This document shows positions 1 to 64,000 of a DNA stretch of 64,000 nt, one piece after another. A model generated the notes under the pieces. That model did not search any database, was not told the DNA's origin, and worked only from the letters and a program-made list of their open reading frames with translations. The stretch is taken from the NCBI RefSeq assembly GCF_021458635.1, contig NZ_JAIRDQ010000001.1:248001-312000 (forward strand), in the 5' to 3' direction. Every line of letters starts with the position of its first letter. The first letter of the stretch is position 1. The translations under genes were made by a program, and so were the position numbers. The stretch comes from Bradyrhizobium monzae (lineage in GTDB: Bacteria; Pseudomonadota; Alphaproteobacteria; Rhizobiales; Xanthobacteraceae).

Positions 1-2056
<2,056 letters not shown>

Positions 2057-2086
2057 GGGCTGTTCCTTAGATTCCGTGTTTCGCCG

Positions 2087-2572
<486 letters not shown>

Positions 2573-2944
2573 TTACTTCGGACGCTTGGCGCCGTACTTC
2601 GAACGACGCTGCTTACGGTTCTTGACGCCCTGGGTATCCAGAACGCCGCGGAGGATGTGGTAGCGCACGCCGGGCAAGTCCTTGACGCGACCGCCGCGGA
2701 TCATGACCACCGAGTGCTCCTGAAGGTTATGGCCCTCACCCGGGATGTAGCCGATCACCTCGAAGCCGTTGGTCAGGCGCACCTTGGCAACCTTACGAAG
2801 CGCCGAGTTCGGCTTCTTCGGGGTCGTGGTGTAGACGCGGGTGCAAACACCACGCTTCTGCGGCGACTGCTGCAGCGCCGGCACCTTCTTGCGCGACTTC
2901 TGCACTTCACGCGGTTGAGCGATCAGCTGGTTGATCGTCGGCAT
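2573..2944 (-). CDS. rpsL: 30S ribosomal protein S12
   Basis: S12 sits at the decoding centre and controls translational accuracy. The 123-residue protein begins at [12 protein letters not shown]; a longer in-frame extension to 3073 is rejected because family members start here and AAGG-rich sequence lies just upstream of this [22 protein letters not shown] and [13 protein letters not shown] are intact. Lys43 and Lys88, the positions commonly changed in streptomycin resistance, are both lysine, so the allele looks streptomycin-sensitive. It is the first gene of rpsL-rpsG-fusA and has a long upstream leader. Confidence 0.97.
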
Positions 2945-3610
2945 CCTGGCCTTACCCTTTGTTATCGCAGACCCTTGCGGGCCCGCTGTCTTGCCGCGGC
3001 CCGTTGCCGGAACCGCAAATTCTTTCGAGCCACCCGCCCGACGGGGCCGCCCCGCACGGAACAATCCGCACAAAGCGAAATTGCGCCAACCGCATCATCA
3101 CTGAGCGGAAAGCGTTACGACGCCACAGAGGACCGCAGTATCAAGGCCGATCAGCGTAAAGCCGCGGCCCGCGCACCGAGGTCATGCATCCGAATTCGAC
3201 CTCAAGAGAACTTGCTCAAGAGACCTAAAATCGCACTGGCATTGCCTAGCTATGATCGACAGCGTTTGAGCGGCATTCGTCGAGGTTGGTGCCTGCCAAG
3301 CGACCCCAACGGGATCAGGCAGGTGCTCCGTACCGACGTTGGCGATGCTCACCGCCTGTCGTAAGTGAGGCGCTTTCTATAAGTGAGAATCGATCAAGTC
3401 AAGGCGAAATGACCGTCAGAAAGCTCTTATCGCGCCTGTAGAAAAAGCCGTTCGCCCTCTCCCCGCGCCTTGTCAATATGGGATCGAAGTGCCGGTTCCG
3501 CCAGCCCCGACGGCATATTATACCCGGGTGAAATATACTTTTATAACCCGCGCTAAGGCTTTTTTTCCTCTTGATGCGTCAATCTGCCCGCTTCGGCAGA
3601 GACAAGCGTC
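2945..3610. promoter_or_regulatory. Divergent spacer between rpsL and FAD oxidoreductase
   Basis: This gene-free stretch of 666 nt separates rpsL (minus) from the oxidoreductase (plus). It should hold the rpsL operon promoter and a leader of about 420 nt. A strikingly AT-rich patch at about 3517-3548, with TATTATAC and TATACTTTTATAAC, lies 60-90 nt before the plus-strand gene and is the likely place for its promoter, but I cannot assign a clean -35. No convincing small ORF was seen. Confidence 0.5.
3376..3403 (-). promoter_or_regulatory. Candidate sigma-70 promoter of rpsL-rpsG-fusA
   Basis: On the minus strand, CTTGAC (3398-3403) and TATAGA (3376-3381) are separated by 16 nt, fitting the alphaproteobacterial housekeeping pattern. 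The octamer CTCACTTA occurs twice, at 3380-3387 and 3362-3369, once overlapping the -10 and once in the initial transcribed region. The repeats could be an operator or chance. The assignment is by eye only. Confidence 0.45.
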
Positions 3611-4861
3611 ATGCGGTACATCGATATTGCCATCATCGGCGGAGGCCTCGCCGGCTCGACCGCTGCCGCGATGCTCGGGCATGCCGGCATTTCGGCGGTG
3701 CTGATCGACCCGCATGAGACCTATCCGGCCGATTTTCGCGTCGAAAAACTCAGCGGTCGCGGGCAGGTCGAGCGATTCCAGCGGACGGGAATCGCCGACT
3801 CAGTGCTGCGCCGCGCGACCTTCTCCGGCGAGAACTGGATCGCGCGGTTCGGGCATCTCCTCGACAGGGCGCCGAGCCGGCAGTTCAACATCCTCTACGA
3901 TTCGCTGGTCAACGCGATCCGCGACGAGATTCCCGAGACCGTCGAGCGAATCTGGACCAAGGCGGTCTCGGTCGAAACCAGCCCGGAGCGGCAGCGAATC
4001 GCACTCGCCAATGACGAGACGATCTCAGCCCGCCTGGTCGTGCTGGCCAACGGCCTGAATGTCGGCCTGCGCCACCAGCTCGGCATCCGGCGAAATGTCA
4101 TCAGCGCCTGTCATTCGATCTCGATCGGCTTCGACGTGGTCCCGGCCGGGCGGAATTCGTTCGACTTCCCGGCCCTGACCTATTTCTCGGAGCGGCCGAG
4201 CGACCGCGTCCCCTACTTCTCGCTGTTTCCGATCGGCACACGGATGCGGGCCAATCTGTTCGTCTACCGCGGCTTCGACGATCCCTGGCTGCGCGAGTTG
4301 CGTCGCGCTCCGGCCGAGACGCTGAACGCCGCCCTGCCCCGTCTCAAGCGCATCACCGGCGCCTTCGACATCGCCGGCGAGCTGAAGATCCGCCCGGTCG
4401 ATCTCTATGTGAACGATGCCAGCCATCAGCCGGGCGTGGTGCTGGCAGGCGATGCCTTCGCGACCTCCTGCCCGGTCGCGGGTACCGGTTGCGACAAGGT
4501 GTTCACCGACGTCGAACGGCTCTGCAACGTCCACATCCCGCAATGGCTGGCGTCCGACGGGATGGATGCGGACAAAATCGCCGCCTTCTACGCCGACCCG
4601 GTCAAGCGCGCCTGCGACGAATGGTCGGCGGCGAAAGCCTTCGACTTCCGCTCGGTGTCGATTGCGACGAGCCCTTACTGGACCGCGCAGCGCTGGGCGC
4701 GCTTCATGGGGTGGTCGAGCCAGGGACTATTGCGGCGACTGGGAGGGGCGTTCCATCTGGAGCCGAATTTCCTCGGTCACTCCTCCTCGTCGTCCTCGTC
4801 CTCGTCGAGGTCGTCCTCATCCTCGTCGTCTTCGTCATCATCGCTGTCGCCGTCGGCCTGA
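3611..4861 (+). CDS. FAD-dependent oxidoreductase with poly-Ser C-terminal tail
   Basis: This is a cytosolic flavoprotein of the geranylgeranyl-reductase / FAD monooxygenase superfamily; the substrate is unknown. The N-terminus MRYIDIAIIGGGLAGSTAA is a Rossmann dinucleotide fold with GGGLAG at 10-15. A second FAD motif of the GD type appears as VVLAGDAFATSCPVAGTG in the C-terminal third. Residues from about 391 form an almost pure Ser run ending LSPSA. That tail is read through the 3' end of the convergent ABC exporter gene, with an overlap of 85 bp, and is absent from the family core, so it may be a by-product of the overlap. The start ATG at 3611 is chosen because the FAD fold begins immediately after it. 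Confidence 0.8.
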   Translation: MRYIDIAIIGGGLAGSTAAAMLGHAGISAVLIDPHETYPADFRVEKLSGRGQVERFQRTGIADSVLRRATFSGENWIARFGHLLDRAPSRQFNILYDSLVNAIRDEIPETVERIWTKAVSVETSPERQRIALANDETISARLVVLANGLNVGLRHQLGIRRNVISACHSISIGFDVVPAGRNSFDFPALTYFSERPSDRVPYFSLFPIGTRMRANLFVYRGFDDPWLRELRRAPAETLNAALPRLKRITGAFDIAGELKIRPVDLYVNDASHQPGVVLAGDAFATSCPVAGTGCDKVFTDVERLCNVHIPQWLASDGMDADKIAAFYADPVKRACDEWSAAKAFDFRSVSIATSPYWTAQRWARFMGWSSQGLLRRLGGAFHLEPNFLGHSSSSSSSSSRSSSSSSSSSSSLSPSA

Positions 4862-6807
4862 GCGGCCGCGCCGTGCGGCTGGTGGATCTGGTCGTTCCAC
4901 AGCTTGCGATAGGTCCCGTTCTTGGCAAGCAGCTCGGCATGCGAGCCGCGCTCGATCGCCCTGCCCCCTGAAATCACGATGATCTCGTCCATCTCGACCA
5001 CCGAGGTCAGGCGGTGGGTCGACCAGATCATGGTGCGGCCCTTGGCGACCTTCAGCAACGTGCGGTTGATCGCAGCCTCCGTGGTCTGGTCTAGCGCCGA
5101 GGTGGCTTCGTCGAGCAGCAGCACCGAGGGATTGCGGATGATAGCGCGCGCGATCGCGATGCGCTGGCGCTGGCCGCCCGACAGCGTGTCGCCGCGCTCG
5201 CCGACCGGGGTGTCGTAGCGCTGCGGCAGGCTCATGATGTAGCGATGGATTTCGGCCTTCTTGGCGGCCTCCTCGACCTCCGCGTCGGTCGCCCCTTCCT
5301 TGCCGAGCCGGATGTTCTCGCGGATCGACATGTTGAACAGCATGTTCTCCTGGAACACCACGGCCATGCTCCGGCGTAGCGAATCCAGCGTCACCTTGCG
5401 CACGTCAACACCGTCGATGGTGACCCGCCCCTCGTCAGGCACGTAGAGCCGCAGGATCAGATTGAGCAGCGTGCTCTTGCCGGAGCCGGAGGGGCCGACG
5501 ATGGCGATGCTCTTGCCGACGTTGAGCTTGAGGCTGAGATTGTCCAGCACCGGCGTCTGACCGCCTTCGTACTGGAACGTGACGTGGTCGAAGGTGATGT
5601 CGTGGGTGACGCGCGGCAGATCGGGCGCGCCGGGACGATCGGCGCCCCGTGTCGGCTCGTCCAGCAACTCCTGGATGTGACGGATCGCGGCGGCCGAGGA
5701 GATCGACACCGGGATGAAATGCATCACGTGGGCGATGTTGTAGGAGACCTCCCAGAACGCGCTCTCGAAGGTGACGAAGGTGCCGATGGTGATCTGGCCC
5801 TTGGTCGCCAGATAAGCACCGATCGCGAGCACGACGAGGTGCAGCAGCAGCACGGAGATTGTGACCGTCCGCTCCACCATCGTCGACAGGAACCCGGCCG
5901 CTGCGATCCGGTTGCGGGTCTCGTCGTTGCGGAAATTGAAGAAGCCGAACATCCTGCGTTGCAGGCTGAACGCCTTGATCACGGCCTGCGCCGCGACGTT
6001 CTCCTGCACCATGCCGAGCAGCGCGCTTTCGTTGAGCTTCTGCTCGTAATTGGCCTGCACCGCCTTCGGCGTCAGGATGCGCGGGCCGATCAGCGTGATC
6101 GGAAACACCAAGAGCGCGACCACGGCGAGCTGCCAGTTCAGGAACAGCATCAGGATGATGCCGGCGATCAACTCCAGGAACGGCAGCGCGGCGCTGTTGG
6201 CAAAGGTCTTGACCGAGCCTTCGAAGGCCGAGAGGTCGACCGAGAAACGCGACAGGATCTCGCCGCGCTTGGTGCGGCCGAAATAGGCCGCCGGCAGGTC
6301 CTGGACATGCTCGAACAGGCGCTTGCGGACGTCGGAGATGATGCAGGCGGCCAGCCGCGCGTCCCAGCGCTCGTACCAGACCGCGACGATCGAGGTGAAG
6401 ATGCCGGCGATCGCGAGCACGCCGAGGATCTTGTAGAGCGCCTGGAAATCCTCCTCGCCGAGCGCGTCGTCGATCAGGAACTTCAGACTGAGCGGCATGA
6501 TGACGTTGAACAGCGTCTCGATCAGAACGCCGAACGCGACATAGCCCAGGATGCGCTTGTAGTTGGACAGGAACGGCTTGACGAAGCCCAGGATGGTCGC
6601 GAGCGCGCCGGCAGCTTCACGGGCGGTAAAGACGACGAGGTCCTCGTCATCATCGTCGTCGAGCTCAAGCTCGTCGTCGTCCTCGCCTTCGTCGTCCTCG
6701 TCGTCTTCCAGCTCAGGCTCGACGCCGGTGGCGAGCTTGTCCTCGAGCTCGGCCGCCTCTTGCGCGGCGAGCTTCTGTTTGTCGGGAGAGAGAGGCATGG
6801 ACGCCAT
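4777..6807 (-). CDS. ABC exporter (fused permease-ATPase) with acidic N- and C-terminal tails
   Basis: A single chain carries a six-helix exporter membrane domain (about residues 80-370) and one nucleotide-binding domain, as in MsbA-like half-transporters that act as dimers in the inner membrane. Motifs visible are Walker A GPSGSGKST (438-446), Q-loop VFQEN (484-488), LSGGQ (542-546), Walker B VLLLDE (562-567) and H-loop His598. All key residues are present. The tails are unusual: residues 31-56 and 653-676 are nearly all Asp/Glu. Substrate unknown. An alternative ATG lies three codons downstream at 6798. The gene follows the FAD/methyltransferase gene by 135 nt on the same strand and may be co-transcribed with it; its 3' end overlaps the plus-strand oxidoreductase. 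Confidence 0.88.
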   Translation of the reverse strand: MASMPLSPDKQKLAAQEAAELEDKLATGVEPELEDDEDDEGEDDDELELDDDDDEDLVVFTAREAAGALATILGFVKPFLSNYKRILGYVAFGVLIETLFNVIMPLSLKFLIDDALGEEDFQALYKILGVLAIAGIFTSIVAVWYERWDARLAACIISDVRKRLFEHVQDLPAAYFGRTKRGEILSRFSVDLSAFEGSVKTFANSAALPFLELIAGIILMLFLNWQLAVVALLVFPITLIGPRILTPKAVQANYEQKLNESALLGMVQENVAAQAVIKAFSLQRRMFGFFNFRNDETRNRIAAAGFLSTMVERTVTISVLLLHLVVLAIGAYLATKGQITIGTFVTFESAFWEVSYNIAHVMHFIPVSISSAAAIRHIQELLDEPTRGADRPGAPDLPRVTHDITFDHVTFQYEGGQTPVLDNLSLKLNVGKSIAIVGPSGSGKSTLLNLILRLYVPDEGRVTIDGVDVRKVTLDSLRRSMAVVFQENMLFNMSIRENIRLGKEGATDAEVEEAAKKAEIHRYIMSLPQRYDTPVGERGDTLSGGQRQRIAIARAIIRNPSVLLLDEATSALDQTTEAAINRTLLKVAKGRTMIWSTHRLTSVVEMDEIIVISGGRAIERGSHAELLAKNGTYRKLWNDQIHQPHGAAAQADGDSDDDEDDEDEDDLDEDEDDEEE

Positions 6808-6898
6808 GAAACCAACCGATGCTGACGGCCGGCATGACCGCAGAGAAAGCAGGGAGATAGCGGAACGCCGCTACGTCCACCGATTCTATGCGATCAGG

Positions 6899-6929
6899 AT
6901 GAATTCGGCAAAACAATTGGCGAATTCAT
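6899..6929. promoter_or_regulatory. AT-rich inverted repeat before ABC exporter
   Basis: ATGAATTCG (6899-6907) and CGAATTCAT (6921-6929) form a perfect 9-bp inverted repeat around a 13-nt spacer. It lies between the stop of the FAD/methyltransferase gene and the exporter start. It lacks a GC-rich stem and a following T-run, so it looks more like an operator than a terminator. Confidence 0.4.
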
Positions 6930-6942
6930 TCGTCCTGTGATG

Positions 6943-9006
6943 CTAGTCGTCGTCGTCTTCGTCCTCGACCTTGTCGAAGAAGGAATAACGCAAGCTATCG
7001 GCGTCGGCATACCACTGCCCCGGTCCCTTGTTGGCGGCGAGCGTCGCCGTCCAGAGCGCGTCGGTGCAGTCCTTGCGGTGCATCGACAGATCGAAGCCGT
7101 TGCCGAAGAACAGTTCGGACCATTCCCACCAGGTGCCGAGCTTCTTGACCCCGCGCAGCAGGTCGTAGCGGTCGATCACGGCTGAGGCCATGTCCGAGGT
7201 GATCGAGCCGAACACGAGGCCGGTCTTGACCACCCGGTTCAACTCGCGGATCGCGCGGACCACCTGCTTCGGGGCAATGTGGCAGAGGCTGGTCTCGAAC
7301 ACGTAGTCGAAGGAGCCGTCCTTGAACGGCATGTCCAGGATCGATCCCAGCTTGTTGTACTTCTTCAGCGCCTTCGGCGTCTTGGCGTGGATCGCGCGGT
7401 TGTTCTCGATGCCCCAGGCATCGATGCCAAGATCGCGCAACGCGCCGACCAGCTCGCCGCTGGCGGAGCCGGCGACCAGGAGTTTTGCGCCCTTCGCCTT
7501 CCCCCAGACGATGCCGATCAGCTTTGCAAGGTAATCGGGATCGGTGAACTGCCGCCACGCTTCGCTATATGGGCCGACGCCGCGATAGTTCTCGAAATAA
7601 TCGCGGTCGATCTTGTCCGAGACTGGCTTGTTGTCCTGGGCGTGCTCGCGGCGCAGTCGCATCATCTCGGTCAGGATGATGTCGGTCGCGGCGTCCGAGG
7701 AGTCGAGCAGGCCGTTCAGCGTGGAGTCGAACAGATAATCGCCGACCACGACGATGCCGGGATGTTGTTTCGGCTCGGGCCGGTGATTGGTCATGACGTC
7801 GCGCACGGGCAGACCGCCCGGTATCGCGTTCACCGACGACAGCCAGCGGTGGATTTTGCCTTCGGCGAAATGCGCACGCGCATCACCGAGCGACGCCGGC
7901 AGCGATTTCAGCGCGGCGTCGATCAGCTCCTGATCCGACAGATTGGCGAACGCCAGCGCATCGGAGCCGGGAATCAGCCAGTTCAGGACGCCGTGCTTGC
8001 CGACGTCGTGGCGCGCGCCCTCATTGTAGACGCAGCAGCCGCCGAAGGCTTCCGACATGAACCAGGCGCCGGAAATCTTGTCTCCCCAGAACGGGGAATC
8101 AAACAGGATCGAGACGCGCAGGTAATGCGCGGGACGATCGAAATACGAGACGTGCTTGACCATCGACTTGCGCAGCTGCTCGCCTTCCCAGCCGACGGTG
8201 GAGAGCCACGAATGCGGCAGACAGACCAGCACGAGATCGAAGTCGCGCGTCTCCGGTCCCCTGCCGTTCATCATCTTGAGCTGATAGCGGCCGGTCGGCG
8301 CCTTGCCGACGGCGAGCACGCGGTGATTGAGCTGGATGTCGGCGTTGACCTCCGACTGCAGGCATTCGATCAGCTGCTCGTTGCCGTTCTGGATGGAATA
8401 GAGACCGATATAGCCGTCGACATCCATCAGATAGTTCTTGAGCGCGTTGAGACCGTTGGTGTTGTGGCTCTCGGTCGCGAGATCGGAGCGCGCCATCACC
8501 TTGAAGAAGCGCTTTGCGGTCTCGTCCTCGACCTCCTCGTCGAGCACCTGCTCGGCGGTCTTGTAGGCCCAGGGATTCTCGTTGTCGTGAGCGCCGACGC
8601 CCTCGTAATACTCGATCGGCGACATCTCGTCGGCGCAGCGCTTGCGGAACTGCTCGATCGCAGCCGCAGTCTTGGCGCCGTATTTGCGGCGCATGCCGGC
8701 GACATCGTTGAGCAGCTCTCCGCCGAACTGCACCTGCTCGGCGTCCATCGGAATGGTCTGCAGGCCGAAATGCTGGATCAGTTCGCGCAGCGGATCGGGA
8801 CCCGTCATCGAGTAGTCGTAGATCTCGGCGACGCCGGCCTCGTACATCGCCGGCGCGGAATCGAATTTGCGCGTGACGATCTTGCCGCCGAGGCGGTCGG
8901 AGGCTTCGTAGATGGTGATGCGGCAGAGGTCGCCAAGCTTACGCTTCAGGTACCAGGCGCTCATCAGCCCGCCGGGGCCGCCGCCTACGATTGCGAGATC
9001 AAGCAT
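6943..9006 (-). CDS. FAD-dependent amine oxidase-like protein fused to a SAM methyltransferase
   Basis: This 687-residue protein has two enzymatic halves. The N-terminal part (about 1-470) is a flavin monoamine oxidase / desaturase-type fold starting MLDLAIVGGGPGGLMSAWYL, with the ADP-binding GGGPGG at 8-13 and an ASDRLGGKIVTRKF segment typical of the family. Residues from about 500 form a class I methyltransferase: motif I LLVAGSASGEL near 509-519, an acidic strand end (WGIENN), then LDMPFKDGSFDYVFETSL. The C-terminus is the acidic string EDEDDDD. The start at 9006 is preferred over upstream codons because the Rossmann strand begins there. A hairpin overlaps its ribosome-binding region. The substrate is unknown; oxidation and methylation of one small molecule is an inference. 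Confidence 0.78.
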   Translation of the reverse strand: MLDLAIVGGGPGGLMSAWYLKRKLGDLCRITIYEASDRLGGKIVTRKFDSAPAMYEAGVAEIYDYSMTGPDPLRELIQHFGLQTIPMDAEQVQFGGELLNDVAGMRRKYGAKTAAAIEQFRKRCADEMSPIEYYEGVGAHDNENPWAYKTAEQVLDEEVEDETAKRFFKVMARSDLATESHNTNGLNALKNYLMDVDGYIGLYSIQNGNEQLIECLQSEVNADIQLNHRVLAVGKAPTGRYQLKMMNGRGPETRDFDLVLVCLPHSWLSTVGWEGEQLRKSMVKHVSYFDRPAHYLRVSILFDSPFWGDKISGAWFMSEAFGGCCVYNEGARHDVGKHGVLNWLIPGSDALAFANLSDQELIDAALKSLPASLGDARAHFAEGKIHRWLSSVNAIPGGLPVRDVMTNHRPEPKQHPGIVVVGDYLFDSTLNGLLDSSDAATDIILTEMMRLRREHAQDNKPVSDKIDRDYFENYRGVGPYSEAWRQFTDPDYLAKLIGIVWGKAKGAKLLVAGSASGELVGALRDLGIDAWGIENNRAIHAKTPKALKKYNKLGSILDMPFKDGSFDYVFETSLCHIAPKQVVRAIRELNRVVKTGLVFGSITSDMASAVIDRYDLLRGVKKLGTWWEWSELFFGNGFDLSMHRKDCTDALWTATLAANKGPGQWYADADSLRYSFFDKVEDEDDDD

Positions 9007-9010
9007 TTCA

Positions 9011-9046
9011 GTCCCGTGGTCTCCGGCCCTGCCCCCGTCACGGGAC
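9011..9046 (-). promoter_or_regulatory. Hairpin covering the ribosome-binding site of the FAD/methyltransferase gene
   Basis: GTCCCGTG (9011-9018) and CACGGGAC (9039-9046) are perfect 8-nt inverted repeats. In the minus-strand mRNA the start-proximal arm contains GGGAC, the best Shine-Dalgarno candidate, 4 nt before the ATG at 9004-9006. Folding would hide the site. Regulation through it is inferred. Confidence 0.4.
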
Positions 9047-9140
9047 CACCGGTCTAAGTTCCCTAGCAGAAGCGCTTTTCTGACTGAAGGGAAGATGAAC
9101 AAAGGTTGATCCCGCATCGCAACAGGCAAACAAAGCAGCA

Positions 9141-9166
9141 AAAAGGCCGGCTTTCGCCGGCCTTTT
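9141..9166 (-). terminator. Intrinsic terminator of the rpoBC operon
   Basis: AAAAGGCCGGC (9141-9151), loop TTTC, and GCCGGCCTTTT (9156-9166) make an 11-bp stem ending in a T-run on the minus strand. It lies 32 nt after the rpoC stop. The A/T-flanked arms could let it work in both directions. Confidence 0.85.
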
Positions 9167-9197
9167 CGTTGTCCTCGGTATTCCTACGGATGAACCA

Positions 9198-13394
<4,197 letters not shown>

Positions 13395-13487
13395 CGTCTT
13401 CTCCTCGCGTGCCGGTCGCCTCCGGCCGCAAATTCGAAAATCACTCAAGCGGGGCGCCCTGCCCTCAAGGCATCGGGAGGGGCGCCA

Positions 13488-13512
13488 ATGCCCGGCCGCG
13501 AAGGCCGGGCAT
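13488..13512 (-). other. Intercistronic stem-loop between rpoB and rpoC
   Basis: ATGCCCGGCC (13488-13497), loop GCGAA, and GGCCGGGCAT (13503-13512) form a perfect 10-bp stem 11 nt after the rpoB stop. No T-run follows, so it is not an intrinsic terminator. A role in mRNA stability or processing is a guess. Confidence 0.6.
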
Positions 13513-13523
13513 GAAAGGTCGTA

Positions 13524-17648
<4,125 letters not shown>

Positions 17649-17967
17649 CGTGGCCTCTCATTTCGTCGCCCGCTCTGGGCGCGCCGTCCAGGACTCGGCT
17701 GCCGCCGCTCCCCGGGTTGAATTTTTCGAACCCGCTTTGGGGACCGAAAATCCAGTTTCAGGCCGTCATGTCCTGAATCTGTTCTTCAGACCTTCAAAAC
17801 GCAAAACGACGCGCGGGGCGCATAGGCACGCCCGCCCGTCACAACGATCGTCTTCACGGACTGCAAAAGCCCGAAATAGCCTGCTCTCCCAACGGCTTAC
17901 AGGGAAAATCTCGCATCCCTGCCCACCGCGCTTTCGTGCTGCCGACCCGATATGGGGCGACAATAGT

Positions 17968-17998
17968 GGAGATTCGAGGGGTATACCCTCAAATCCCC
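17968..17998 (-). other. Long stem-loop, candidate RNase III processing site
   Basis: GGAGATTCGAGGG (17968-17980) and CCCTCAAATCCCC (17986-17998) pair over 13 positions in the minus-strand transcript, two of them G-U, around the loop GTATA. It lies between rplL and rpoB. The processing role is by analogy with E. coli. Confidence 0.55.
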
Positions 17999-18082
17999 AC
18001 ACATTTTCGTGTTCGACCTGCGTCGGGACGATCCGTCGCACGCCTTTTGCATCTGGACCATCCTTTTGAAGGACGGACCAAA

Positions 18083-18104
18083 GCCCCGAGCCTTGGCCCG
18101 GGGC
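18083..18104 (-). terminator. Weak hairpin after rplL, candidate attenuator
   Basis: In the minus-strand transcript GCCCCGGGC pairs with GCTCGGGGC (nine pairs, one G-U, loop CAAG) about 19 nt after the rplL stop, followed by only TTT. It would be a leaky terminator, fitting partial read-through into rpoBC. Confidence 0.5.
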
Positions 18105-18122
18105 CTCGCCAGCAAGCGTTGC

Positions 18123-18500
18123 TTACTTGAGCTCGACCTTCGCGCCAGCCTTCTCGAGCTGGACCTTGAGCTTCTCGGCTTCGTCCTTGTTCACGCCTTC
18201 CTTGACAGGCTTCGGCGCGCCCTCGACGAGGTCCTTTGCTTCCTTCAGGCCCAGGCCGGTGATGGCGCGGACTTCCTTGATGACCTCGATCTTCTTCTCG
18301 CCGGCGGAGGCGAGAACGACCGTGAACTCGGTCTTCTCTTCTGCCGGAGCGGCGGCAGCGCCACCACCAGCCGGGCCGGCCACGGCGACAGCCGCGGCAG
18401 CCGAAACGCCCCACTTCTCTTCGAGGAGCTTCGCGAGTTCGGCAGCCTCGAGCACGGTGAGGCTCGAGAGGTCGTCAACGATCTTCTGCAAGTCAGCCAT
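18123..18500 (-). CDS. rplL: 50S ribosomal protein L7/L12
   Basis: L7/L12 forms the flexible stalk that recruits translation GTPases. The 125-residue protein starts [20 protein letters not shown]. It has the N-terminal dimerisation helix, an Ala/Gly-rich hinge (about 38-55) and the C-terminal [20 protein letters not shown] domain. It is 54 nt downstream of rplJ and is followed by the attenuator-like spacer before rpoB. Nothing unusual. Confidence 0.98.
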
Positions 18501-18554
18501 TGTTCAGTTTCCTTGAGTGTAAGTCTGGTTCGGGTTTGAGTTTTGCGAAGGGCG

Positions 18555-19073
18555 TCAGGCCGCTTCGCCCTTTGAGGCATGAGCCTGGATGACGCGCGCG
18601 AGCTTGCCCGCGGGCGCGTTGGCGAGCTGAGCGATCTTGGTCGCCGGGGCCACAAGCAAGCCGACGATCTTTGCGCGCAGTTCGTCAAGCGACGGCAGCG
18701 AGGCAAGCGCCTTCACGCCGTCGACATTCAGGACGGTCTTTCCCATCGAGCCGCCGACGATGATGAACTTTTCGTTCGTCTTGGCGAATTCGATGGCGAC
18801 CTTTGGCGCCGCTACCGGATCGTCCGAAGTGGCGATCACGGTCGGTCCCTTCAGCATGGGGCCGATGGCAACGACGTCAGTGCCTTCAAGAGCAATTTTG
18901 GCGAGACGGTTCTTCGAGACCTTCACCGAGGCACCAGCCTGCTTCATCTGCATGCGCAGCTTCTGCATCTGGGCAACGGTCAGGCCGGAATATTGGGCAA
19001 CGACCGCGACGCTCGTGGTCTTGAAGACCCCATTGAGCTGTTCGACCGCTTCCTTTTTTGCCGCTCGTTCCAC
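18555..19073 (-). CDS. rplJ: 50S ribosomal protein L10
   Basis: L10 anchors the L7/L12 dimers to the 50S GTPase centre. I chose the GTG at 19073 ([14 protein letters not shown], 172 residues) because GGAAAGAG sits 6 nt upstream and this matches the length I know for rhizobial L10. An ATG nine codons earlier (19100) is possible but lacks a ribosome site. The product shows the family's [11 protein letters not shown] and [12 protein letters not shown] segments and ends in a helix that binds L7/L12. In E. coli the L10-L12 complex represses its own leader; the long leader here suits that. Confidence 0.95.
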
Positions 19074-19654
19074 AGCAAGCTCTTTCCGGTTGGCGGTCAT
19101 CGCGAAAAGCGGGACCGCCGGGTTGCACCCATCGTCCCACCCAAAACCTGAACCTCAGGGTCAAAACCCATCGGACACGCGCCGGGCGAGACGACAATTC
19201 AAAGCCTGCCCTCCGGGAGCTCGTTGGAGCCCACGGCGTGTCGAGGTCCGAACCAAACTCCTTCCGCGACCACCTTGAGGTGGGATGCGAAGTGAAATCC
19301 GGTCTTCACCCGTCTATGCAGGCCATGCGATTAAGCCGTTGAGAAATCGAAACTTCCCGCGGGCGCCTGCAGTCTTGGACAGGACAAGGCCAGTCGGCGA
19401 ACCGTCTGACCTCTGCCCGCATCCGACCAACCGATGGATTTTCCTTCCTTTTCGGGCAAATCCTTGCGGACGTCCTGAAAAGGAATGATCTCCTGCGTGT
19501 CGGGTTTTCGGAATGCGTGCACGGACGCGCCAGCCAAGGCCGGCACGTCCGGAAGCGGTTCTTTAACCGCTCTCGGCCTGCTTGCCAAGAGCAAAATTCA
19601 CACCAGTTCCAATCCGTTGCCCGCCGGGCTTGAGGCGGCCTGACAAGGGCCGAT
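19074..19654 (-). promoter_or_regulatory. rplJ leader and spacer
   Basis: About 580 nt without a gene separate rplJ from the dehydrogenase gene upstream. It should include an L10-type autoregulatory leader. Visible structures are a 7-bp hairpin AGCGGTT-CTTT-AACCGCT (19554-19571) and a 14-nt palindrome CCACCTTGAGGTGG (19270-19283). The first lies in a 24-nt motif (19538-19561) that resembles one in the rpoB leader. I could not pin down a promoter. Confidence 0.5.
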
Positions 19655-20608
19655 TCAGGCCGATTTGACCGCATGGGGCAGCGCCTTGCCCTCGAAGAAC
19701 GCGGTCAGGTTGGCCAGCACGCAGGTCTGCATGGCGACGTGCGATTCGAGCGTGTGGCCACCGATATGGGGGGCGAACACGACGTTCGGCAGCGCCGTCA
19801 GCGCGTCGGGAGCGTGCGGTTCCTTCTCGAAGACGTCGAGGCCGGCGCCGGCGATGGTCTTGTCGGAGAGCGCCGCGACCAGGGCCTTCTCGTCGATGAC
19901 CGAGCCCCGCGAAATGTTGACGACGTAGCCGTCCGCGCCGAGGCGCTTGAGGATGTCGGCGTTGACCACACCCTGGGTCTCGGCCCCTGCCCGGACCGCG
20001 ATCATCAGCACGCTGCACCAGTCGGCCAGCGCCTCGAGCGACGAGAAATATTGATAGGGCAGCTCGTATTTGCTGCGGCTGAAATAGCCGACCTCGCTCT
20101 CGAACGCGGCGCAGCGCGCGGCGATCTTGCGGCCGATCTCGCCCATGCCGTAGACGCCGATCCGGCGGCCGGGCATCCCCGCCTGCGGGCGCATCATCGG
20201 TGATTGCTTCGATGCCGCCCAATCGCCGCTGCGGACATACTGGTCTGCAACCAGGATCCGCCGGGTCGTCGCCAGCATCAGGGTCATCGCGATATCGGCG
20301 ACAGAGGCGGCATTGGCGCCCGGACTGTGGCCAACCGCGATCTTGCGAGCAGCAGCCGCCTTCAGGTCGACGCCGTCATAGCCGGTGCCGTAGCAGACGA
20401 TCGCGCCGAGTTTTGGAAACAGGTCCATCGCCTCGGCGCCGAGCGGCGAGCCGCCGGCCGTCAGCATCGCGCGGATACCACCGAGCTCGTCGGCCGAAAA
20501 CACCTCGCGCGCTGGCTTGCCACCGGTGTCGAGCAGCTCGAACCGCTCGGCGAAGCGCGCCATCATCGTCTTGGGAAAGCGCGAGTAGATCAGGACCTTG
20601 TCAGCCAT
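19655..20608 (-). CDS. D-isomer-specific 2-hydroxyacid dehydrogenase
   Basis: This NAD(P)-dependent enzyme should interconvert a 2-keto acid and a D-2-hydroxy acid (glyoxylate/hydroxypyruvate reductase-like); the exact substrate is not deducible. The 317-residue protein starts MADKVLIYSRF. The Rossmann motif GVYGMGEIGRKIA is at 151-163. The catalytic triad reads as Arg234 (NISRGSVIDE), Glu263 (DVFEKEP) and His281 (PHIGGHT). It is odd in being placed between rplA (104 nt upstream) and rplJ, on the same strand, in a block that is normally only ribosomal proteins. Confidence 0.9.
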   Translation of the reverse strand: MADKVLIYSRFPKTMMARFAERFELLDTGGKPAREVFSADELGGIRAMLTAGGSPLGAEAMDLFPKLGAIVCYGTGYDGVDLKAAAARKIAVGHSPGANAASVADIAMTLMLATTRRILVADQYVRSGDWAASKQSPMMRPQAGMPGRRIGVYGMGEIGRKIAARCAAFESEVGYFSRSKYELPYQYFSSLEALADWCSVLMIAVRAGAETQGVVNADILKRLGADGYVVNISRGSVIDEKALVAALSDKTIAGAGLDVFEKEPHAPDALTALPNVVFAPHIGGHTLESHVAMQTCVLANLTAFFEGKALPHAVKSA

Positions 20609-20712
20609 TGTTCTTGTTTCCGGTGAGTGCCGCCGAAAATGGAAGGGGCGGAATCGGTCACCCGATTCCGCCCCTCGCCTCATGCAATTTCCAAACCTCA
20701 GCCGAGCAAGCC

Positions 20713-21405
20713 TTAGCCTAAAATGGTGCCCGGCTCGACCTTCACGCCCGGGCCCATCGTCGAGGACACCGCAACGCGCTGGATGTAGGTGCCCTTGGAG
20801 CCAGCCGGCTTCGCCTTCGAGACAGCATCCGCGAGAGCCTTGATGTTCTCGACCAGCTTCTCCTCGGAGAACGAGGCCTTGCCGACGCCGGCCTGCAGGA
20901 TGCCGGCCTTCTCGACGCGGAACTCGACCGAGCCGCCCTTGGCACCCTTCACCGCACCGGTGACGTCCATGGTCACGGTGCCGATCTTCGGGTTCGGCAT
21001 CAGGCCGCGCGGGCCGAGCACCTTACCGAGACGGCCGACCAGCGGCATCATGTCGGGGGTCGCAATACAACGATCGAAATCGATCGAACCGTTCTGCACC
21101 TTCTCGACCAGGTCTTCGGCGCCGACGACGTCGGCACCAGCAGCCTTGGCCTCGTCAGCCTTGGCACCACGGGCGAACACACCGACGCGGAGCGTACGGC
21201 CGGTGCCGTTCGGCAGGGTCACGACGCCGCGGACCATCTGGTCGGCGTGACGCGGATCGACGCCGAGATTGATCGCGACCTCGATGGTCTCGTCGAACTT
21301 CGCCTTGGCGCGTTCCTTGACCATCTTGATGGCGTCCGCGAGCGGGTAAAGCTTTTCGCGGTCAACACCTTCGCGGGCTTTGTTCAAACGCTTTCCGATT
21401 GCCAT
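20713..21405 (-). CDS. rplA: 50S ribosomal protein L1
   Basis: L1 forms the mobile L1 stalk that guides deacylated tRNA out of the E site, and in many bacteria it represses rplKA translation. The 230-residue protein begins [20 protein letters not shown]. It contains [12 protein letters not shown] and the [10 protein letters not shown] signature. It starts 6 nt after the rplK stop, the tight pairing expected for rplKA. Confidence 0.98.
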
Positions 21406-21411
21406 GAGCCC

Positions 21412-21840
21412 TTACCCCGCCACTTCCAGACCCATCGAACGGGCAGAGCCCTCGACCATCTTCATGGCCGATTCGATGGTGTCGCAATTGAGATCCTTCA
21501 TCTTCTTCTCGGCGATCTCGCGCACTTGCGCCTTGGTCACCTTGCCGGCCTTGTCACGGCCCGGCGCCTTCGAGCCGGACTGGATCTTGGCAGCCTGCTT
21601 GAGGAAGAAGGACATCGGGGGGGTCTTCATCTCGAACGTGAACGAACGATCGGCGTAGATCGTAATCACGACGGGAATCGGGGTGTTCTTCTCTTCCTTC
21701 TGGGTCTGGGCGTTGAACGCCTTGCAGAACTCCATAATGTTGAGACCGCGCTGACCAAGCGCGGGACCGATCGGGGGCGAGGGGTTCGCCGCACCGGCCG
21801 GGACCTGAAGCTTCAGGTATCCGGTCACTTTCTTTGCCAT
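21412..21840 (-). CDS. rplK: 50S ribosomal protein L11
   Basis: L11 binds the 23S GTPase-associated centre and is needed for RelA-type stringent activation. The 142-residue product starts [20 protein letters not shown]. The conserved proline-rich [20 protein letters not shown] follows, and the C-terminal RNA-binding domain ends with [11 protein letters not shown]. It lies 133 nt downstream of nusG and 6 nt upstream of rplA. Confidence 0.98.
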
Positions 21841-21973
21841 GTATCACTCCTGTTGTGCCGGCTTAAGCCGGCGGTTTCAGGTTCGTGGTCTGGGTCGGAT
21901 GCGGCTGGCAACCGCCCTCTCCCTCCCACGGCCTCTCTTTGCGCGACGCCTTACGGCCTCCCGCGTGACCCGA

Positions 21974-22531
21974 TCAGACCTTCTCGACCTGACCGAATTC
22001 CAGTTCCACCGGCGTGGCGCGGCCGAAGATCGACACCGCGACCTTCACGCGCGAGCGCGCCTCGTCGATTTCCTCGACGACACCCGAGAACGAGGCGAAC
22101 GGGCCATCGGCCACGCGCACGTTCTCGCCAATCTCGAATGACACCGACGCCTTCGGCCGTTCCACGCCCTCCTGCACCTGGTGCAGGATGCGCATGGCCT
22201 CGTTTTCCGAGATCGGCATCGGCTTGTTCTCGGCGCCGAGGAAGCCCGTGACCTTCGGCGTGTTCTTGATCAGATGAAACGCCTCGTCGGTCAGCTTCAT
22301 CTTCACCAGCACGTAGCCCGGGAAGAACTTGCGCTCGGCGTCGATCTTGCGACCGCGGCGCACTTCCGTGACCTTCTCGGTCGGAACCAGCACCAGCTCG
22401 AACAGCTCCTCGAGCCCGCGCTGCTTGGCCTGCTCGCGGATCGATTCGGCGACCTTCTTCTCGAAGTTCGAATAGGCGTGGACGATGTACCAGCGCTTGT
22501 CGGACGATTGGGGTGCGGCGGCTGTTGCCAT
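21974..22531 (-). CDS. nusG: Transcription termination/antitermination factor NusG
   Basis: NusG binds RNA polymerase through its N-terminal NGN domain and Rho or ribosomal S10 through its KOW domain. The 185-residue protein has KRWYIVHAYSNFEKKVAESI at 12-31, FPGYVLVKMKLTDEA in the NGN core and the KOW segment VRVADGPFASFSGVVEEI near 132-149. Its ATG overlaps the secE stop by one base (TGATG), indicating translational coupling. Confidence 0.98.
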   Translation of the reverse strand: MATAAAPQSSDKRWYIVHAYSNFEKKVAESIREQAKQRGLEELFELVLVPTEKVTEVRRGRKIDAERKFFPGYVLVKMKLTDEAFHLIKNTPKVTGFLGAENKPMPISENEAMRILHQVQEGVERPKASVSFEIGENVRVADGPFASFSGVVEEIDEARSRVKVAVSIFGRATPVELEFGQVEKV

Positions 22532-22722
22532 CAGTGAATGCCCAAAAGGAAGGTGATGAGGTAACGGATGATCTGGTCGGCGGCGAAGAAGAAGATCGAG
22601 GCCACGGCGACCATCACGAACACCATGATGGTGGTGATCGTGGTCTCACGACGGGTCGGCCAAGTGACCTTGGCGGTCTCCGAGCGCACTTCCTGCAAGA
22701 ACTTGAACGGGCTGACTGCCAT
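22531..22722 (-). CDS. secE: Preprotein translocase subunit SecE
   Basis: SecE clamps SecY in the inner-membrane translocon. The 63-residue protein is the short single-span form. It has a conserved amphipathic N-terminal helix (FLQEVRSETAKVTWPTRRET, 8-27) and one transmembrane helix at about 31-57. It overlaps nusG by one base and is the first protein gene of the ribosomal protein/RNA polymerase block after tRNA-Trp. Confidence 0.97.
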   Translation of the reverse strand: MAVSPFKFLQEVRSETAKVTWPTRRETTITTIMVFVMVAVASIFFFAADQIIRYLITFLLGIH

Positions 22723-23070
22723 CGTTTGAGGTCCAACGTCCGTCGCCAGACGCGATTAAAGATTTCAGGGATCCGAACAGCCGCCTGTGGCCCAGCCCTC
22801 TGTCTCGAAGGATGAGCCGGAAAACCGGGCTCGATTGTTCGGGGGATTTCAAAGCCGCGCCGGAGATCCGCTTCTCAACGGGCCGGCTGCGAGTGCCGGG
22901 TATCTACTGCGGATGGGGCCAAAGGTCAAGGTGTGGGCGGCGCCCAATGCGCGCGAGCCCGTCTAACGGACGCGATGCGGATCAAGGGCTTATAGGCCCC
23001 GAATGATCCACGGTCCGAGCCTTTCCGCCCGCCGCCGTCCTGCCTGTCGATCCTGATTGTCGGGATTAGC
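22723..23070 (-). other. Spacer between tRNA-Trp and secE
   Basis: The 348 nt hold no ORF or strong hairpin I can support. secE-nusG may be transcribed from a promoter here or by read-through from tRNA-Trp. Confidence 0.4.
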
Positions 23071-23146
23071 TGGCAGGAGTGGCAGGGCTCGAACCTGCGA
23101 CCCCCGGTTTTGGAGACCGGTGCTCTACCAATTGAGCTACACTCCT
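23071..23146 (-). tRNA. tRNA-Trp (anticodon CCA)
   Basis: The minus strand folds into a full 76-nt cloverleaf with an encoded CCA end. The acceptor arms are AGGAGTG and CACTCCT, the D-arm GTAGCTCAATTGGTAGAGC, and the T-arm contains GGTTCGAGCC. The anticodon loop CTCCAAA gives CCA. A tRNA-Trp upstream of secE is a common bacterial arrangement. Confidence 0.97.
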
Positions 23147-23310
23147 ACGGACCCTCGCGTCGCCACGTGGATCAGGCCGCTTTCAAGCACAGGGGGCGGC
23201 TGGTTTGCAAGGACGGATTGCAAGGGTGAAGCGCGCTGGCTTCGCTTGTTTGTGCAACGGCTTCTGGGCCAGTCTCCGTTCCCGATAATCAAGAACAACC
23301 GGGAGTGCCC

Positions 23311-24543
23311 ATGACTACCCAAGCGTCGACCACAGCCGCCGCCCGCCCCTCGACCGCGCCGAAAACCCCGCCTTTGCCCGAAGCCAAGCCGGAAACGCTG
23401 GGCCTCTCGCGGCCCCGCCTCCAGGCGATGTCGGACGCGTTCAAGCGCGAGATCGACAAGGGAACCATCCCCGGTGCGACCGTGCTGGTGGCCCGGCGCG
23501 GCCAGGTCGGCTGGTTCGAGGCGCTCGGCAAGCAGAGCCCGGCGGGCCCGGCGATGACGCTTGATTCGATCTTCCGGATCTTCTCGATGACCAAGCCGAT
23601 CGTGTCGGTCGGCATCATGGCGCTGATCGAGGACGGCCACCTCCTCCTCGGCGATCCCGTCGCAAAATTCATCCCCGAATTTGCCGACCAGAAGGTCGGC
23701 GTTGTCAGCGGTGGCAGATTGGAACTGGTTCCACCGAAGCGGCCGATGACGGTGCAGGACCTGCTCCGCCACACCTCGGGGCTCACCTATGAGCATCAGG
23801 GCGATGGCCCCGTGCACAAGCTCTACCAGGAGTCCCGCGTCCGCAGCCGCAAGATCACCAATGCCGAGCACGCAGCACTGGTGGCGAGCTTCCCGCTGGT
23901 CTGCCACCCCGGCGACGAGTTCAACTACAGTCGCTCCACCGACATCCTCGGCCGCATCATCGAGGTCGTGAGCGCCAAGTCGCTCGGCACGTACCTCGCC
24001 GAGCGCATCCTCGCGCCGCTGCAGATGACCGAGACCGGATTCTCCACCTCTGAGGCTAACGCCGGCCGCCTCGCCCAGCCGTTCGAAGCCGATCCCTGGA
24101 CCGGCGACAAGGTCGCGCTGTTCAACATGCTGGAGCAGCCGATCATGGAGTCCGGCGGCGGCGGTCTCGTCTCCACCACGATGGACTATGCCCGCTTCGC
24201 GCTGATGCTGCGCAATGGCGGTACGCTCGACGGCACCAGGATCATCGGCCGCAAGACGTTGGAGCTGATGGCGTCAGATCACCTTGGGCCGCACGTTGTG
24301 ACCAACGGCACGCTGCTGTCGCCCGGCCACGGTTTCGGTCTCGGCTTCGCCGTGCGCCGCGAGGCCGGCATCGCCCCCTTCCCCGGCAGCGTTGGCCAGT
24401 ATTTCTGGAGCGGCATTGCCGGCACGTTCTTCTGGATCGATCCAAAGGAGGATCTCTTCACGGTGTTCATGAGCCAGGGCCCGGGCCAGCGCGATTTTAC
24501 GCGGACCCTGGTGCGGGATCTGGTTTACGCGGCGGTGGATTAG
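23311..24543 (+). CDS. Serine hydrolase, beta-lactamase/esterase-B family
   Basis: This is a class C-like serine hydrolase fold (410 residues), of the kind often annotated as beta-lactamase-related but usually acting as esterases or D-aminopeptidases. The nucleophile motif SMTK is at 92-95, and the Tyr motif is Y206-S-R inside FNYSRSTDILG. A C-terminal HGFGLGF replaces the KTG box, as in EstB-type esterases. ATG 23311 is favoured because GGGAG lies 5 nt upstream; GTG 23305 is possible. No signal peptide is evident, so a cytosolic esterase is more likely than a resistance enzyme. Substrate unknown. Confidence 0.85.
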   Translation: MTTQASTTAAARPSTAPKTPPLPEAKPETLGLSRPRLQAMSDAFKREIDKGTIPGATVLVARRGQVGWFEALGKQSPAGPAMTLDSIFRIFSMTKPIVSVGIMALIEDGHLLLGDPVAKFIPEFADQKVGVVSGGRLELVPPKRPMTVQDLLRHTSGLTYEHQGDGPVHKLYQESRVRSRKITNAEHAALVASFPLVCHPGDEFNYSRSTDILGRIIEVVSAKSLGTYLAERILAPLQMTETGFSTSEANAGRLAQPFEADPWTGDKVALFNMLEQPIMESGGGGLVSTTMDYARFALMLRNGGTLDGTRIIGRKTLELMASDHLGPHVVTNGTLLSPGHGFGLGFAVRREAGIAPFPGSVGQYFWSGIAGTFFWIDPKEDLFTVFMSQGPGQRDFTRTLVRDLVYAAVD

Positions 24544-24544
24544 T

Positions 24545-24687
24545 CTCGTGCCCCGGACGCGACGCAGTGCGCAGCGGTGCATCGCAGAGCCGAGGCCCAT
24601 GCCTCTGCGATCTCGAACGCCTCGGCCTTCCGGGTCCCGGCTCAGCAGTGCGGTACTGCGCACCGCACTGCTGAGCCGGGACACGAG
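24545..24687. repeat. Bradyrhizobium-type palindromic intergenic repeat, family C, copy 1
   Basis: The element is bounded by CTCGTGCCCCGG and its near-inverse CCGGGACACGAG. Inside, TCCCGGCTCAGCAGTGCGGT (24635-24654) and its exact complement (24662-24681) make a 20-bp stem with a 7-nt loop. A related copy is at 27174-27312. It lies between the convergent hydrolase and SDR genes and may help terminate both. Confidence 0.75.
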
Positions 24688-24708
24688 ACACTGAGCTAAT
24701 CTTCGACC

Positions 24709-25476
24709 TCAGCTAATCGTCGCGCCACCGTCGATGACCATGGTCTGGCCGGTCATGAAGTCGCCGGCCGCCGATCCCAGGAACACGGCTGCGCCCGCGA
24801 TCTCGTCGGGGATGCCGATACGCAAGAGCGGCGAGCGCGCGGTCGAGGCCTTCAGGTTCTCCGGATTGTCCCACAGCGCTTTCGCAAAGTCGGTCTTGAT
24901 CAGGCCGGGCGCGATGCAGTTCACGCGGATGTTGTGCTTGCCGTATTCGCAAGCGAGATTGCGCGCGAGCTGCATGTCGGCGGCCTTGGAGATCGCGTAG
25001 GCGCCGAGGATGGTCGAGCCCTTGAGGCCGCCGATCGAGGAGACGATGATGACCGAGCCGTCCCTGCGCTCGATCATCTGCGGCACCACCATCGAGATCA
25101 GCCAGTTGTTGGCGACGATGTTGTTGTCGAGAATTTTGCGGAACTGATCGTCGGAGATGCCGGCGAGCGGACCGTAATACGGGTTCGATGCGGCGTTGCA
25201 GACCAGCACGTCGATCTTGCCGAAAGCGCGGTTGCTCTCGTCGACGAGGTTTTGCAGATTCTCCTTCGACGAAATGTTCGCCGCGACCGCGACCGCAGTA
25301 CCCTTGCCGAACTTGTCGTTGATGCCCTTGGCGACCGCATCGCAGACATCGGCCTTGCGCGAGGAAATCACGACCTTGGCGCCGTGCTCGGCCATGCGCT
25401 CGGCGATCGCAAGCCCGATGCCGCGCGTCGAGCCGGTGATGACGGCAACTTTGCCCTTCATGTCGAACAAGGTCAT
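24709..25476 (-). CDS. SDR family oxidoreductase
   Basis: A classical short-chain dehydrogenase/reductase of 255 residues. It has the cofactor motif TGSTRGIG at 14-21, the NNAG-equivalent CNAAS at 93-97, and Ser146/147, Tyr160 and Lys164 (YAISK) as catalytic residues. The motif resembles FabG-like and 3-hydroxyacyl-CoA or alcohol dehydrogenases; the substrate is unknown. The start at 25476 (MTLFDMKGKVAVITG) has GGGAGAGAA just upstream. The histidine phosphatase gene lies 70 nt upstream on the same strand, so the two may be one transcript. Confidence 0.9.
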   Translation of the reverse strand: MTLFDMKGKVAVITGSTRGIGLAIAERMAEHGAKVVISSRKADVCDAVAKGINDKFGKGTAVAVAANISSKENLQNLVDESNRAFGKIDVLVCNAASNPYYGPLAGISDDQFRKILDNNIVANNWLISMVVPQMIERRDGSVIIVSSIGGLKGSTILGAYAISKAADMQLARNLACEYGKHNIRVNCIAPGLIKTDFAKALWDNPENLKASTARSPLLRIGIPDEIAGAAVFLGSAAGDFMTGQTMVIDGGATIS

Positions 25477-25546
25477 GTTTCTCTCCCAGAGTATGATTTG
25501 ATTAGCGTGAGGCTTACGCCGCGTCCCGCGCGAACGGACAACAGCC

Positions 25547-26245
25547 TCAGGCGAGCTTCTTGACTTCCGGTCCCGCCGGCTGATGCATCTCGGCATGCGC
25601 ATCGTCGGCGATCCATGGCTGCTGGTTCACCATCGGCAGCCGCCAGACGCTGCGCTCGGGACTTGCGAAATAATCGAGCCGCGTGATCGAGACGTTGTCG
25701 ATGTCGAACGACAGCGCCCGCTCCACCTGGCCGTCGAGCGCAAGGCCGATCGCCGCCTTGATGGTGCCGCCATGTGCGACCGCGATGATGTCCTGCCCGC
25801 CGGCCTCATCGAGGATCCGCTCGACGGTGCGGCGCGTGCGGTTGTAGAGATCCATGAAGCTTTCGCCGCCGGGCGCAGGCTCGTTGATGTCGGCGAACCA
25901 GCTCGAGCCGACGGGACGGCTGGCAATGAACTCGGCGCGGTTCATGCCCTGCCAGCGACCGAGATTCTGCTCGGCGAGATCCGCTTCCCATTTCATCGAC
26001 GCCGGCCGCGGATAGCCCGCCTCCCAGATCGCTTCGGCCGTTTGATGCGTGCGCATCAGATTGCTCGAATACCAGACCGCCTTGCGTGGCAGCACCTTGG
26101 CAACAGCATTGAACACGTAGGTGTCGCTGGTGTCGCAGGCGAGATCGCTCTGTCCGTAGATGTTGCCGCCGTCATTGCGCACCGGCGCATGACGAACCCA
26201 CCACCAGCGTGTCGTGACCACATTCGGCTTGTCTGCGGTTGCCAT
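25547..26245 (-). CDS. Histidine phosphatase superfamily protein
   Basis: A 232-residue member of the phosphoglycerate mutase-like branch. The phosphohistidine motif appears as VRHAPVRNDGG (Arg18-His19), followed by YSSNLMRTHQTAEAI and the second catalytic His in AVAHGGTIKAA. The Arg-His-Ala variant of RHG is seen in several phosphatases of this family. Substrate unknown. GGAAGGG 5 nt before the ATG at 26245 fixes the start. It diverges from the SDR at 26381 across a short regulatory spacer. Confidence 0.85.
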   Translation of the reverse strand: MATADKPNVVTTRWWWVRHAPVRNDGGNIYGQSDLACDTSDTYVFNAVAKVLPRKAVWYSSNLMRTHQTAEAIWEAGYPRPASMKWEADLAEQNLGRWQGMNRAEFIASRPVGSSWFADINEPAPGGESFMDLYNRTRRTVERILDEAGGQDIIAVAHGGTIKAAIGLALDGQVERALSFDIDNVSITRLDYFASPERSVWRLPMVNQQPWIADDAHAEMHQPAGPEVKKLA

Positions 26246-26292
26246 TGAAGCCCTTCCATCCCGTGTGATGTCGCTGTACGTCAGGTGTGAAC

Positions 26293-26335
26293 GTGTCTCA
26301 AGACACTTTACCGTTTGAAATTCTGTTTGAAATTC
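26293..26335. promoter_or_regulatory. Operator-like palindrome and tandem repeats in divergent spacer
   Basis: GTGTCT-CA-AGACAC (26293-26306) is a perfect palindrome. It is followed by GTTTGAAATTC twice in tandem (26313-26323 and 26325-26335) with a 12-bp period. The site lies between the histidine phosphatase and SDR starts. GTTTGAA also occurs in the inverted repeat before the TetR gene, so the regulator may be shared (inference). Confidence 0.45.
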
Positions 26336-26380
26336 CGTCGCGCGGCAAGCGTCGCACGACATACCAAAGGGAGAAAGCGC

Positions 26381-27166
26381 ATGGGCCGTCTGCAAGGCAA
26401 ATCCGTCATCATCACCGGCGCCGGCAGCGGCATCGGCCGCGCGGCTGCGCTGCTGTTCACCAAGGAAGGCGCCAAGCTGATCGCAGTCGATCGCACCGAG
26501 GCGGTGAAGGAGACCGTCGACGAGGTGAAGAAGGCCGGCGGTGTTGCGGAGGCGATGATCGCCGATGCCGGCTCCGAGCAGGACGTCATCGCCGTCATCG
26601 ACAAGGCGGTGAAGACGCACGGAAGGCTCGACGTGATCTGGGCCAATGCCGGCGTCTCCGGCGGCCTCGTTCCACTCGGCGAGCAGACCGTTGAACAGTG
26701 GCAAGAGGTGCTGCGCGTCAATCTGATCGGACCATTCCTCGCGGTGAAGCATGCGATGCCGCACATGGTGAAGCAGCAATCCGGCGCAATCGTGCTCACC
26801 GCATCGGTCGCAGGCCTCAAGGCCGGCGCGAGCGGACATCCCTATGCCGCGAGCAAGGCCGGCGTGATCTCGCTGGTGCAGACCACCGCGTATTCGCTCA
26901 CCGGCACCGGCGTGCGCATCAACGCGGTGTGCCCGGGCCTGATCGAGACCGGCATGACCAAGCCGATCTTCGACCGCGCCAAGGAGCGCGGCACCGCCGA
27001 CAAGATCGGCCAGCTCAACCCCCTGAAGCGCCCCGGCCAGCCGCACGAACTCGCCGCGATGGGACTGTTTCTGGCCAGCGACGAAGCGTCGTATGTGAAC
27101 GGCCAGGCGTTCCCGGTGGACGGCGGCCTGACGGCATCGATGCCGTATACGGGGAAGCCGGTTTAG
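26381..27166 (+). CDS. SDR family oxidoreductase
   Basis: A 261-residue classical SDR. It has TGAGSGIG at 12-19, WANAGV at 87-92, and catalytic Ser142, Tyr155 and Lys159 (PYAASK). The C-terminal FPVDGGLTAS is the normal family end. Asp37 after the second strand (IAVDRTE) suggests NAD preference. ATG 26381 follows AAAGGGAGAAAGCGC, a good ribosome site. Substrate unknown; the neighbourhood suggests a hydroxy acid or hydroxyacyl-CoA. Confidence 0.9.
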   Translation: MGRLQGKSVIITGAGSGIGRAAALLFTKEGAKLIAVDRTEAVKETVDEVKKAGGVAEAMIADAGSEQDVIAVIDKAVKTHGRLDVIWANAGVSGGLVPLGEQTVEQWQEVLRVNLIGPFLAVKHAMPHMVKQQSGAIVLTASVAGLKAGASGHPYAASKAGVISLVQTTAYSLTGTGVRINAVCPGLIETGMTKPIFDRAKERGTADKIGQLNPLKRPGQPHELAAMGLFLASDEASYVNGQAFPVDGGLTASMPYTGKPV

Positions 27167-27173
27167 CAACGGC

Positions 27174-27312
27174 CTCGTGTCCCGGACGCGCTGCAACGCG
27201 CAAGAGTTGCTGCGCAGAGCCGGGACCCAGCAGGCCGCGCACTCGCCGCCGCATGGGCCCCGGCTCTGCAGCGCACCGTCGAAGAGACGCTGCGCTGCGT
27301 TCGGGGCGCGAG
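27174..27312. repeat. Palindromic intergenic repeat, family C, copy 2
   Basis: It starts CTCGTGTCCCGGACGCG just after the SDR stop and ends CGGGGCGCGAG, resembling inside-out the element at 24545-24687 (CAGAGCCGGGACCC and CCCCGGCTCTGCAGCG internally). Sequence between the boundary motifs has diverged more than the boundaries. Confidence 0.65.
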
Positions 27313-27344
27313 AGCGGAGTCTAGGCGCATAGCTGCGTCATCCG

Positions 27345-27375
27345 CGTCATGGCGAGCGCAGCGAAGCAATCCAGA
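27345..27375. repeat. Half copy of palindromic repeat family B
   Basis: CGTCATGGCGAGCGCAGCGA followed by AGCAATCCAGA matches one arm of the full element at 28824-28910. The second arm is missing, so this is a truncated copy. It lies within the 317-nt gap before the argE-like gene, which otherwise contains family C copy 2 and about 100 nt of unassigned upstream sequence. Confidence 0.6.
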
Positions 27376-27483
27376 GCCGTTCAGCGGATACTTTTCGGCG
27401 AAAGTACCGTTGGCGATCGGGTTTGCCCGAACCGCCACTCCATTGGTATGTTTCGTGCAAGCGGCGACGCTGTCCACCATCAC

Positions 27484-28683
27484 ATGAACGAGACAATGCC
27501 CAACCCGATTTTCCCGAGCTCACGTTCTGATCGCATCCGCCACCTCCTTGCCGACCTCGTTGACTTCGACACCATCAGCGATCGCACCAACCTGCCCTTG
27601 ATCGCTCATATCGAAAGCTATCTCGCTTTCCTCGGGGTCAAGGGCGAACGCATCACCGACGAGACCGGGCAGAAGGCTTCGCTCTGGGTCACGATCGGAC
27701 CGGAGGACAAGCCCGGCCTCGTGCTCTCAGGGCACACCGACGTCGTGCCGGTCGTCGGCCAGGACTGGAGCCACGATCCGTTCAAGCTGGTCGAACGCGA
27801 CGGCAAGCTCTACGGCCGCGGCACCACCGACATGAAGGGCTTTGTCGCGGTGTGTCTCGCCATGGTGCCGGAGATGCTGGAGGCGAAGCTGACGACCCCG
27901 ATTCATCTTGCGATCTCCTATGACGAGGAGATCGGTTGCGTCGGCGTGCGGCCGATGCTTGCCGAGGTCGCCAAGAAGAAGATCAGGCCGCTCGGCGCCT
28001 TCATCGGCGAACCGACCGAGATGAAGGTCATCATCGGCCACAAGGGCAAGCACGGCGTGCGCGCCACGTTCCACGGACTTGCCCGCCACTCCTCGATCGC
28101 GCCCGACGGCGTCAACGCCATCGAATACGCCGCCGAGCTGATCACCGAGATCCGCCGCCGCGCAGTGAAGCTCGCGGCCGAAGTCGAGCGCAACAGTCTC
28201 TACGATGTCCCGCACTCGACGCTGCTGACCAGCATCGTGCACGGCGGCGCCGCGCTGAACATCGTGCCTGACACCTGTACCGTGGACTTCGAATGCCGCG
28301 GCATAGGTATTACCGAGTCCAGGCAGGTGACTGATGCGATCGTCGCCTGGGCCAAGGCCGAGCTCGAGCCGGCGATGAAGAAGCAGCATCCGGAATGCGG
28401 CATCGATTTCGAGGAGATCCTCGATTACCCCGCGCTGGACACCAAGGCCGACGCGGCGATCGTCACGCTGGCAAAGCAGCTTGCAGGGCGCAATGACCAC
28501 GCCAAGGTTGCCTTCGGCACCGAGGCGAGCTTGTTTGCCAGCATCGCCGACATCCCCTCGGTGGTGATCGGCCCCGGTTCGATCGCGCAGGCGCATACGC
28601 CGGACGAGTTCGTGGCGATGGCCGAGCTGGAAAAGTGCGCGGGGTTCGTGGAGAAGCTGATCGCGCATTGCGCGAAGGGGTAG
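27484..28683 (+). CDS. argE: Acetylornithine deacetylase-like M20 metallopeptidase
   Basis: ArgE removes the acetyl group from N-acetylornithine. The 399-residue protein has the M20 di-zinc signature: His84 and Asp86 in SGHTDVVPV, Asp116 in GRGTTDMKGF, and the catalytic/metal pair Glu148-Glu149 in YDEEIG. A dimerisation domain follows (GKHGVRATFHGLARHSS) and then the C-terminal zinc His (AQAHTPDEFV). The match to ArgE is good, but most rhizobia make ornithine through ArgJ, so another N-acyl amino acid may be the real substrate. An alternative ATG is at 27496. Confidence 0.85.
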   Translation: MNETMPNPIFPSSRSDRIRHLLADLVDFDTISDRTNLPLIAHIESYLAFLGVKGERITDETGQKASLWVTIGPEDKPGLVLSGHTDVVPVVGQDWSHDPFKLVERDGKLYGRGTTDMKGFVAVCLAMVPEMLEAKLTTPIHLAISYDEEIGCVGVRPMLAEVAKKKIRPLGAFIGEPTEMKVIIGHKGKHGVRATFHGLARHSSIAPDGVNAIEYAAELITEIRRRAVKLAAEVERNSLYDVPHSTLLTSIVHGGAALNIVPDTCTVDFECRGIGITESRQVTDAIVAWAKAELEPAMKKQHPECGIDFEEILDYPALDTKADAAIVTLAKQLAGRNDHAKVAFGTEASLFASIADIPSVVIGPGSIAQAHTPDEFVAMAELEKCAGFVEKLIAHCAKG

Positions 28684-28692
28684 GCACCACTG

Positions 28693-28787
28693 CCGTAGGG
28701 TGGGCAAAGCGGAGCGTGCCCACCATTCTTATTGCGCTTTCGGAGAGATGGTGGGCACAGCGCTACGCGCTTTTGCCCACCCTACGG
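28693..28787. repeat. Palindromic intergenic repeat, family A
   Basis: CCGTAGGGTGGGCAAAGCG at one end and GCTTTTGCCCACCCTACGG at the other form long inverted arms. Internal CGTGCCCACCAT and ATGGTGGGCAC pair as well. This GTAGGGTGGGC element is one I recognise as widespread in Bradyrhizobium intergenic DNA. It sits right after the argE-like stop. Confidence 0.75.
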
Positions 28788-28823
28788 GAGTTGTCAGTGA
28801 GGAAGCTCATAGCCCGCCTCCCC

Positions 28824-28910
28824 CGTCATTGCGAGGAGCCCTTGCGACGAAGCAATCCAGATCGTCACTGCGGAGATTGTCTGGATTGCTTCGCTTTGCT
28901 CGCAATGACG
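28824..28910. repeat. Palindromic intergenic repeat, family B, full copy
   Basis: CGTCATTGCGAGGAGC ... GCGACGAAGCAATCCAG pairs with CTGGATTGCTTCGC ... GCTCGCAATGACG. It makes an almost complete 87-nt hairpin. It is another dispersed Bradyrhizobium element and lies between two convergent genes. Confidence 0.75.
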
Positions 28911-28940
28911 GAGGCTGCGGAGCCAGCAACACACCAAAGC

Positions 28941-28966
28941 AAAAAGGCGCGGCCCTCAGCCGCGCC
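28941..28966 (-). terminator. Intrinsic terminator of the phosphotransferase operon
   Basis: On the minus strand GGCGCGGC, loop TGAGG and GCCGCGCC form a perfect 8-bp GC stem (28946-28966) followed by TTTTTGCTTT. It lies 10 nt beyond the stop of the gene at 28977. Confidence 0.85.
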
Positions 28967-28976
28967 CTCGTCTCTC

Positions 28977-30035
28977 CTAAACCGCGCCCGCCTTCTGCGC
29001 GTAGTCCCATGACGCCTTTGACAGCGGCACGGTGCGCTTGGCGGATTCCAGCGCCTTGGCGTTGGCTGCGGTGCCGTCGCGGACGCGGCCGGCGATGCCC
29101 TGGGTAATGCCGGCGAGGCGGAACAGATTGTAGGCGAAGTACCAGTTGAGATCCGGCACCGTCATCTTGGTGACGTTGCAATAGATCTGCGCAGCCTCCT
29201 CCACGCTCGGGATGTTGAGCGTCTTGAGGTCGGCGCCATGCAGGCCCGGCATGATCCACTGCATCAGCAGATAAGTGAAGTCCGCCATGGGATCGCCAAG
29301 CGTCGACAGCTCCCAGTCGAGCACGGCCTGCACGCGCGGTTCCGTCGCATGGAAAATCATGTTGTCGAGGCGATAGTCGCCATGGACGATCGAGACGCGC
29401 GCCTGCTCCGGCACCGTCTTGGGCAGCCATTCGGCGACCTTCTCGAACTCCGGAATGTGCTGGGTCTCGGACGCCCGGTATTGCTTGGTCCAGCGGTCGA
29501 TCTGGCGCGCAAAATAATTGCCCGGCTTGCCGAACTCGCCGAGGCCGATCGCGACGGGATCGTACATATGGAGCTTTGCCAGCGTCTCGATCTTGCTGGT
29601 GAAAATCTTGCGGCGCGCGTCGTTATCCTGGCTCGGCAGCGTCGGATCCCAGAACACGCGGCCGTCTTCCATCGACATGATGTAGAAGGCCGAGCCGATG
29701 ATGCTGTCGTCCTGGCAGAGCGCGTAGGCGTGCGCGACCGGAAAGCCCTGCTTTCCAAGGGCGGCGATGACGCGATATTCGCGATCGACCGCATGCGCGG
29801 ACGGCAGTAATTTGCCGAACGGCTTGCGGCGCATCACGTAGGAACGCTTCGGCGTGTCGAGCCGGTAGGTCGGATTGGACTGCCCGCCCTTGAACTGGAG
29901 GACGACCAGCGGTCCCTCATAGCCCTCGACGTTGTCGCGCATCCAGGCTTCGAGCCGCATCTCGTCGATGCGATGACGCTCCTCGACCGGCTTGGTGCCC
30001 GAGAACTCTTCGTCTTTCCTGACGCCGTCAGCCAC
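28977..30035 (-). CDS. Phosphotransferase family protein (LvaA/ACAD10-11 kinase-like)
   Basis: This is an APH/choline-kinase fold of 352 residues. The catalytic loop is HGDYRLDN (Asp220, Asn225), and the metal Asp is in VLDWELSTLGDP. The N-terminal lobe has FKGGQSNPTYRL. Family members of this length beside acyl-CoA dehydrogenases correspond to LvaA of Pseudomonas putida and the kinase domain of ACAD10/11, which phosphorylate 4-hydroxyacyl-CoA. The acyl-CoA dehydrogenase gene is 131 nt upstream on the same strand. It is not expected to be an aminoglycoside resistance enzyme. The specific substrate here is inferred from context. Confidence 0.85.
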   Translation of the reverse strand: MADGVRKDEEFSGTKPVEERHRIDEMRLEAWMRDNVEGYEGPLVVLQFKGGQSNPTYRLDTPKRSYVMRRKPFGKLLPSAHAVDREYRVIAALGKQGFPVAHAYALCQDDSIIGSAFYIMSMEDGRVFWDPTLPSQDNDARRKIFTSKIETLAKLHMYDPVAIGLGEFGKPGNYFARQIDRWTKQYRASETQHIPEFEKVAEWLPKTVPEQARVSIVHGDYRLDNMIFHATEPRVQAVLDWELSTLGDPMADFTYLLMQWIMPGLHGADLKTLNIPSVEEAAQIYCNVTKMTVPDLNWYFAYNLFRLAGITQGIAGRVRDGTAANAKALESAKRTVPLSKASWDYAQKAGAV

Positions 30036-30166
30036 GGTGACGCTCCCTCTTCAGTCCGAACATGATCCTAATCGGTAACCACTGACGCACTTGCGTCAAG
30101 CGGTCATCCGACGCGGATCATGCTCTGTCGTTTCTTCAAGTCGGGAGCGCTTCCCGCTTCTCCCGC

Positions 30167-31402
30167 TTAGTGCTTGGGAGAATTGGCATACTTCCGAACT
30201 TCGAGCCTTGCAATGGCGCGATTGTGCACCTCGTCCGGGCCGTCGGCGAGCCGCAGCGTGCGGATGCCGGCGTAGTCCTTGGCAAGGCCGGCTTCATCGG
30301 AGACGCCCGCACCGCCGAAAGCCTGGATCGCTTCGTCGATGATCTTCAGCGCCATGTTGGGGGCTGCGACCTTGATCATGGCAATCTCGGCCTGCGCGGT
30401 CTTGTTGCCGACCTTGTCCATCATGTCGGCAGCCTTCAGGCAGAGCAGACGCGTCATCTCGATGTTGGTGCGAGCTTCGCCGATGCGCTGCTCCCACACC
30501 GAGTGCTCGACGATCTTCTTGCCGAAGGCGGTGCGCGACATCAGACGCTTCACCATCTTCTCCAGCGCTTCCTCGGCCTTGCCGATGGTGCGCATGCAGT
30601 GGTGAATACGGCCGGGACCGAGACGGCCCTGCGCGATCTCGAAGCCGCGGCCCTCGCCGAGCAGGATGTTCTGCTTCGGCACGCGCACATTCTCGAGCAG
30701 CACCTGGGCGTGGCCATGCGGCGCATCGTCGAAGCCGAACACGGGCAGCATCTTCTCGACCTTGATGCCGGGCGTATCGAGCGGGACCAGGATCTGCGAC
30801 TGCTGCTGATGCTTGGCCGCGTTGAAATCGGTCTTGCCCATCAGGATCGCGATCTTGCAGCGGGGATCGCCGACGCCGGACGACCACCATTTGCGGCCGT
30901 TGATGACGTAGTGGTCGCCATCCTTCTCGATGCGGGTCTCGATGTTGGTGGCGTCCGACGAGGCGACTGCCGGTTCCGTCATCAGGAAGGCGGAGCGGAT
31001 CTCGCCGTCCATCAGCGGACGCAGCCATTTGCGCTTCTGCTCCTTGGAGCCGTAGCGCATGAACACTTCCATGTTGCCGGTGTCGGGCGCGGAACAGTTG
31101 AACACTTCCGAAGCCCAGGAGATGTGGCCCATCTGCTCCGAGAGCAGCGCGTATTCGAGATTGCTCAATCCCGCACCACGGAATTCATCATCTTCATGCT
31201 CGTTCGGCGGCATGAACATGTTCCAGAGGCCCTCGGCCTTCGCCTTCTTCTTGAGATCTTCCAGAACCGGAATCACCTTCCAGCGTTCGCCGCTGTGATC
31301 CTGCTCGTTGTAGATCGGCACCGCCGGACGCACGTGCTTGGCCATGAAGGACTGCACGCGGTCGAGCCATTCCTTCTGCTTGGGGGACAGATCGAAATCC
31401 AT
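30167..31402 (-). CDS. Acyl-CoA dehydrogenase (LvaC/ACAD11-like)
   Basis: An FAD-dependent acyl-CoA dehydrogenase of 411 residues beginning [19 protein letters not shown]. It has the FAD/substrate segment [35 protein letters not shown], and the C-terminal [20 protein letters not shown]. The sequence type ([19 protein letters not shown]) is that of ACAD11-like enzymes. Together with the adjacent kinase it could convert 4-hydroxyacyl-CoA through a 4-phospho intermediate into a 2-enoyl-CoA for beta-oxidation. GAGGAGC 5 nt before ATG 31402 fixes the start. A TetR gene diverges upstream and is the likely regulator. Confidence 0.88.
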
Positions 31403-31564
31403 GGGACGCTCCTCGGTCTCGCTTTGAAAGCCTGTTTTGCGCCGGACTGTCCTCCCGCGATGCGCGGCCCGCAAGCGCCATTCCGGCTGCTAGCAGATGC
31501 CTGATGGAACCCGCGGCGCGTTGATGCGGCGCAATTCCATCATGCGGATTGACTTTCTCCGGCC

Positions 31565-31595
31565 TTCAAACGATAGTTTCATACAAGTGTTTGAA
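31565..31595. promoter_or_regulatory. Candidate TetR operator
   Basis: TTCAAAC (31565-31571) and GTTTGAA (31589-31595) are perfect inverted repeats with a 17-nt spacer, and a smaller dyad AAAC-GATA-GTTT overlaps the left arm. The site ends 27 nt before the TetR start, in the spacer shared with the divergent acyl-CoA dehydrogenase gene, which is a typical autoregulatory position. Confidence 0.5.
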
Positions 31596-31622
31596 TTGCA
31601 ACTCCCTCCCCTGAGGGCATCC

Positions 31623-32285
31623 ATGGCCAGCGATCATACGAGGTCTGCCATTCTCGCCGCCGCCGAACGGCTCTACGCCGATCGCGGTTTTGGCGACGTC
31701 ACGCTGCGCGACATCGTCGCGGAGGCCAACGTCAATCTGGCTGCGGTGAACTATCATTTCGGCTCGAAGGACGAGCTGATCGCGGAATTATTTGTCACCC
31801 GCTCGATCGCGACCAACCGCGAGCGCCTGCGCGAGTTGAAGGCGGCAGAAGAGCAAGGCGGCGGCCGCGCGCCGATCGATGTGATCTTGCGCGCACTGGT
31901 CGGACCGACCTTGCGCGGCTGCCTCGGGCCGGAGAACCAGCGCTCGACCGCGGCGCGCTTCATGATCCGCGCCTCGATCGAATCCGTGCCGCCGATCCGC
32001 CGCATCAAGAACCGCGAGATCGACCATTTGCGGAAATTCGCAGGCGCGATGCGACGGTCCCTGCCCGACCGCAGCGACGTCGATATCTATTGGGGCCTGA
32101 ATTTCGCACTCGCGATGGCGCACCACACCATCCGCGAAAGCGAGCGCCTGACAAAGCTGTCGGAAGGCCGATGCGATCTCGACGATGTCGAGGACGTGGT
32201 CGCGCGCGTCGTCAGCGTCGCGACGATGGCGCTGACGGCGGGCAAGGCGGACACGAAGGCGCCGTCAAAGGTTGCTGCGCGCTAG
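31623..32285 (+). CDS. TetR/AcrR family transcriptional regulator
   Basis: A 220-residue one-domain repressor. The N-terminal helix-turn-helix reads TLRDIVAEANVNLAAVNYHF (about residues 28-47), followed by GSKDELIAEL. The rest is a ligand-binding helical domain. ATG 31623 (MASDHTRSAIL) is used; upstream in-frame sequence contains the operator-like repeat and is not coding. It diverges from the acyl-CoA dehydrogenase/kinase pair, so an acyl-CoA type ligand is plausible but not shown. Confidence 0.88.
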   Translation: MASDHTRSAILAAAERLYADRGFGDVTLRDIVAEANVNLAAVNYHFGSKDELIAELFVTRSIATNRERLRELKAAEEQGGGRAPIDVILRALVGPTLRGCLGPENQRSTAARFMIRASIESVPPIRRIKNREIDHLRKFAGAMRRSLPDRSDVDIYWGLNFALAMAHHTIRESERLTKLSEGRCDLDDVEDVVARVVSVATMALTAGKADTKAPSKVAAR

Positions 32286-32289
32286 TGCG

Positions 32290-32682
32290 TCACATCATCG
32301 CGATGCAGTCGATCTCGACATCGAAGGGGCCGAACCATTCGGGCGTGACGACGAAGATCCGCGCCGGCGGATCGACCGGGAAATGGCGCGCGTAGATCGC
32401 GTTGAACGCGGCGAAATGCCTGGTCGAGGTGCAGTAGACATTGCACTTCATGACATTATCCAGCGACGCGCCGGCCGTCTCCAGACAGAGCTTCATCTGC
32501 TCCATGATGATCTCGCTCTGCCGCTCGATTCCCATCCCCCCGATCTCGCCCGTCTCCGGGTCGAATGGCGGAAGGCCTGCGACGAAGATCATGTTGCCGG
32601 CGCGCGTCACTGGCGAGGCCGGTGCTTTCACGCGATCGAGAAAGGACGAGATCGGTTCGACGCGGAGCGCTTCGCGTTTCAT
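32290..32682 (-). CDS. RidA family protein (YjgF/YER057c/UK114)
   Basis: RidA proteins hydrolyse reactive enamine/imine intermediates or act in related deaminations. The 130-residue product has the family core AGNMIFVAGLPPFDPETGEI, EQMKLCLETAGASLDNVMKC and the C-terminal FDVEIDCIAMM. The active-site Arg of canonical RidA (RRV/RSC motif near the C-terminus) is replaced here by PARIFVV, so the arginine may still be present. ATG 32682 follows AAGGTG; a GTG three codons upstream is possible. It converges on the TetR gene with a 4-nt gap. Confidence 0.85.
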   Translation of the reverse strand: MKREALRVEPISSFLDRVKAPASPVTRAGNMIFVAGLPPFDPETGEIGGMGIERQSEIIMEQMKLCLETAGASLDNVMKCNVYCTSTRHFAAFNAIYARHFPVDPPARIFVVTPEWFGPFDVEIDCIAMM

Positions 32683-32779
32683 GGCGGTCACCTTCGGTTC
32701 AAGCGAGACTGGTGCCTGACTACATTAAATTGCAGCGAGCATGTTTCGCTTCTGATCGAAGTGTGATCGCCGGCGCGGG

Positions 32780-32995
32780 CTAGGCCCGCTGCGGCATCTC
32801 CTCAGCCTCTTCCTTGGCGAGCAGCAGCAGCATCTCGATGCCCATCTCGCCTTCCTGCGGCGAACGGATGAACTTGATTTCTTCGGCGCTTTGCCGCAGC
32901 GCGGCAATGATCGCGACAGCCTGGTTGGCCGTCGCTGCCTCGGTCGCCAGAATGGCCTTCTGGTCTTTCGCTTGGAACCCGATGGTGTAGGACAT
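32780..32995 (-). CDS. Small conserved-looking hypothetical protein (71 aa)
   Basis: I do not recognise a family. The 71-residue protein MSYTIGFQAKDQKAI... has two predicted helices (about 16-40 and 50-68) and many Glu/Ala residues, and no signal or membrane segment. GGGAGGGAA 4 nt upstream of ATG 32995 is a strong ribosome site and coding bias fits the strand, so it is likely real. It lies alone between the RidA and autotransporter genes. Confidence 0.65.
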   Translation of the reverse strand: MSYTIGFQAKDQKAILATEAATANQAVAIIAALRQSAEEIKFIRSPQEGEMGIEMLLLLAKEEAEEMPQRA

Positions 32996-33133
32996 GCACT
33001 TCCCTCCCGAACTTAAGTGAGAGAGATCGAATCTGAGTCGCGCGCGAAGCGGAAGCCGGATCTACTACGGACCGTGTTTGTCTGGGGATTGCGCGCAAGC
33101 CCCACACAAGGCCACGAGGTCGTCATGCTTCCG

Positions 33134-35653
33134 TCACCAGTTGATGCGCAGCGATCCGGTGCCCGCATAGCTCTGGCCGACGTTCGAGAATTCGCCGGTG
33201 AAGCGCGCCGACAGTTCCGACCAGCTGTTGAGCACCAGGCGCGAGCCGAGCTCGACGCGGGCTGCATCGCTCGCAGCGCGTGCACCCTCGACGGTGAAGG
33301 CGGTCACCGGCAGCGACTCCAGCGCCGCAGTGACACCGCGGGTCGGCGAGAACTCGTGCACCCAGGCCAAATTCGCGAACGGCATCCACATCACGCCACC
33401 TCCAAGGTCGTAACGCGCGTCGAACTTGCTGCCGAGGAACAGCGGCAGCGACGATACGTTGCGCGCGGCATAGCTGAGGCCGAGCACGCCGGGGCCTGCG
33501 CCGGTCACGCTGCTCTCGGTATAGCCCGCCTGCCACAGCCGCGCCGCCTGCAGCGCGGCGAACGGCGTCGCCGCGACCGCACCGAAATCACAGGTGTGGC
33601 CGATCTCCAACCGTCCGCCGAACTGGTCGCTGCCGAACGATCCCCGGGCGATCTCATCGGCGCCGACGCCGGTGATGGTGCGCGTCGTCGAATTGTTGAA
33701 GTGGCTATAGGCGAGCTGCCCCGAGACATAGGTCGCTCCGAAACGCTGCATCGCATAGGCACCGACATGGGCGCCGTCGAGCCGCCCCGAGGTGACGCGA
33801 TCATCGACATTGAACGTCGCGCTCGAGCCGCCGCCAGCGATGCCGACGAGAAGGTCGGGATTGACGAGGTGATCGACGCCGGCCGCGCCGCCTCCAATCC
33901 GGTCGCTGAAACCGGCACTGGCGGTTGCCGCATCGCCCGTGAGCGACTGCCCGGCGCCGAAGCCGGAAACCCAGGCGTGCCACTGCGGTTGCACAAGCGG
34001 CGCCTTCAGGGCGTTGAACGCCGAGGTCACCGGCCGGGCCTCGGAGTAACCGAGCGCGCCCGATCCCGCCACGCCACCGCGGCCGCCTGCACGCCAGGCG
34101 TTCATCTGACCGTCCATGGTCTGGCCGAACATGCCGGCTGCGGCGAAGGCGGTATTCTGGGTGCCGCTGGTGCCCTCACCCGAGAGCTTGTCGAGTACGC
34201 CCAACGAGCCGGCCACGAGCAGTTGCGAATAGAACGCTGCTGCTGTGCCGGTGAGCGCCGGAGAGTAACCTGCCTCGAGTGCGTTGCCGACCGCGCGCTG
34301 GTTGGCCGTTTCCCCTGTGACGGCACCAAATCCCTGACGCAACAGGGTCACGTCGACCGAACCGGCGTTGTAGGTCGCGGCCGCCGTGAAGAACGCGGAC
34401 GACGAGGTGACGCTCGAGAACTGCCCCGTTACCGCACCTCCGCTCTGCACCACGTTCGTGTAGGTCGTCGTGGTCTGATAGAGGCTGGCCTGGACCACGG
34501 CCCGGAAGGTGCCGGCAAGCTGGGCAGCGTCCTGGGCGTAGAGGCCGTCACGGTTGCCGGCACCGTCGACACGCAGCGCGAGGACGCCCTGCCCGTTCTG
34601 GATGAAGGTGCCGCCGAAGCTGATGTTGCCGGCCGACATCGTCGTCCCGGGGGTGCTGATGGTGACCAGCCCGTTATTGGTCAGGGTGTTGCCCGTGCCA
34701 ATGAAGAACATGGTGCCGTCGAGCGTGCCGTTATTGGTGATGCTGTTGCCGGTGGTGCCGAACGAGAACAACAGCTGGTTGTTGACGCCCGCCCTGATCG
34801 TTCCGTTGTTCACGAGCGTGTTGCCGGCACCGGCGATGCCGATCGCGAGGCTGTTCGGCCCGCTCGCCAGGATCGTGCCGGTGTTGGTCACGGTATTGCC
34901 GTTGTCCCAGATACTGACGCCGATGCTGTCGTTACCGGCCGCGTTGATCGTGCCGCTGTTGGTGAAGTTGTTCGACGTCAGCAGAAAGATGCCCTGGCCG
35001 TTGGTGCCGCTCGCGCTGCCGATCGTGATCGTACCGGCGTTCAGGATCGTGTTGCCGATGCCGTTGGTGGAGATGCCGGTCGAGCCGGTGCCCGTCAGCA
35101 CGATGGAGCCGGTATTGGCGACGGAATTGCCACTGCCGAGAACATCGATACCGACGCTCATGTCCTTCGAGCCGCTGATCGAACCCGAGTTCGAAACGCT
35201 GTTGTTGTTGCCGAGCATGAACATGCCGGACGAATTGGAGCCGATCGCGATCGTCCCGTTGTTCGCGAAGGCATTGTTGTCGGTCCCGGTCATGCCGACG
35301 CCGCTGTCGCCGACCGACATCGCGCCGTTATTGGTCGCGGTATTGCCATTGCCGAGATTGATCGCGATCACGCCTGAGGGGACCGTGATCGAGGCGCCAG
35401 GCTGAACGGTCACGGCCAGGTTGGTCTCGGTGCCGGTGCCGAAACCGGTGCTGGTCGCCCCGCTGCAGGTGACGTCGTTACCCGTCTGCACGCAGGCGGC
35501 CCGGGCCGGCGCCGGTGCCAGGCTCCCGAGGGCCGCGACCGTCAGGGACGCAGCGATCGTCAGGCTTGTCCAAAACCCCTTCAGAGACCGCCCGGCATCG
35601 AATGTCGCTTGTGGCAGCAGCGTGTGGCGCGTCCGGCCGAACGTCGTTTTCAT
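33134..35653 (-). CDS. Autotransporter outer-membrane beta-barrel protein
   Basis: A type Va secreted protein of 839 residues. Residues 1-52 are an extended signal peptide (cut after APARA). The passenger (about 53-350) is built of degenerate repeats of about 22-25 residues with the theme GNTVTNTGTI, the pattern of a right-handed beta-helix. The barrel domain occupies roughly residues 570-839 and ends in an aromatic (RINW), as outer-membrane barrels do. Several Gly/Asn-rich turns suggest an adhesin-like passenger, but no enzymatic motif is visible. The start at 35653 is chosen for the signal peptide. It is divergent from an AraC regulator that may control it. Confidence 0.88.
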   Translation of the reverse strand: MKTTFGRTRHTLLPQATFDAGRSLKGFWTSLTIAASLTVAALGSLAPAPARAACVQTGNDVTCSGATSTGFGTGTETNLAVTVQPGASITVPSGVIAINLGNGNTATNNGAMSVGDSGVGMTGTDNNAFANNGTIAIGSNSSGMFMLGNNNSVSNSGSISGSKDMSVGIDVLGSGNSVANTGSIVLTGTGSTGISTNGIGNTILNAGTITIGSASGTNGQGIFLLTSNNFTNSGTINAAGNDSIGVSIWDNGNTVTNTGTILASGPNSLAIGIAGAGNTLVNNGTIRAGVNNQLLFSFGTTGNSITNNGTLDGTMFFIGTGNTLTNNGLVTISTPGTTMSAGNISFGGTFIQNGQGVLALRVDGAGNRDGLYAQDAAQLAGTFRAVVQASLYQTTTTYTNVVQSGGAVTGQFSSVTSSSAFFTAAATYNAGSVDVTLLRQGFGAVTGETANQRAVGNALEAGYSPALTGTAAAFYSQLLVAGSLGVLDKLSGEGTSGTQNTAFAAAGMFGQTMDGQMNAWRAGGRGGVAGSGALGYSEARPVTSAFNALKAPLVQPQWHAWVSGFGAGQSLTGDAATASAGFSDRIGGGAAGVDHLVNPDLLVGIAGGGSSATFNVDDRVTSGRLDGAHVGAYAMQRFGATYVSGQLAYSHFNNSTTRTITGVGADEIARGSFGSDQFGGRLEIGHTCDFGAVAATPFAALQAARLWQAGYTESSVTGAGPGVLGLSYAARNVSSLPLFLGSKFDARYDLGGGVMWMPFANLAWVHEFSPTRGVTAALESLPVTAFTVEGARAASDAARVELGSRLVLNSWSELSARFTGEFSNVGQSYAGTGSLRINW

Positions 35654-35899
35654 GAGGCATTCCCGAGTCTTGCAGCGACCGAAGCGGCCGATTGCCGCAC
35701 TTGACCCGGAGCGGTTCTGACTGTCTTGGCCTCGTCGGCACCGCATCGGCTCGCGCGGCACCAATCTGAAATTTCTTCGAACCCGTGTTGCGTCGGCGCC
35801 ACTATCGCGCGGAAAATATTGTCGTAGACGGAACGGCTTCGAACGCGATGACGCAATCGCGCGTCAAAGGTTCGAGACGACGTTTTCTGGCGGGGGCCA
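35654..35899. promoter_or_regulatory. Divergent spacer, autotransporter / AraC regulator
   Basis: The 246 nt between the two divergent starts must hold both promoters. I could not identify a clear operator. An AT-richer stretch at 35809-35835 (GCGGAAAATATTGTCGTAG) is the most promoter-like part. Confidence 0.35.
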
Positions 35900-36892
35900 A
35901 TGCAGGACACAGGATCGCTTCAACGCGCACGAATCTCCACAGACGCTTTTCCGGAAGCCAGGCGGCTTCAGATGTGGCGCGAGGTCTACGGGCGCGGCAT
36001 CGCCTCCGTCGACATCGAGCCGATCGGAGATACCCCGTTCCGGGCAGAGGTGACCTTCAGCCGGCTCCCGGGCATCAGCATCGCCGCCGGCTCACGCTCT
36101 GCGGCGCATTACCGCGCATCCAAGGATCTTGCGGCGCGGGGCAAGGACTTCATCGTCATCAGCGTGCTGCGCGCGGGCCGCGCCAGCGCGACCCAATTTG
36201 GCAAGGAGCTGATCTCCGGCGTCGGCAGCGCCAGCGTCATTGCCCCGCTGGATGCTTCGACCAGCACCATGCTGACGGAGGGCAGCTTCGTCACCCTGCT
36301 ATTGCCACTGTCGACGATCGCGCGCCGCGCTCCACATTATACGCAAGCATTCGGCCGCCCCATTCCGAGCTCCAACGCCGCACTGCATCTTCTGAACCGC
36401 TATGTGGACATCGTCGCCGACACCTCAGTGTCCGATCCCGCGATCGCGCGCAGCGTATCCGAACACATGCTCGACCTCGCCGCGCTCGCGCTGGGCGCCC
36501 ATGGTGACCATGCCGAGTTCGCGCGGATGCGCGGCGGCACCGCCGCACGCCTGACCGCGATCAAGTCGGACATTCTCCAGGCGCTCGGCGAAAGCGGGCT
36601 GTCCACTGAGGCCATCGCCATCCGCCACGGCATCTCGCCACGCTACGTGCGCAAACTGTTCGAGCAGGACGGCTCGTCATTCTCGAGTTTCGTGCTCGCC
36701 GAGCGGCTGGCGAAGGCCCATCGCATGCTGGTCGACCCGCATTTTGGCCATCTCAACATCGCGCAGATCGCCCACGAGAGCGGCTTTAGTGACGTGTCCT
36801 ACTTCAATCGCACCTTCCGGCGCCAATTCGGAAACCGTCCGTCCGATTTTCGTGAGGCTGCGAAACGCGTGTGGGGCGAGCAGCGGGACTAG
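35900..36892 (+). CDS. AraC family transcriptional regulator
   Basis: A 330-residue regulator with a C-terminal double helix-turn-helix (about 225-325). It includes STEAIAIRHGISPRYVRKLF and the AraC signature IAQIAHESGFSDVSYFNRTF followed by FRRQFGNRPSDFR. The N-terminal half resembles the AraC ligand-binding-like domain found in rhizobial paralogs. It overlaps nothing and stops 5 nt before the convergent BKACE stop. It is the natural candidate to control the divergent autotransporter. Confidence 0.9.
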   Translation: MQDTGSLQRARISTDAFPEARRLQMWREVYGRGIASVDIEPIGDTPFRAEVTFSRLPGISIAAGSRSAAHYRASKDLAARGKDFIVISVLRAGRASATQFGKELISGVGSASVIAPLDASTSTMLTEGSFVTLLLPLSTIARRAPHYTQAFGRPIPSSNAALHLLNRYVDIVADTSVSDPAIARSVSEHMLDLAALALGAHGDHAEFARMRGGTAARLTAIKSDILQALGESGLSTEAIAIRHGISPRYVRKLFEQDGSSFSSFVLAERLAKAHRMLVDPHFGHLNIAQIAHESGFSDVSYFNRTFRRQFGNRPSDFREAAKRVWGEQRD

Positions 36893-36897
36893 CGGCC

Positions 36898-37776
36898 TTA
36901 CGCCAACCCGAGCATCGCGCGCGCGTCCTGAGCGGTCGCAACACTGGCGCCGAGGCTCTTCAGAATCCCCGCGGCATGCGCGACCAGCTCGGCATTGGTC
37001 TTCGCCAGCACGCCCTTCGACATATAGAGATTGTCCTCCATGCCGACGCGGACATGGCCGCCGAGCAGCCAGGCCTGCGCAACCATCGGGAATTCGGCGC
37101 GGCCGATGCCGAAGCCGGACCAGATCGCGCCCGGCGGCAGCAGGCTGCGGGCATAGAACATCGTCTCGGGCGTCGCTGAGAAGCCATACTTGACGCCGAG
37201 CACCAGCGAGAACAGGCCGGGCCCCTTCAGCGAGCCGTCCGCGAGCATGTCGCGGGCAAGATGGCAGTCGCCGGAATCGAACAGCTCGATCTCCGGCAGC
37301 ACGCCGACCGCCTTCATCCGCTCCGCCATGATGCGCACATTGCGCGGCGTGTTGATCACGACCTCGCCGCCGGAATTCATGGTGTTGAGGTCGAGCGTGC
37401 AGATGTCGGGCTTCAGCAGCTCGATATGCTCGACGCGCTTTTCGGGATGCAGCAGCGTGGTGCCGGGGCCGGCGACGCGCGGATCCTCGATCGACGGCAC
37501 GAAACGCCCGCCGGGGCCGGTCGTCAGATTGATGACGAGGCTCTTGTTGCGGGCACGGATCCGCTCCACGACGTCGCGGTAGAGATCGATCGACATCGAC
37601 GGCCGCCCCGTGGCGGGATCGCGCACATGGATGTGGGCGATGGCGGCGCCAGCTTCGGCGGCTTCCAGCGCGGATGTCGCGATCTGCTCGGGCGTGATGG
37701 GCAGATATGGCGACTGCTCGGGCTTTGTCAGGTTGCCCGTGATCGCGCAGGTGATGATGGTTTTACCTGATGTCAC
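36898..37776 (-). CDS. 3-keto-5-aminohexanoate cleavage protein (BKACE family)
   Basis: BKACE (formerly DUF849) enzymes condense a beta-keto acid with acetyl-CoA to give acetoacetate and a new acyl-CoA. The 292-residue TIM barrel shows the zinc-binding HIHVRD at 48-53 and the family segments LVINLTTGPGGR, EIELFDSGDCHLA and SGFGIGRAEFPM. The beta-keto acid partner is not deducible. GTG 37776 lies only 2 nt after the CaiB stop, so these two genes are co-translated. A second, divergent paralog is at 40527. Confidence 0.9.
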   Translation of the reverse strand: MTSGKTIITCAITGNLTKPEQSPYLPITPEQIATSALEAAEAGAAIAHIHVRDPATGRPSMSIDLYRDVVERIRARNKSLVINLTTGPGGRFVPSIEDPRVAGPGTTLLHPEKRVEHIELLKPDICTLDLNTMNSGGEVVINTPRNVRIMAERMKAVGVLPEIELFDSGDCHLARDMLADGSLKGPGLFSLVLGVKYGFSATPETMFYARSLLPPGAIWSGFGIGRAEFPMVAQAWLLGGHVRVGMEDNLYMSKGVLAKTNAELVAHAAGILKSLGASVATAQDARAMLGLA

Positions 37777-37778
37777 GG

Positions 37779-39008
37779 CTAGATGATCCCCTGCTTCTTC
37801 AGCTCCTCGATCTTCCCCGCGTCAAAGCCGAGCTTGCCGCCGAGCACCTCCTTTGTGTGCTCGCCGAGCAGCGGCGGCGCACGGTAGGTCTTGACCGGGG
37901 TCTCCGAGAAGGTCAGCGCGTTGCGGATCAGCGACAGATTTGGCTCGAAGGGATGGTCGACCTTCACCCGCATGCCGCGCGACTGCACGTGCGGATCGGA
38001 AAACACCTGCTCGAAATTGTTGATCGGCCCCGACGGGACGCCGGCCTCCTCCAGCTTGTCCAGCCAATAAGCCACCGGCTTGGTCAGGAACAGGCCGGCG
38101 AAGATCGCCATGATCTCCTTGCCGTGCACGACGCGGTCGTTGTTCTTGATGAAGCGCTTGTCGTTGGCGAGTTCGGGCTGGCCGAGCACGGCGCAAGTGC
38201 GCTGGAACTGGCCGTCATTGCCGACCACCAGCATCAGCTCGCCGTCGGTGCAACGGAACACGCCGGCCGGCATGCCGCCATTGCCCCAGGTGCCGCGGCG
38301 CGGCGGCGTCTTGCCGTTGACGAGGTAGATCTGCAGCCAGTGCGACAGCGACGCGATGACGGTGTCGAACAGGCAGACGTCGATGTGCTGTCCCTGCCCG
38401 CCATTGGCGTCGCGATGGTAGAGCGCCGACAAAAGCCCGATCGAGGTGTTCATGCCGGTCATGTAGTCGACGATCGACGGACCGACCTTCATCGGCCCCT
38501 CGCCGGGCTCGCCGTCGATATGACCAGTGACGCTCATCAGGCCGCCCATCGCCTGCAGGATGGCGTCATAGCCGGCGCGCGGGGCGTAGGGGCCGGTCTG
38601 GCCGAAACCGGTCACCGAGCAATAGATGATCCTGGGGTTGATCGCCTTGATCGTCTCGTAGTCGAGGCCGTAGCGCTTGAGGTCGCCGACCTTGTAGTTC
38701 TCCATGAAGACGTCGGCGTCCTTGGCGAGTTCGCGGATGATCGCCTGCCCCTCGGGCTTGGCGATGTTGACAGTGACCGACTTCTTGTTGCGGTTGGCGC
38801 AGAGGTAGAACGAATTGTTGTTGTTGGCCTTGCCCTCGGGATCGGTCAGGTAAGGCGGGCCGAAGGCGCGCGCATCGTCGCCGGTGCCGGGCCGCTCGAT
38901 CTTGATCACCTCAGCGCCGAGATCGCCCAGCATCTGGGCCGACAAGGGCCCGGCGAGCACACGCGTGAGGTCAAGGATCTTGATGCCTGAGAGCGGCAAG
39001 GCCGACAT
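37779..39008 (-). CDS. CaiB/BaiF CoA-transferase family protein
   Basis: A class III CoA-transferase moving CoA between an acyl-CoA and a free carboxylic acid. The 409-residue protein starts MSALPLSGIKILDLTRVLAG. The catalytic Asp of the family is Asp181 in GPSIVDYMTG. Other landmarks are GAEVIKIERP and NGGMPAGVFRCTDGE. It is the promoter-proximal partner of the BKACE gene 2 nt downstream. That pairing suggests the CoA ester made by one step feeds or is regenerated by the other. ATG 39008 follows GGAGGAAATCG. Confidence 0.9.
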   Translation of the reverse strand: MSALPLSGIKILDLTRVLAGPLSAQMLGDLGAEVIKIERPGTGDDARAFGPPYLTDPEGKANNNNSFYLCANRNKKSVTVNIAKPEGQAIIRELAKDADVFMENYKVGDLKRYGLDYETIKAINPRIIYCSVTGFGQTGPYAPRAGYDAILQAMGGLMSVTGHIDGEPGEGPMKVGPSIVDYMTGMNTSIGLLSALYHRDANGGQGQHIDVCLFDTVIASLSHWLQIYLVNGKTPPRRGTWGNGGMPAGVFRCTDGELMLVVGNDGQFQRTCAVLGQPELANDKRFIKNNDRVVHGKEIMAIFAGLFLTKPVAYWLDKLEEAGVPSGPINNFEQVFSDPHVQSRGMRVKVDHPFEPNLSLIRNALTFSETPVKTYRAPPLLGEHTKEVLGGKLGFDAGKIEELKKQGII

Positions 39009-39188
39009 GTCGATTTCCTCCGGGAACTGGATATTGGCGCGGCGGCGAGATCGCGGACCGCGCTCCCTGCGGATACACCATTTTGGGGTCCCGAGCACTG
39101 CGCGCTGGGCATACGGCCATCCCCCGTCCCGCAGCAGAGGTAGCACGCGGCAGCGAATTTCCGCTCCGCGAATATTATCCGGTCGACC

Positions 39189-40394
39189 TCAGGTCGCGGC
39201 TGCCGCAGCCAAATGCGGGCGCCGCCGTCCGAGCAGAATCAGGATCAGCACCGTCGCGCAGGAAAAGGCCAAAGTGAGCCCGAGCGCGCCGCGGCTGCCG
39301 AACTGGGTGAGCAGGCCGGCCAGAAGCGGCGGCGAGATCGCGGATGCCAGATTGAGCGGCAGCGCGATCATCGACATCGCCTTCGCGAATTCGGCCTGGT
39401 CATAGAACACGAGCGGGATCGTCGCCCGCGCCACCGCCATGGCGCCGCTGCCGGCACCATAGAGCAGGATGAAGGTCGCGACCGCCCAGGTCGCGCCCTC
39501 GCTCAGCATCAGCAGCACCATGGCAACGGGCAGCGCGGTGCCCGCAACGAGCCCGGTGGTGATTCCGTCCCATCGGCCACCGCCGAGGAAGTCGAGGCCG
39601 CGCGCGCTGACCTGGATCACACCCAGCATCGAACCGAACGCAAGGGCTTGCGCCGGCGCAAGGCCTTCCGCCCGCAACAGCTCGATCAGGATGGCGCCGA
39701 TGCCGAAATTGACGAAGGCATTCATCGTGATCACGCAGACGACGAGACCGAAGGTGCTTCTTGGAATCGCAGGCGGCGACGCAGCCTTGACGGCCTCGCC
39801 ACCATCGTCCGTCGTAATTTTCCGGCGCGGCGCGAGAAACGCATAGAGCGGAAGGTTGATGGCGAGCATCATCGCTGCATAGACCAGACAGGTCCCGCGC
39901 CAGCCGAGCCAGGCGCTGAGGAACGACGTGGTCGGCCAGAATATGCTGCTGGAGAGACCCGTCACTAGCATCAGCCCGCCGATCGCATTCTTGGCGCCCC
40001 GTCCGGCGACCTCGTTCAGCATGATATAGGCGCCGGTCGACAACGTGGCGCTGCCGCCCATGCCGAGAATGACCCAGCCGGCGAAATAGAGCATCGGCTC
40101 GCGCGCGAAGAACAGGACGGCGTAGCCCGGCACGGAGACAACAGTGCCCACCATCATCACCTTGCGCGCACCGTGCCGCGCAAAGGCCTTGGCGAGCCAG
40201 GGCGCGCACAGGCCCATGGTGACATAAAGGACCGAGCTGCCCGCAAACACCGCCGGCAGGCTCAGGCCGAGATCGGCCCCGAGGTCGCGACCGACCACGG
40301 CCGGAAGGCCGATCGTCCCCCATCCGATGAGTTGGGTGATTGCCAGCACCAGCAGGACCCCGATGAGCCTGCCGTCAGATTTCAAGAACCGCAT
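39189..40394 (-). CDS. MFS transporter
   Basis: A 401-residue major facilitator with about 12 membrane helices, starting MRFLKSDGRLIGVLLVLAIT. The loop 2-3 region reads AKAFARHGARKVMMVGT, a weak form of the MFS motif, and a cytoplasmic central loop (APRRKITTDDGGEA) separates the two halves. Substrate unknown, but its position between CaiB and two BKACE genes suggests an organic acid. It precedes CaiB by 180 nt on the same strand. Confidence 0.82.
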   Translation of the reverse strand: MRFLKSDGRLIGVLLVLAITQLIGWGTIGLPAVVGRDLGADLGLSLPAVFAGSSVLYVTMGLCAPWLAKAFARHGARKVMMVGTVVSVPGYAVLFFAREPMLYFAGWVILGMGGSATLSTGAYIMLNEVAGRGAKNAIGGLMLVTGLSSSIFWPTTSFLSAWLGWRGTCLVYAAMMLAINLPLYAFLAPRRKITTDDGGEAVKAASPPAIPRSTFGLVVCVITMNAFVNFGIGAILIELLRAEGLAPAQALAFGSMLGVIQVSARGLDFLGGGRWDGITTGLVAGTALPVAMVLLMLSEGATWAVATFILLYGAGSGAMAVARATIPLVFYDQAEFAKAMSMIALPLNLASAISPPLLAGLLTQFGSRGALGLTLAFSCATVLILILLGRRRPHLAAAAAT

Positions 40395-40526
40395 TCCACT
40401 CGTCGCCTGCCCGGCAGGCGCCGATCACGCCTGTAAGCTTTGTCTTACCGGGAGACTCAGCTTACGGGAATGTCGGTTCCGAATGGCAGAAGGCAGCCAG
40501 AAGCATGCCAGGAGAAGGCAGTAGCC

Positions 40527-41354
40527 CTATCCCGCGAGCCCGAGCAGGGACCGCGCCTCGGCCGCGCTCGCGACGCGCCGGCCGTGGCGTATGACAGCCT
40601 CGGCGGCGATGGTCACGAGCTCCGCGTTGCTGGCGGCGAGGCGCGTCTTGTCGATCCTGACATTGTCTTCGAGCCCGGTGCGAACCGCGTCGGCGCCACG
40701 CTTGAGCGCCCAGTCCATGACCTCGGCCTGATGACGTCCAATCCCGGCCGCGGTCCAGGTCGCTTGCGGGATCAGCCGCCTGAGCTCGGCCAGCAGGATG
40801 TCGAGAACATGTTCGTCCGCCGGCATCGCGTTCTTGACGCCCATGACGAATTGCACGTGCGGACGCGTATCCATCAGCCCGGCCTCGATCAGGCGGCGCG
40901 CGCCATGCAGATGCGACAGATCGAAGATCTCGATTTCCGGCCGAATGCCATTGGTCTTCATGCCGCTAGCGAGAGTGTCGACCAGGGCCGCGCTGTTCTC
41001 GTAGACAATCGTTGGAAAGTTCACCGACCCGGTGGAGAGTGAGGCCATGTCCGGCTTCAGATAGAGCGATGATCCACGCGCCGAAGGATCGCGGCCGCGC
41101 CCGCCGGTCGAGAACTGCACGATCATGCCAGGACAATGCTTCCTGATCCCCTGCTGCACCAGGGCAAAGCGCTCCGGATCGGAGGACGGCGTCTCGTCGT
41201 CGTTGCGGACATGGATATGGGCAAGCGTGGCGCCGGCTTCGAAGGCCTGGTGCGTCGACTCGATCTGTTCGGACGGCAGGATGGGCACCGCCGGGTTATC
41301 TTTCTTGCGCGGAACGGAGCCGGTGATAGCGACAGCAACGACGACGGGGTTCAT
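40527..41354 (-). CDS. BKACE family protein, second paralog
   Basis: A 275-residue member of the beta-keto acid cleavage family. It has the zinc site HIHVRN at 47-52, FSTGGRGRDPSARGS in place of the TTGPGG loop, and the segments EIEIFDLSHLHGARR and WTAAGIGRHQAEVM. The active-site loops differ clearly from the paralog at 36898, so it should act on a different beta-keto acid. The gene lies between the two MFS transporter genes and shares their strand. Confidence 0.88.
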   Translation of the reverse strand: MNPVVVAVAITGSVPRKKDNPAVPILPSEQIESTHQAFEAGATLAHIHVRNDDETPSSDPERFALVQQGIRKHCPGMIVQFSTGGRGRDPSARGSSLYLKPDMASLSTGSVNFPTIVYENSAALVDTLASGMKTNGIRPEIEIFDLSHLHGARRLIEAGLMDTRPHVQFVMGVKNAMPADEHVLDILLAELRRLIPQATWTAAGIGRHQAEVMDWALKRGADAVRTGLEDNVRIDKTRLAASNAELVTIAAEAVIRHGRRVASAAEARSLLGLAG

Positions 41355-41475
41355 CCCTTGACCTCATGATGATCGCGCTCGCGCGCACAAAGTTCGATTA
41401 TTTAGTCACATAAAGCGTGAAGCCCTGCCGCTGCAAACACGATCGATTGCAACGGCATTACCTTCGCTGGTTCTA

Positions 41476-42864
41476 TCAGGTCGTCACCGCGGCCGCACCG
41501 CCCGCGGCTTCCGCACGCTGCCGCTCATAGTCAGCCCGCGGCATCGGAACGGCCCTGGGATTGCCGAGATCGTCGATGCTGATCCGGTAGGTTTCCCGGG
41601 CCGTGACGGCTGCCAGCGCCGCGATGACCGTGATGCCGAAGGCGATCGCCCCGACCGTCAAGGGAATGTTGGCGGAGCCGGGAGGCGCCACGGTCGCAAA
41701 CAAGGCCGGAAGCAACGCGGTGATGGTCGTGCCGATGTTCTGCGAGATCGCCATCGCCGAAACACGGGTCCGCGTCGGGAACAGTTCCGGGTAGAAGCTC
41801 GGGAAGATCGCGTTGTAGCCCTGATAGACGACGCCCCACATCAGGAGCGACAGCAGGATTGCCAACGGCACGTTCTTGATGCTGATGGCATAGAGATAGC
41901 CGAAGGCGAGCAAGCCGGAGAACAGCGCACCGACGATGATCGGAGGCTTGCGGCCGACCTTGTCGGAGAGATTGCCGACGAAGGGAATGACGAACACCGC
42001 CAGCATGTTTCCGAGCACCGGGATCCACAGATAAACGTCCTTGGCAAAGCCGATGCCGTAGGCCGGCTGCACCGCGTAGGCCGCACCGAAGATGGTGGCA
42101 ACGACCGGAATGACGTTCATCAACGCCATGCAGATGACCCTGAGCATGTCGCGCCAGCTCAGCTTGATGGCCTGAACGATGGGCGCCCGCGGCGTTTCTC
42201 CGCGCTCGCCCTCGCGGGCAAAGGCAGGCGTCTCGTCGACTTCGCGACGGATGATGTAGCCGGCTACGATAACGAAGAAGCTGAGCAGGAACGGAATCCG
42301 CCAGCCCCAGCTGTTGAAGGCTTCGTTCGGCATGTAGGCCGCCAGCGGCAGGAAGACGGCGGCCGCGAGAATCTGTCCGGCCTGCACGCCCTGAAGAGCG
42401 AAGCTGGCATAGAAGCCGCGCCGGCCGAACGGCGCGTGCTCCAGGATCATCGAGCTCGCGCCGGAGATTTCGCCGGCCACGGCAAATCCCTGGATGAGGC
42501 GCAGGATGACGAGCAGGATCGGCGCCAGGATGCCGACCTGGTGATAGGTCGGCAGGATACCCACCGCCATGGTCGAGATGCCCATCAGGAACATGCAGAC
42601 GATCAGAACGGTCTTACGACCATGGGTGTCGCCCCAATGTCCAAGGACGAAGGCGCCGATCGGACGAGCCACATAGCCGACGCCGTAGGTCGCAAGCGAT
42701 GCGACGATGGCGACGGTGGGATTTTCCGATGGGAAGAAGATTTGCGGGAAGACCAGCGACGCAGCCGTCGCGTAGATGAAGAAGTCATAATATTCGAGAG
42801 CCGACCCGATCCAGCCGCTCGCAGCGGCCTTCCTGGACTGACTCATGTCTTGGATCGCGGTCAT
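41476..42864 (-). CDS. MFS transporter, metabolite:H+ symporter (MHS) type
   Basis: A 462-residue proton symporter of the MHS group (shikimate/alpha-ketoglutarate/proline-betaine carriers). It shows the family hallmarks ASGWIGSALEYYDFFIYATA at the N-terminus, GHWGDTHGRKTVLI between helices 2 and 3, and RLIQGFAVAGEISGA in helix 4. About 12 membrane helices. GTGGAGGA lies upstream of ATG 42864. It is the most upstream gene of the BKACE island and probably imports its organic acid substrate. Confidence 0.88.
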   Translation of the reverse strand: MTAIQDMSQSRKAAASGWIGSALEYYDFFIYATAASLVFPQIFFPSENPTVAIVASLATYGVGYVARPIGAFVLGHWGDTHGRKTVLIVCMFLMGISTMAVGILPTYHQVGILAPILLVILRLIQGFAVAGEISGASSMILEHAPFGRRGFYASFALQGVQAGQILAAAVFLPLAAYMPNEAFNSWGWRIPFLLSFFVIVAGYIIRREVDETPAFAREGERGETPRAPIVQAIKLSWRDMLRVICMALMNVIPVVATIFGAAYAVQPAYGIGFAKDVYLWIPVLGNMLAVFVIPFVGNLSDKVGRKPPIIVGALFSGLLAFGYLYAISIKNVPLAILLSLLMWGVVYQGYNAIFPSFYPELFPTRTRVSAMAISQNIGTTITALLPALFATVAPPGSANIPLTVGAIAFGITVIAALAAVTARETYRISIDDLGNPRAVPMPRADYERQRAEAAGGAAAVTT

Positions 42865-43168
42865 CTCAAAAATTCCTCCACTGGTTCGCCGGCGTCCCGT
42901 TGGCGGGCTTCTTGGAGAAATTGGGCAGCACTCTCCGCGCGCTCTGCGGACTCTCCGCAAGCGCTTGTCGTTGCCGATAGGTATTTGATTGAGCGCAACA
43001 ATAAGCTTTCACCGGGCTAACACAATTACCCAGTTATACGATAAACCTAACATGATGTTATCTGCGCCGGAGCTCTAGGTCAGCGGTCGGCGCGCGGACG
43101 AGCGGCACGGCATGCCGCCGCGGAGAATCAATTGCCAGGCGGCGCGGGCCGTTGATCGTGCGAGGCGG
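42865..43168. promoter_or_regulatory. Spacer upstream of MHS transporter
   Basis: About 300 nt without a gene. The AT-rich part at 42985-43065 contains the palindrome TAACATGATGTTA (43048-43060), about 185 nt before the transporter start, and TTATACGATAA next to it. These are operator candidates for the island. No -10/-35 pair is clear. Confidence 0.4.
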
Positions 43169-43375
43169 CTAGCTGCCGAGCACGTTCTCGCCCGCCTCGC
43201 GGCCGGGCACGCTGACGTGCACCTCATGTCCCTGGCGAAGCGCCAGCGAGGCGGCTGCGACCGCCGATTCAAATGCGGATTCCTTGGTTGCGTATTTGCC
43301 GTTGACGTTGCCGTCGTGCAGCACGCCCCACTCGTCCTGGACCGGTACGATCGCGTATTGGGCAAGGCCCATCAT
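43169..43375 (-). CDS. Small hypothetical protein (68 aa), DUF2188-like
   Basis: The protein MMGLAQYAIVPVQDEWGVLH... has a compact beta-alpha layout with WGVLHDGNVNGKYATKESAF, similar to small proteins annotated DUF2188 that describe an aligned repeat of unknown function. An adjacent second ATG (43372) is equally possible; AGGAGAGGG precedes both. It lies 23 nt downstream of the sugar dehydrogenase gene on the same strand and may belong to that transcript. The function is unknown. Confidence 0.7.
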   Translation of the reverse strand: MMGLAQYAIVPVQDEWGVLHDGNVNGKYATKESAFESAVAAASLALRQGHEVHVSVPGREAGENVLGS

Positions 43376-43398
43376 CCCTCTCCTGTCGCTGCGTGACC

Positions 43399-44733
43399 TT
43401 ATCGTTGAGTCACTTGCGGATGCGCCGCTGTCACCCGCCACACCGTGTTGCCGCTGTCATCGGCCACGAGCAGCGCGCCGGTCTTGTCGATGGCGACGCC
43501 GACGGGCCGGCCGCGCGCATGGTTGTCGTTGTCGAGGAAACCGGTGACGACGTCCTGCGCCGGGCCGCTCGGCTTGCCGTCCGCGAACGGCACGTACACG
43601 ACCTTGTAGCCGTTCAGCACCTGCCGATTCCAGCTGCCGTGCTCGCCGACAAACGCGCCACCGCGATAAGCCTGCGGCAGGCTGGTGCCGGCGGAGAACG
43701 CGAGTCCGAGCGGGGCGACGTGCGAGCTTAGCGCATAGTCAGGAACAATCGCCTTGGCGACGAGATCCGGCCGCTGCGGCTTGACGCGGGGATCGACGTG
43801 CTGGCCGTAATAGCTGTAGGGCCAGCCGTAGAAGGCGCCGTCCTTCACCGACGTCATGTAGTCCGGCACGAGGTCGGGCCCGAGCTCGTCGCGCTCGTTC
43901 ACCACGGTCCATAGCGCACCGCTCTGCGGCTCGAAGCTGAGGCCGTTCGGATTGCGCAAGCCGCCGGCAAAGATCCGCCAGCGGCCGCTGGCGCGATCGA
44001 CCTCGAGAATGTCGGCGCGATTGTGCTCGGCCTCCATCCCGTTCTCGGTGATGTTGCTGTTGGAGCCGACGCCGGCATAGAGCTTCGAACCATCGGGACT
44101 CGCGACCAGGCTCTTGGTCCAGTGGTGGTCGATCGGCCCGCCCGGCAGCGGCGTCAGCACCGTGCCCGGCGCGGTGATCTTGGTATCGCCTTCAGTGTAG
44201 GGATATTTCACGATCGCGTCGGTGTTGGCGACGTAGAGATCGTTGCCGACCAGCGCGACGCCGAACGGCGAATTGAGATGGTCGAGAAAGACGCCCTGCA
44301 TGTCGGGGACGCCGTCGCCGTTGGTATCGCGCAACAGCGTGATGCGGTTACTCTCGCCGGTGTCGCCGCCCGAGGTCGCCCAGGACTCGATGAAGCCCAT
44401 CACGATCTCCTTGGGTCGCTTGATGGCGGCGGCCTTCGGCGCCTTGGACTCCACCACCAGCACGTCGCCATTGGGAAGAACATACAGCGAGCGTGGATGC
44501 TGCAAGCCGGCGGCGAACACCTTGGCCTGCAGGCCCGGCGCAACCGTCGGCGTCTCGTCCTTTTTCCAGCCGACAATGCGGGCGATGTGCATCGGCGGCA
44601 GCAAATATTGCTGGATGTCGGGCAACTTCGGATTGGCGCCGATCTGTGCCTTGGGATCGCCGCTACCGTCGTTGCAGCCGGCGAGACACAAAATCGAAGA
44701 GCACAACAGCGCGCGGGTGAGCAGGGATGTCAT
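43399..44733 (-). CDS. PQQ-dependent sugar (sorbosone-type) dehydrogenase, lipoprotein
   Basis: A periplasmic lipoprotein of 444 residues with the lipobox LAGC (Cys20). The rest is a beta-propeller of the PQQ sugar/L-sorbosone dehydrogenase family. It has HPRSLYVLPNGDVLVVE, the catalytic-type HHWTKSLVASPDG, NPNGLSFEP and GEHGSWNR. It should oxidise an aldose or aldehyde and pass electrons to the respiratory chain; the substrate is unknown. ATG 44733 overlaps the upstream membrane protein by 4 nt (ATGA), so the two are translationally coupled. Confidence 0.88.
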   Translation of the reverse strand: MTSLLTRALLCSSILCLAGCNDGSGDPKAQIGANPKLPDIQQYLLPPMHIARIVGWKKDETPTVAPGLQAKVFAAGLQHPRSLYVLPNGDVLVVESKAPKAAAIKRPKEIVMGFIESWATSGGDTGESNRITLLRDTNGDGVPDMQGVFLDHLNSPFGVALVGNDLYVANTDAIVKYPYTEGDTKITAPGTVLTPLPGGPIDHHWTKSLVASPDGSKLYAGVGSNSNITENGMEAEHNRADILEVDRASGRWRIFAGGLRNPNGLSFEPQSGALWTVVNERDELGPDLVPDYMTSVKDGAFYGWPYSYYGQHVDPRVKPQRPDLVAKAIVPDYALSSHVAPLGLAFSAGTSLPQAYRGGAFVGEHGSWNRQVLNGYKVVYVPFADGKPSGPAQDVVTGFLDNDNHARGRPVGVAIDKTGALLVADDSGNTVWRVTAAHPQVTQR

Positions 44734-45182
44734 CGTGCAATTCCTACCCCGTGGCGATAGACCAATGCCCAGCCGAGCCAACCTGTGACCGGCAGGATCA
44801 GGACAGTGAGCGCCGAAAGAACGAGCCCCCACGGCCACACGGACGTCCAGGCGTCACGGGTGTGGATGGCGGCGTTGATGATGGCCAGGATCAGCGCCAC
44901 GGCATTGCCGATCAGGTGCGGCCAGGCCGGTGCCTGCGCGCGGACCAGGCGGTTGCCGAGAAAGTCGGTCAGGCCCGCGATCGCGGCCAGCACGCCGAAG
45001 ATGACGCCGACAACCAGAAGCCAGGCGGAGAAATCCGCCCACATGATCTCGGCGGTGACGACATAGGCGATGTCGGTCAGCAGCGCGCCGATGAAGCATG
45101 CAATGGGGATCGGCACCAGCATCGGATGAATGGGATGGCCTGCGATTTGCGCGGTGGAGCGCACGCGCACAGCTTCTTGCAC
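44730..45182 (-). CDS. DUF2231 family membrane protein
   Basis: A 150-residue inner-membrane protein with four predicted helices (about 22-44, 52-73, 88-109, 116-138). The family signature HPIHPMLVPIPIACF is at 16-30. The paired His residues (16, 19) and His in the second half are of the kind that could bind haem or metal, which has been proposed for the family. Its stop overlaps the start of the lipoprotein sugar dehydrogenase, suggesting it takes part in electron transfer from that enzyme. This is an inference. Confidence 0.85.
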   Translation of the reverse strand: MQEAVRVRSTAQIAGHPIHPMLVPIPIACFIGALLTDIAYVVTAEIMWADFSAWLLVVGVIFGVLAAIAGLTDFLGNRLVRAQAPAWPHLIGNAVALILAIINAAIHTRDAWTSVWPWGLVLSALTVLILPVTGWLGWALVYRHGVGIAR

Positions 45183-45238
45183 GGTTGACCTCGGTGTTAC
45201 CCACCCGATCGGCCAACTCGTGCTGGGAGCGATGGTTC

Positions 45239-46198
45239 CTACGATTGTGCCGCGACGACCAGACCGGCTTGATACGCCGCATAGGCTTTCTTCAAGCCAT
45301 CGTGAAGCGAAGTCGTCGCGCGCCAGCCAAGCTTTGTCAGCCGCCCGATATCGAGCAGCTTGCGCGGCGTGCCGTCGGGGCGCGAGGTGTCGTAGGTGAT
45401 CTCGCCGCGATAGCCGACGATCTCGGCGACCACGCGGGCGAACTCGGCGATGGCGATGTCTTCGCCGGTGCCGATGTTGATCAACTCTGCGCCGGAATAG
45501 GTCTTCATCAGGTGCACGCAGGCATCGGCCATGTCGTCGACATAGAGGAACTCGCGCCGCGGCGTGCCGGTGCCCCAGACCACGACGCTCTTCGCGCCCG
45601 ACAGCTTCGCCTCGTGGAAGCGGCGGATCAGGGCTGCAACGACGTGGCTCAGCTCGGGGTGATAATTGTCGCCGGGGCCGTAGAGATTGGTCGGCATCAC
45701 GCTGACGAAGTCGCTACCATACTGGCTGCGGTAGGCCTCCGCCATCTTGATGCCGGCGATCTTGGCAATGGCGTAAGGCTCGTTGGTCGGCTCCAGCGGG
45801 CCCGTCAGCACGGTGTCCTCGCGCAGGGGCTGCGGTGCGAGCCTCGGATAGATGCAGGACGAGCCGAGGAACATCAGCTTCTCGGCGCGATTCACATGCG
45901 CGGCCTGGATCACGTTCGCCGCGATCGCGATGTTGTCGTAGATGAACTCGGCGCGCAGCGTGTTGTTGGCGACGATGCCGCCGACTTTTGCCGCGGCGAG
46001 GAAAACCACCTGCGGCCGCACGCGCGCGAACCAGTCGAACACCGCGGCCTGGTTGCAGAGATCGACCTCGCGCCGCTCCGCCGTGACGAGCTTCACGTCC
46101 TCCCGCGCCAGCCGGCGCGTAATCGCGGCGCCGACCATGCCGCGATGGCCGGCGACGTAGACGCTCTTGCCTTTCAGCTCAAACGGTGCGCTTGCCAT
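45239..46198 (-). CDS. fcl: GDP-L-fucose synthase
   Basis: Fcl epimerises and reduces GDP-4-keto-6-deoxymannose to GDP-L-fucose with NADPH. The 319-residue protein has the Rossmann GHRGMVG at 17-23, the catalytic SSCIYPRLA, and Tyr-Lys in [22 protein letters not shown] and the C-terminal [10 protein letters not shown] are typical. It overlaps the upstream gmd by 20 nt, fixing the order gmd-fcl. The product feeds lipopolysaccharide, exopolysaccharide or Nod factor fucosylation; in B. japonicum the Nod factor homologs are called nolK/noeL. Confidence 0.95.
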
Positions 46199-47249
46199 TC
46201 GCGATGTCCCGTTTGGCCTCGGCCAGATCGCTCGCCATCATCTCTTCGACGAGCTGCGCAAAGGTCCGCTTCGGCTTCCAGCCGAGCACCTCGCGCGCCT
46301 TGCTGGCGTCGCCGATGAGAAGATCGACCTCGGTCGGACGGAAATAGGTCGGATCGATCTTCACCACCGTCTTGCCGCTCTTGGCATCGACGCCGGTCTC
46401 GTCGATTCCCGCGCCGCGCCATTCGAGGCGACGGCCGACCTGCGCGAAGGACAGCTCGACCAGTTCGCGCACCGAGCGTGTCTCGCCGGTGGCGAGCACG
46501 AAATCGTCGGGCTTGTCGGCCTGCAGGATCAGGTGCATGCCCTCGATGTAATCCTTGGCATGGCCCCAGTCGCGCTTGGCCTCGAGATTGCCGAGATAAA
46601 GCGTCTGCTCAAGCCCGACCTCGATGCGCGCGACAGCGCGCGTGATCTTGCGTGTGACAAAGGTCTCGCCGCGGACCGGGCTCTCATGGTTGAACAGGAT
46701 GCCGTTGGAGGCAAACATGCCGTAGGCTTCGCGGTAGTTCACCGTGATCCAGTAGCCATAGAGCTTTGCGACGCCGTAGGGCGAGCGCGGATAGAACGGC
46801 GTGGTCTCCCTCTGCGGGATCTCCTGCACCAGGCCGTAGAGCTCGGAGGTCGAGGCCTGGTAGAACCGCGTCTCCTTCTCCATGCCGAGGATGCGGATCG
46901 CCTCCAGCAGGCGCAGCACGCCGATGGCGTCGGCGTTGGCGGTGTATTCGGGGCTCTCGAAGCTGACGGCGACGTGGCTCTGGGCGGCGAGATTATAGAT
47001 CTCGGTCGGCCGGATCTGCTGCACCAGGCGGATCAAATTGGTCGAATCCGTCATGTCGCCGTAATGCATCAGGAACGGCACGTTGCCGACATGCGGATCC
47101 TGGTAGAGATGGTCGACGCGTGCGGTGTTGAACGAGGACGAGCGCCGCTTGATGCCGTGCACGACATAGCCGAGCGACAGCAGATGTTCGGCAAGATAGG
47201 CGCCGTCCTGGCCGGTCACACCGGTGATGAGAGCGACCCGCTCAGCCAT
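46179..47249 (-). CDS. gmd: GDP-mannose 4,6-dehydratase
   Basis: Gmd converts GDP-mannose to GDP-4-keto-6-deoxymannose. The 356-residue protein begins [20 protein letters not shown] with the NADP motif TGVTGQDG. It has the catalytic triad region STSELYG and [15 protein letters not shown], and [19 protein letters not shown] 47249 has AAGG just upstream; an upstream TTG is less likely. The 20-nt overlap with fcl implies coupled translation. The substrate flow with fcl is the standard GDP-L-fucose route. Confidence 0.96.
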
Positions 47250-47423
47250 GTCCTTAATTGCTCCCAATAGCGCCCGTGGGCGCTACCATTCGGCCGACCC
47301 ACCGTCAAAACTTCTCCTTCTTTGACATATCGGCCGCTGAGGTCAACCTCACAGGCGCGCCCGGGCCTGTTTCCCGGGACGCTCCTCTCGAATTGGGCCG
47401 CTATCAGCAAAAATTGCGAAATA

Positions 47424-48371
47424 TTACTGCGAACGGTCCGACGTCCAGCCCTTGTAATCCTTGATATTGTCCCGGGTCACGAGCTTCGACGGCAGCAGCT
47501 CGACGGTCGAGGCCGGCTTCTGCCCACCGAGAATGCCGACACCGACCTGCACGGCGCGGCGCGCCATGAAGAACGGATCCTGCGACGCTGACGCCTGGAT
47601 CTGCGGCGATGCCGGATCCTTCAGCGCGGCTTCGATATCCGGCGCGCCGTCGACCGCGGTGATGATGATGCCGCTGCGGTTCTGCTGGCGTGCCGCAAGG
47701 TCGGTGCCGATCGCCTGCGGGTCATTGATGGCGAAGATGGCGTCGATCTTGGGGAAGCGGGTGAGATAACCCTGCGCGACGGTGAGGCCACCCTCGCGCG
47801 ATCCCTTCGCGTCCTGGTCGCTGGACAGCACCTTGATCCCCGCATTCTTCGCGAAGACGTTCTTGCAGCCGGTGACGCGGTCGATCACGGCGGAGACCTG
47901 CGGCCCGTTCTCGATGATGACGTCGCCCTTGCCGCCGAGCTTGTCGACGATGTACTGGCAGGAAATCTCGCCGGCCTGGACGTTGTTGGTTGTCACCGTC
48001 GCATCGGCACCTTCGGCCGCGGTGTCGACCGCGACGACGACGATACCCGCCGCCTGCGCCTTCTTGATCGCCGGCCCGATCGCCTTGGGATCACCGGGGT
48101 TCAACAGGATCAGGTCGACGCCAGCGGCAATGAAATTGTCGATCTGGGTGACCTGCTTGCCGAGGTCGTATTCGAAACCGACGGTGGTGATCTTCACATT
48201 GGGATTGGTCTTCTTGGCCTCGAATTCGGCGCCCTTCGACAGCGCGACGAAGAACGGGTTGCCCATCGACCCGAGCGAAACGCCGATCGACTTGAGCTCC
48301 TTGGCAGAAGACGGCGCGGTGGTCAGGGCAAGCGCCATCGCGGCGCCGGCGAGCATGGTCATCTTCAACAT
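47424..48371 (-). CDS. Sugar ABC transporter substrate-binding protein (CUT2 family)
   Basis: A periplasmic binding protein of 315 residues. Its signal peptide ends near residue 23 (APSSA-KE). The mature part is a peripla_BP_4 fold similar to ribose/xylose binding proteins: GVSLGSMGNPFFVALSKGAE, DLILLNPGDPKAI and AIFAINDPQAIGTDLAA. The ligand is not deducible. The gene is the last of ATPase-permease-binding protein, 131 nt after the permease, an unusual order for a binding protein. It ends 174 nt before the gmd start. Confidence 0.88.
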   Translation of the reverse strand: MLKMTMLAGAAMALALTTAPSSAKELKSIGVSLGSMGNPFFVALSKGAEFEAKKTNPNVKITTVGFEYDLGKQVTQIDNFIAAGVDLILLNPGDPKAIGPAIKKAQAAGIVVVAVDTAAEGADATVTTNNVQAGEISCQYIVDKLGGKGDVIIENGPQVSAVIDRVTGCKNVFAKNAGIKVLSSDQDAKGSREGGLTVAQGYLTRFPKIDAIFAINDPQAIGTDLAARQQNRSGIIITAVDGAPDIEAALKDPASPQIQASASQDPFFMARRAVQVGVGILGGQKPASTVELLPSKLVTRDNIKDYKGWTSDRSQ

Positions 48372-48469
48372 TGGCTTCCTCCCTGGTCTGTCCTTAATCC
48401 GGCACGGCAGACCAGTTGCCGTAGCGGAATTTCGCATCACACGGCGCGCATTCAGGTGCGCGCGAAGCC

Positions 48470-48522
48470 TTCAGGTTCTGGCAGAGCCTTTTCAGAGCCT
48501 TTTCAGGTTCTGGCAGAGCCTT
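48470..48522. repeat. 21-bp direct repeat at permease stop
   Basis: TTCAGGTTCTGGCAGAGCCTT occurs at 48470-48490 and again at 48502-48522, with TTCAGAGCCTT between, giving a 32-bp unit. The second copy spans the last codons and stop of the permease gene. The duplication looks recent. Confidence 0.8.
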
Positions 48523-49543
48523 GCAGCCGATAGCGATCCAGCGCCACGGCGCCAATGATCACCAGACCCTTGATCACATATTGCCAGATGTCGGAGACGC
48601 CAGTGAGGATCAGGCCATTCGAGAGCACGGCGATGATCAGCGCGCCGACCAGCGTCCCCCAGATCGAGCCGATGCCACCGACAAAGGACGTGCCGCCGAG
48701 AATGACGGCGGTGATGGCGTCGAGCTCGTAGCTTTGCCCGAGCTGCAGACCGTTGGCCGCGTAGAGCCGCGCCGCCTGCATGGCGCCGCCCAACCCCGCC
48801 AGCAATCCCGACACGCCATAGACGAAGATCACGACGGCCCAGACCTTGATGCCGGCCAGCCGCGCCGCGCTCTCATTGCCGCCCACCGCATAGATATGCA
48901 CGCCGAGCACGGTCCGGCGCAGCACCAGCCACGAGACCAGGATGACGAGCAGCGCGATCACCGAGAGCCATGGGATCGACGCCACGCCGGGCACGAGCGT
49001 CAGCGAGCCGTTGCCGATGAAGGCGTAGGGAATCGACGGATTGAACACCGTGGTGTCGGCGCCGAGCAGCCGCGCCAGGCCGCGCACGGCCGTGAGCGAG
49101 CCCAGCGTGACGATGAAGGGCGGCAGGCGCAACAGCGCGATGAGTGCACCATTGATGACGCCGAAGCCGAGCCCGGTGAGAACGGCGACCGGCAGCCACA
49201 GCGCGTCAAGCTCGGGCAGTTTGGAAATCGTCAGGCCAGCCATTGCCGACGCCGCCAGGATCGAGCCGACCGAGAGATCGATGCCGCCAGTCAGGATGAC
49301 GAAAGTCATGCCGGCAGCAAGCACGGTGTTGACGGCCGCCTGCTGCAGGACGATGCCGAGATTCTGTCCGGTGAAGAAACGGCCGTCCGACAGATAATGA
49401 AAGCCGGCGCAGAGCAGCAGCAGCACCGGCAGCATGCCGGCGGCGCGGATCAGAAGCCTGATGCGCTGGCGCTTGGTCTCCTGCGCGGCGGCAAGGCCGT
49501 TTGCCGTGGCGGCCTTCGCCTGCGTCGATCCGTTGTCAGGCAT
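48503..49543 (-). CDS. Sugar ABC transporter permease (RbsC-like)
   Basis: An inner-membrane CUT2 permease of 346 residues with about nine or ten helices. The family signature [20 protein letters not shown] is seen at 71-90, followed by SVGS. The EAA-like loop is [14 protein letters not shown]. The C-terminus ends [10 protein letters not shown] within a duplicated sequence. It overlaps the ATPase gene by 8 nt, so they are coupled. It pairs as a homodimer with the double ATPase. Confidence 0.9.
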
Positions 49544-51059
49544 CGAGATGCTCCGTCCCCGTGGCGAGGGCCATGATGTCTTCCTGGGTTAATGGCGCCG
49601 TCTCGGTGCGCCTGACCTCGCCCGCGACATGTCCCGACCGCATCACGATGACGCGATCGCAGATGCCGATGATTTCAGGGAGATCGGACGAGATGACGAG
49701 GATCGCGGTACCGGCCTTGGCAAGATTGTCGATGATCGAATAAATCTCGGACTTGGCGCCGACGTCGACGCCGCGCGTCGGCTCGTCGAGGATCAGGACC
49801 TTTGGCGCGATGGCGAGAAGCCGCGACAACAGCACCTTCTGCTGGTTGCCGCCGGAGAGGCCACCGGCGGGGACGCCGACATTGGCGGCGCGGATGCTGA
49901 GTCCGGTGAAGGCCCTGTCGGCACGCTCGCGCGCCTTGTCGCGATCCAGGAAGCAGCCGAACTTGGCATCGCGCCCGAGCACGGCGAGATTGATGTTGTC
50001 CAGACACGACATGTCCAGAAACAGGCCGAGCGCCTTCCTGTCTTCCGTCAGGTAGGCGATGCCGGCCTCGAGCGCTTCGCCGGGCGTGCGGATGTCGATC
50101 GGCTGGCCTTCGAGTTCGAGACGGCCCGAAATTCTCGGCGCCGCGCCGATGATGAGATGCGCAAGCTCGGTGCGCCCGGCGCCGATCAGGCCGGCAAGCC
50201 CGACCACCTCGCCCGCATGCACGGTGAGCGAGCAGCCCTTGACGCGCAACCCGTCGGCCATGTCGAAAGCGCTGAGCACGGGGTGCCCTTTCCCGGCCTC
50301 GGGATCGTGATCTTTCTTGTAGAAGGACGAGACGTCGCGCCCGACCATCATGCGAACGATGGCGTCGGCGCGGATGTCCTGCTTGTCGAGCGAGCCGACC
50401 AGGCGGCCGTCGCGCAGCACGGTGACGCGGTCACCGAGCGCATAGACCTCGTCCATTCGGTGCGAGATGTAGATGATGGCAAGCCCCTCGGCACGGAGCT
50501 GACGGATCAGCGCAAACAGCCGATCGCTTTCGCCGGCTGACAGCGCGGTGGTCGGCTCGTCCATGATCAGGATTTTCGAGCGCGCGTGCAGCGCACGCGC
50601 GATCTCGACCAGCTGGCGCTGGCCCATGGAGAGATGCGCGACCAGCGTCGACGGCAGGAAGTCCGCCCCCAGCCGCTCCAGGATCGGGCCGACGCCTTCG
50701 CGCATGGCACCACGTGCCAGCAAACCTGAACGTGAGAGCTCGCGGCCGAGATAAATATTCTCCGCAACGCTCAGATTGGGGGCCAAAGACAGTTCCTGAT
50801 AGATGATCGAGATGCCTGCGGCACGGCCGCCAAGCGGGCCTTCGATGCGCGCCGGCTTGCCCTCGATCCGGATCTCGCCGCCGGGATCGGGCCGGTAGGC
50901 ACCCGACAGGATTTTCATCAGGGTCGATTTGCCGGCGCCGTTCTCGCCCATCAAGGCATGGATCTCGCCGGCGTAGACGGTCAGGTCGACCGTGCGCAGC
51001 GCCTTGATGCCGAAGAAGGATTTTGAAACTCCCCGCATCTCGAGGATCGGATCGTTCAT
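49536..51059 (-). CDS. Sugar ABC transporter ATP-binding protein, tandem domains (CUT2)
   Basis: A 507-residue duplicated ATPase of the RbsA/XylG type. Domain 1 has Walker [10 protein letters not shown] at 38-46, signature LSMGQRQL and Walker [12 protein letters not shown]. Domain 2 has the degenerate Walker [14 protein letters not shown] normal for this family, [13 protein letters not shown] and [19 protein letters not shown] 51059 lies 126 nt downstream of the xylulokinase-like gene. The xylB-ATPase-permease-binding protein order suggests a single operon for pentose or polyol uptake and activation. Confidence 0.92.
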
Positions 51060-51185
51060 CGTGCCTCCCGGCACACAATGCGTTTCCTGTCCGCATCTCG
51101 TTTTCCAGGCGCGGTTCAGCCATTAAACAAAAGGCCGTCGCGCAGGGCAACAGCGAACAGGCAGAAATGCGCAACCAAAGCGATG

Positions 51186-52631
51186 CTAATTGCGCGGCCG
51201 ATACAGCTGGCGCCAGGCGGGAAGCCGTTCGGCATAGGATTCGACCAGCGCGCGATCGGGTTCGAAGGTCTCGACGCGTTGCGGAGGCGTGCAGACGGTT
51301 TCGATTGCCTCGCCCGTGACAGCAAGCCGCCCCAATCTCGCCGCACCGAACGCCGCGCCGGTTTCACCGTCGGCAAAGCGATGGATCGGGACATCGAGAA
51401 CATTGGCCAGCACCGACAGCCAGAACCGGGACCGCGAACCGCCGCCGATGACATCGGCCTCCGTCACCGCAATGCCGGCATCGCCGAGCGCATCCCGGCA
51501 ATCGGCGAGCGCGAAGCCGACGCCCTCGAGCACGGCCTGCACGATCGCAGCGCGGTCGGAGCCATGACTCAAGCCATCGAGCATGCCGCGCACGACGGGG
51601 TCGTCATGCGGTGTCCGCTCGCCGGCGAGATAAGGCAGGAAGCTCACGGGAGACGGCCCCTGCGGGCGCGCGCCCAGCGGCGCCAGCAGCTCGGTTTCGG
51701 TGACGCCGAACAGCCGCGCGGCCCAGGCCAGACACGAGGCCGCCGACAGGATCGCGCCGGCCTGAATCCACATTCCAGGGATCGCATGGCAGAACGTGTG
51801 GACCACGCGGTCCGGATTGGCGGCGATGTGGCTGGTCGGGGCCAGCAAGGCGCCCGAGGTTCCCAGCGAGACGAATGCGGTTCCGGGGCGGATTGCGCCG
51901 ATGCCGATGGCACCCGCCGGATTGTCGCCGGCGCCGCCCGCGATCATCGGGCACCTCGCCATGCCCCAGCGCTGCGCCAGTTCGCTGCGCAATGTGGCTG
52001 CGGGTGCGCACCCCTCGACCAGGCGCGGCATGTGCGTGCGCGACAGGCCTGTCGCGGCCAGCGCCGCATCCGACCAGTCCCGGCGCGCCGCGTCGAGCCA
52101 CAGCGATCCCGACGCGTCCGAGACGTCCTCGATCGCCTCGCCCGATAGCACCAGCCGCAGATAGGCCTTCGGCATCAGGACGCGTGTCGTCGCCACGAAA
52201 ATCCCGGGCTCGTGCCTGGCGATCCAGAGCAGTTTCGGCGCCGTGAATCCGGGCATCGCCTTGTTGCCGGTGATCGAGCGCAAGGCCGGCCAGCGCTGCT
52301 CCAGGATGCGGCACTCCGCGGCGGAGCGTCCGTCGTTCCAGAGGATGCAAGGCCGCAATGGCTTTTCGCTCGCGTCAAGCAGCGTGGCGCCATGCATCTG
52401 GCCGGAGAGCCCGATGCCTTCGACGGCCGCCAGCTCTTTTCCGTGCGATGCCTTCAAGGCGTCCAGCGTGGCGAAGGTCGCCGCGAGCCACTGCGCGGGA
52501 TCCTGCTCGAAATAGCCAGGCTGCGGCGAGGCAATCGTCAAGGCCCGACTCTCGCTCGCGATCACGCGCTGCGCGCCGTCGACGAGAACGGTCTTGACCG
52601 CCGAGGTGCCGAGATCGATGCCGAGATACAT
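51186..52631 (-). CDS. xylB: Xylulokinase-like FGGY carbohydrate kinase
   Basis: An FGGY kinase of 481 residues, starting MYLGIDLGTSAVKTVLVDGA with the phosphate-binding DLGTS. It has GLSGQMHGATLLD, LWNDGRSAAEC (xylulokinase-type contacts) and the second ATPase block GGAGDNPAGAIGIG with SLGTSGAL. The xylulokinase match is good, but related sugars (for example D-ribulose or erythritol) cannot be excluded. It is the first gene of the importer operon and diverges from the PQQ glucose dehydrogenase. Confidence 0.85.
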   Translation of the reverse strand: MYLGIDLGTSAVKTVLVDGAQRVIASESRALTIASPQPGYFEQDPAQWLAATFATLDALKASHGKELAAVEGIGLSGQMHGATLLDASEKPLRPCILWNDGRSAAECRILEQRWPALRSITGNKAMPGFTAPKLLWIARHEPGIFVATTRVLMPKAYLRLVLSGEAIEDVSDASGSLWLDAARRDWSDAALAATGLSRTHMPRLVEGCAPAATLRSELAQRWGMARCPMIAGGAGDNPAGAIGIGAIRPGTAFVSLGTSGALLAPTSHIAANPDRVVHTFCHAIPGMWIQAGAILSAASCLAWAARLFGVTETELLAPLGARPQGPSPVSFLPYLAGERTPHDDPVVRGMLDGLSHGSDRAAIVQAVLEGVGFALADCRDALGDAGIAVTEADVIGGGSRSRFWLSVLANVLDVPIHRFADGETGAAFGAARLGRLAVTGEAIETVCTPPQRVETFEPDRALVESYAERLPAWRQLYRPRN

Positions 52632-52873
52632 GGCGGATATGGTTCCCGAGGTTAGCGGCGACTACGGACACGCGCCGCCAAACATGACGCGCGCATTTAA
52701 ATGAACTTTGCGTCCGCAGCCTAGTGCGTCGCAACTTTGCGCGCAGGTGTTACATGAATGCAGCGGTTGACGGTTGCGAGTTCTGGTTGATTGGACCACA
52801 GTCCTGGAAAGTGGACGTCGTCTGTTGCGCTTGCGCTGCACCGGCGCGATCCCCTCCAGGCGCCGGAGCAGCC
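52632..52873. promoter_or_regulatory. Divergent spacer, xylB operon / PQQ dehydrogenase
   Basis: The 242 nt hold both promoters. AACTTTGCG occurs twice (52704-52712 and 52733-52741), 29 bp apart, in direct orientation around the centre. This may be a binding site of a shared sugar regulator, but it is only a visual match. Confidence 0.4.
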
Positions 52874-55249
52874 ATGCAGCGATCCAGGGCAGTCTTTATC
52901 ACGGGTCTTATCTACGCCTTGATCGGCTTGGTCCTTGCTGGAGGCGGCCTCTGGCTCGCCGCACTGGGCGGATCCATTTTCTATGTTGTTCTCGGCGTCG
53001 GCATTATCGCCACCGGCGCGCTGTTGCTGGCACAGCGCCGTTCGGCGCTGTGGCTGTTTGCGATCGTGCTGGTCGGCACGTTGGCGTGGGCCATCTCCGA
53101 GGTGCAATTCGACTGGTGGCCGCTCGCGTCGCGCGGCGACATCGTCGTCCCCATGGCACTCTGGCTATTGACGCCGGTGATCGTTCGCGGGCTGCTGCGA
53201 GACGAGCCGGTATCCTACCGAAGCGCGACGCTGCCGCTCTGGATCGGCGTAGCCGCTTGTTCCGTCGTCCTCGTCATCGCGCTTCTGTCGAGCTATCACG
53301 ACATCAACGGCACGATCGCCGCGTCCGGCGCTACCGTGCCGCAAAGCGAAGCCGATCCTCAGCCCGATGCCGATTGGCGCGCGTATGGACGCACGCAATT
53401 CGGACAGCGCTATTCGCCGCTGAAGCAGATCACGCCTGACACGATCGGCAAGCTTCAGGTTGCCTGGACCTTCCGCACCGGCGACGTGCCCACGCCGGAG
53501 GATTCCGGCGAGACCACCTTCGAGGTCACGCCGATCAAGGTGCGCGACACGCTCTATCTCTGCTCCCAGCACCAGGTGCTGTTTGCGCTCGACGCAAAGA
53601 CCGGCAAGGAACGCTGGCGATACGATCCCAAGCTGGTGTTCAACAAGACGTTCCAGCACATGACCTGCCGCGGGGTCTCCTACCACGAAACCGCGGCGGG
53701 TGCCGTCGACAGCAGCGGCAGTCCCGCGCCCGCCGAATGCCCCCGGCGGATCTTCCTGCCCGTCAATGACGGGCGCATGATCGCGCTCGATGCCGACACC
53801 GGCAAGCTGTGTGAGGGTTTTGGCGATCATGGCAGCCTCGATCTCCAACAAGGCATGGGGATCAAGACGGCGGGCTTCTTCGAGCCGACGTCACCGCCTG
53901 TTGTCAGCGACAAGATCCTGGTCGTCGCCGCCGCGGTGATCGACAATTATGCGGTCGAAGTGCCGTCGGGCGTGATCCGCGGCTTCGACGTCTACACCGG
54001 CAAGCTGGTCTGGGTCTGGGACTCCGGCGCGGCGGACGAGAATGAGCTGCCGTCGCCGACACGTCACTACACCAACGGTTCGCCGAATTCGTGGATCGCG
54101 GCCTCGTTCGATCCGAAATTGAACCTGGTCTACATCCCCACCGGCAACAACGGGCCCGACATCTGGGGCGGCAATCGCAACGCGCTGGTCGAGCGCTATT
54201 CCAGTTCGATCGTTGCGCTCGACGTCAACACCGGCAAGCGCGCCTGGTCGTACCAGACGGTGCATCACGACCTCTGGGACATGGACGTTCCCTCGCAACC
54301 GAGCCTGGTCGATGTGACCACGGCCAAGGGCGTCGTTCCCGCGATCATTCAGCCGACCAAGGTGGGCAACATCTTCGTGCTCGATCGCAGGACCGGCGAG
54401 CTGATCGTGCCGGCGCCGGAACGCACCGTCCCGCAAGGCGCCGCGCCTGGCGACCGCACCGCGCCGACCCAGCCGTTCTCCGAGCTGACATTCCGCCCCG
54501 AGGCGAAGCTGACCGGCGCGGATATGTGGGGCGGCACGATCTTCGACCAGCTGCTGTGCCGGATCATGTTCCACCGGCTGCATTACGAGGGCACGTTCAC
54601 GCCGCCGTCGTTGCAGGGCACGCTGGTCTTCCCTGGCAATCTCGGGATGTTCGAATGGGGCGGCATCGCGGTCGATCCGGTGAGACAGATCGCCATCGCC
54701 AATCCGATGTCGCTGCCGTTTGCCTCGAGGCTCATTCCGCGCGGCCCGCAGAATCCCCCCGCGCCGACGGCCGAGAAGCCGGTCGGCAGCGAGGTCGGGA
54801 CGCAGCCGATGTATGGCACACCGTTCGGGGTGGATATCTGGAGCTTCCTCTCGCCGCTCTCCGTGCCGTGCTACCGGCCGCCATGGGGCTCGATGGCCGC
54901 GATCGATCTGAAAACGATGAAGATCGTCTGGCAGCATCCCAACGGCACGATCAGGGACACCACGCCGCTGCCCCTTCCCTTCAAGATGGGCGTGCCGATG
55001 CTGGGTGGGCCGATCACGACCGCCGGCGGGGTCGCCTTCTACACCGGAACCTATGAGTACACGATCCGGGCTTACGACGTGCGCGACGGCAAGGTGATAT
55101 GGGAAGACCGCCTGCCGGCCGGCGCCCAATCGACGCCGATGAGCTACGAGGTCGACGGCAAGCAATATGTCGTCACCGCGGCCGGCGGCCACGGCTCGTT
55201 CGGCACCAAGCGCGGTGATTACGTCATCGCCTACGCCTTGAAGGATTGA
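52874..55249 (+). CDS. gcd: Membrane-bound PQQ-dependent glucose/quinate/shikimate-type dehydrogenase
   Basis: The enzyme oxidises sugars or polyols at the periplasmic face and reduces ubiquinone. The 791-residue protein from ATG 52874 begins with five hydrophobic helices (about 5-150), the membrane anchor of this group. An eight-bladed PQQ propeller follows. Visible markers are DWRAYGRTQFGQRYSPLKQI, ALDAKTGKERWRYDP, YQTVHHDLWDMDVPSQP and the C-terminal GGHGSFGTKRGDYVIAYAL. Upstream in-frame Met codons are rejected because they precede the first membrane helix. The porin gene follows by 16 nt. Glucose is the likeliest substrate, but quinate is possible. Confidence 0.88.
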   Translation: MQRSRAVFITGLIYALIGLVLAGGGLWLAALGGSIFYVVLGVGIIATGALLLAQRRSALWLFAIVLVGTLAWAISEVQFDWWPLASRGDIVVPMALWLLTPVIVRGLLRDEPVSYRSATLPLWIGVAACSVVLVIALLSSYHDINGTIAASGATVPQSEADPQPDADWRAYGRTQFGQRYSPLKQITPDTIGKLQVAWTFRTGDVPTPEDSGETTFEVTPIKVRDTLYLCSQHQVLFALDAKTGKERWRYDPKLVFNKTFQHMTCRGVSYHETAAGAVDSSGSPAPAECPRRIFLPVNDGRMIALDADTGKLCEGFGDHGSLDLQQGMGIKTAGFFEPTSPPVVSDKILVVAAAVIDNYAVEVPSGVIRGFDVYTGKLVWVWDSGAADENELPSPTRHYTNGSPNSWIAASFDPKLNLVYIPTGNNGPDIWGGNRNALVERYSSSIVALDVNTGKRAWSYQTVHHDLWDMDVPSQPSLVDVTTAKGVVPAIIQPTKVGNIFVLDRRTGELIVPAPERTVPQGAAPGDRTAPTQPFSELTFRPEAKLTGADMWGGTIFDQLLCRIMFHRLHYEGTFTPPSLQGTLVFPGNLGMFEWGGIAVDPVRQIAIANPMSLPFASRLIPRGPQNPPAPTAEKPVGSEVGTQPMYGTPFGVDIWSFLSPLSVPCYRPPWGSMAAIDLKTMKIVWQHPNGTIRDTTPLPLPFKMGVPMLGGPITTAGGVAFYTGTYEYTIRAYDVRDGKVIWEDRLPAGAQSTPMSYEVDGKQYVVTAAGGHGSFGTKRGDYVIAYALKD

Positions 55250-55265
55250 ACCCGGGAGCGTCGTC

Positions 55266-56633
55266 ATGATGGCATCCTCCGGTGAGCGAGCGACGTCCCC
55301 GGCGACGTTCTGTTTTTGGTTGAGCTTCTCGGCGGTGGTTGCCTGTCTCGGCAGCCATGCCGCTCGTGCCGCCGATCTCGCGATTCCCGGAGGTTTGACC
55401 AGTCCGGCGGCGGTGGCGCCGGTCCCCTGGCTGTTCGGCGACTGGGACGGCGCGAGAACCCGGCTGTTGAATGCAGGCATCGAATTCCAGTTTGGCTACA
55501 CCAGCGAGATCGCCGGCAATGCGACGGGCGGTGATCGGCGTCAGGTCGCCTACGCCGATCAATGGACCTTTGGCACGACATTCGATCTGACCAAGCTGGG
55601 CGTCGTGCCGGGCGGCACGGTCCAGGTCACATGGACCGACCGCAACGGCAGCAGTTTGAGCGATGACGCGCGCCTCGGCACGCTGCAACAGGTGCAGGAA
55701 GTGTTCGGACGCGGCCAGACGCTGCGGCTCACGCAATTCTGGTACGACCAGAAATTCATCGACGGCGCGGTCGACTGGAAAATCGGACGGATCACGTTCG
55801 GCGAGGACTTCGCAGCGTTCGCCTGCGACTTCCAGAACCTGACATTCTGCGGCGCGCAGCCCGGCAACCTCGTCGGCAATTACATCTACAACTGGCCGGT
55901 CAGCCAATGGGCCTCCAGGCTGAAGTTCAATCTGCAGGGCTTTGGCTATTTTCAGTTCGGCGTATTTGACGCCAATCCCAATTACCTGAAGGTGGCGCAA
56001 TCGGCGCTCCCGGTGTTCTATTCAGGATCCACGGGTCTGCTGATCCCGGCAGAGCTTGGATGGTTGCCGAAGTTCGGCAATTTGCAGGGCAGCTACAAGT
56101 TCGGCGGCTGGTACGACACATCGACCGCGCCCGATGTAGTCACCGACATCAACGGCAACCCGGCCGTCCTCAGCGGACAGCCGCTGCTGCAGAGCCGCGG
56201 GCGTTACGGCCTCTACGTCAATTTCCTTCAGCAGGTCATCCACCCCGCACGCGCCGATTCCGCGGGGACACTGAGCCTCTTTCTGAATGCAACCATGGCC
56301 GACCGGCGAACCGCAACCACCGATTATCAAATCGCCGGTGGTCTGACCTATACCGGCCCATTCCAGTTCCGCCCCGAGGACGACATCGGATTTGCGGTCG
56401 GCACCACCCACGTCAACAGCCGCGTCGCCTGGTCCGAAGAGTTGCAGAACCTGGCCGGCCTCGGTCCGGTCGCGGTCCGGAGCAACGAGTACAGCATGGA
56501 GTTCTACTACACCTACCGGCCGCTCGCCGGCCTGCAGATGCGGCCGAACATCCAGTATGTGATCGACCCCGGCGGCACATCAGCCAATCCGAACGCATTG
56601 GTGTTCGGGCTGAAGACGGTCGCGAATTTCTGA
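55266..56633 (+). CDS. Carbohydrate porin, OprB family
   Basis: An outer-membrane porin of 455 residues with a signal peptide cleaved near residue 35 (SHAARA-AD). The mature part has the OprB opening WLFGDWDGARTRLLNAGIEF, alternating beta-strand pattern and a C-terminal Phe (GLKTVANF). It should let glucose or related sugars cross the outer membrane to the adjacent membrane dehydrogenase. GGGAG 7 nt upstream and a 16-nt gap put it in the same operon. Confidence 0.9.
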   Translation: MMASSGERATSPATFCFWLSFSAVVACLGSHAARAADLAIPGGLTSPAAVAPVPWLFGDWDGARTRLLNAGIEFQFGYTSEIAGNATGGDRRQVAYADQWTFGTTFDLTKLGVVPGGTVQVTWTDRNGSSLSDDARLGTLQQVQEVFGRGQTLRLTQFWYDQKFIDGAVDWKIGRITFGEDFAAFACDFQNLTFCGAQPGNLVGNYIYNWPVSQWASRLKFNLQGFGYFQFGVFDANPNYLKVAQSALPVFYSGSTGLLIPAELGWLPKFGNLQGSYKFGGWYDTSTAPDVVTDINGNPAVLSGQPLLQSRGRYGLYVNFLQQVIHPARADSAGTLSLFLNATMADRRTATTDYQIAGGLTYTGPFQFRPEDDIGFAVGTTHVNSRVAWSEELQNLAGLGPVAVRSNEYSMEFYYTYRPLAGLQMRPNIQYVIDPGGTSANPNALVFGLKTVANF

Positions 56634-56651
56634 GATTGGGCTGAGGCAGGT

Positions 56652-56725
56652 TGGAGCGGGTGAAGGGAATCGAACCCTCGTATTCAGCTTGGAAGGCTGC
56701 TGCTCTACCATTGAGCTACACCCGC
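56652..56725 (-). tRNA. tRNA-Gly (anticodon TCC)
   Basis: The minus strand gives a 74-nt cloverleaf with encoded CCA. The acceptor arms are GCGGGTG and CACCCGC, the D-arm GTAGCTCAATGGTAGAGC, the anticodon loop CTTCCAA (TCC) and the T-arm GGTTCGATTCC. On the minus strand TTGAGA (56758-56763) and TTAGGG (56736-56741), 16 nt apart, form a weak promoter candidate just upstream. Confidence 0.97.
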
Positions 56726-56860
56726 GACACCGGCTCCCTAACACGGCCGGGCGGCGGTCTCAACTGCCACTAACTGACCTTGGGATCGCTTTCACCGGCT
56801 TTCCGGTCCTTGCTTCCCGTCCTTGCGCACAGGCCCGGTTCCGCCCCTCGCCGCGGCCCC

Positions 56861-56889
56861 TTAACAGCAGCGAGCTTCCGACCTATATT
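56861..56889 (+). promoter_or_regulatory. Consensus-like sigma-70 promoter
   Basis: TTAACA (56861-56866) and TATATT (56884-56889) are separated by exactly 17 nt. It points toward the short ORF at 56925 and is one of the best promoter matches in the window. Confidence 0.6.
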
Positions 56890-56924
56890 GAGATCTCCCG
56901 CAATCAACGAAAGGAGGTGATCCA

Positions 56925-56969
56925 GTGTCTTTTACCAAGCGCTGTCACCTCGCTGGGATCGCCCGCTAA
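56925..56969 (+). CDS. 14-codon ORF behind an extreme Shine-Dalgarno (leader peptide candidate)
   Basis: The GTG at 56925 starts MSFTKRCHLAGIAR and stops at TAA 56967. Bases 56909-56925 (GAAAGGAGGTGATCCAG) are a perfect 17-nt complement to the 3' end of 16S rRNA, far longer than a normal ribosome-binding site. Spacing from GGAGG to GTG is 7 nt. A promoter lies 36 nt upstream and an intrinsic terminator 60 nt downstream, so the unit seems to be a free-standing transcript of about 170 nt. TCACCTC inside the ORF (56945-56951) can pair with GAGGTGA (56914-56920). I do not recognise the peptide family. It may be a leader peptide, a small RNA or a ribosome decoy. Confidence 0.5.
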   Translation: MSFTKRCHLAGIAR

Positions 56970-57030
56970 GCTTTGAATAGAGGCTTGGCATCGGGGCGCT
57001 CTCAGCCCTGGACCAGCGAGCAAGAAATCG

Positions 57031-57066
57031 GGCGCGACGGGTCTCCCCGCCGCGCCTTTTCTTTTT
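57031..57066 (+). terminator. Intrinsic terminator of the short unit
   Basis: GGCGCG-A-CGGG, loop TCTC, CCCG-C-CGCGCC (57031-57056) forms a GC-rich hairpin with one mismatch, followed by TTTTCTTTTT (57057-57066). It is a strong plus-strand terminator. Confidence 0.85.
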
Positions 57067-57115
57067 GGGATTTTGCAGGACGCACATGGGCGCGCACTAT
57101 TTCGCTCAGTGCGGC

Positions 57116-57301
57116 TCAGAAGCCGAAGTTGGCGAGCAAGGACGGGCGTTTGCCACGGCGGCTCTCGACAATGCGCTCGCCGCCACTCTCGACCGAGCTG
57201 CCGTAATAACGGTGATGACCGGCCTGGTCGTGCAGATCAGCAGGTTCGGACTTCCCATCCCGCCGCGCGTCGCAGATGATCTTGATGGTCTGACCCGACA
57301 T
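57116..57301 (-). CDS. Small hypothetical protein (61 aa)
   Basis: The product MSGQTIKIICDARRDGKSEP... is hydrophilic and basic with no signal or membrane helix. GGAGG 7 nt before ATG 57301 and a plausible codon pattern support it over the overlapping plus-strand frame (57065-57316), which lacks a good start. I do not recognise a family. It lies alone between the terminator at 57031 and the YCII gene. Confidence 0.45.
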   Translation of the reverse strand: MSGQTIKIICDARRDGKSEPADLHDQAGHHRYYGSSVESGGERIVESRRGKRPSLLANFGF

Positions 57302-57505
57302 TGCCGCCTCCGATGAGCCTCAACTGTTGTTGTGGCCATCAGTCGCCCCTTCTCCGGACGGCGTTCACTCTGCACCGCGGCAATCGGGTTTCAGGACCGT
57401 TTCGTCGCACACGCCGCGACGCAATACTTTAAGGTCGGCCGTTGTCGGTATCGGCGGCGACCATATTTGCTTCGGGCTGCGCGCCCAAAAACAAACGAGG
57501 TGAAG

Positions 57506-57892
57506 ATGCTTTACGCGATCCTGGCTTACCATGTGGAAGACGAGATTTTGTCGTGGTCGCCGGCGGACGACGCGGCGGTCGTCGCCAAGGTCATGGAGGT
57601 TCAGGCGCCCCTGAGGGCCAGCGGACACCTTGGGCCGGCCGCCCGCCTGGATGACACCCAAAAGGCGCGCACCTTGCGTGGCCCCGGCGCCGGCATCGTG
57701 CTGGACGGCCCGTTCGCCGAAACCAAGGAGCAGCTTCTGGGCTTCCACCTCGTCGAATACGACACGGATGACGAGGCGATCGCGGCGGCACGAAAGCTGC
57801 GCGAGGTCAATCCGAGTGCGGTTTACGAGATCCGTCCGGTCAAGCTTTACGTGCCTGCCGATGGGTTCGGCGCGACAGCGACCAAGCGGTGA
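57506..57892 (+). CDS. YCII-related domain protein
   Basis: A 128-residue protein of the YCII/DGPF fold. It shows the characteristic GIVLDGPFAETKEQLLGFHL (about 66-85) with the DGPF signature and a C-terminal YEIRPVKLYVPA. Such proteins often sit beside ECF sigma factors and are of unclear catalytic function. ATG 57506 follows ACGAGGTGAAG. The next gene starts 59 nt downstream, or overlaps by 4 nt if a GTG at 57889 is used. No ECF sigma gene is present nearby. Confidence 0.85.
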   Translation: MLYAILAYHVEDEILSWSPADDAAVVAKVMEVQAPLRASGHLGPAARLDDTQKARTLRGPGAGIVLDGPFAETKEQLLGFHLVEYDTDDEAIAAARKLREVNPSAVYEIRPVKLYVPADGFGATATKR

Positions 57893-57925
57893 CGGGCCGC
57901 GGCGCCGTCAGGTCTTGCTGTCTGT

Positions 57926-57943
57926 CGCCGTATCCATACGGCG
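57926..57943. promoter_or_regulatory. Perfect inverted repeat 8 nt before helicase start
   Basis: CGCCGTAT-CC-ATACGGCG is an 8-2-8 perfect palindrome. It ends 8 nt before ATG 57952, so as an RNA hairpin it would cover the ribosome-binding region, and as DNA it could be a repressor site. It does not match the rhizobial LexA box. Confidence 0.45.
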
Positions 57944-57951
57944 GCGGCGGA

Positions 57952-60117
57952 ATGGAACTCGAACTCTCCCCCTCCCCTAAATCCTTGGGCGAGTTGCGTC
58001 CAGCCACATTGCGATTCGGCCGGGGATCGTTGATTCTGCAGGCTTCACCGGGGCGATTCGTGACAACCTATCTGGACACGCTCAATGCGGAGCAGCGCCG
58101 CGCCGTAGAGCATGGCGTGGCCGATGGCGCGACCGTGGGCGCTCCCCTGCTCGTCATTGCCGGCGCCGGCTCTGGCAAGACCAATACGCTCGCCCATCGC
58201 GTCGCGCATCTGATCGTCGCCGGTGCCGATCCGCGCCGCATCCTGCTGATGACCTTTTCCCGCCGCGCCGCCGCGGAGATGGCCGGCCGCGTCGAGCGCA
58301 TCTCGCGAAAAGTGCTGGGCGAGAACAACGCCGCGATCATGCGCGACGCGCTCACCTGGGCCGGGACCTTCCACGGCATCGGCGCGCGGCTGCTGCGCGA
58401 ATATGCCGAGCGGATCGGCCTCGATCCCGCCTTCACCATCCATGACCGCGAGGATTCCGCCGACCTGATGAACCTCGTCCGGCACGAACGCGGGTTGTCG
58501 AAGACGGAGAGCCGCTTTCCGGCCAAGGGCACCTGCCTGTCGATCTACTCGCGCTGCGTCAATGCCGAGATGGAGATCGAGAAGGTGCTCGGGGCGCATT
58601 ATCCCTGGTGCGCTGGTTGGGCCGCCGAACTGAAGGGGCTGTTCGCCGCTTACGTCGAGGCCAAGCAGGCCCAGCACGTGCTCGATTACGACGATTTGCT
58701 GCTCTACTGGTCGCAGATGATGAGCGATGCGCTGATCGCAGACGAGATCGGCGGCCGTTTCGATCACGTGCTGGTCGACGAATATCAGGACACCAACCGC
58801 CTGCAATCCTCGATCCTGCTGGCGCTGAAGCCCGATGGGCGCGGGCTCACCGTCGTCGGCGACGACGCGCAGTCGATCTATTCGTTCCGCGCCGCGACCG
58901 TGCGCAACATCCTGGATTTTCCGCAAAGCTTCTCGCCGCGCGCGGAGATGATCACGCTCGACCGCAACTATCGCTCGACGCAGCCGGTGCTGGCGGCGGC
59001 CAACGGCGTCATCGGCCTTGCGCGCGAGCGCTTCACCAAGAACCTCTGGACCGACCGGACCTCCGCGCAGAAGCCGCAGCTCGTCACCGTCCATGACGAG
59101 GCCGACCAGGCCCGCTACATCGTCGAGCAGGTGCTGGCCAATCGCGAGCAAGGCGCGCTGCTCAAGCACCAGGCGGTGCTGTTCCGCACCTCCTCGCATT
59201 CCGGCCCGCTCGAAATCGAGCTGACCCGCCGCAACATCCCCTTCGTCAAGTTCGGCGGACTGAAATTCCTCGACGCCGCGCATGTCAAGGACGTGCTGGC
59301 GCTGCTGCGCTTCGCCGAGAACCCACGCGACCGCGTCGCCGGTTTTCGCATCCTGCATCTGCTGCCGGGCATCGGGCCCGCCACCGCCCAGCGCGTGCTC
59401 GACCAGATGGCCGAAAGCATGGACCCGATGCACGCGCTCGGCCAGCTTCCGGTGCCGCCGCGCACCGGCGCGGACTGGACCGCCTTCGTCCGCACCGTCG
59501 AAAATTTGCGCTACTCGGAATGGCCGGCCGATCTCGAGCGCGTGCGTCTGTGGTACGAGCCGCATCTCGACCGCAGCCACGAGGACTCCGAGACGCGCCG
59601 CGCCGATCTGATGCAGCTCGAGCAGATCGCGAGCGGCTATTCATCGCGCGAAAAATTCCTGACCGAGCTCACGCTCGATCCGCCGGATGCGACCAGCGAC
59701 AAATCCGGGCCGCCTTTGCGCGACGAGGACTATCTGATCCTCTCCACCATCCACTCCGCCAAGGGCCAGGAATGGAAATCGGTGTTCGTGCTCAACGTCG
59801 TCGACGGCTGCATGCCCTCCGACCTCGGCGCCGGCACCAGCGCCGAGCTCGAGGAGGAGCGCCGCCTGCTCTATGTCGCGATGACGCGCGCCAAGGACGA
59901 CCTGCACCTCGTGGCGCCGCAACGCTTCTTCGTCCACGGCCAGCAAGCCAAGGGCGACCGCCACGTCTACGCCTCGCGCACCCGCTTCATCCCGGAGCAA
60001 TTGGTCTATCTGTTCGAGCGCGCCGCCTGGCCGAAGGCCGCCGCGGGCGCGGCGCGCACCGGCGCACAGGGACCGAAGGTCGACATCGGCGCCCGGATGC
60101 GGGGGATGTGGCGGTAG
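57952..60117 (+). CDS. UvrD/PcrA-type ATP-dependent DNA helicase
   Basis: A superfamily 1A 3'-5' helicase of 721 residues. Motifs visible are the Q-motif LNAEQRRAVEHG, Walker A GAGSGKT (71-77), motif II DEYQDTN, motif III GDDAQSIYSFRAA, motif IV LDRNYRST, motif V LSTIHSAKGQEWKSVFVLN and motif VI EEERRLLYVAMTRAKDDLHL. No nuclease domain is fused. The role is probably DNA repair or replication restart, separate from the main UvrD, which is larger. The start is uncertain: GTG 57889 adds 21 residues, and VTTYLDTLN further in is also possible. Confidence 0.88.
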   Translation: MELELSPSPKSLGELRPATLRFGRGSLILQASPGRFVTTYLDTLNAEQRRAVEHGVADGATVGAPLLVIAGAGSGKTNTLAHRVAHLIVAGADPRRILLMTFSRRAAAEMAGRVERISRKVLGENNAAIMRDALTWAGTFHGIGARLLREYAERIGLDPAFTIHDREDSADLMNLVRHERGLSKTESRFPAKGTCLSIYSRCVNAEMEIEKVLGAHYPWCAGWAAELKGLFAAYVEAKQAQHVLDYDDLLLYWSQMMSDALIADEIGGRFDHVLVDEYQDTNRLQSSILLALKPDGRGLTVVGDDAQSIYSFRAATVRNILDFPQSFSPRAEMITLDRNYRSTQPVLAAANGVIGLARERFTKNLWTDRTSAQKPQLVTVHDEADQARYIVEQVLANREQGALLKHQAVLFRTSSHSGPLEIELTRRNIPFVKFGGLKFLDAAHVKDVLALLRFAENPRDRVAGFRILHLLPGIGPATAQRVLDQMAESMDPMHALGQLPVPPRTGADWTAFVRTVENLRYSEWPADLERVRLWYEPHLDRSHEDSETRRADLMQLEQIASGYSSREKFLTELTLDPPDATSDKSGPPLRDEDYLILSTIHSAKGQEWKSVFVLNVVDGCMPSDLGAGTSAELEEERRLLYVAMTRAKDDLHLVAPQRFFVHGQQAKGDRHVYASRTRFIPEQLVYLFERAAWPKAAAGAARTGAQGPKVDIGARMRGMWR

Positions 60118-60320
60118 ACACGAGAGCCTCGCCTCGCTCGGGACCTGTCAGGATAATCGAGGCCTTCAGGACGATGCAGACGCGCGCGGCGCTCGGAAAG
60201 ATGGTCGTGCGCATCTCCAAATAGGACACACAAACGGAAACCGAGCATTTCCGAAAGCCGCCTTGTGACCTGGCCGCCGTCCATTAAATCTGGTCGATCC
60301 TCCCCACAGAGACCTGATCG

Positions 60321-61352
60321 ATGACCGCACCGCTCGAATTCGGACTGGATACCTTTGGCGACGTCACCAGGGACGCAACAGGCAGCATGCTTCCGCATGC
60401 GCAGGTGATCCGCAACGTCGTCGACGAAGCGGTGCTGGCGGACGAGCTCGGCATAGACTTCATCGGGCTCGGCGAGCATCACCGTTCTGATTTTGCGATC
60501 TCGTCGCCCGAAACCGTGCTCGCCGCGATCGCATCGCGCACCAAGCGCATTCATCTCGGCTCCGCCGTGACGGTGCTGAGCTCGGACGATCCGATCCGCG
60601 TGTTTCAGCGCTTCGCCACGCTGGATGCGCTCTCCAATGGCCGCGCCGAGGTGATCCTCGGCCGCGGATCGTTTACCGAATCCTTTCCGCTGTTCGGCTT
60701 CGACCTGCGCAAATACGAGGAGCTGTTCGAGGAGAAGCTCGATCTGTTCGCCGCGCTGCTCTCGCAGAAGCCGGTGAGCTGGGAAGGCAAGCTGCGTCCG
60801 CCACTGAAGGACCAGCTGGTCTATCCGCAGGTCGAGAAGGGTCAGCTCAAAACCTGGATCGGTGTCGGCGGCAGCCCACAATCCGTGGTGCGCGCCGCCC
60901 ATTACGACCTGCCCCTGATGCTCGCCATCATCGGCGGCGATCCCGAACGCTTCGCGCCCTACGTCGATCTCTATCACCGCGCTTTCAAGGAATTCGGCCG
61001 CCCCGCGCAGCCGATCGGCGTGCACTCGCCCGGCTACGTCGCCGAAACCGACCAACAGGCGCGCGAGGAGCTCTGGCCGGACTACAAGGCGATGCGCGAC
61101 CGCATCGGCCGTGAGCGCGGCTGGCCCCCGATGGGCCGCGACGAGTTCGTCAGCGAGGCCGAGCACGGCTCGCTCTATGTCGGCTCGCCGGAAACGGTGG
61201 CGCGCAAGATCGCCAAGACGGCGAAAGCGCTTGGCATCGGGCGGTTTCAGCTGAAATATTCGGCGGGGCCGTTGCCGCACGAGAAGCTGATGAAGAGTAT
61301 CGAGCTCTACGGGCGCAAGGTGGTGCCGATGGTCAGAGAAATGGTGGGTTAG
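60321..61352 (+). CDS. LLM class flavin-dependent oxidoreductase
   Basis: A 343-residue TIM-barrel enzyme of the luciferase-like (FMN or F420) family. The N-terminus reads MTAPLEFGLDTFGDVTRD. It has FIGLGEHHRSDFAISSPETV near 49-68, IHLGSAVTVLSSDDPIRVFQ and RAEVILGRGSFTESFPLFGF, a common subgroup of unknown substrate. Rhizobia lack F420 as a rule, so FMN is likelier. It is monocistronic. Confidence 0.9.
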   Translation: MTAPLEFGLDTFGDVTRDATGSMLPHAQVIRNVVDEAVLADELGIDFIGLGEHHRSDFAISSPETVLAAIASRTKRIHLGSAVTVLSSDDPIRVFQRFATLDALSNGRAEVILGRGSFTESFPLFGFDLRKYEELFEEKLDLFAALLSQKPVSWEGKLRPPLKDQLVYPQVEKGQLKTWIGVGGSPQSVVRAAHYDLPLMLAIIGGDPERFAPYVDLYHRAFKEFGRPAQPIGVHSPGYVAETDQQAREELWPDYKAMRDRIGRERGWPPMGRDEFVSEAEHGSLYVGSPETVARKIAKTAKALGIGRFQLKYSAGPLPHEKLMKSIELYGRKVVPMVREMVG

Positions 61353-61400
61353 GGCTTGGTCCGTCTTCGCTCTCGCTGCGCTCAAGCTACGCCGGACACG

Positions 61401-61455
61401 CTTCGTCCTGACGGGCTACGCTCGGCTGCGCCATGCGTAGCCCGTCAGGGCGAAG
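61401..61455. repeat. Long inverted repeat adjoining tRNA-Tyr
   Basis: CTTCGTCCTGACGGGCTACGC (21 nt, 61401-61421) pairs with 61435-61455 at 20 of 21 positions around a 13-nt loop. It ends 2 nt before the CCA end of tRNA-Tyr. The element resembles dispersed Bradyrhizobium palindromes and may assist tRNA 3' termination or processing. Confidence 0.7.
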
Positions 61456-61457
61456 CA

Positions 61458-61543
61458 TGGTGGGGGAGGCAGGACTCGAACCTGCGAAGCCATAAGGCGG
61501 CTGATTTACAGTCAGCTCCCTTTGCCACTCGGGACACTCCCCC
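61458..61543 (-). tRNA. tRNA-Tyr (anticodon GTA)
   Basis: An 86-nt class II tRNA with a long variable arm and encoded CCA. The acceptor arms are GGGGGAG and CTCCCCC; the anticodon loop CTGTAAA gives GTA. The variable arm is CCGCCTTATGGCTTCG and the T-arm GGTTCGAGTCC. A long palindrome follows the 3' end directly. Confidence 0.97.
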
Positions 61544-61750
61544 GCTCGACGGCAGCACAATCGGGCCGGACCTTTGCCGGCGACCGAAGACGGCCATGGA
61601 ACGTGAAGGCCGCGACAGCCCGGATGGGGGCGCGACCGGGCGCGTTTATGGGCGAAGCGGTGGGGCAAAGTCAACCGAGGCGAACAGCTAAAATCGCCCA
61701 CGAAGCCACCCAAATTGCCATATTCCGGGACCCGTGACACAAGCGAGCCC

Positions 61751-62581
61751 ATGAAGGATCGAAAATTCATCCCCAAGGGCCCCCGGAGCGGGTCTAAGCC
61801 CTTCAACAGGCCCGGGAAATCGGCCGGCCGGCCGGCCCGGCGCGAGCGCGATTCGGGACCCGACGGACCCGTCATCCTCTATGGCTGGCACTCCGTCACC
61901 ATGGCGCTCGCCAACCCGCAGCGGCAGATCCGCAAACTGACGCTGACCGAGAACGCCGCACGGCGGCTGGCGGACGAAAACATCGATACCCGCATCGCGC
62001 CCGAGATCGTCCGGCCGCAGGACATCGACCGCCTGCTGTCGCCCGACGCCGTGCATCAGGGCCTGCTCGCCGAAGCCGATCCCCTGCCCTCGCCCGACAT
62101 CGAGGACCTGAAGCAGGAAGGCATGGTGCTGGTGCTCGACCAGATCACCGATCCGCACAATGTCGGCGCCATCCTGCGCTCGGCGGCGGCGTTCGCGGTG
62201 AAGGCGATCGTCACCACCGCGCGCCACAGTCCGGAAGCGACCGGCGTGCTCGCGAAAGCCGCCTCAGGTGCGCTGGAACTGGTGCCGATGGTCACCGTGC
62301 AAAATCTCGCGCGTGCCCTGGCCATTTTGAACGAAATCGGCTTCCTGACCGTCGGCCTCGACAGCGAAGGCAGCGAGGACCTCTCGGACGTCACGCTGCG
62401 CGAGCCGCTGGCGCTAGTGCTGGGCGCCGAAGGCAAGGGTCTGCGGCAATTGACCCGCGAGACCTGCAGCGTCGTGGCGCGGCTCGACATGCCCGGCGAG
62501 ATCAAGAGCCTCAACGTCTCCAATGCCGCCGTGCTCTCGCTGTATGTCGGCGCGAGCCGGCTCGGGCTGATGAAGAGATAG
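61751..62581 (+). CDS. rlmB: 23S rRNA 2'-O-methyltransferase, RlmB/TrmH (SpoU) family
   Basis: SpoU-family enzymes methylate ribose 2'-OH in rRNA or tRNA with a knotted SAM site. The 276-residue protein has a basic N-terminal tail (about 1-40), the substrate-binding domain VILYGWHSVTMALANP, motif 1 QITDPHNVGAILRSAAAF, motif 2 LVLGAEGKGLRQLTRE and motif 3 IKSLNVSNAAVLSLYVGA. RlmB (modifying G2251 of 23S in E. coli) is the best match, though TrmH-like paralogs exist. ATG 61751 is preferred over a TTG at 61715. It diverges from tRNA-Tyr. Confidence 0.88.
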   Translation: MKDRKFIPKGPRSGSKPFNRPGKSAGRPARRERDSGPDGPVILYGWHSVTMALANPQRQIRKLTLTENAARRLADENIDTRIAPEIVRPQDIDRLLSPDAVHQGLLAEADPLPSPDIEDLKQEGMVLVLDQITDPHNVGAILRSAAAFAVKAIVTTARHSPEATGVLAKAASGALELVPMVTVQNLARALAILNEIGFLTVGLDSEGSEDLSDVTLREPLALVLGAEGKGLRQLTRETCSVVARLDMPGEIKSLNVSNAAVLSLYVGASRLGLMKR

Positions 62582-62635
62582 CGTTTTCGAGCGAAGTGGA
62601 TACCGGTTCGCGTCAAGAAAACGCGTCAAGAAAAG
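62582..62635. repeat. Rhizobial dispersed repeat (family D)
   Basis: GCGTTTTCGAGCGAAGTGGA continues TACCGGTTCGCGTCAAGAAAACGC. GCGTTTTC and GAAAACGC (62617-62624) form the dyad. This AAGTGGATACCGGTTCGCG element is recognised as abundant in rhizobial genomes. It begins right at the rlmB stop. Confidence 0.7.
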
Positions 62636-62648
62636 AAGCAGCAAAGCA

Positions 62649-62676
62649 AAACGCCCGGCCGTGAGGCCGGGCGTTT
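62649..62676. terminator. Bidirectional intrinsic terminator
   Basis: AAACGCCCGGCC (62649-62660), loop GTGA and GGCCGGGCGTTT (62665-62676) form a perfect 12-bp stem with A/T flanks on both sides. It separates the convergent rlmB and Gly/Tyr-rich protein genes. Confidence 0.85.
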
Positions 62677-62699
62677 CATCTGGCTCAACCGATCAGAGA

Positions 62700-63176
62700 T
62701 CAGTAATAGCGGCGCAGCACGCGATGGCCGCCGTAATACGGCGCGTAGCGATGGGCGTAGCCATAGCGCGGACCGTAGCCGTAATGCGTGCGCGGCAGGT
62801 AGCCGTAGCGCGGGCCGTAGCCGTAGCGATACGGACGGTAGTACGGGCGGTTATAGGGATAGGCAGCTGCGCGATAGCCATAGCCGTAGCCATAATTGGC
62901 GGGCGCGACGACCGCGTCTTCCTGGTAGGTCGGCGTCGGTGCGAAGGCACCCGGGCCGGTGTAGGTCGGGCCCTGGTTGACGTAGTAATACTGCGAGGTC
63001 GGCTCGGCGAGGCGCTCATAGGCGCCATATCCGTAGCCGTAACCGCCGCAGCCGGTGTTGCAGCCGGAAAAGACCGGCGCCGGCTGGCACGGATTGAAGC
63101 CGCAGGCCATGGCGGGCGCAGCACCCACAAACATCACGGCAGCCGCCGCGACCAGTCCCGAAATCATCTGACGCAT
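62700..63176 (-). CDS. Secreted Gly/Tyr/Arg-rich small protein
   Basis: A 158-residue exported protein. The signal peptide ends about residue 24 (APAMA-CGF), followed by a Cys-containing segment and a long low-complexity part rich in the themes GYGYGY, RPYYRPYRYGYGPRYGY and GYAHRYAPYYGG. It ends RRYY. Such proteins are found in Bradyrhizobium and are of unknown function; a cell-surface or envelope-associated role is a guess. It lies 44 nt downstream of another small exported protein. Confidence 0.8.
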   Translation of the reverse strand: MRQMISGLVAAAAVMFVGAAPAMACGFNPCQPAPVFSGCNTGCGGYGYGYGAYERLAEPTSQYYYVNQGPTYTGPGAFAPTPTYQEDAVVAPANYGYGYGYRAAAYPYNRPYYRPYRYGYGPRYGYLPRTHYGYGPRYGYAHRYAPYYGGHRVLRRYY

Positions 63177-63220
63177 TACTCTCTCCTGTTGAATTCCGTC
63201 TTGTTGGATTCTGACGTTTC

Positions 63221-63706
63221 TTAACCCGGTGGCTTGCCGGGCATTGCTGCACGCGGCCGCAGTCGCGGAGGCCGCGGACGATCATTGATCTCGGGCGCGA
63301 GGATCACCGGCGGCGGATTGACGGGCACGTCCATCTGCGGCGGCAGCGGCGCGGACGACGCTCCCCAGCTCTCGTGAAAGCTCTCGGCGGGTTTTGGCAA
63401 TTTGCGGTTCGCGGGCGGCTCGACCTCGAGGCGGCCGTAGCCGGGCTGCAAGCCCATGCTCGGATAATAATGACCGACATAGGATGGCTGCCGCTCGGCC
63501 ATGTAGCGCCCGCCATAGATCGTGGGCTGGACCTGAAGGTTCTTGCCCAGGCCCCAGACACCTTCGACGACGCTGTAGGACGCATCGATATTGTTGATGA
63601 CGATGGGAACGCCGGGACGGCCGGGCACCACGATATCGAAACCGCCGCCGGCAAAGGCCGTTGCGGGCAGTCCGATCAGAAAGGCTGCAAGCGCGGATGC
63701 GCGCAT
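63221..63706 (-). CDS. Hypothetical exported protein, Pro-rich C-terminus
   Basis: A 161-residue product with a signal peptide (MRASALAAFLIGLPATAFAG, cut near residue 20). The middle part contains IVINNIDASYSVVEGVWGLG and IYGGRYMAERQPSYVGHYYP. The last 60 residues are rich in Pro and Arg (PPRLRPRAAMPGKPPG). No known domain recognised. It stands upstream of the Gly/Tyr-rich protein gene on the same strand and may share its transcript. Confidence 0.75.
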   Translation of the reverse strand: MRASALAAFLIGLPATAFAGGGFDIVVPGRPGVPIVINNIDASYSVVEGVWGLGKNLQVQPTIYGGRYMAERQPSYVGHYYPSMGLQPGYGRLEVEPPANRKLPKPAESFHESWGASSAPLPPQMDVPVNPPPVILAPEINDRPRPPRLRPRAAMPGKPPG

Positions 63707-64000
63707 GGAAGGATCCCGGTTGTCCAGCCCGCAACCTATCCGATCACGACGGATAGAGGGTTAAGGCTCCCTCACCAAATGCCGGTAAGCCTAACGCACA
63801 AGGGTCGATAGCGGCTCAAATGCTGCCGGGCGCACTAGCGAACCGTTAACGGCCCCCCTCACACGGGCGCGGGCGCACCGGGTTGCGCGGTATGAACTTC
63901 GCATCCTGTGCGGGCTCACGTCGATGTGACCTCGCATCCGAGAAACTGCGGAACGACTGCCGAATGCCGCACTTAGCACAGGTCTCAACAACATGGAGAA
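63707..64000. other. Right-edge intergenic region, no gene seen
   Basis: The last 294 nt should hold the promoter of the exported protein gene. No credible ORF, tRNA or hairpin was found, and the short minus-strand frame at 63791-63994 has no ribosome site. Confidence 0.4.

Follow-up and report, generated by a model that had tools for sequence, protein, structure and literature searches.

The question raised by this locus is why a short transcription unit of Bradyrhizobium monzae should place a ribosome site complementary to the entire 3' tail of 16S rRNA in front of an ORF of 14 codons. An earlier note on the stretch of DNA analysed here (64,000 nucleotides, hereafter the window) had described a promoter, a 17-nt Shine-Dalgarno (SD) sequence, a 14-codon ORF and a terminator, and direct reading of the letters agrees with all four. 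The features of the unit are the following.

Positions 56861 to 56889, plus strand: promoter, with TTAACA at 56861-56866, a 17-nt spacer and TATATT at 56884-56889, read directly from the letters.
Position ~56896, plus strand: predicted transcription start, placed by the promoter position.
Positions 56909 to 56925, plus strand: extended SD GAAAGGAGGTGATCCAG, the full complement of the 16S 3' tail, overlapping the start codon by its final base, a G.
Positions 56925 to 56969, plus strand: 14-codon ORF MSFTKRCHLAGIAR, from GTG at 56925-56927 to TAA at 56967-56969, read directly from the letters.
Positions 56914 to 56951, plus strand: predicted closed-state hairpin over the SD and the start codon, pairing GAGGTGA (56914-56920) with TCACCTC (56945-56951) and CAGTG with CGCTG, with its loop at codons 3-5.
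Positions 56945 to 56968, plus strand: stretch that can pair with overlapping parts of the SD, through TCACCTC (56945-56951) or GGGATCGCCCGCTA (56955-56968), both 16S-tail-like pieces.
Positions 56952 to 57006, plus strand: body helices, GCTGGGA (56952-56958) with TCTCAGC (57000-57006) and CGCCC (56960-56964) with GGGCG (56994-56998).
Positions 56965 to 56974 with 56980 to 56989, plus strand: stop-codon helix within the body, covarying in the genus alignment.
Positions 57011 to 57018, plus strand: GACCAGCG, invariant, predicted to pair with CGCTGTC (56940-56946) in the fold with the SD kept open.
Positions 57029 to 57066, plus strand: intrinsic terminator, a GC-rich hairpin and TTTTCTTTTT, from letters and fold.

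The 16S tail of the genus reads CTGCGGCTGGATCACCTCCTTTC (the pattern was found in 5 of 6 genus genomes and the flanks of 4 loci were read), so that all 17 nucleotides of the SD are complementary to it. Our assembly of 8.28 Mb holds 11 AGGAGGTGATC sites, against 1 for the reversed control pattern; none of the 11 is a 16S gene, and a single one, that of the window, combines the full complement with a start codon. A 174-nt stretch folds 4.15 standard deviations better than its shuffles, none of 200 of which equals it. Upstream lie an OprB porin gene and a tRNA-Gly on the minus strand; downstream come a short convergent ORF, a YCII protein and a UvrD-like helicase. The convergent ORF (57119-57304, minus strand) faces the terminator and has no Pfam match; by eye, a similar ORF (IICDARR..DLHDQ..HHRYYGSS) stands at the same place in 7 Bradyrhizobium loci. 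Because the window has no close downstream gene on the plus strand, the unit is free-standing, as the earlier note had proposed. As one part of a joint reading that we hold tentatively, we take it for an independent RNA gene, about 170 nt long, that would be both sRNA and mini-mRNA.

The unit is well kept among near relatives. BLAST finds its 206 nt in 34 of 36 genomes of the genus, our own included, and all 34 loci retain both the ribosome site and the ORF: the extended SD is exact in 32 and carries GATCTA for GATCCA in 2, a single C-to-T change that leaves a G-U pair with 16S. The residues KRCHLAGIAR followed by a stop occur in 34/34 of these loci (and KRCHLAGIAR in 30/30 genus loci fetched by the SD core alone), with the 30 nt of codons 5-14 identical in every one of the 34, while codons 3-4 vary within the genus. 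The SD-start core is present in 164 of 195 genus genomes, as a single copy per genome row with a match. In one Bradyrhizobium genome a second, partial match of 37 nt to the promoter and 5' part lies ~2.3 kb from the full unit (G016:C629:2972-3008). Of 70 genus sequences, 53 contain the promoter TTAACA-n-TAnnnT by a strict regular expression (51 at the 17-nt spacing), and 10 of the remaining 17 have TTAACG at that place.

The same 70 sequences end the ORF with TAA (33), TAG (28) or TGA (9) and never with TGG, G standing at the second base in 9 and at the third in 28. For structure, these sequences, picked by SD and ORF motifs, were thinned to 59, and three of unusual length (L029, L122, L236) were left out, giving an alignment of 56 rows. 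Its stop-codon helix shows changes on both sides at 6 of 10 pairs, including the one at the third base of the stop, where 18 of 56 sequences have exchanged A-U for G-C, and the whole structure has 9 such pairs, a score reached by none of 500 shuffles; these counts, like those of the stop codons, come from related sequences, so the events are not independent. Since the stop varies yet stays a stop, inside a helix that compensates, both the RNA structure and the stop codon are kept. The SD hairpin offers the opposite picture: 13 of its 15 pairs never vary in the 56 sequences, in which GACCAGCG too is invariant, and no covariation is possible in a hairpin that never varies in sequences picked by those very motifs. 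The checks that had been suggested thus came out divided. Covariation was found in the stop-codon helix and the SD hairpin proved invariant; start, stop and ORF length are kept, and the expected synonymous change is missing from codons 5-14, where 34/34 loci lack any nucleotide difference.

How could such a site be used? In the minimum free energy fold of the RNA (-78.9 kcal/mol), GAGGTGA is base-paired to TCACCTC and the start codon is hidden, so that this prediction for the whole RNA contains the proposed pairing of the ribosome site with its own ORF. When the 17 nt are kept unpaired, the fold has -67.6, a cost of 11.3 kcal/mol, and CGCTGTC (56940-56946) pairs with GACCAGCG (57011-57018). 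Mutually exclusive pairings, also proposed earlier, are likewise supported. The other half of the suggested switch fared less well: GGATC (56956-56960) does face complementary letters in GATCC (56919-56923), and this is the core of the strongest isolated SD duplex in the window (GGGATCGCCCGCTA, 56955-56968, about -16.7 kcal/mol), though neither of the two computed whole-RNA folds uses it; it may still form. With the 16S tail, the full SD forms a duplex of -31.2 kcal/mol, the 10-nt AAGGAGGTGA one of -16.1 and AGGAGG alone one of -9.2, values for isolated strands that exclude the ribosome's own contributions. A plain AGGAGG would not pay for the opening because -9.2 falls short of the 11.3 kcal/mol required; the 10-nt AAGGAGGTGA does pay on paper, and the hairpin alone is therefore no explanation for the full length of the site.

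At the curated Rfam threshold, three tRNAs are the only matches over the window. With an E-value threshold, the covariance model RF01867 (CC2171) matches the unit over its full length (model positions 1-159) at 43.2 bits and E 3.8e-8, below its gathering cut-off of 75 bits, and it gives one match in our whole genome (E 3.0e-7). The closing helix of CC2171, which joins codons 3-5 to the sequence preceding the terminator, is broken in the window, where the cmscan alignment has several non-standard pairs. It is near certain that the window RNA is a divergent relative of CC2171 and not a filed member, which overturns the earlier statement that no family had been described. CC2171, filed in Rfam as a Caulobacter sRNA, is said to come from the work of Landt et al. 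in 2008.

Of 20 loci from elsewhere, 4 pass the RF01867 cut-off (L036, L045, L049, L060); among 14 weaker loci judged by E-value, 13 match at 30-70 bits and L077 does not match. A class-wide sample gives matches at E<=0.01 in 56 of 240 genomes, 7 of them above the cut-off. Two of 14 named controls match, Caulobacter vibrioides and Deinobacterium chartae, one above the cut-off; the latter is a non-proteobacterial control, yet is matched by the CC2171 model. What recurs across Alphaproteobacteria is a module of AAAGGAGGTGATCCA, then GTG, ATG or TTG and a short ORF. Within the order, 83 of the 397 genomes searched carry its core 20-mer, while the reversed control gave 0; in a sample of the phylum the core is found in 37 of 398 genomes, all among the rows of our own class (about 135) and none in the roughly 263 rows outside it. 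A few metagenome-assembled genomes labelled Planctomycetes, Nitrospinota, Gemmatimonadetes, Delta- or Gammaproteobacteria also carry the core, and these bins may be mislabelled. Three loci in Planctomycete- or Delta-labelled bins (L077, L142, L174) have NTG-AC after the core instead of NTG-TC, with ORFs of 13-16 codons. Our joint reading, equally provisional on this point, also places the window RNA in an RNA type that is widespread in the Alphaproteobacteria, as its branch in Bradyrhizobium; CC2171 is the one described cluster of this type that was found.

A pattern scan of contigs yielded at least 116 loci and is the basis of no rate. The loci outside the genus were mostly fetched by patterns containing the SD, the TG of the start and the C of codon 2, so constancy at these letters is partly built in; the first base in each of these two codons was free. 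The 10 loci fetched by the covariance model vary more: 6 have the exact core, L180 has GGAGGTGGTCCAGTG, L184 and L186 have GGAGGTGGTCCGATG and L185 has GGAGGTGATCTCGTG. These last four match CC2171 and start with GTG or ATG, but their sites are altered (GGAGGTGGTCC, GATCTCG); since such loci escape exact patterns, the pattern counts are lower bounds. Two groups of loci depart from the common layout. In Azospirillum L106, L136 and L149, which are included in the counts of the clade "other", the full-length SD is the same, but the ORF behind it is longer, at 57-59 codons, and begins like a signal peptide; these loci may be ordinary genes. In Cellvibrionales, L113 (933-952, minus strand) and L148 (start of the locus) have the same extended SD followed by GTG-TCT, an ORF that enters a terminator-like hairpin and T run without a stop, as a non-stop mini-mRNA would, and a CCAGTG complementary to CACTGG.

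Is the ORF real across this family? Where any base was allowed before TG, the 116 listed loci have G in 95, A in 18, T in 3 and C in none, which a start codon explains best. The first base of codon 2 is T in 113 of them and A in 3; all 10 covariance-model loci have NTG-TC, including the 4 whose SD differs. Over 217 distinct sequences the start is GTG in 193, ATG in 22 and TTG in 2. TCN stands at codon 2 in 214 of them, with a C that the search patterns already contained. The ORF has 13-33 codons in nearly all loci read. Peptides fall into clades that we call KRCHL (Bradyrhizobium), SR (Rhodobacteraceae), SYE (Devosia), SHC (Methylobacterium, Microvirga, Bosea, Brevundimonas and others), SSE and other. 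Length is fixed in SR (18 codons, 34/34), KRCHL (14 in 40/40) and SYE (23 in 9/9), and ranges over 14-33 codons in SHC and 20-31 in SSE.

The internal partner of the SD is also a family trait. It often resembles the 16S tail, as CCTGGACCGTCGCCTCCG and CCTGGATTCTCGCCTCG in SHC-like loci and GTGGAGCAGCCTCTG in SSE. Against 200 dinucleotide shuffles each, such mimic pairing reaches p<=0.05 in 25/49 representatives of SHC (Fisher 3e-20), 9/19 of other (1.5e-7), 4/18 of SSE (2e-5), 3/4 of KRCHL (1e-3) and 0/3 of SYE, Fisher values that count related sequences as independent. The SR mimic, CTGG.CCCATCTCC, lies 3' of the ORF; its pairing reaches this level in 2 of 26 within 100 nt and in 12 of 26 (Fisher 1e-12) with a 125-nt stretch, which was picked after the SR element had been seen beyond 100 nt. 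The mimic carries a TGG that is read in frame 0 in SHC but falls out of frame in SSE and KRCHL; selection thus acts on the RNA. Ensemble pairing of the SD, computed for the first 25 sequences of the larger clades with 15 shuffles per sequence, exceeds the sequence's own shuffle median in 25/25 KRCHL sequences tested of 67 (0.86 vs 0.77) and in 15/22 SSE sequences (means 0.83 vs 0.66). It does so in about half or fewer elsewhere (SHC 14/25, SR 11/25, other 12/23, SYE 3/8), and the prediction that the SD is occluded in all clades was not borne out by these four.

Based on these results, we infer that this RNA probably senses or engages ribosomes rather than yielding a useful protein. Our leading reading, to which we give somewhat less than an even chance as a whole statement, is a ribosome-gated mini-mRNA and sRNA whose fold reports occupancy by the 30S subunit. 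At rest, the ribosome site and start codon would be paired with an internal imitation of the 16S tail. A 30S subunit would open this fold using much or all of its own tail, which is the reason we propose for so long a site, and the mimic segment would then stay unwound during translation of the short ORF, up to the point where the ribosome departs at the conserved stop. The two folds, closed when ribosome-free and open when occupied, would make the RNA a gauge of free 30S subunits. Against this reading count the 10-nt site that would already suffice for opening, the clades in which SD pairing does not rise above the shuffles, the lack of a significant mimic in SYE and the two stopless Cellvibrionales loci. 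Its output would most likely be another part of the RNA that is exposed or hidden, or, in Rhodobacteraceae, control of read-through into arfB. Transcription, translation and switching in cells are in this proposal predicted from the architecture, in which the site, start and stop are conserved, the site is complementary to the RNA's own ORF and one body helix covaries.

The rival that survives best, though we consider it unlikely, is an ordinary trans-acting sRNA that would pair with other RNAs through a seed such as a CCUCC-like anti-SD, possibly with a dual function, the ORF being secondary. A free-standing gene with a terminator, related to an Rfam sRNA, agrees with this, as does the anti-SD-like element that Rhodobacteraceae keep outside the ORF. 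What all clades have in common, however, is a 16S complement and a start codon and not a single-stranded seed, and both start and stop are maintained.

Somewhat less likely again is a 30S decoy, in which the extended site, together with structure in the entry channel, would park free 30S subunits and the ORF would merely end occasional translation. The 17-bp duplex of -31.2 kcal/mol is indeed longer than opening of the hairpin needs. Structure suited to blocking entry could be provided in SHC by a helix that begins at codon 3 (CATTGTC with GACAATGG); RNAalifold on 49 SHC representatives, with a poor alignment, returned almost nothing (-2.7 kcal/mol), and a compensated closing helix (CATTGCC/GGCAATG) was seen in L045 by eye only. 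However, a decoy has no need for a conserved stop or a clade-invariant ORF length, and titration of ribosomes from one gene copy would call for an extremely abundant RNA.

Neighbouring genes bear on a third rival. In Rhodobacteraceae, 32 of the 36 SR loci are followed by arfB (RF-1 domain) in the same orientation, no more than 325 nt from the SD in 28; the 4 others include L103, whose flank is just 241 nt. In 13 of the 32 the arfB start is at +201 to +208, and in L176 it lies ~25 nt past the T run of the terminator. A Vut_1 transporter gene is upstream in 34 of 36, and the RNA between Vut_1 and arfB (L063, L067, L176 and other SR loci) is a candidate ribosome-sensing leader of this ribosome-rescue gene. 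Elsewhere arfB is divergent on the left in 4 of 24 SSE loci, and 60 SHC loci have RNase R (6), RF3 (4) or IF-1 (2) as neighbours. Taken across clades these neighbourhoods are suggestive. A conserved neighbour as the target was rejected: neighbours differ by clade, and arfB is found in SR and, divergently, in those 4 SSE loci only. An attenuator, in which translation of the ORF sets terminator read-through into the next gene, draws on the co-directional arfB of Rhodobacteraceae. In the window, its terminator faces the convergent ORF, and the neighbours vary by clade (RNase R, RF3, IF-1, YaiI, purU-like). The earlier suggestion of a leader peptide or attenuator for downstream genes thus finds a possible place in Rhodobacteraceae and fails in the window; as a general account we regard it as improbable.

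As for the peptide itself, selection within the genus is not measurable because codons 5-14 are invariant to the nucleotide. Two other clades were used. In SR, codons 2-12 give a dN/dS of 0.62 in frame, against 0.63 and 1.11 when the frame is shifted by one and two bases, so no selection appears beyond the off-frame control; codons 13-18 evolve freely (1.05 in frame), with the length still 18 codons in 34/34. In SYE (8 sequences) it is 0.46 in frame vs 1.45 and 0.84 off frame, a weak sign of selection. The reading frame is kept in SR, the clade in which selection on the peptide is best measurable, and no such selection is visible there. No regulatory codon run was seen by eye, the peptides differing between clades. 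A functional micropeptide as the gene product is highly improbable: ten residues are identical genus-wide and SYE leans that way, yet the same ten codons are invariant even at synonymous sites, SR shows no in-frame advantage and beyond M-S the peptides differ from clade to clade.

Returning to the ribosome-gated RNA, a broader version of it is possible yet doubtful: that of an ancient ribosome-dedicated device of Alphaproteobacteria, made of a 16S-tail complement and its imitation, whose flip between self-paired and 30S-paired states would report free small subunits, and which would have been placed before arfB in Rhodobacteraceae and left stopless in two Cellvibrionales. If the RNA gauges free 30S subunits, it would give a direct handle on how bacteria perceive their ribosome supply, and would be a new kind of riboregulator, one responsive to the ribosome and not to a metabolite, temperature or codon supply. 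The arfB link makes the gauge reading testable by a simple reporter. Even under another mechanism, an anonymous sRNA family becomes one that is probably translated and ribosome-directed, and that reaches below the Rfam cut-off into Bradyrhizobium, Rhodobacteraceae, Devosia and Hyphomonadaceae. An exact transcript position can also be predicted for the laboratory strain USDA 110, which we take genome G811 to be: its core lies at 6,046,978 on the plus strand, with transcription predicted to start at about 6,046,962. None of the positions in Table 1 for B. japonicum BjsR1-BjsR10 falls there, and BjsR3 is ruled out as the same RNA by its coordinates.

Several known systems invite comparison. The parts seen of the open-access literature searched name for CC2171 no function, no full-length 16S complement and no ORF, and the Bradyrhizobium branch, the conserved start and stop, the full-tail complement and the internal mimic are likewise absent from them. 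Within that literature, therefore, the RNA family is known, and what is new is the branch, the conservation of start and stop, the full-tail complement and the mimic. CC2171 (RF01867) resembles the window RNA in the full-length model match, the 5' CAAC..GAAAGGAGGTGATCCAGTGTC, the 3' terminator hairpin and a similar length; unlike it, the window RNA has a broken CATTGTC/GACAATG long-range helix and a different ORF body and stop position. Two earlier Caulobacter ncRNAs, left unnamed there, are translated, according to the sections consulted of Schrader et al. 2014 (PMC4117421). The small aapA3 mRNA of Helicobacter pylori hides its own SD in a hairpin located within the ORF, as predicted here; however, aapA3 is a type I toxin-antitoxin mRNA with an antisense partner, described without an extended SD in the portions consulted (PMC6733600). 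The DUF1127 uORF attenuator of Sinorhizobium meliloti is alike in that a short ORF senses ribosome loading at its own start region; in the excerpts available it acts in cis on the next gene, whereas the window unit has no close same-strand gene downstream (PMC12218461). Finally, in Staphylococcus aureus, SD-aSD pairing extends toward the start codon, and cryo-EM of the 70S initiation complex shows this helix (PMC13009471, as far as its text was available). That system shares with the window RNA pairing beyond the core SD and a GUG start; it differs, going by the same portions, in involving two extra pairs in ordinary mRNAs of a different phylum, as against the whole tail in one dedicated RNA (PMC13009471). 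By analogy, the extended site of the window RNA would fit with pairing toward the start codon as seen on a real ribosome in S. aureus (PMC13009471, same portions).
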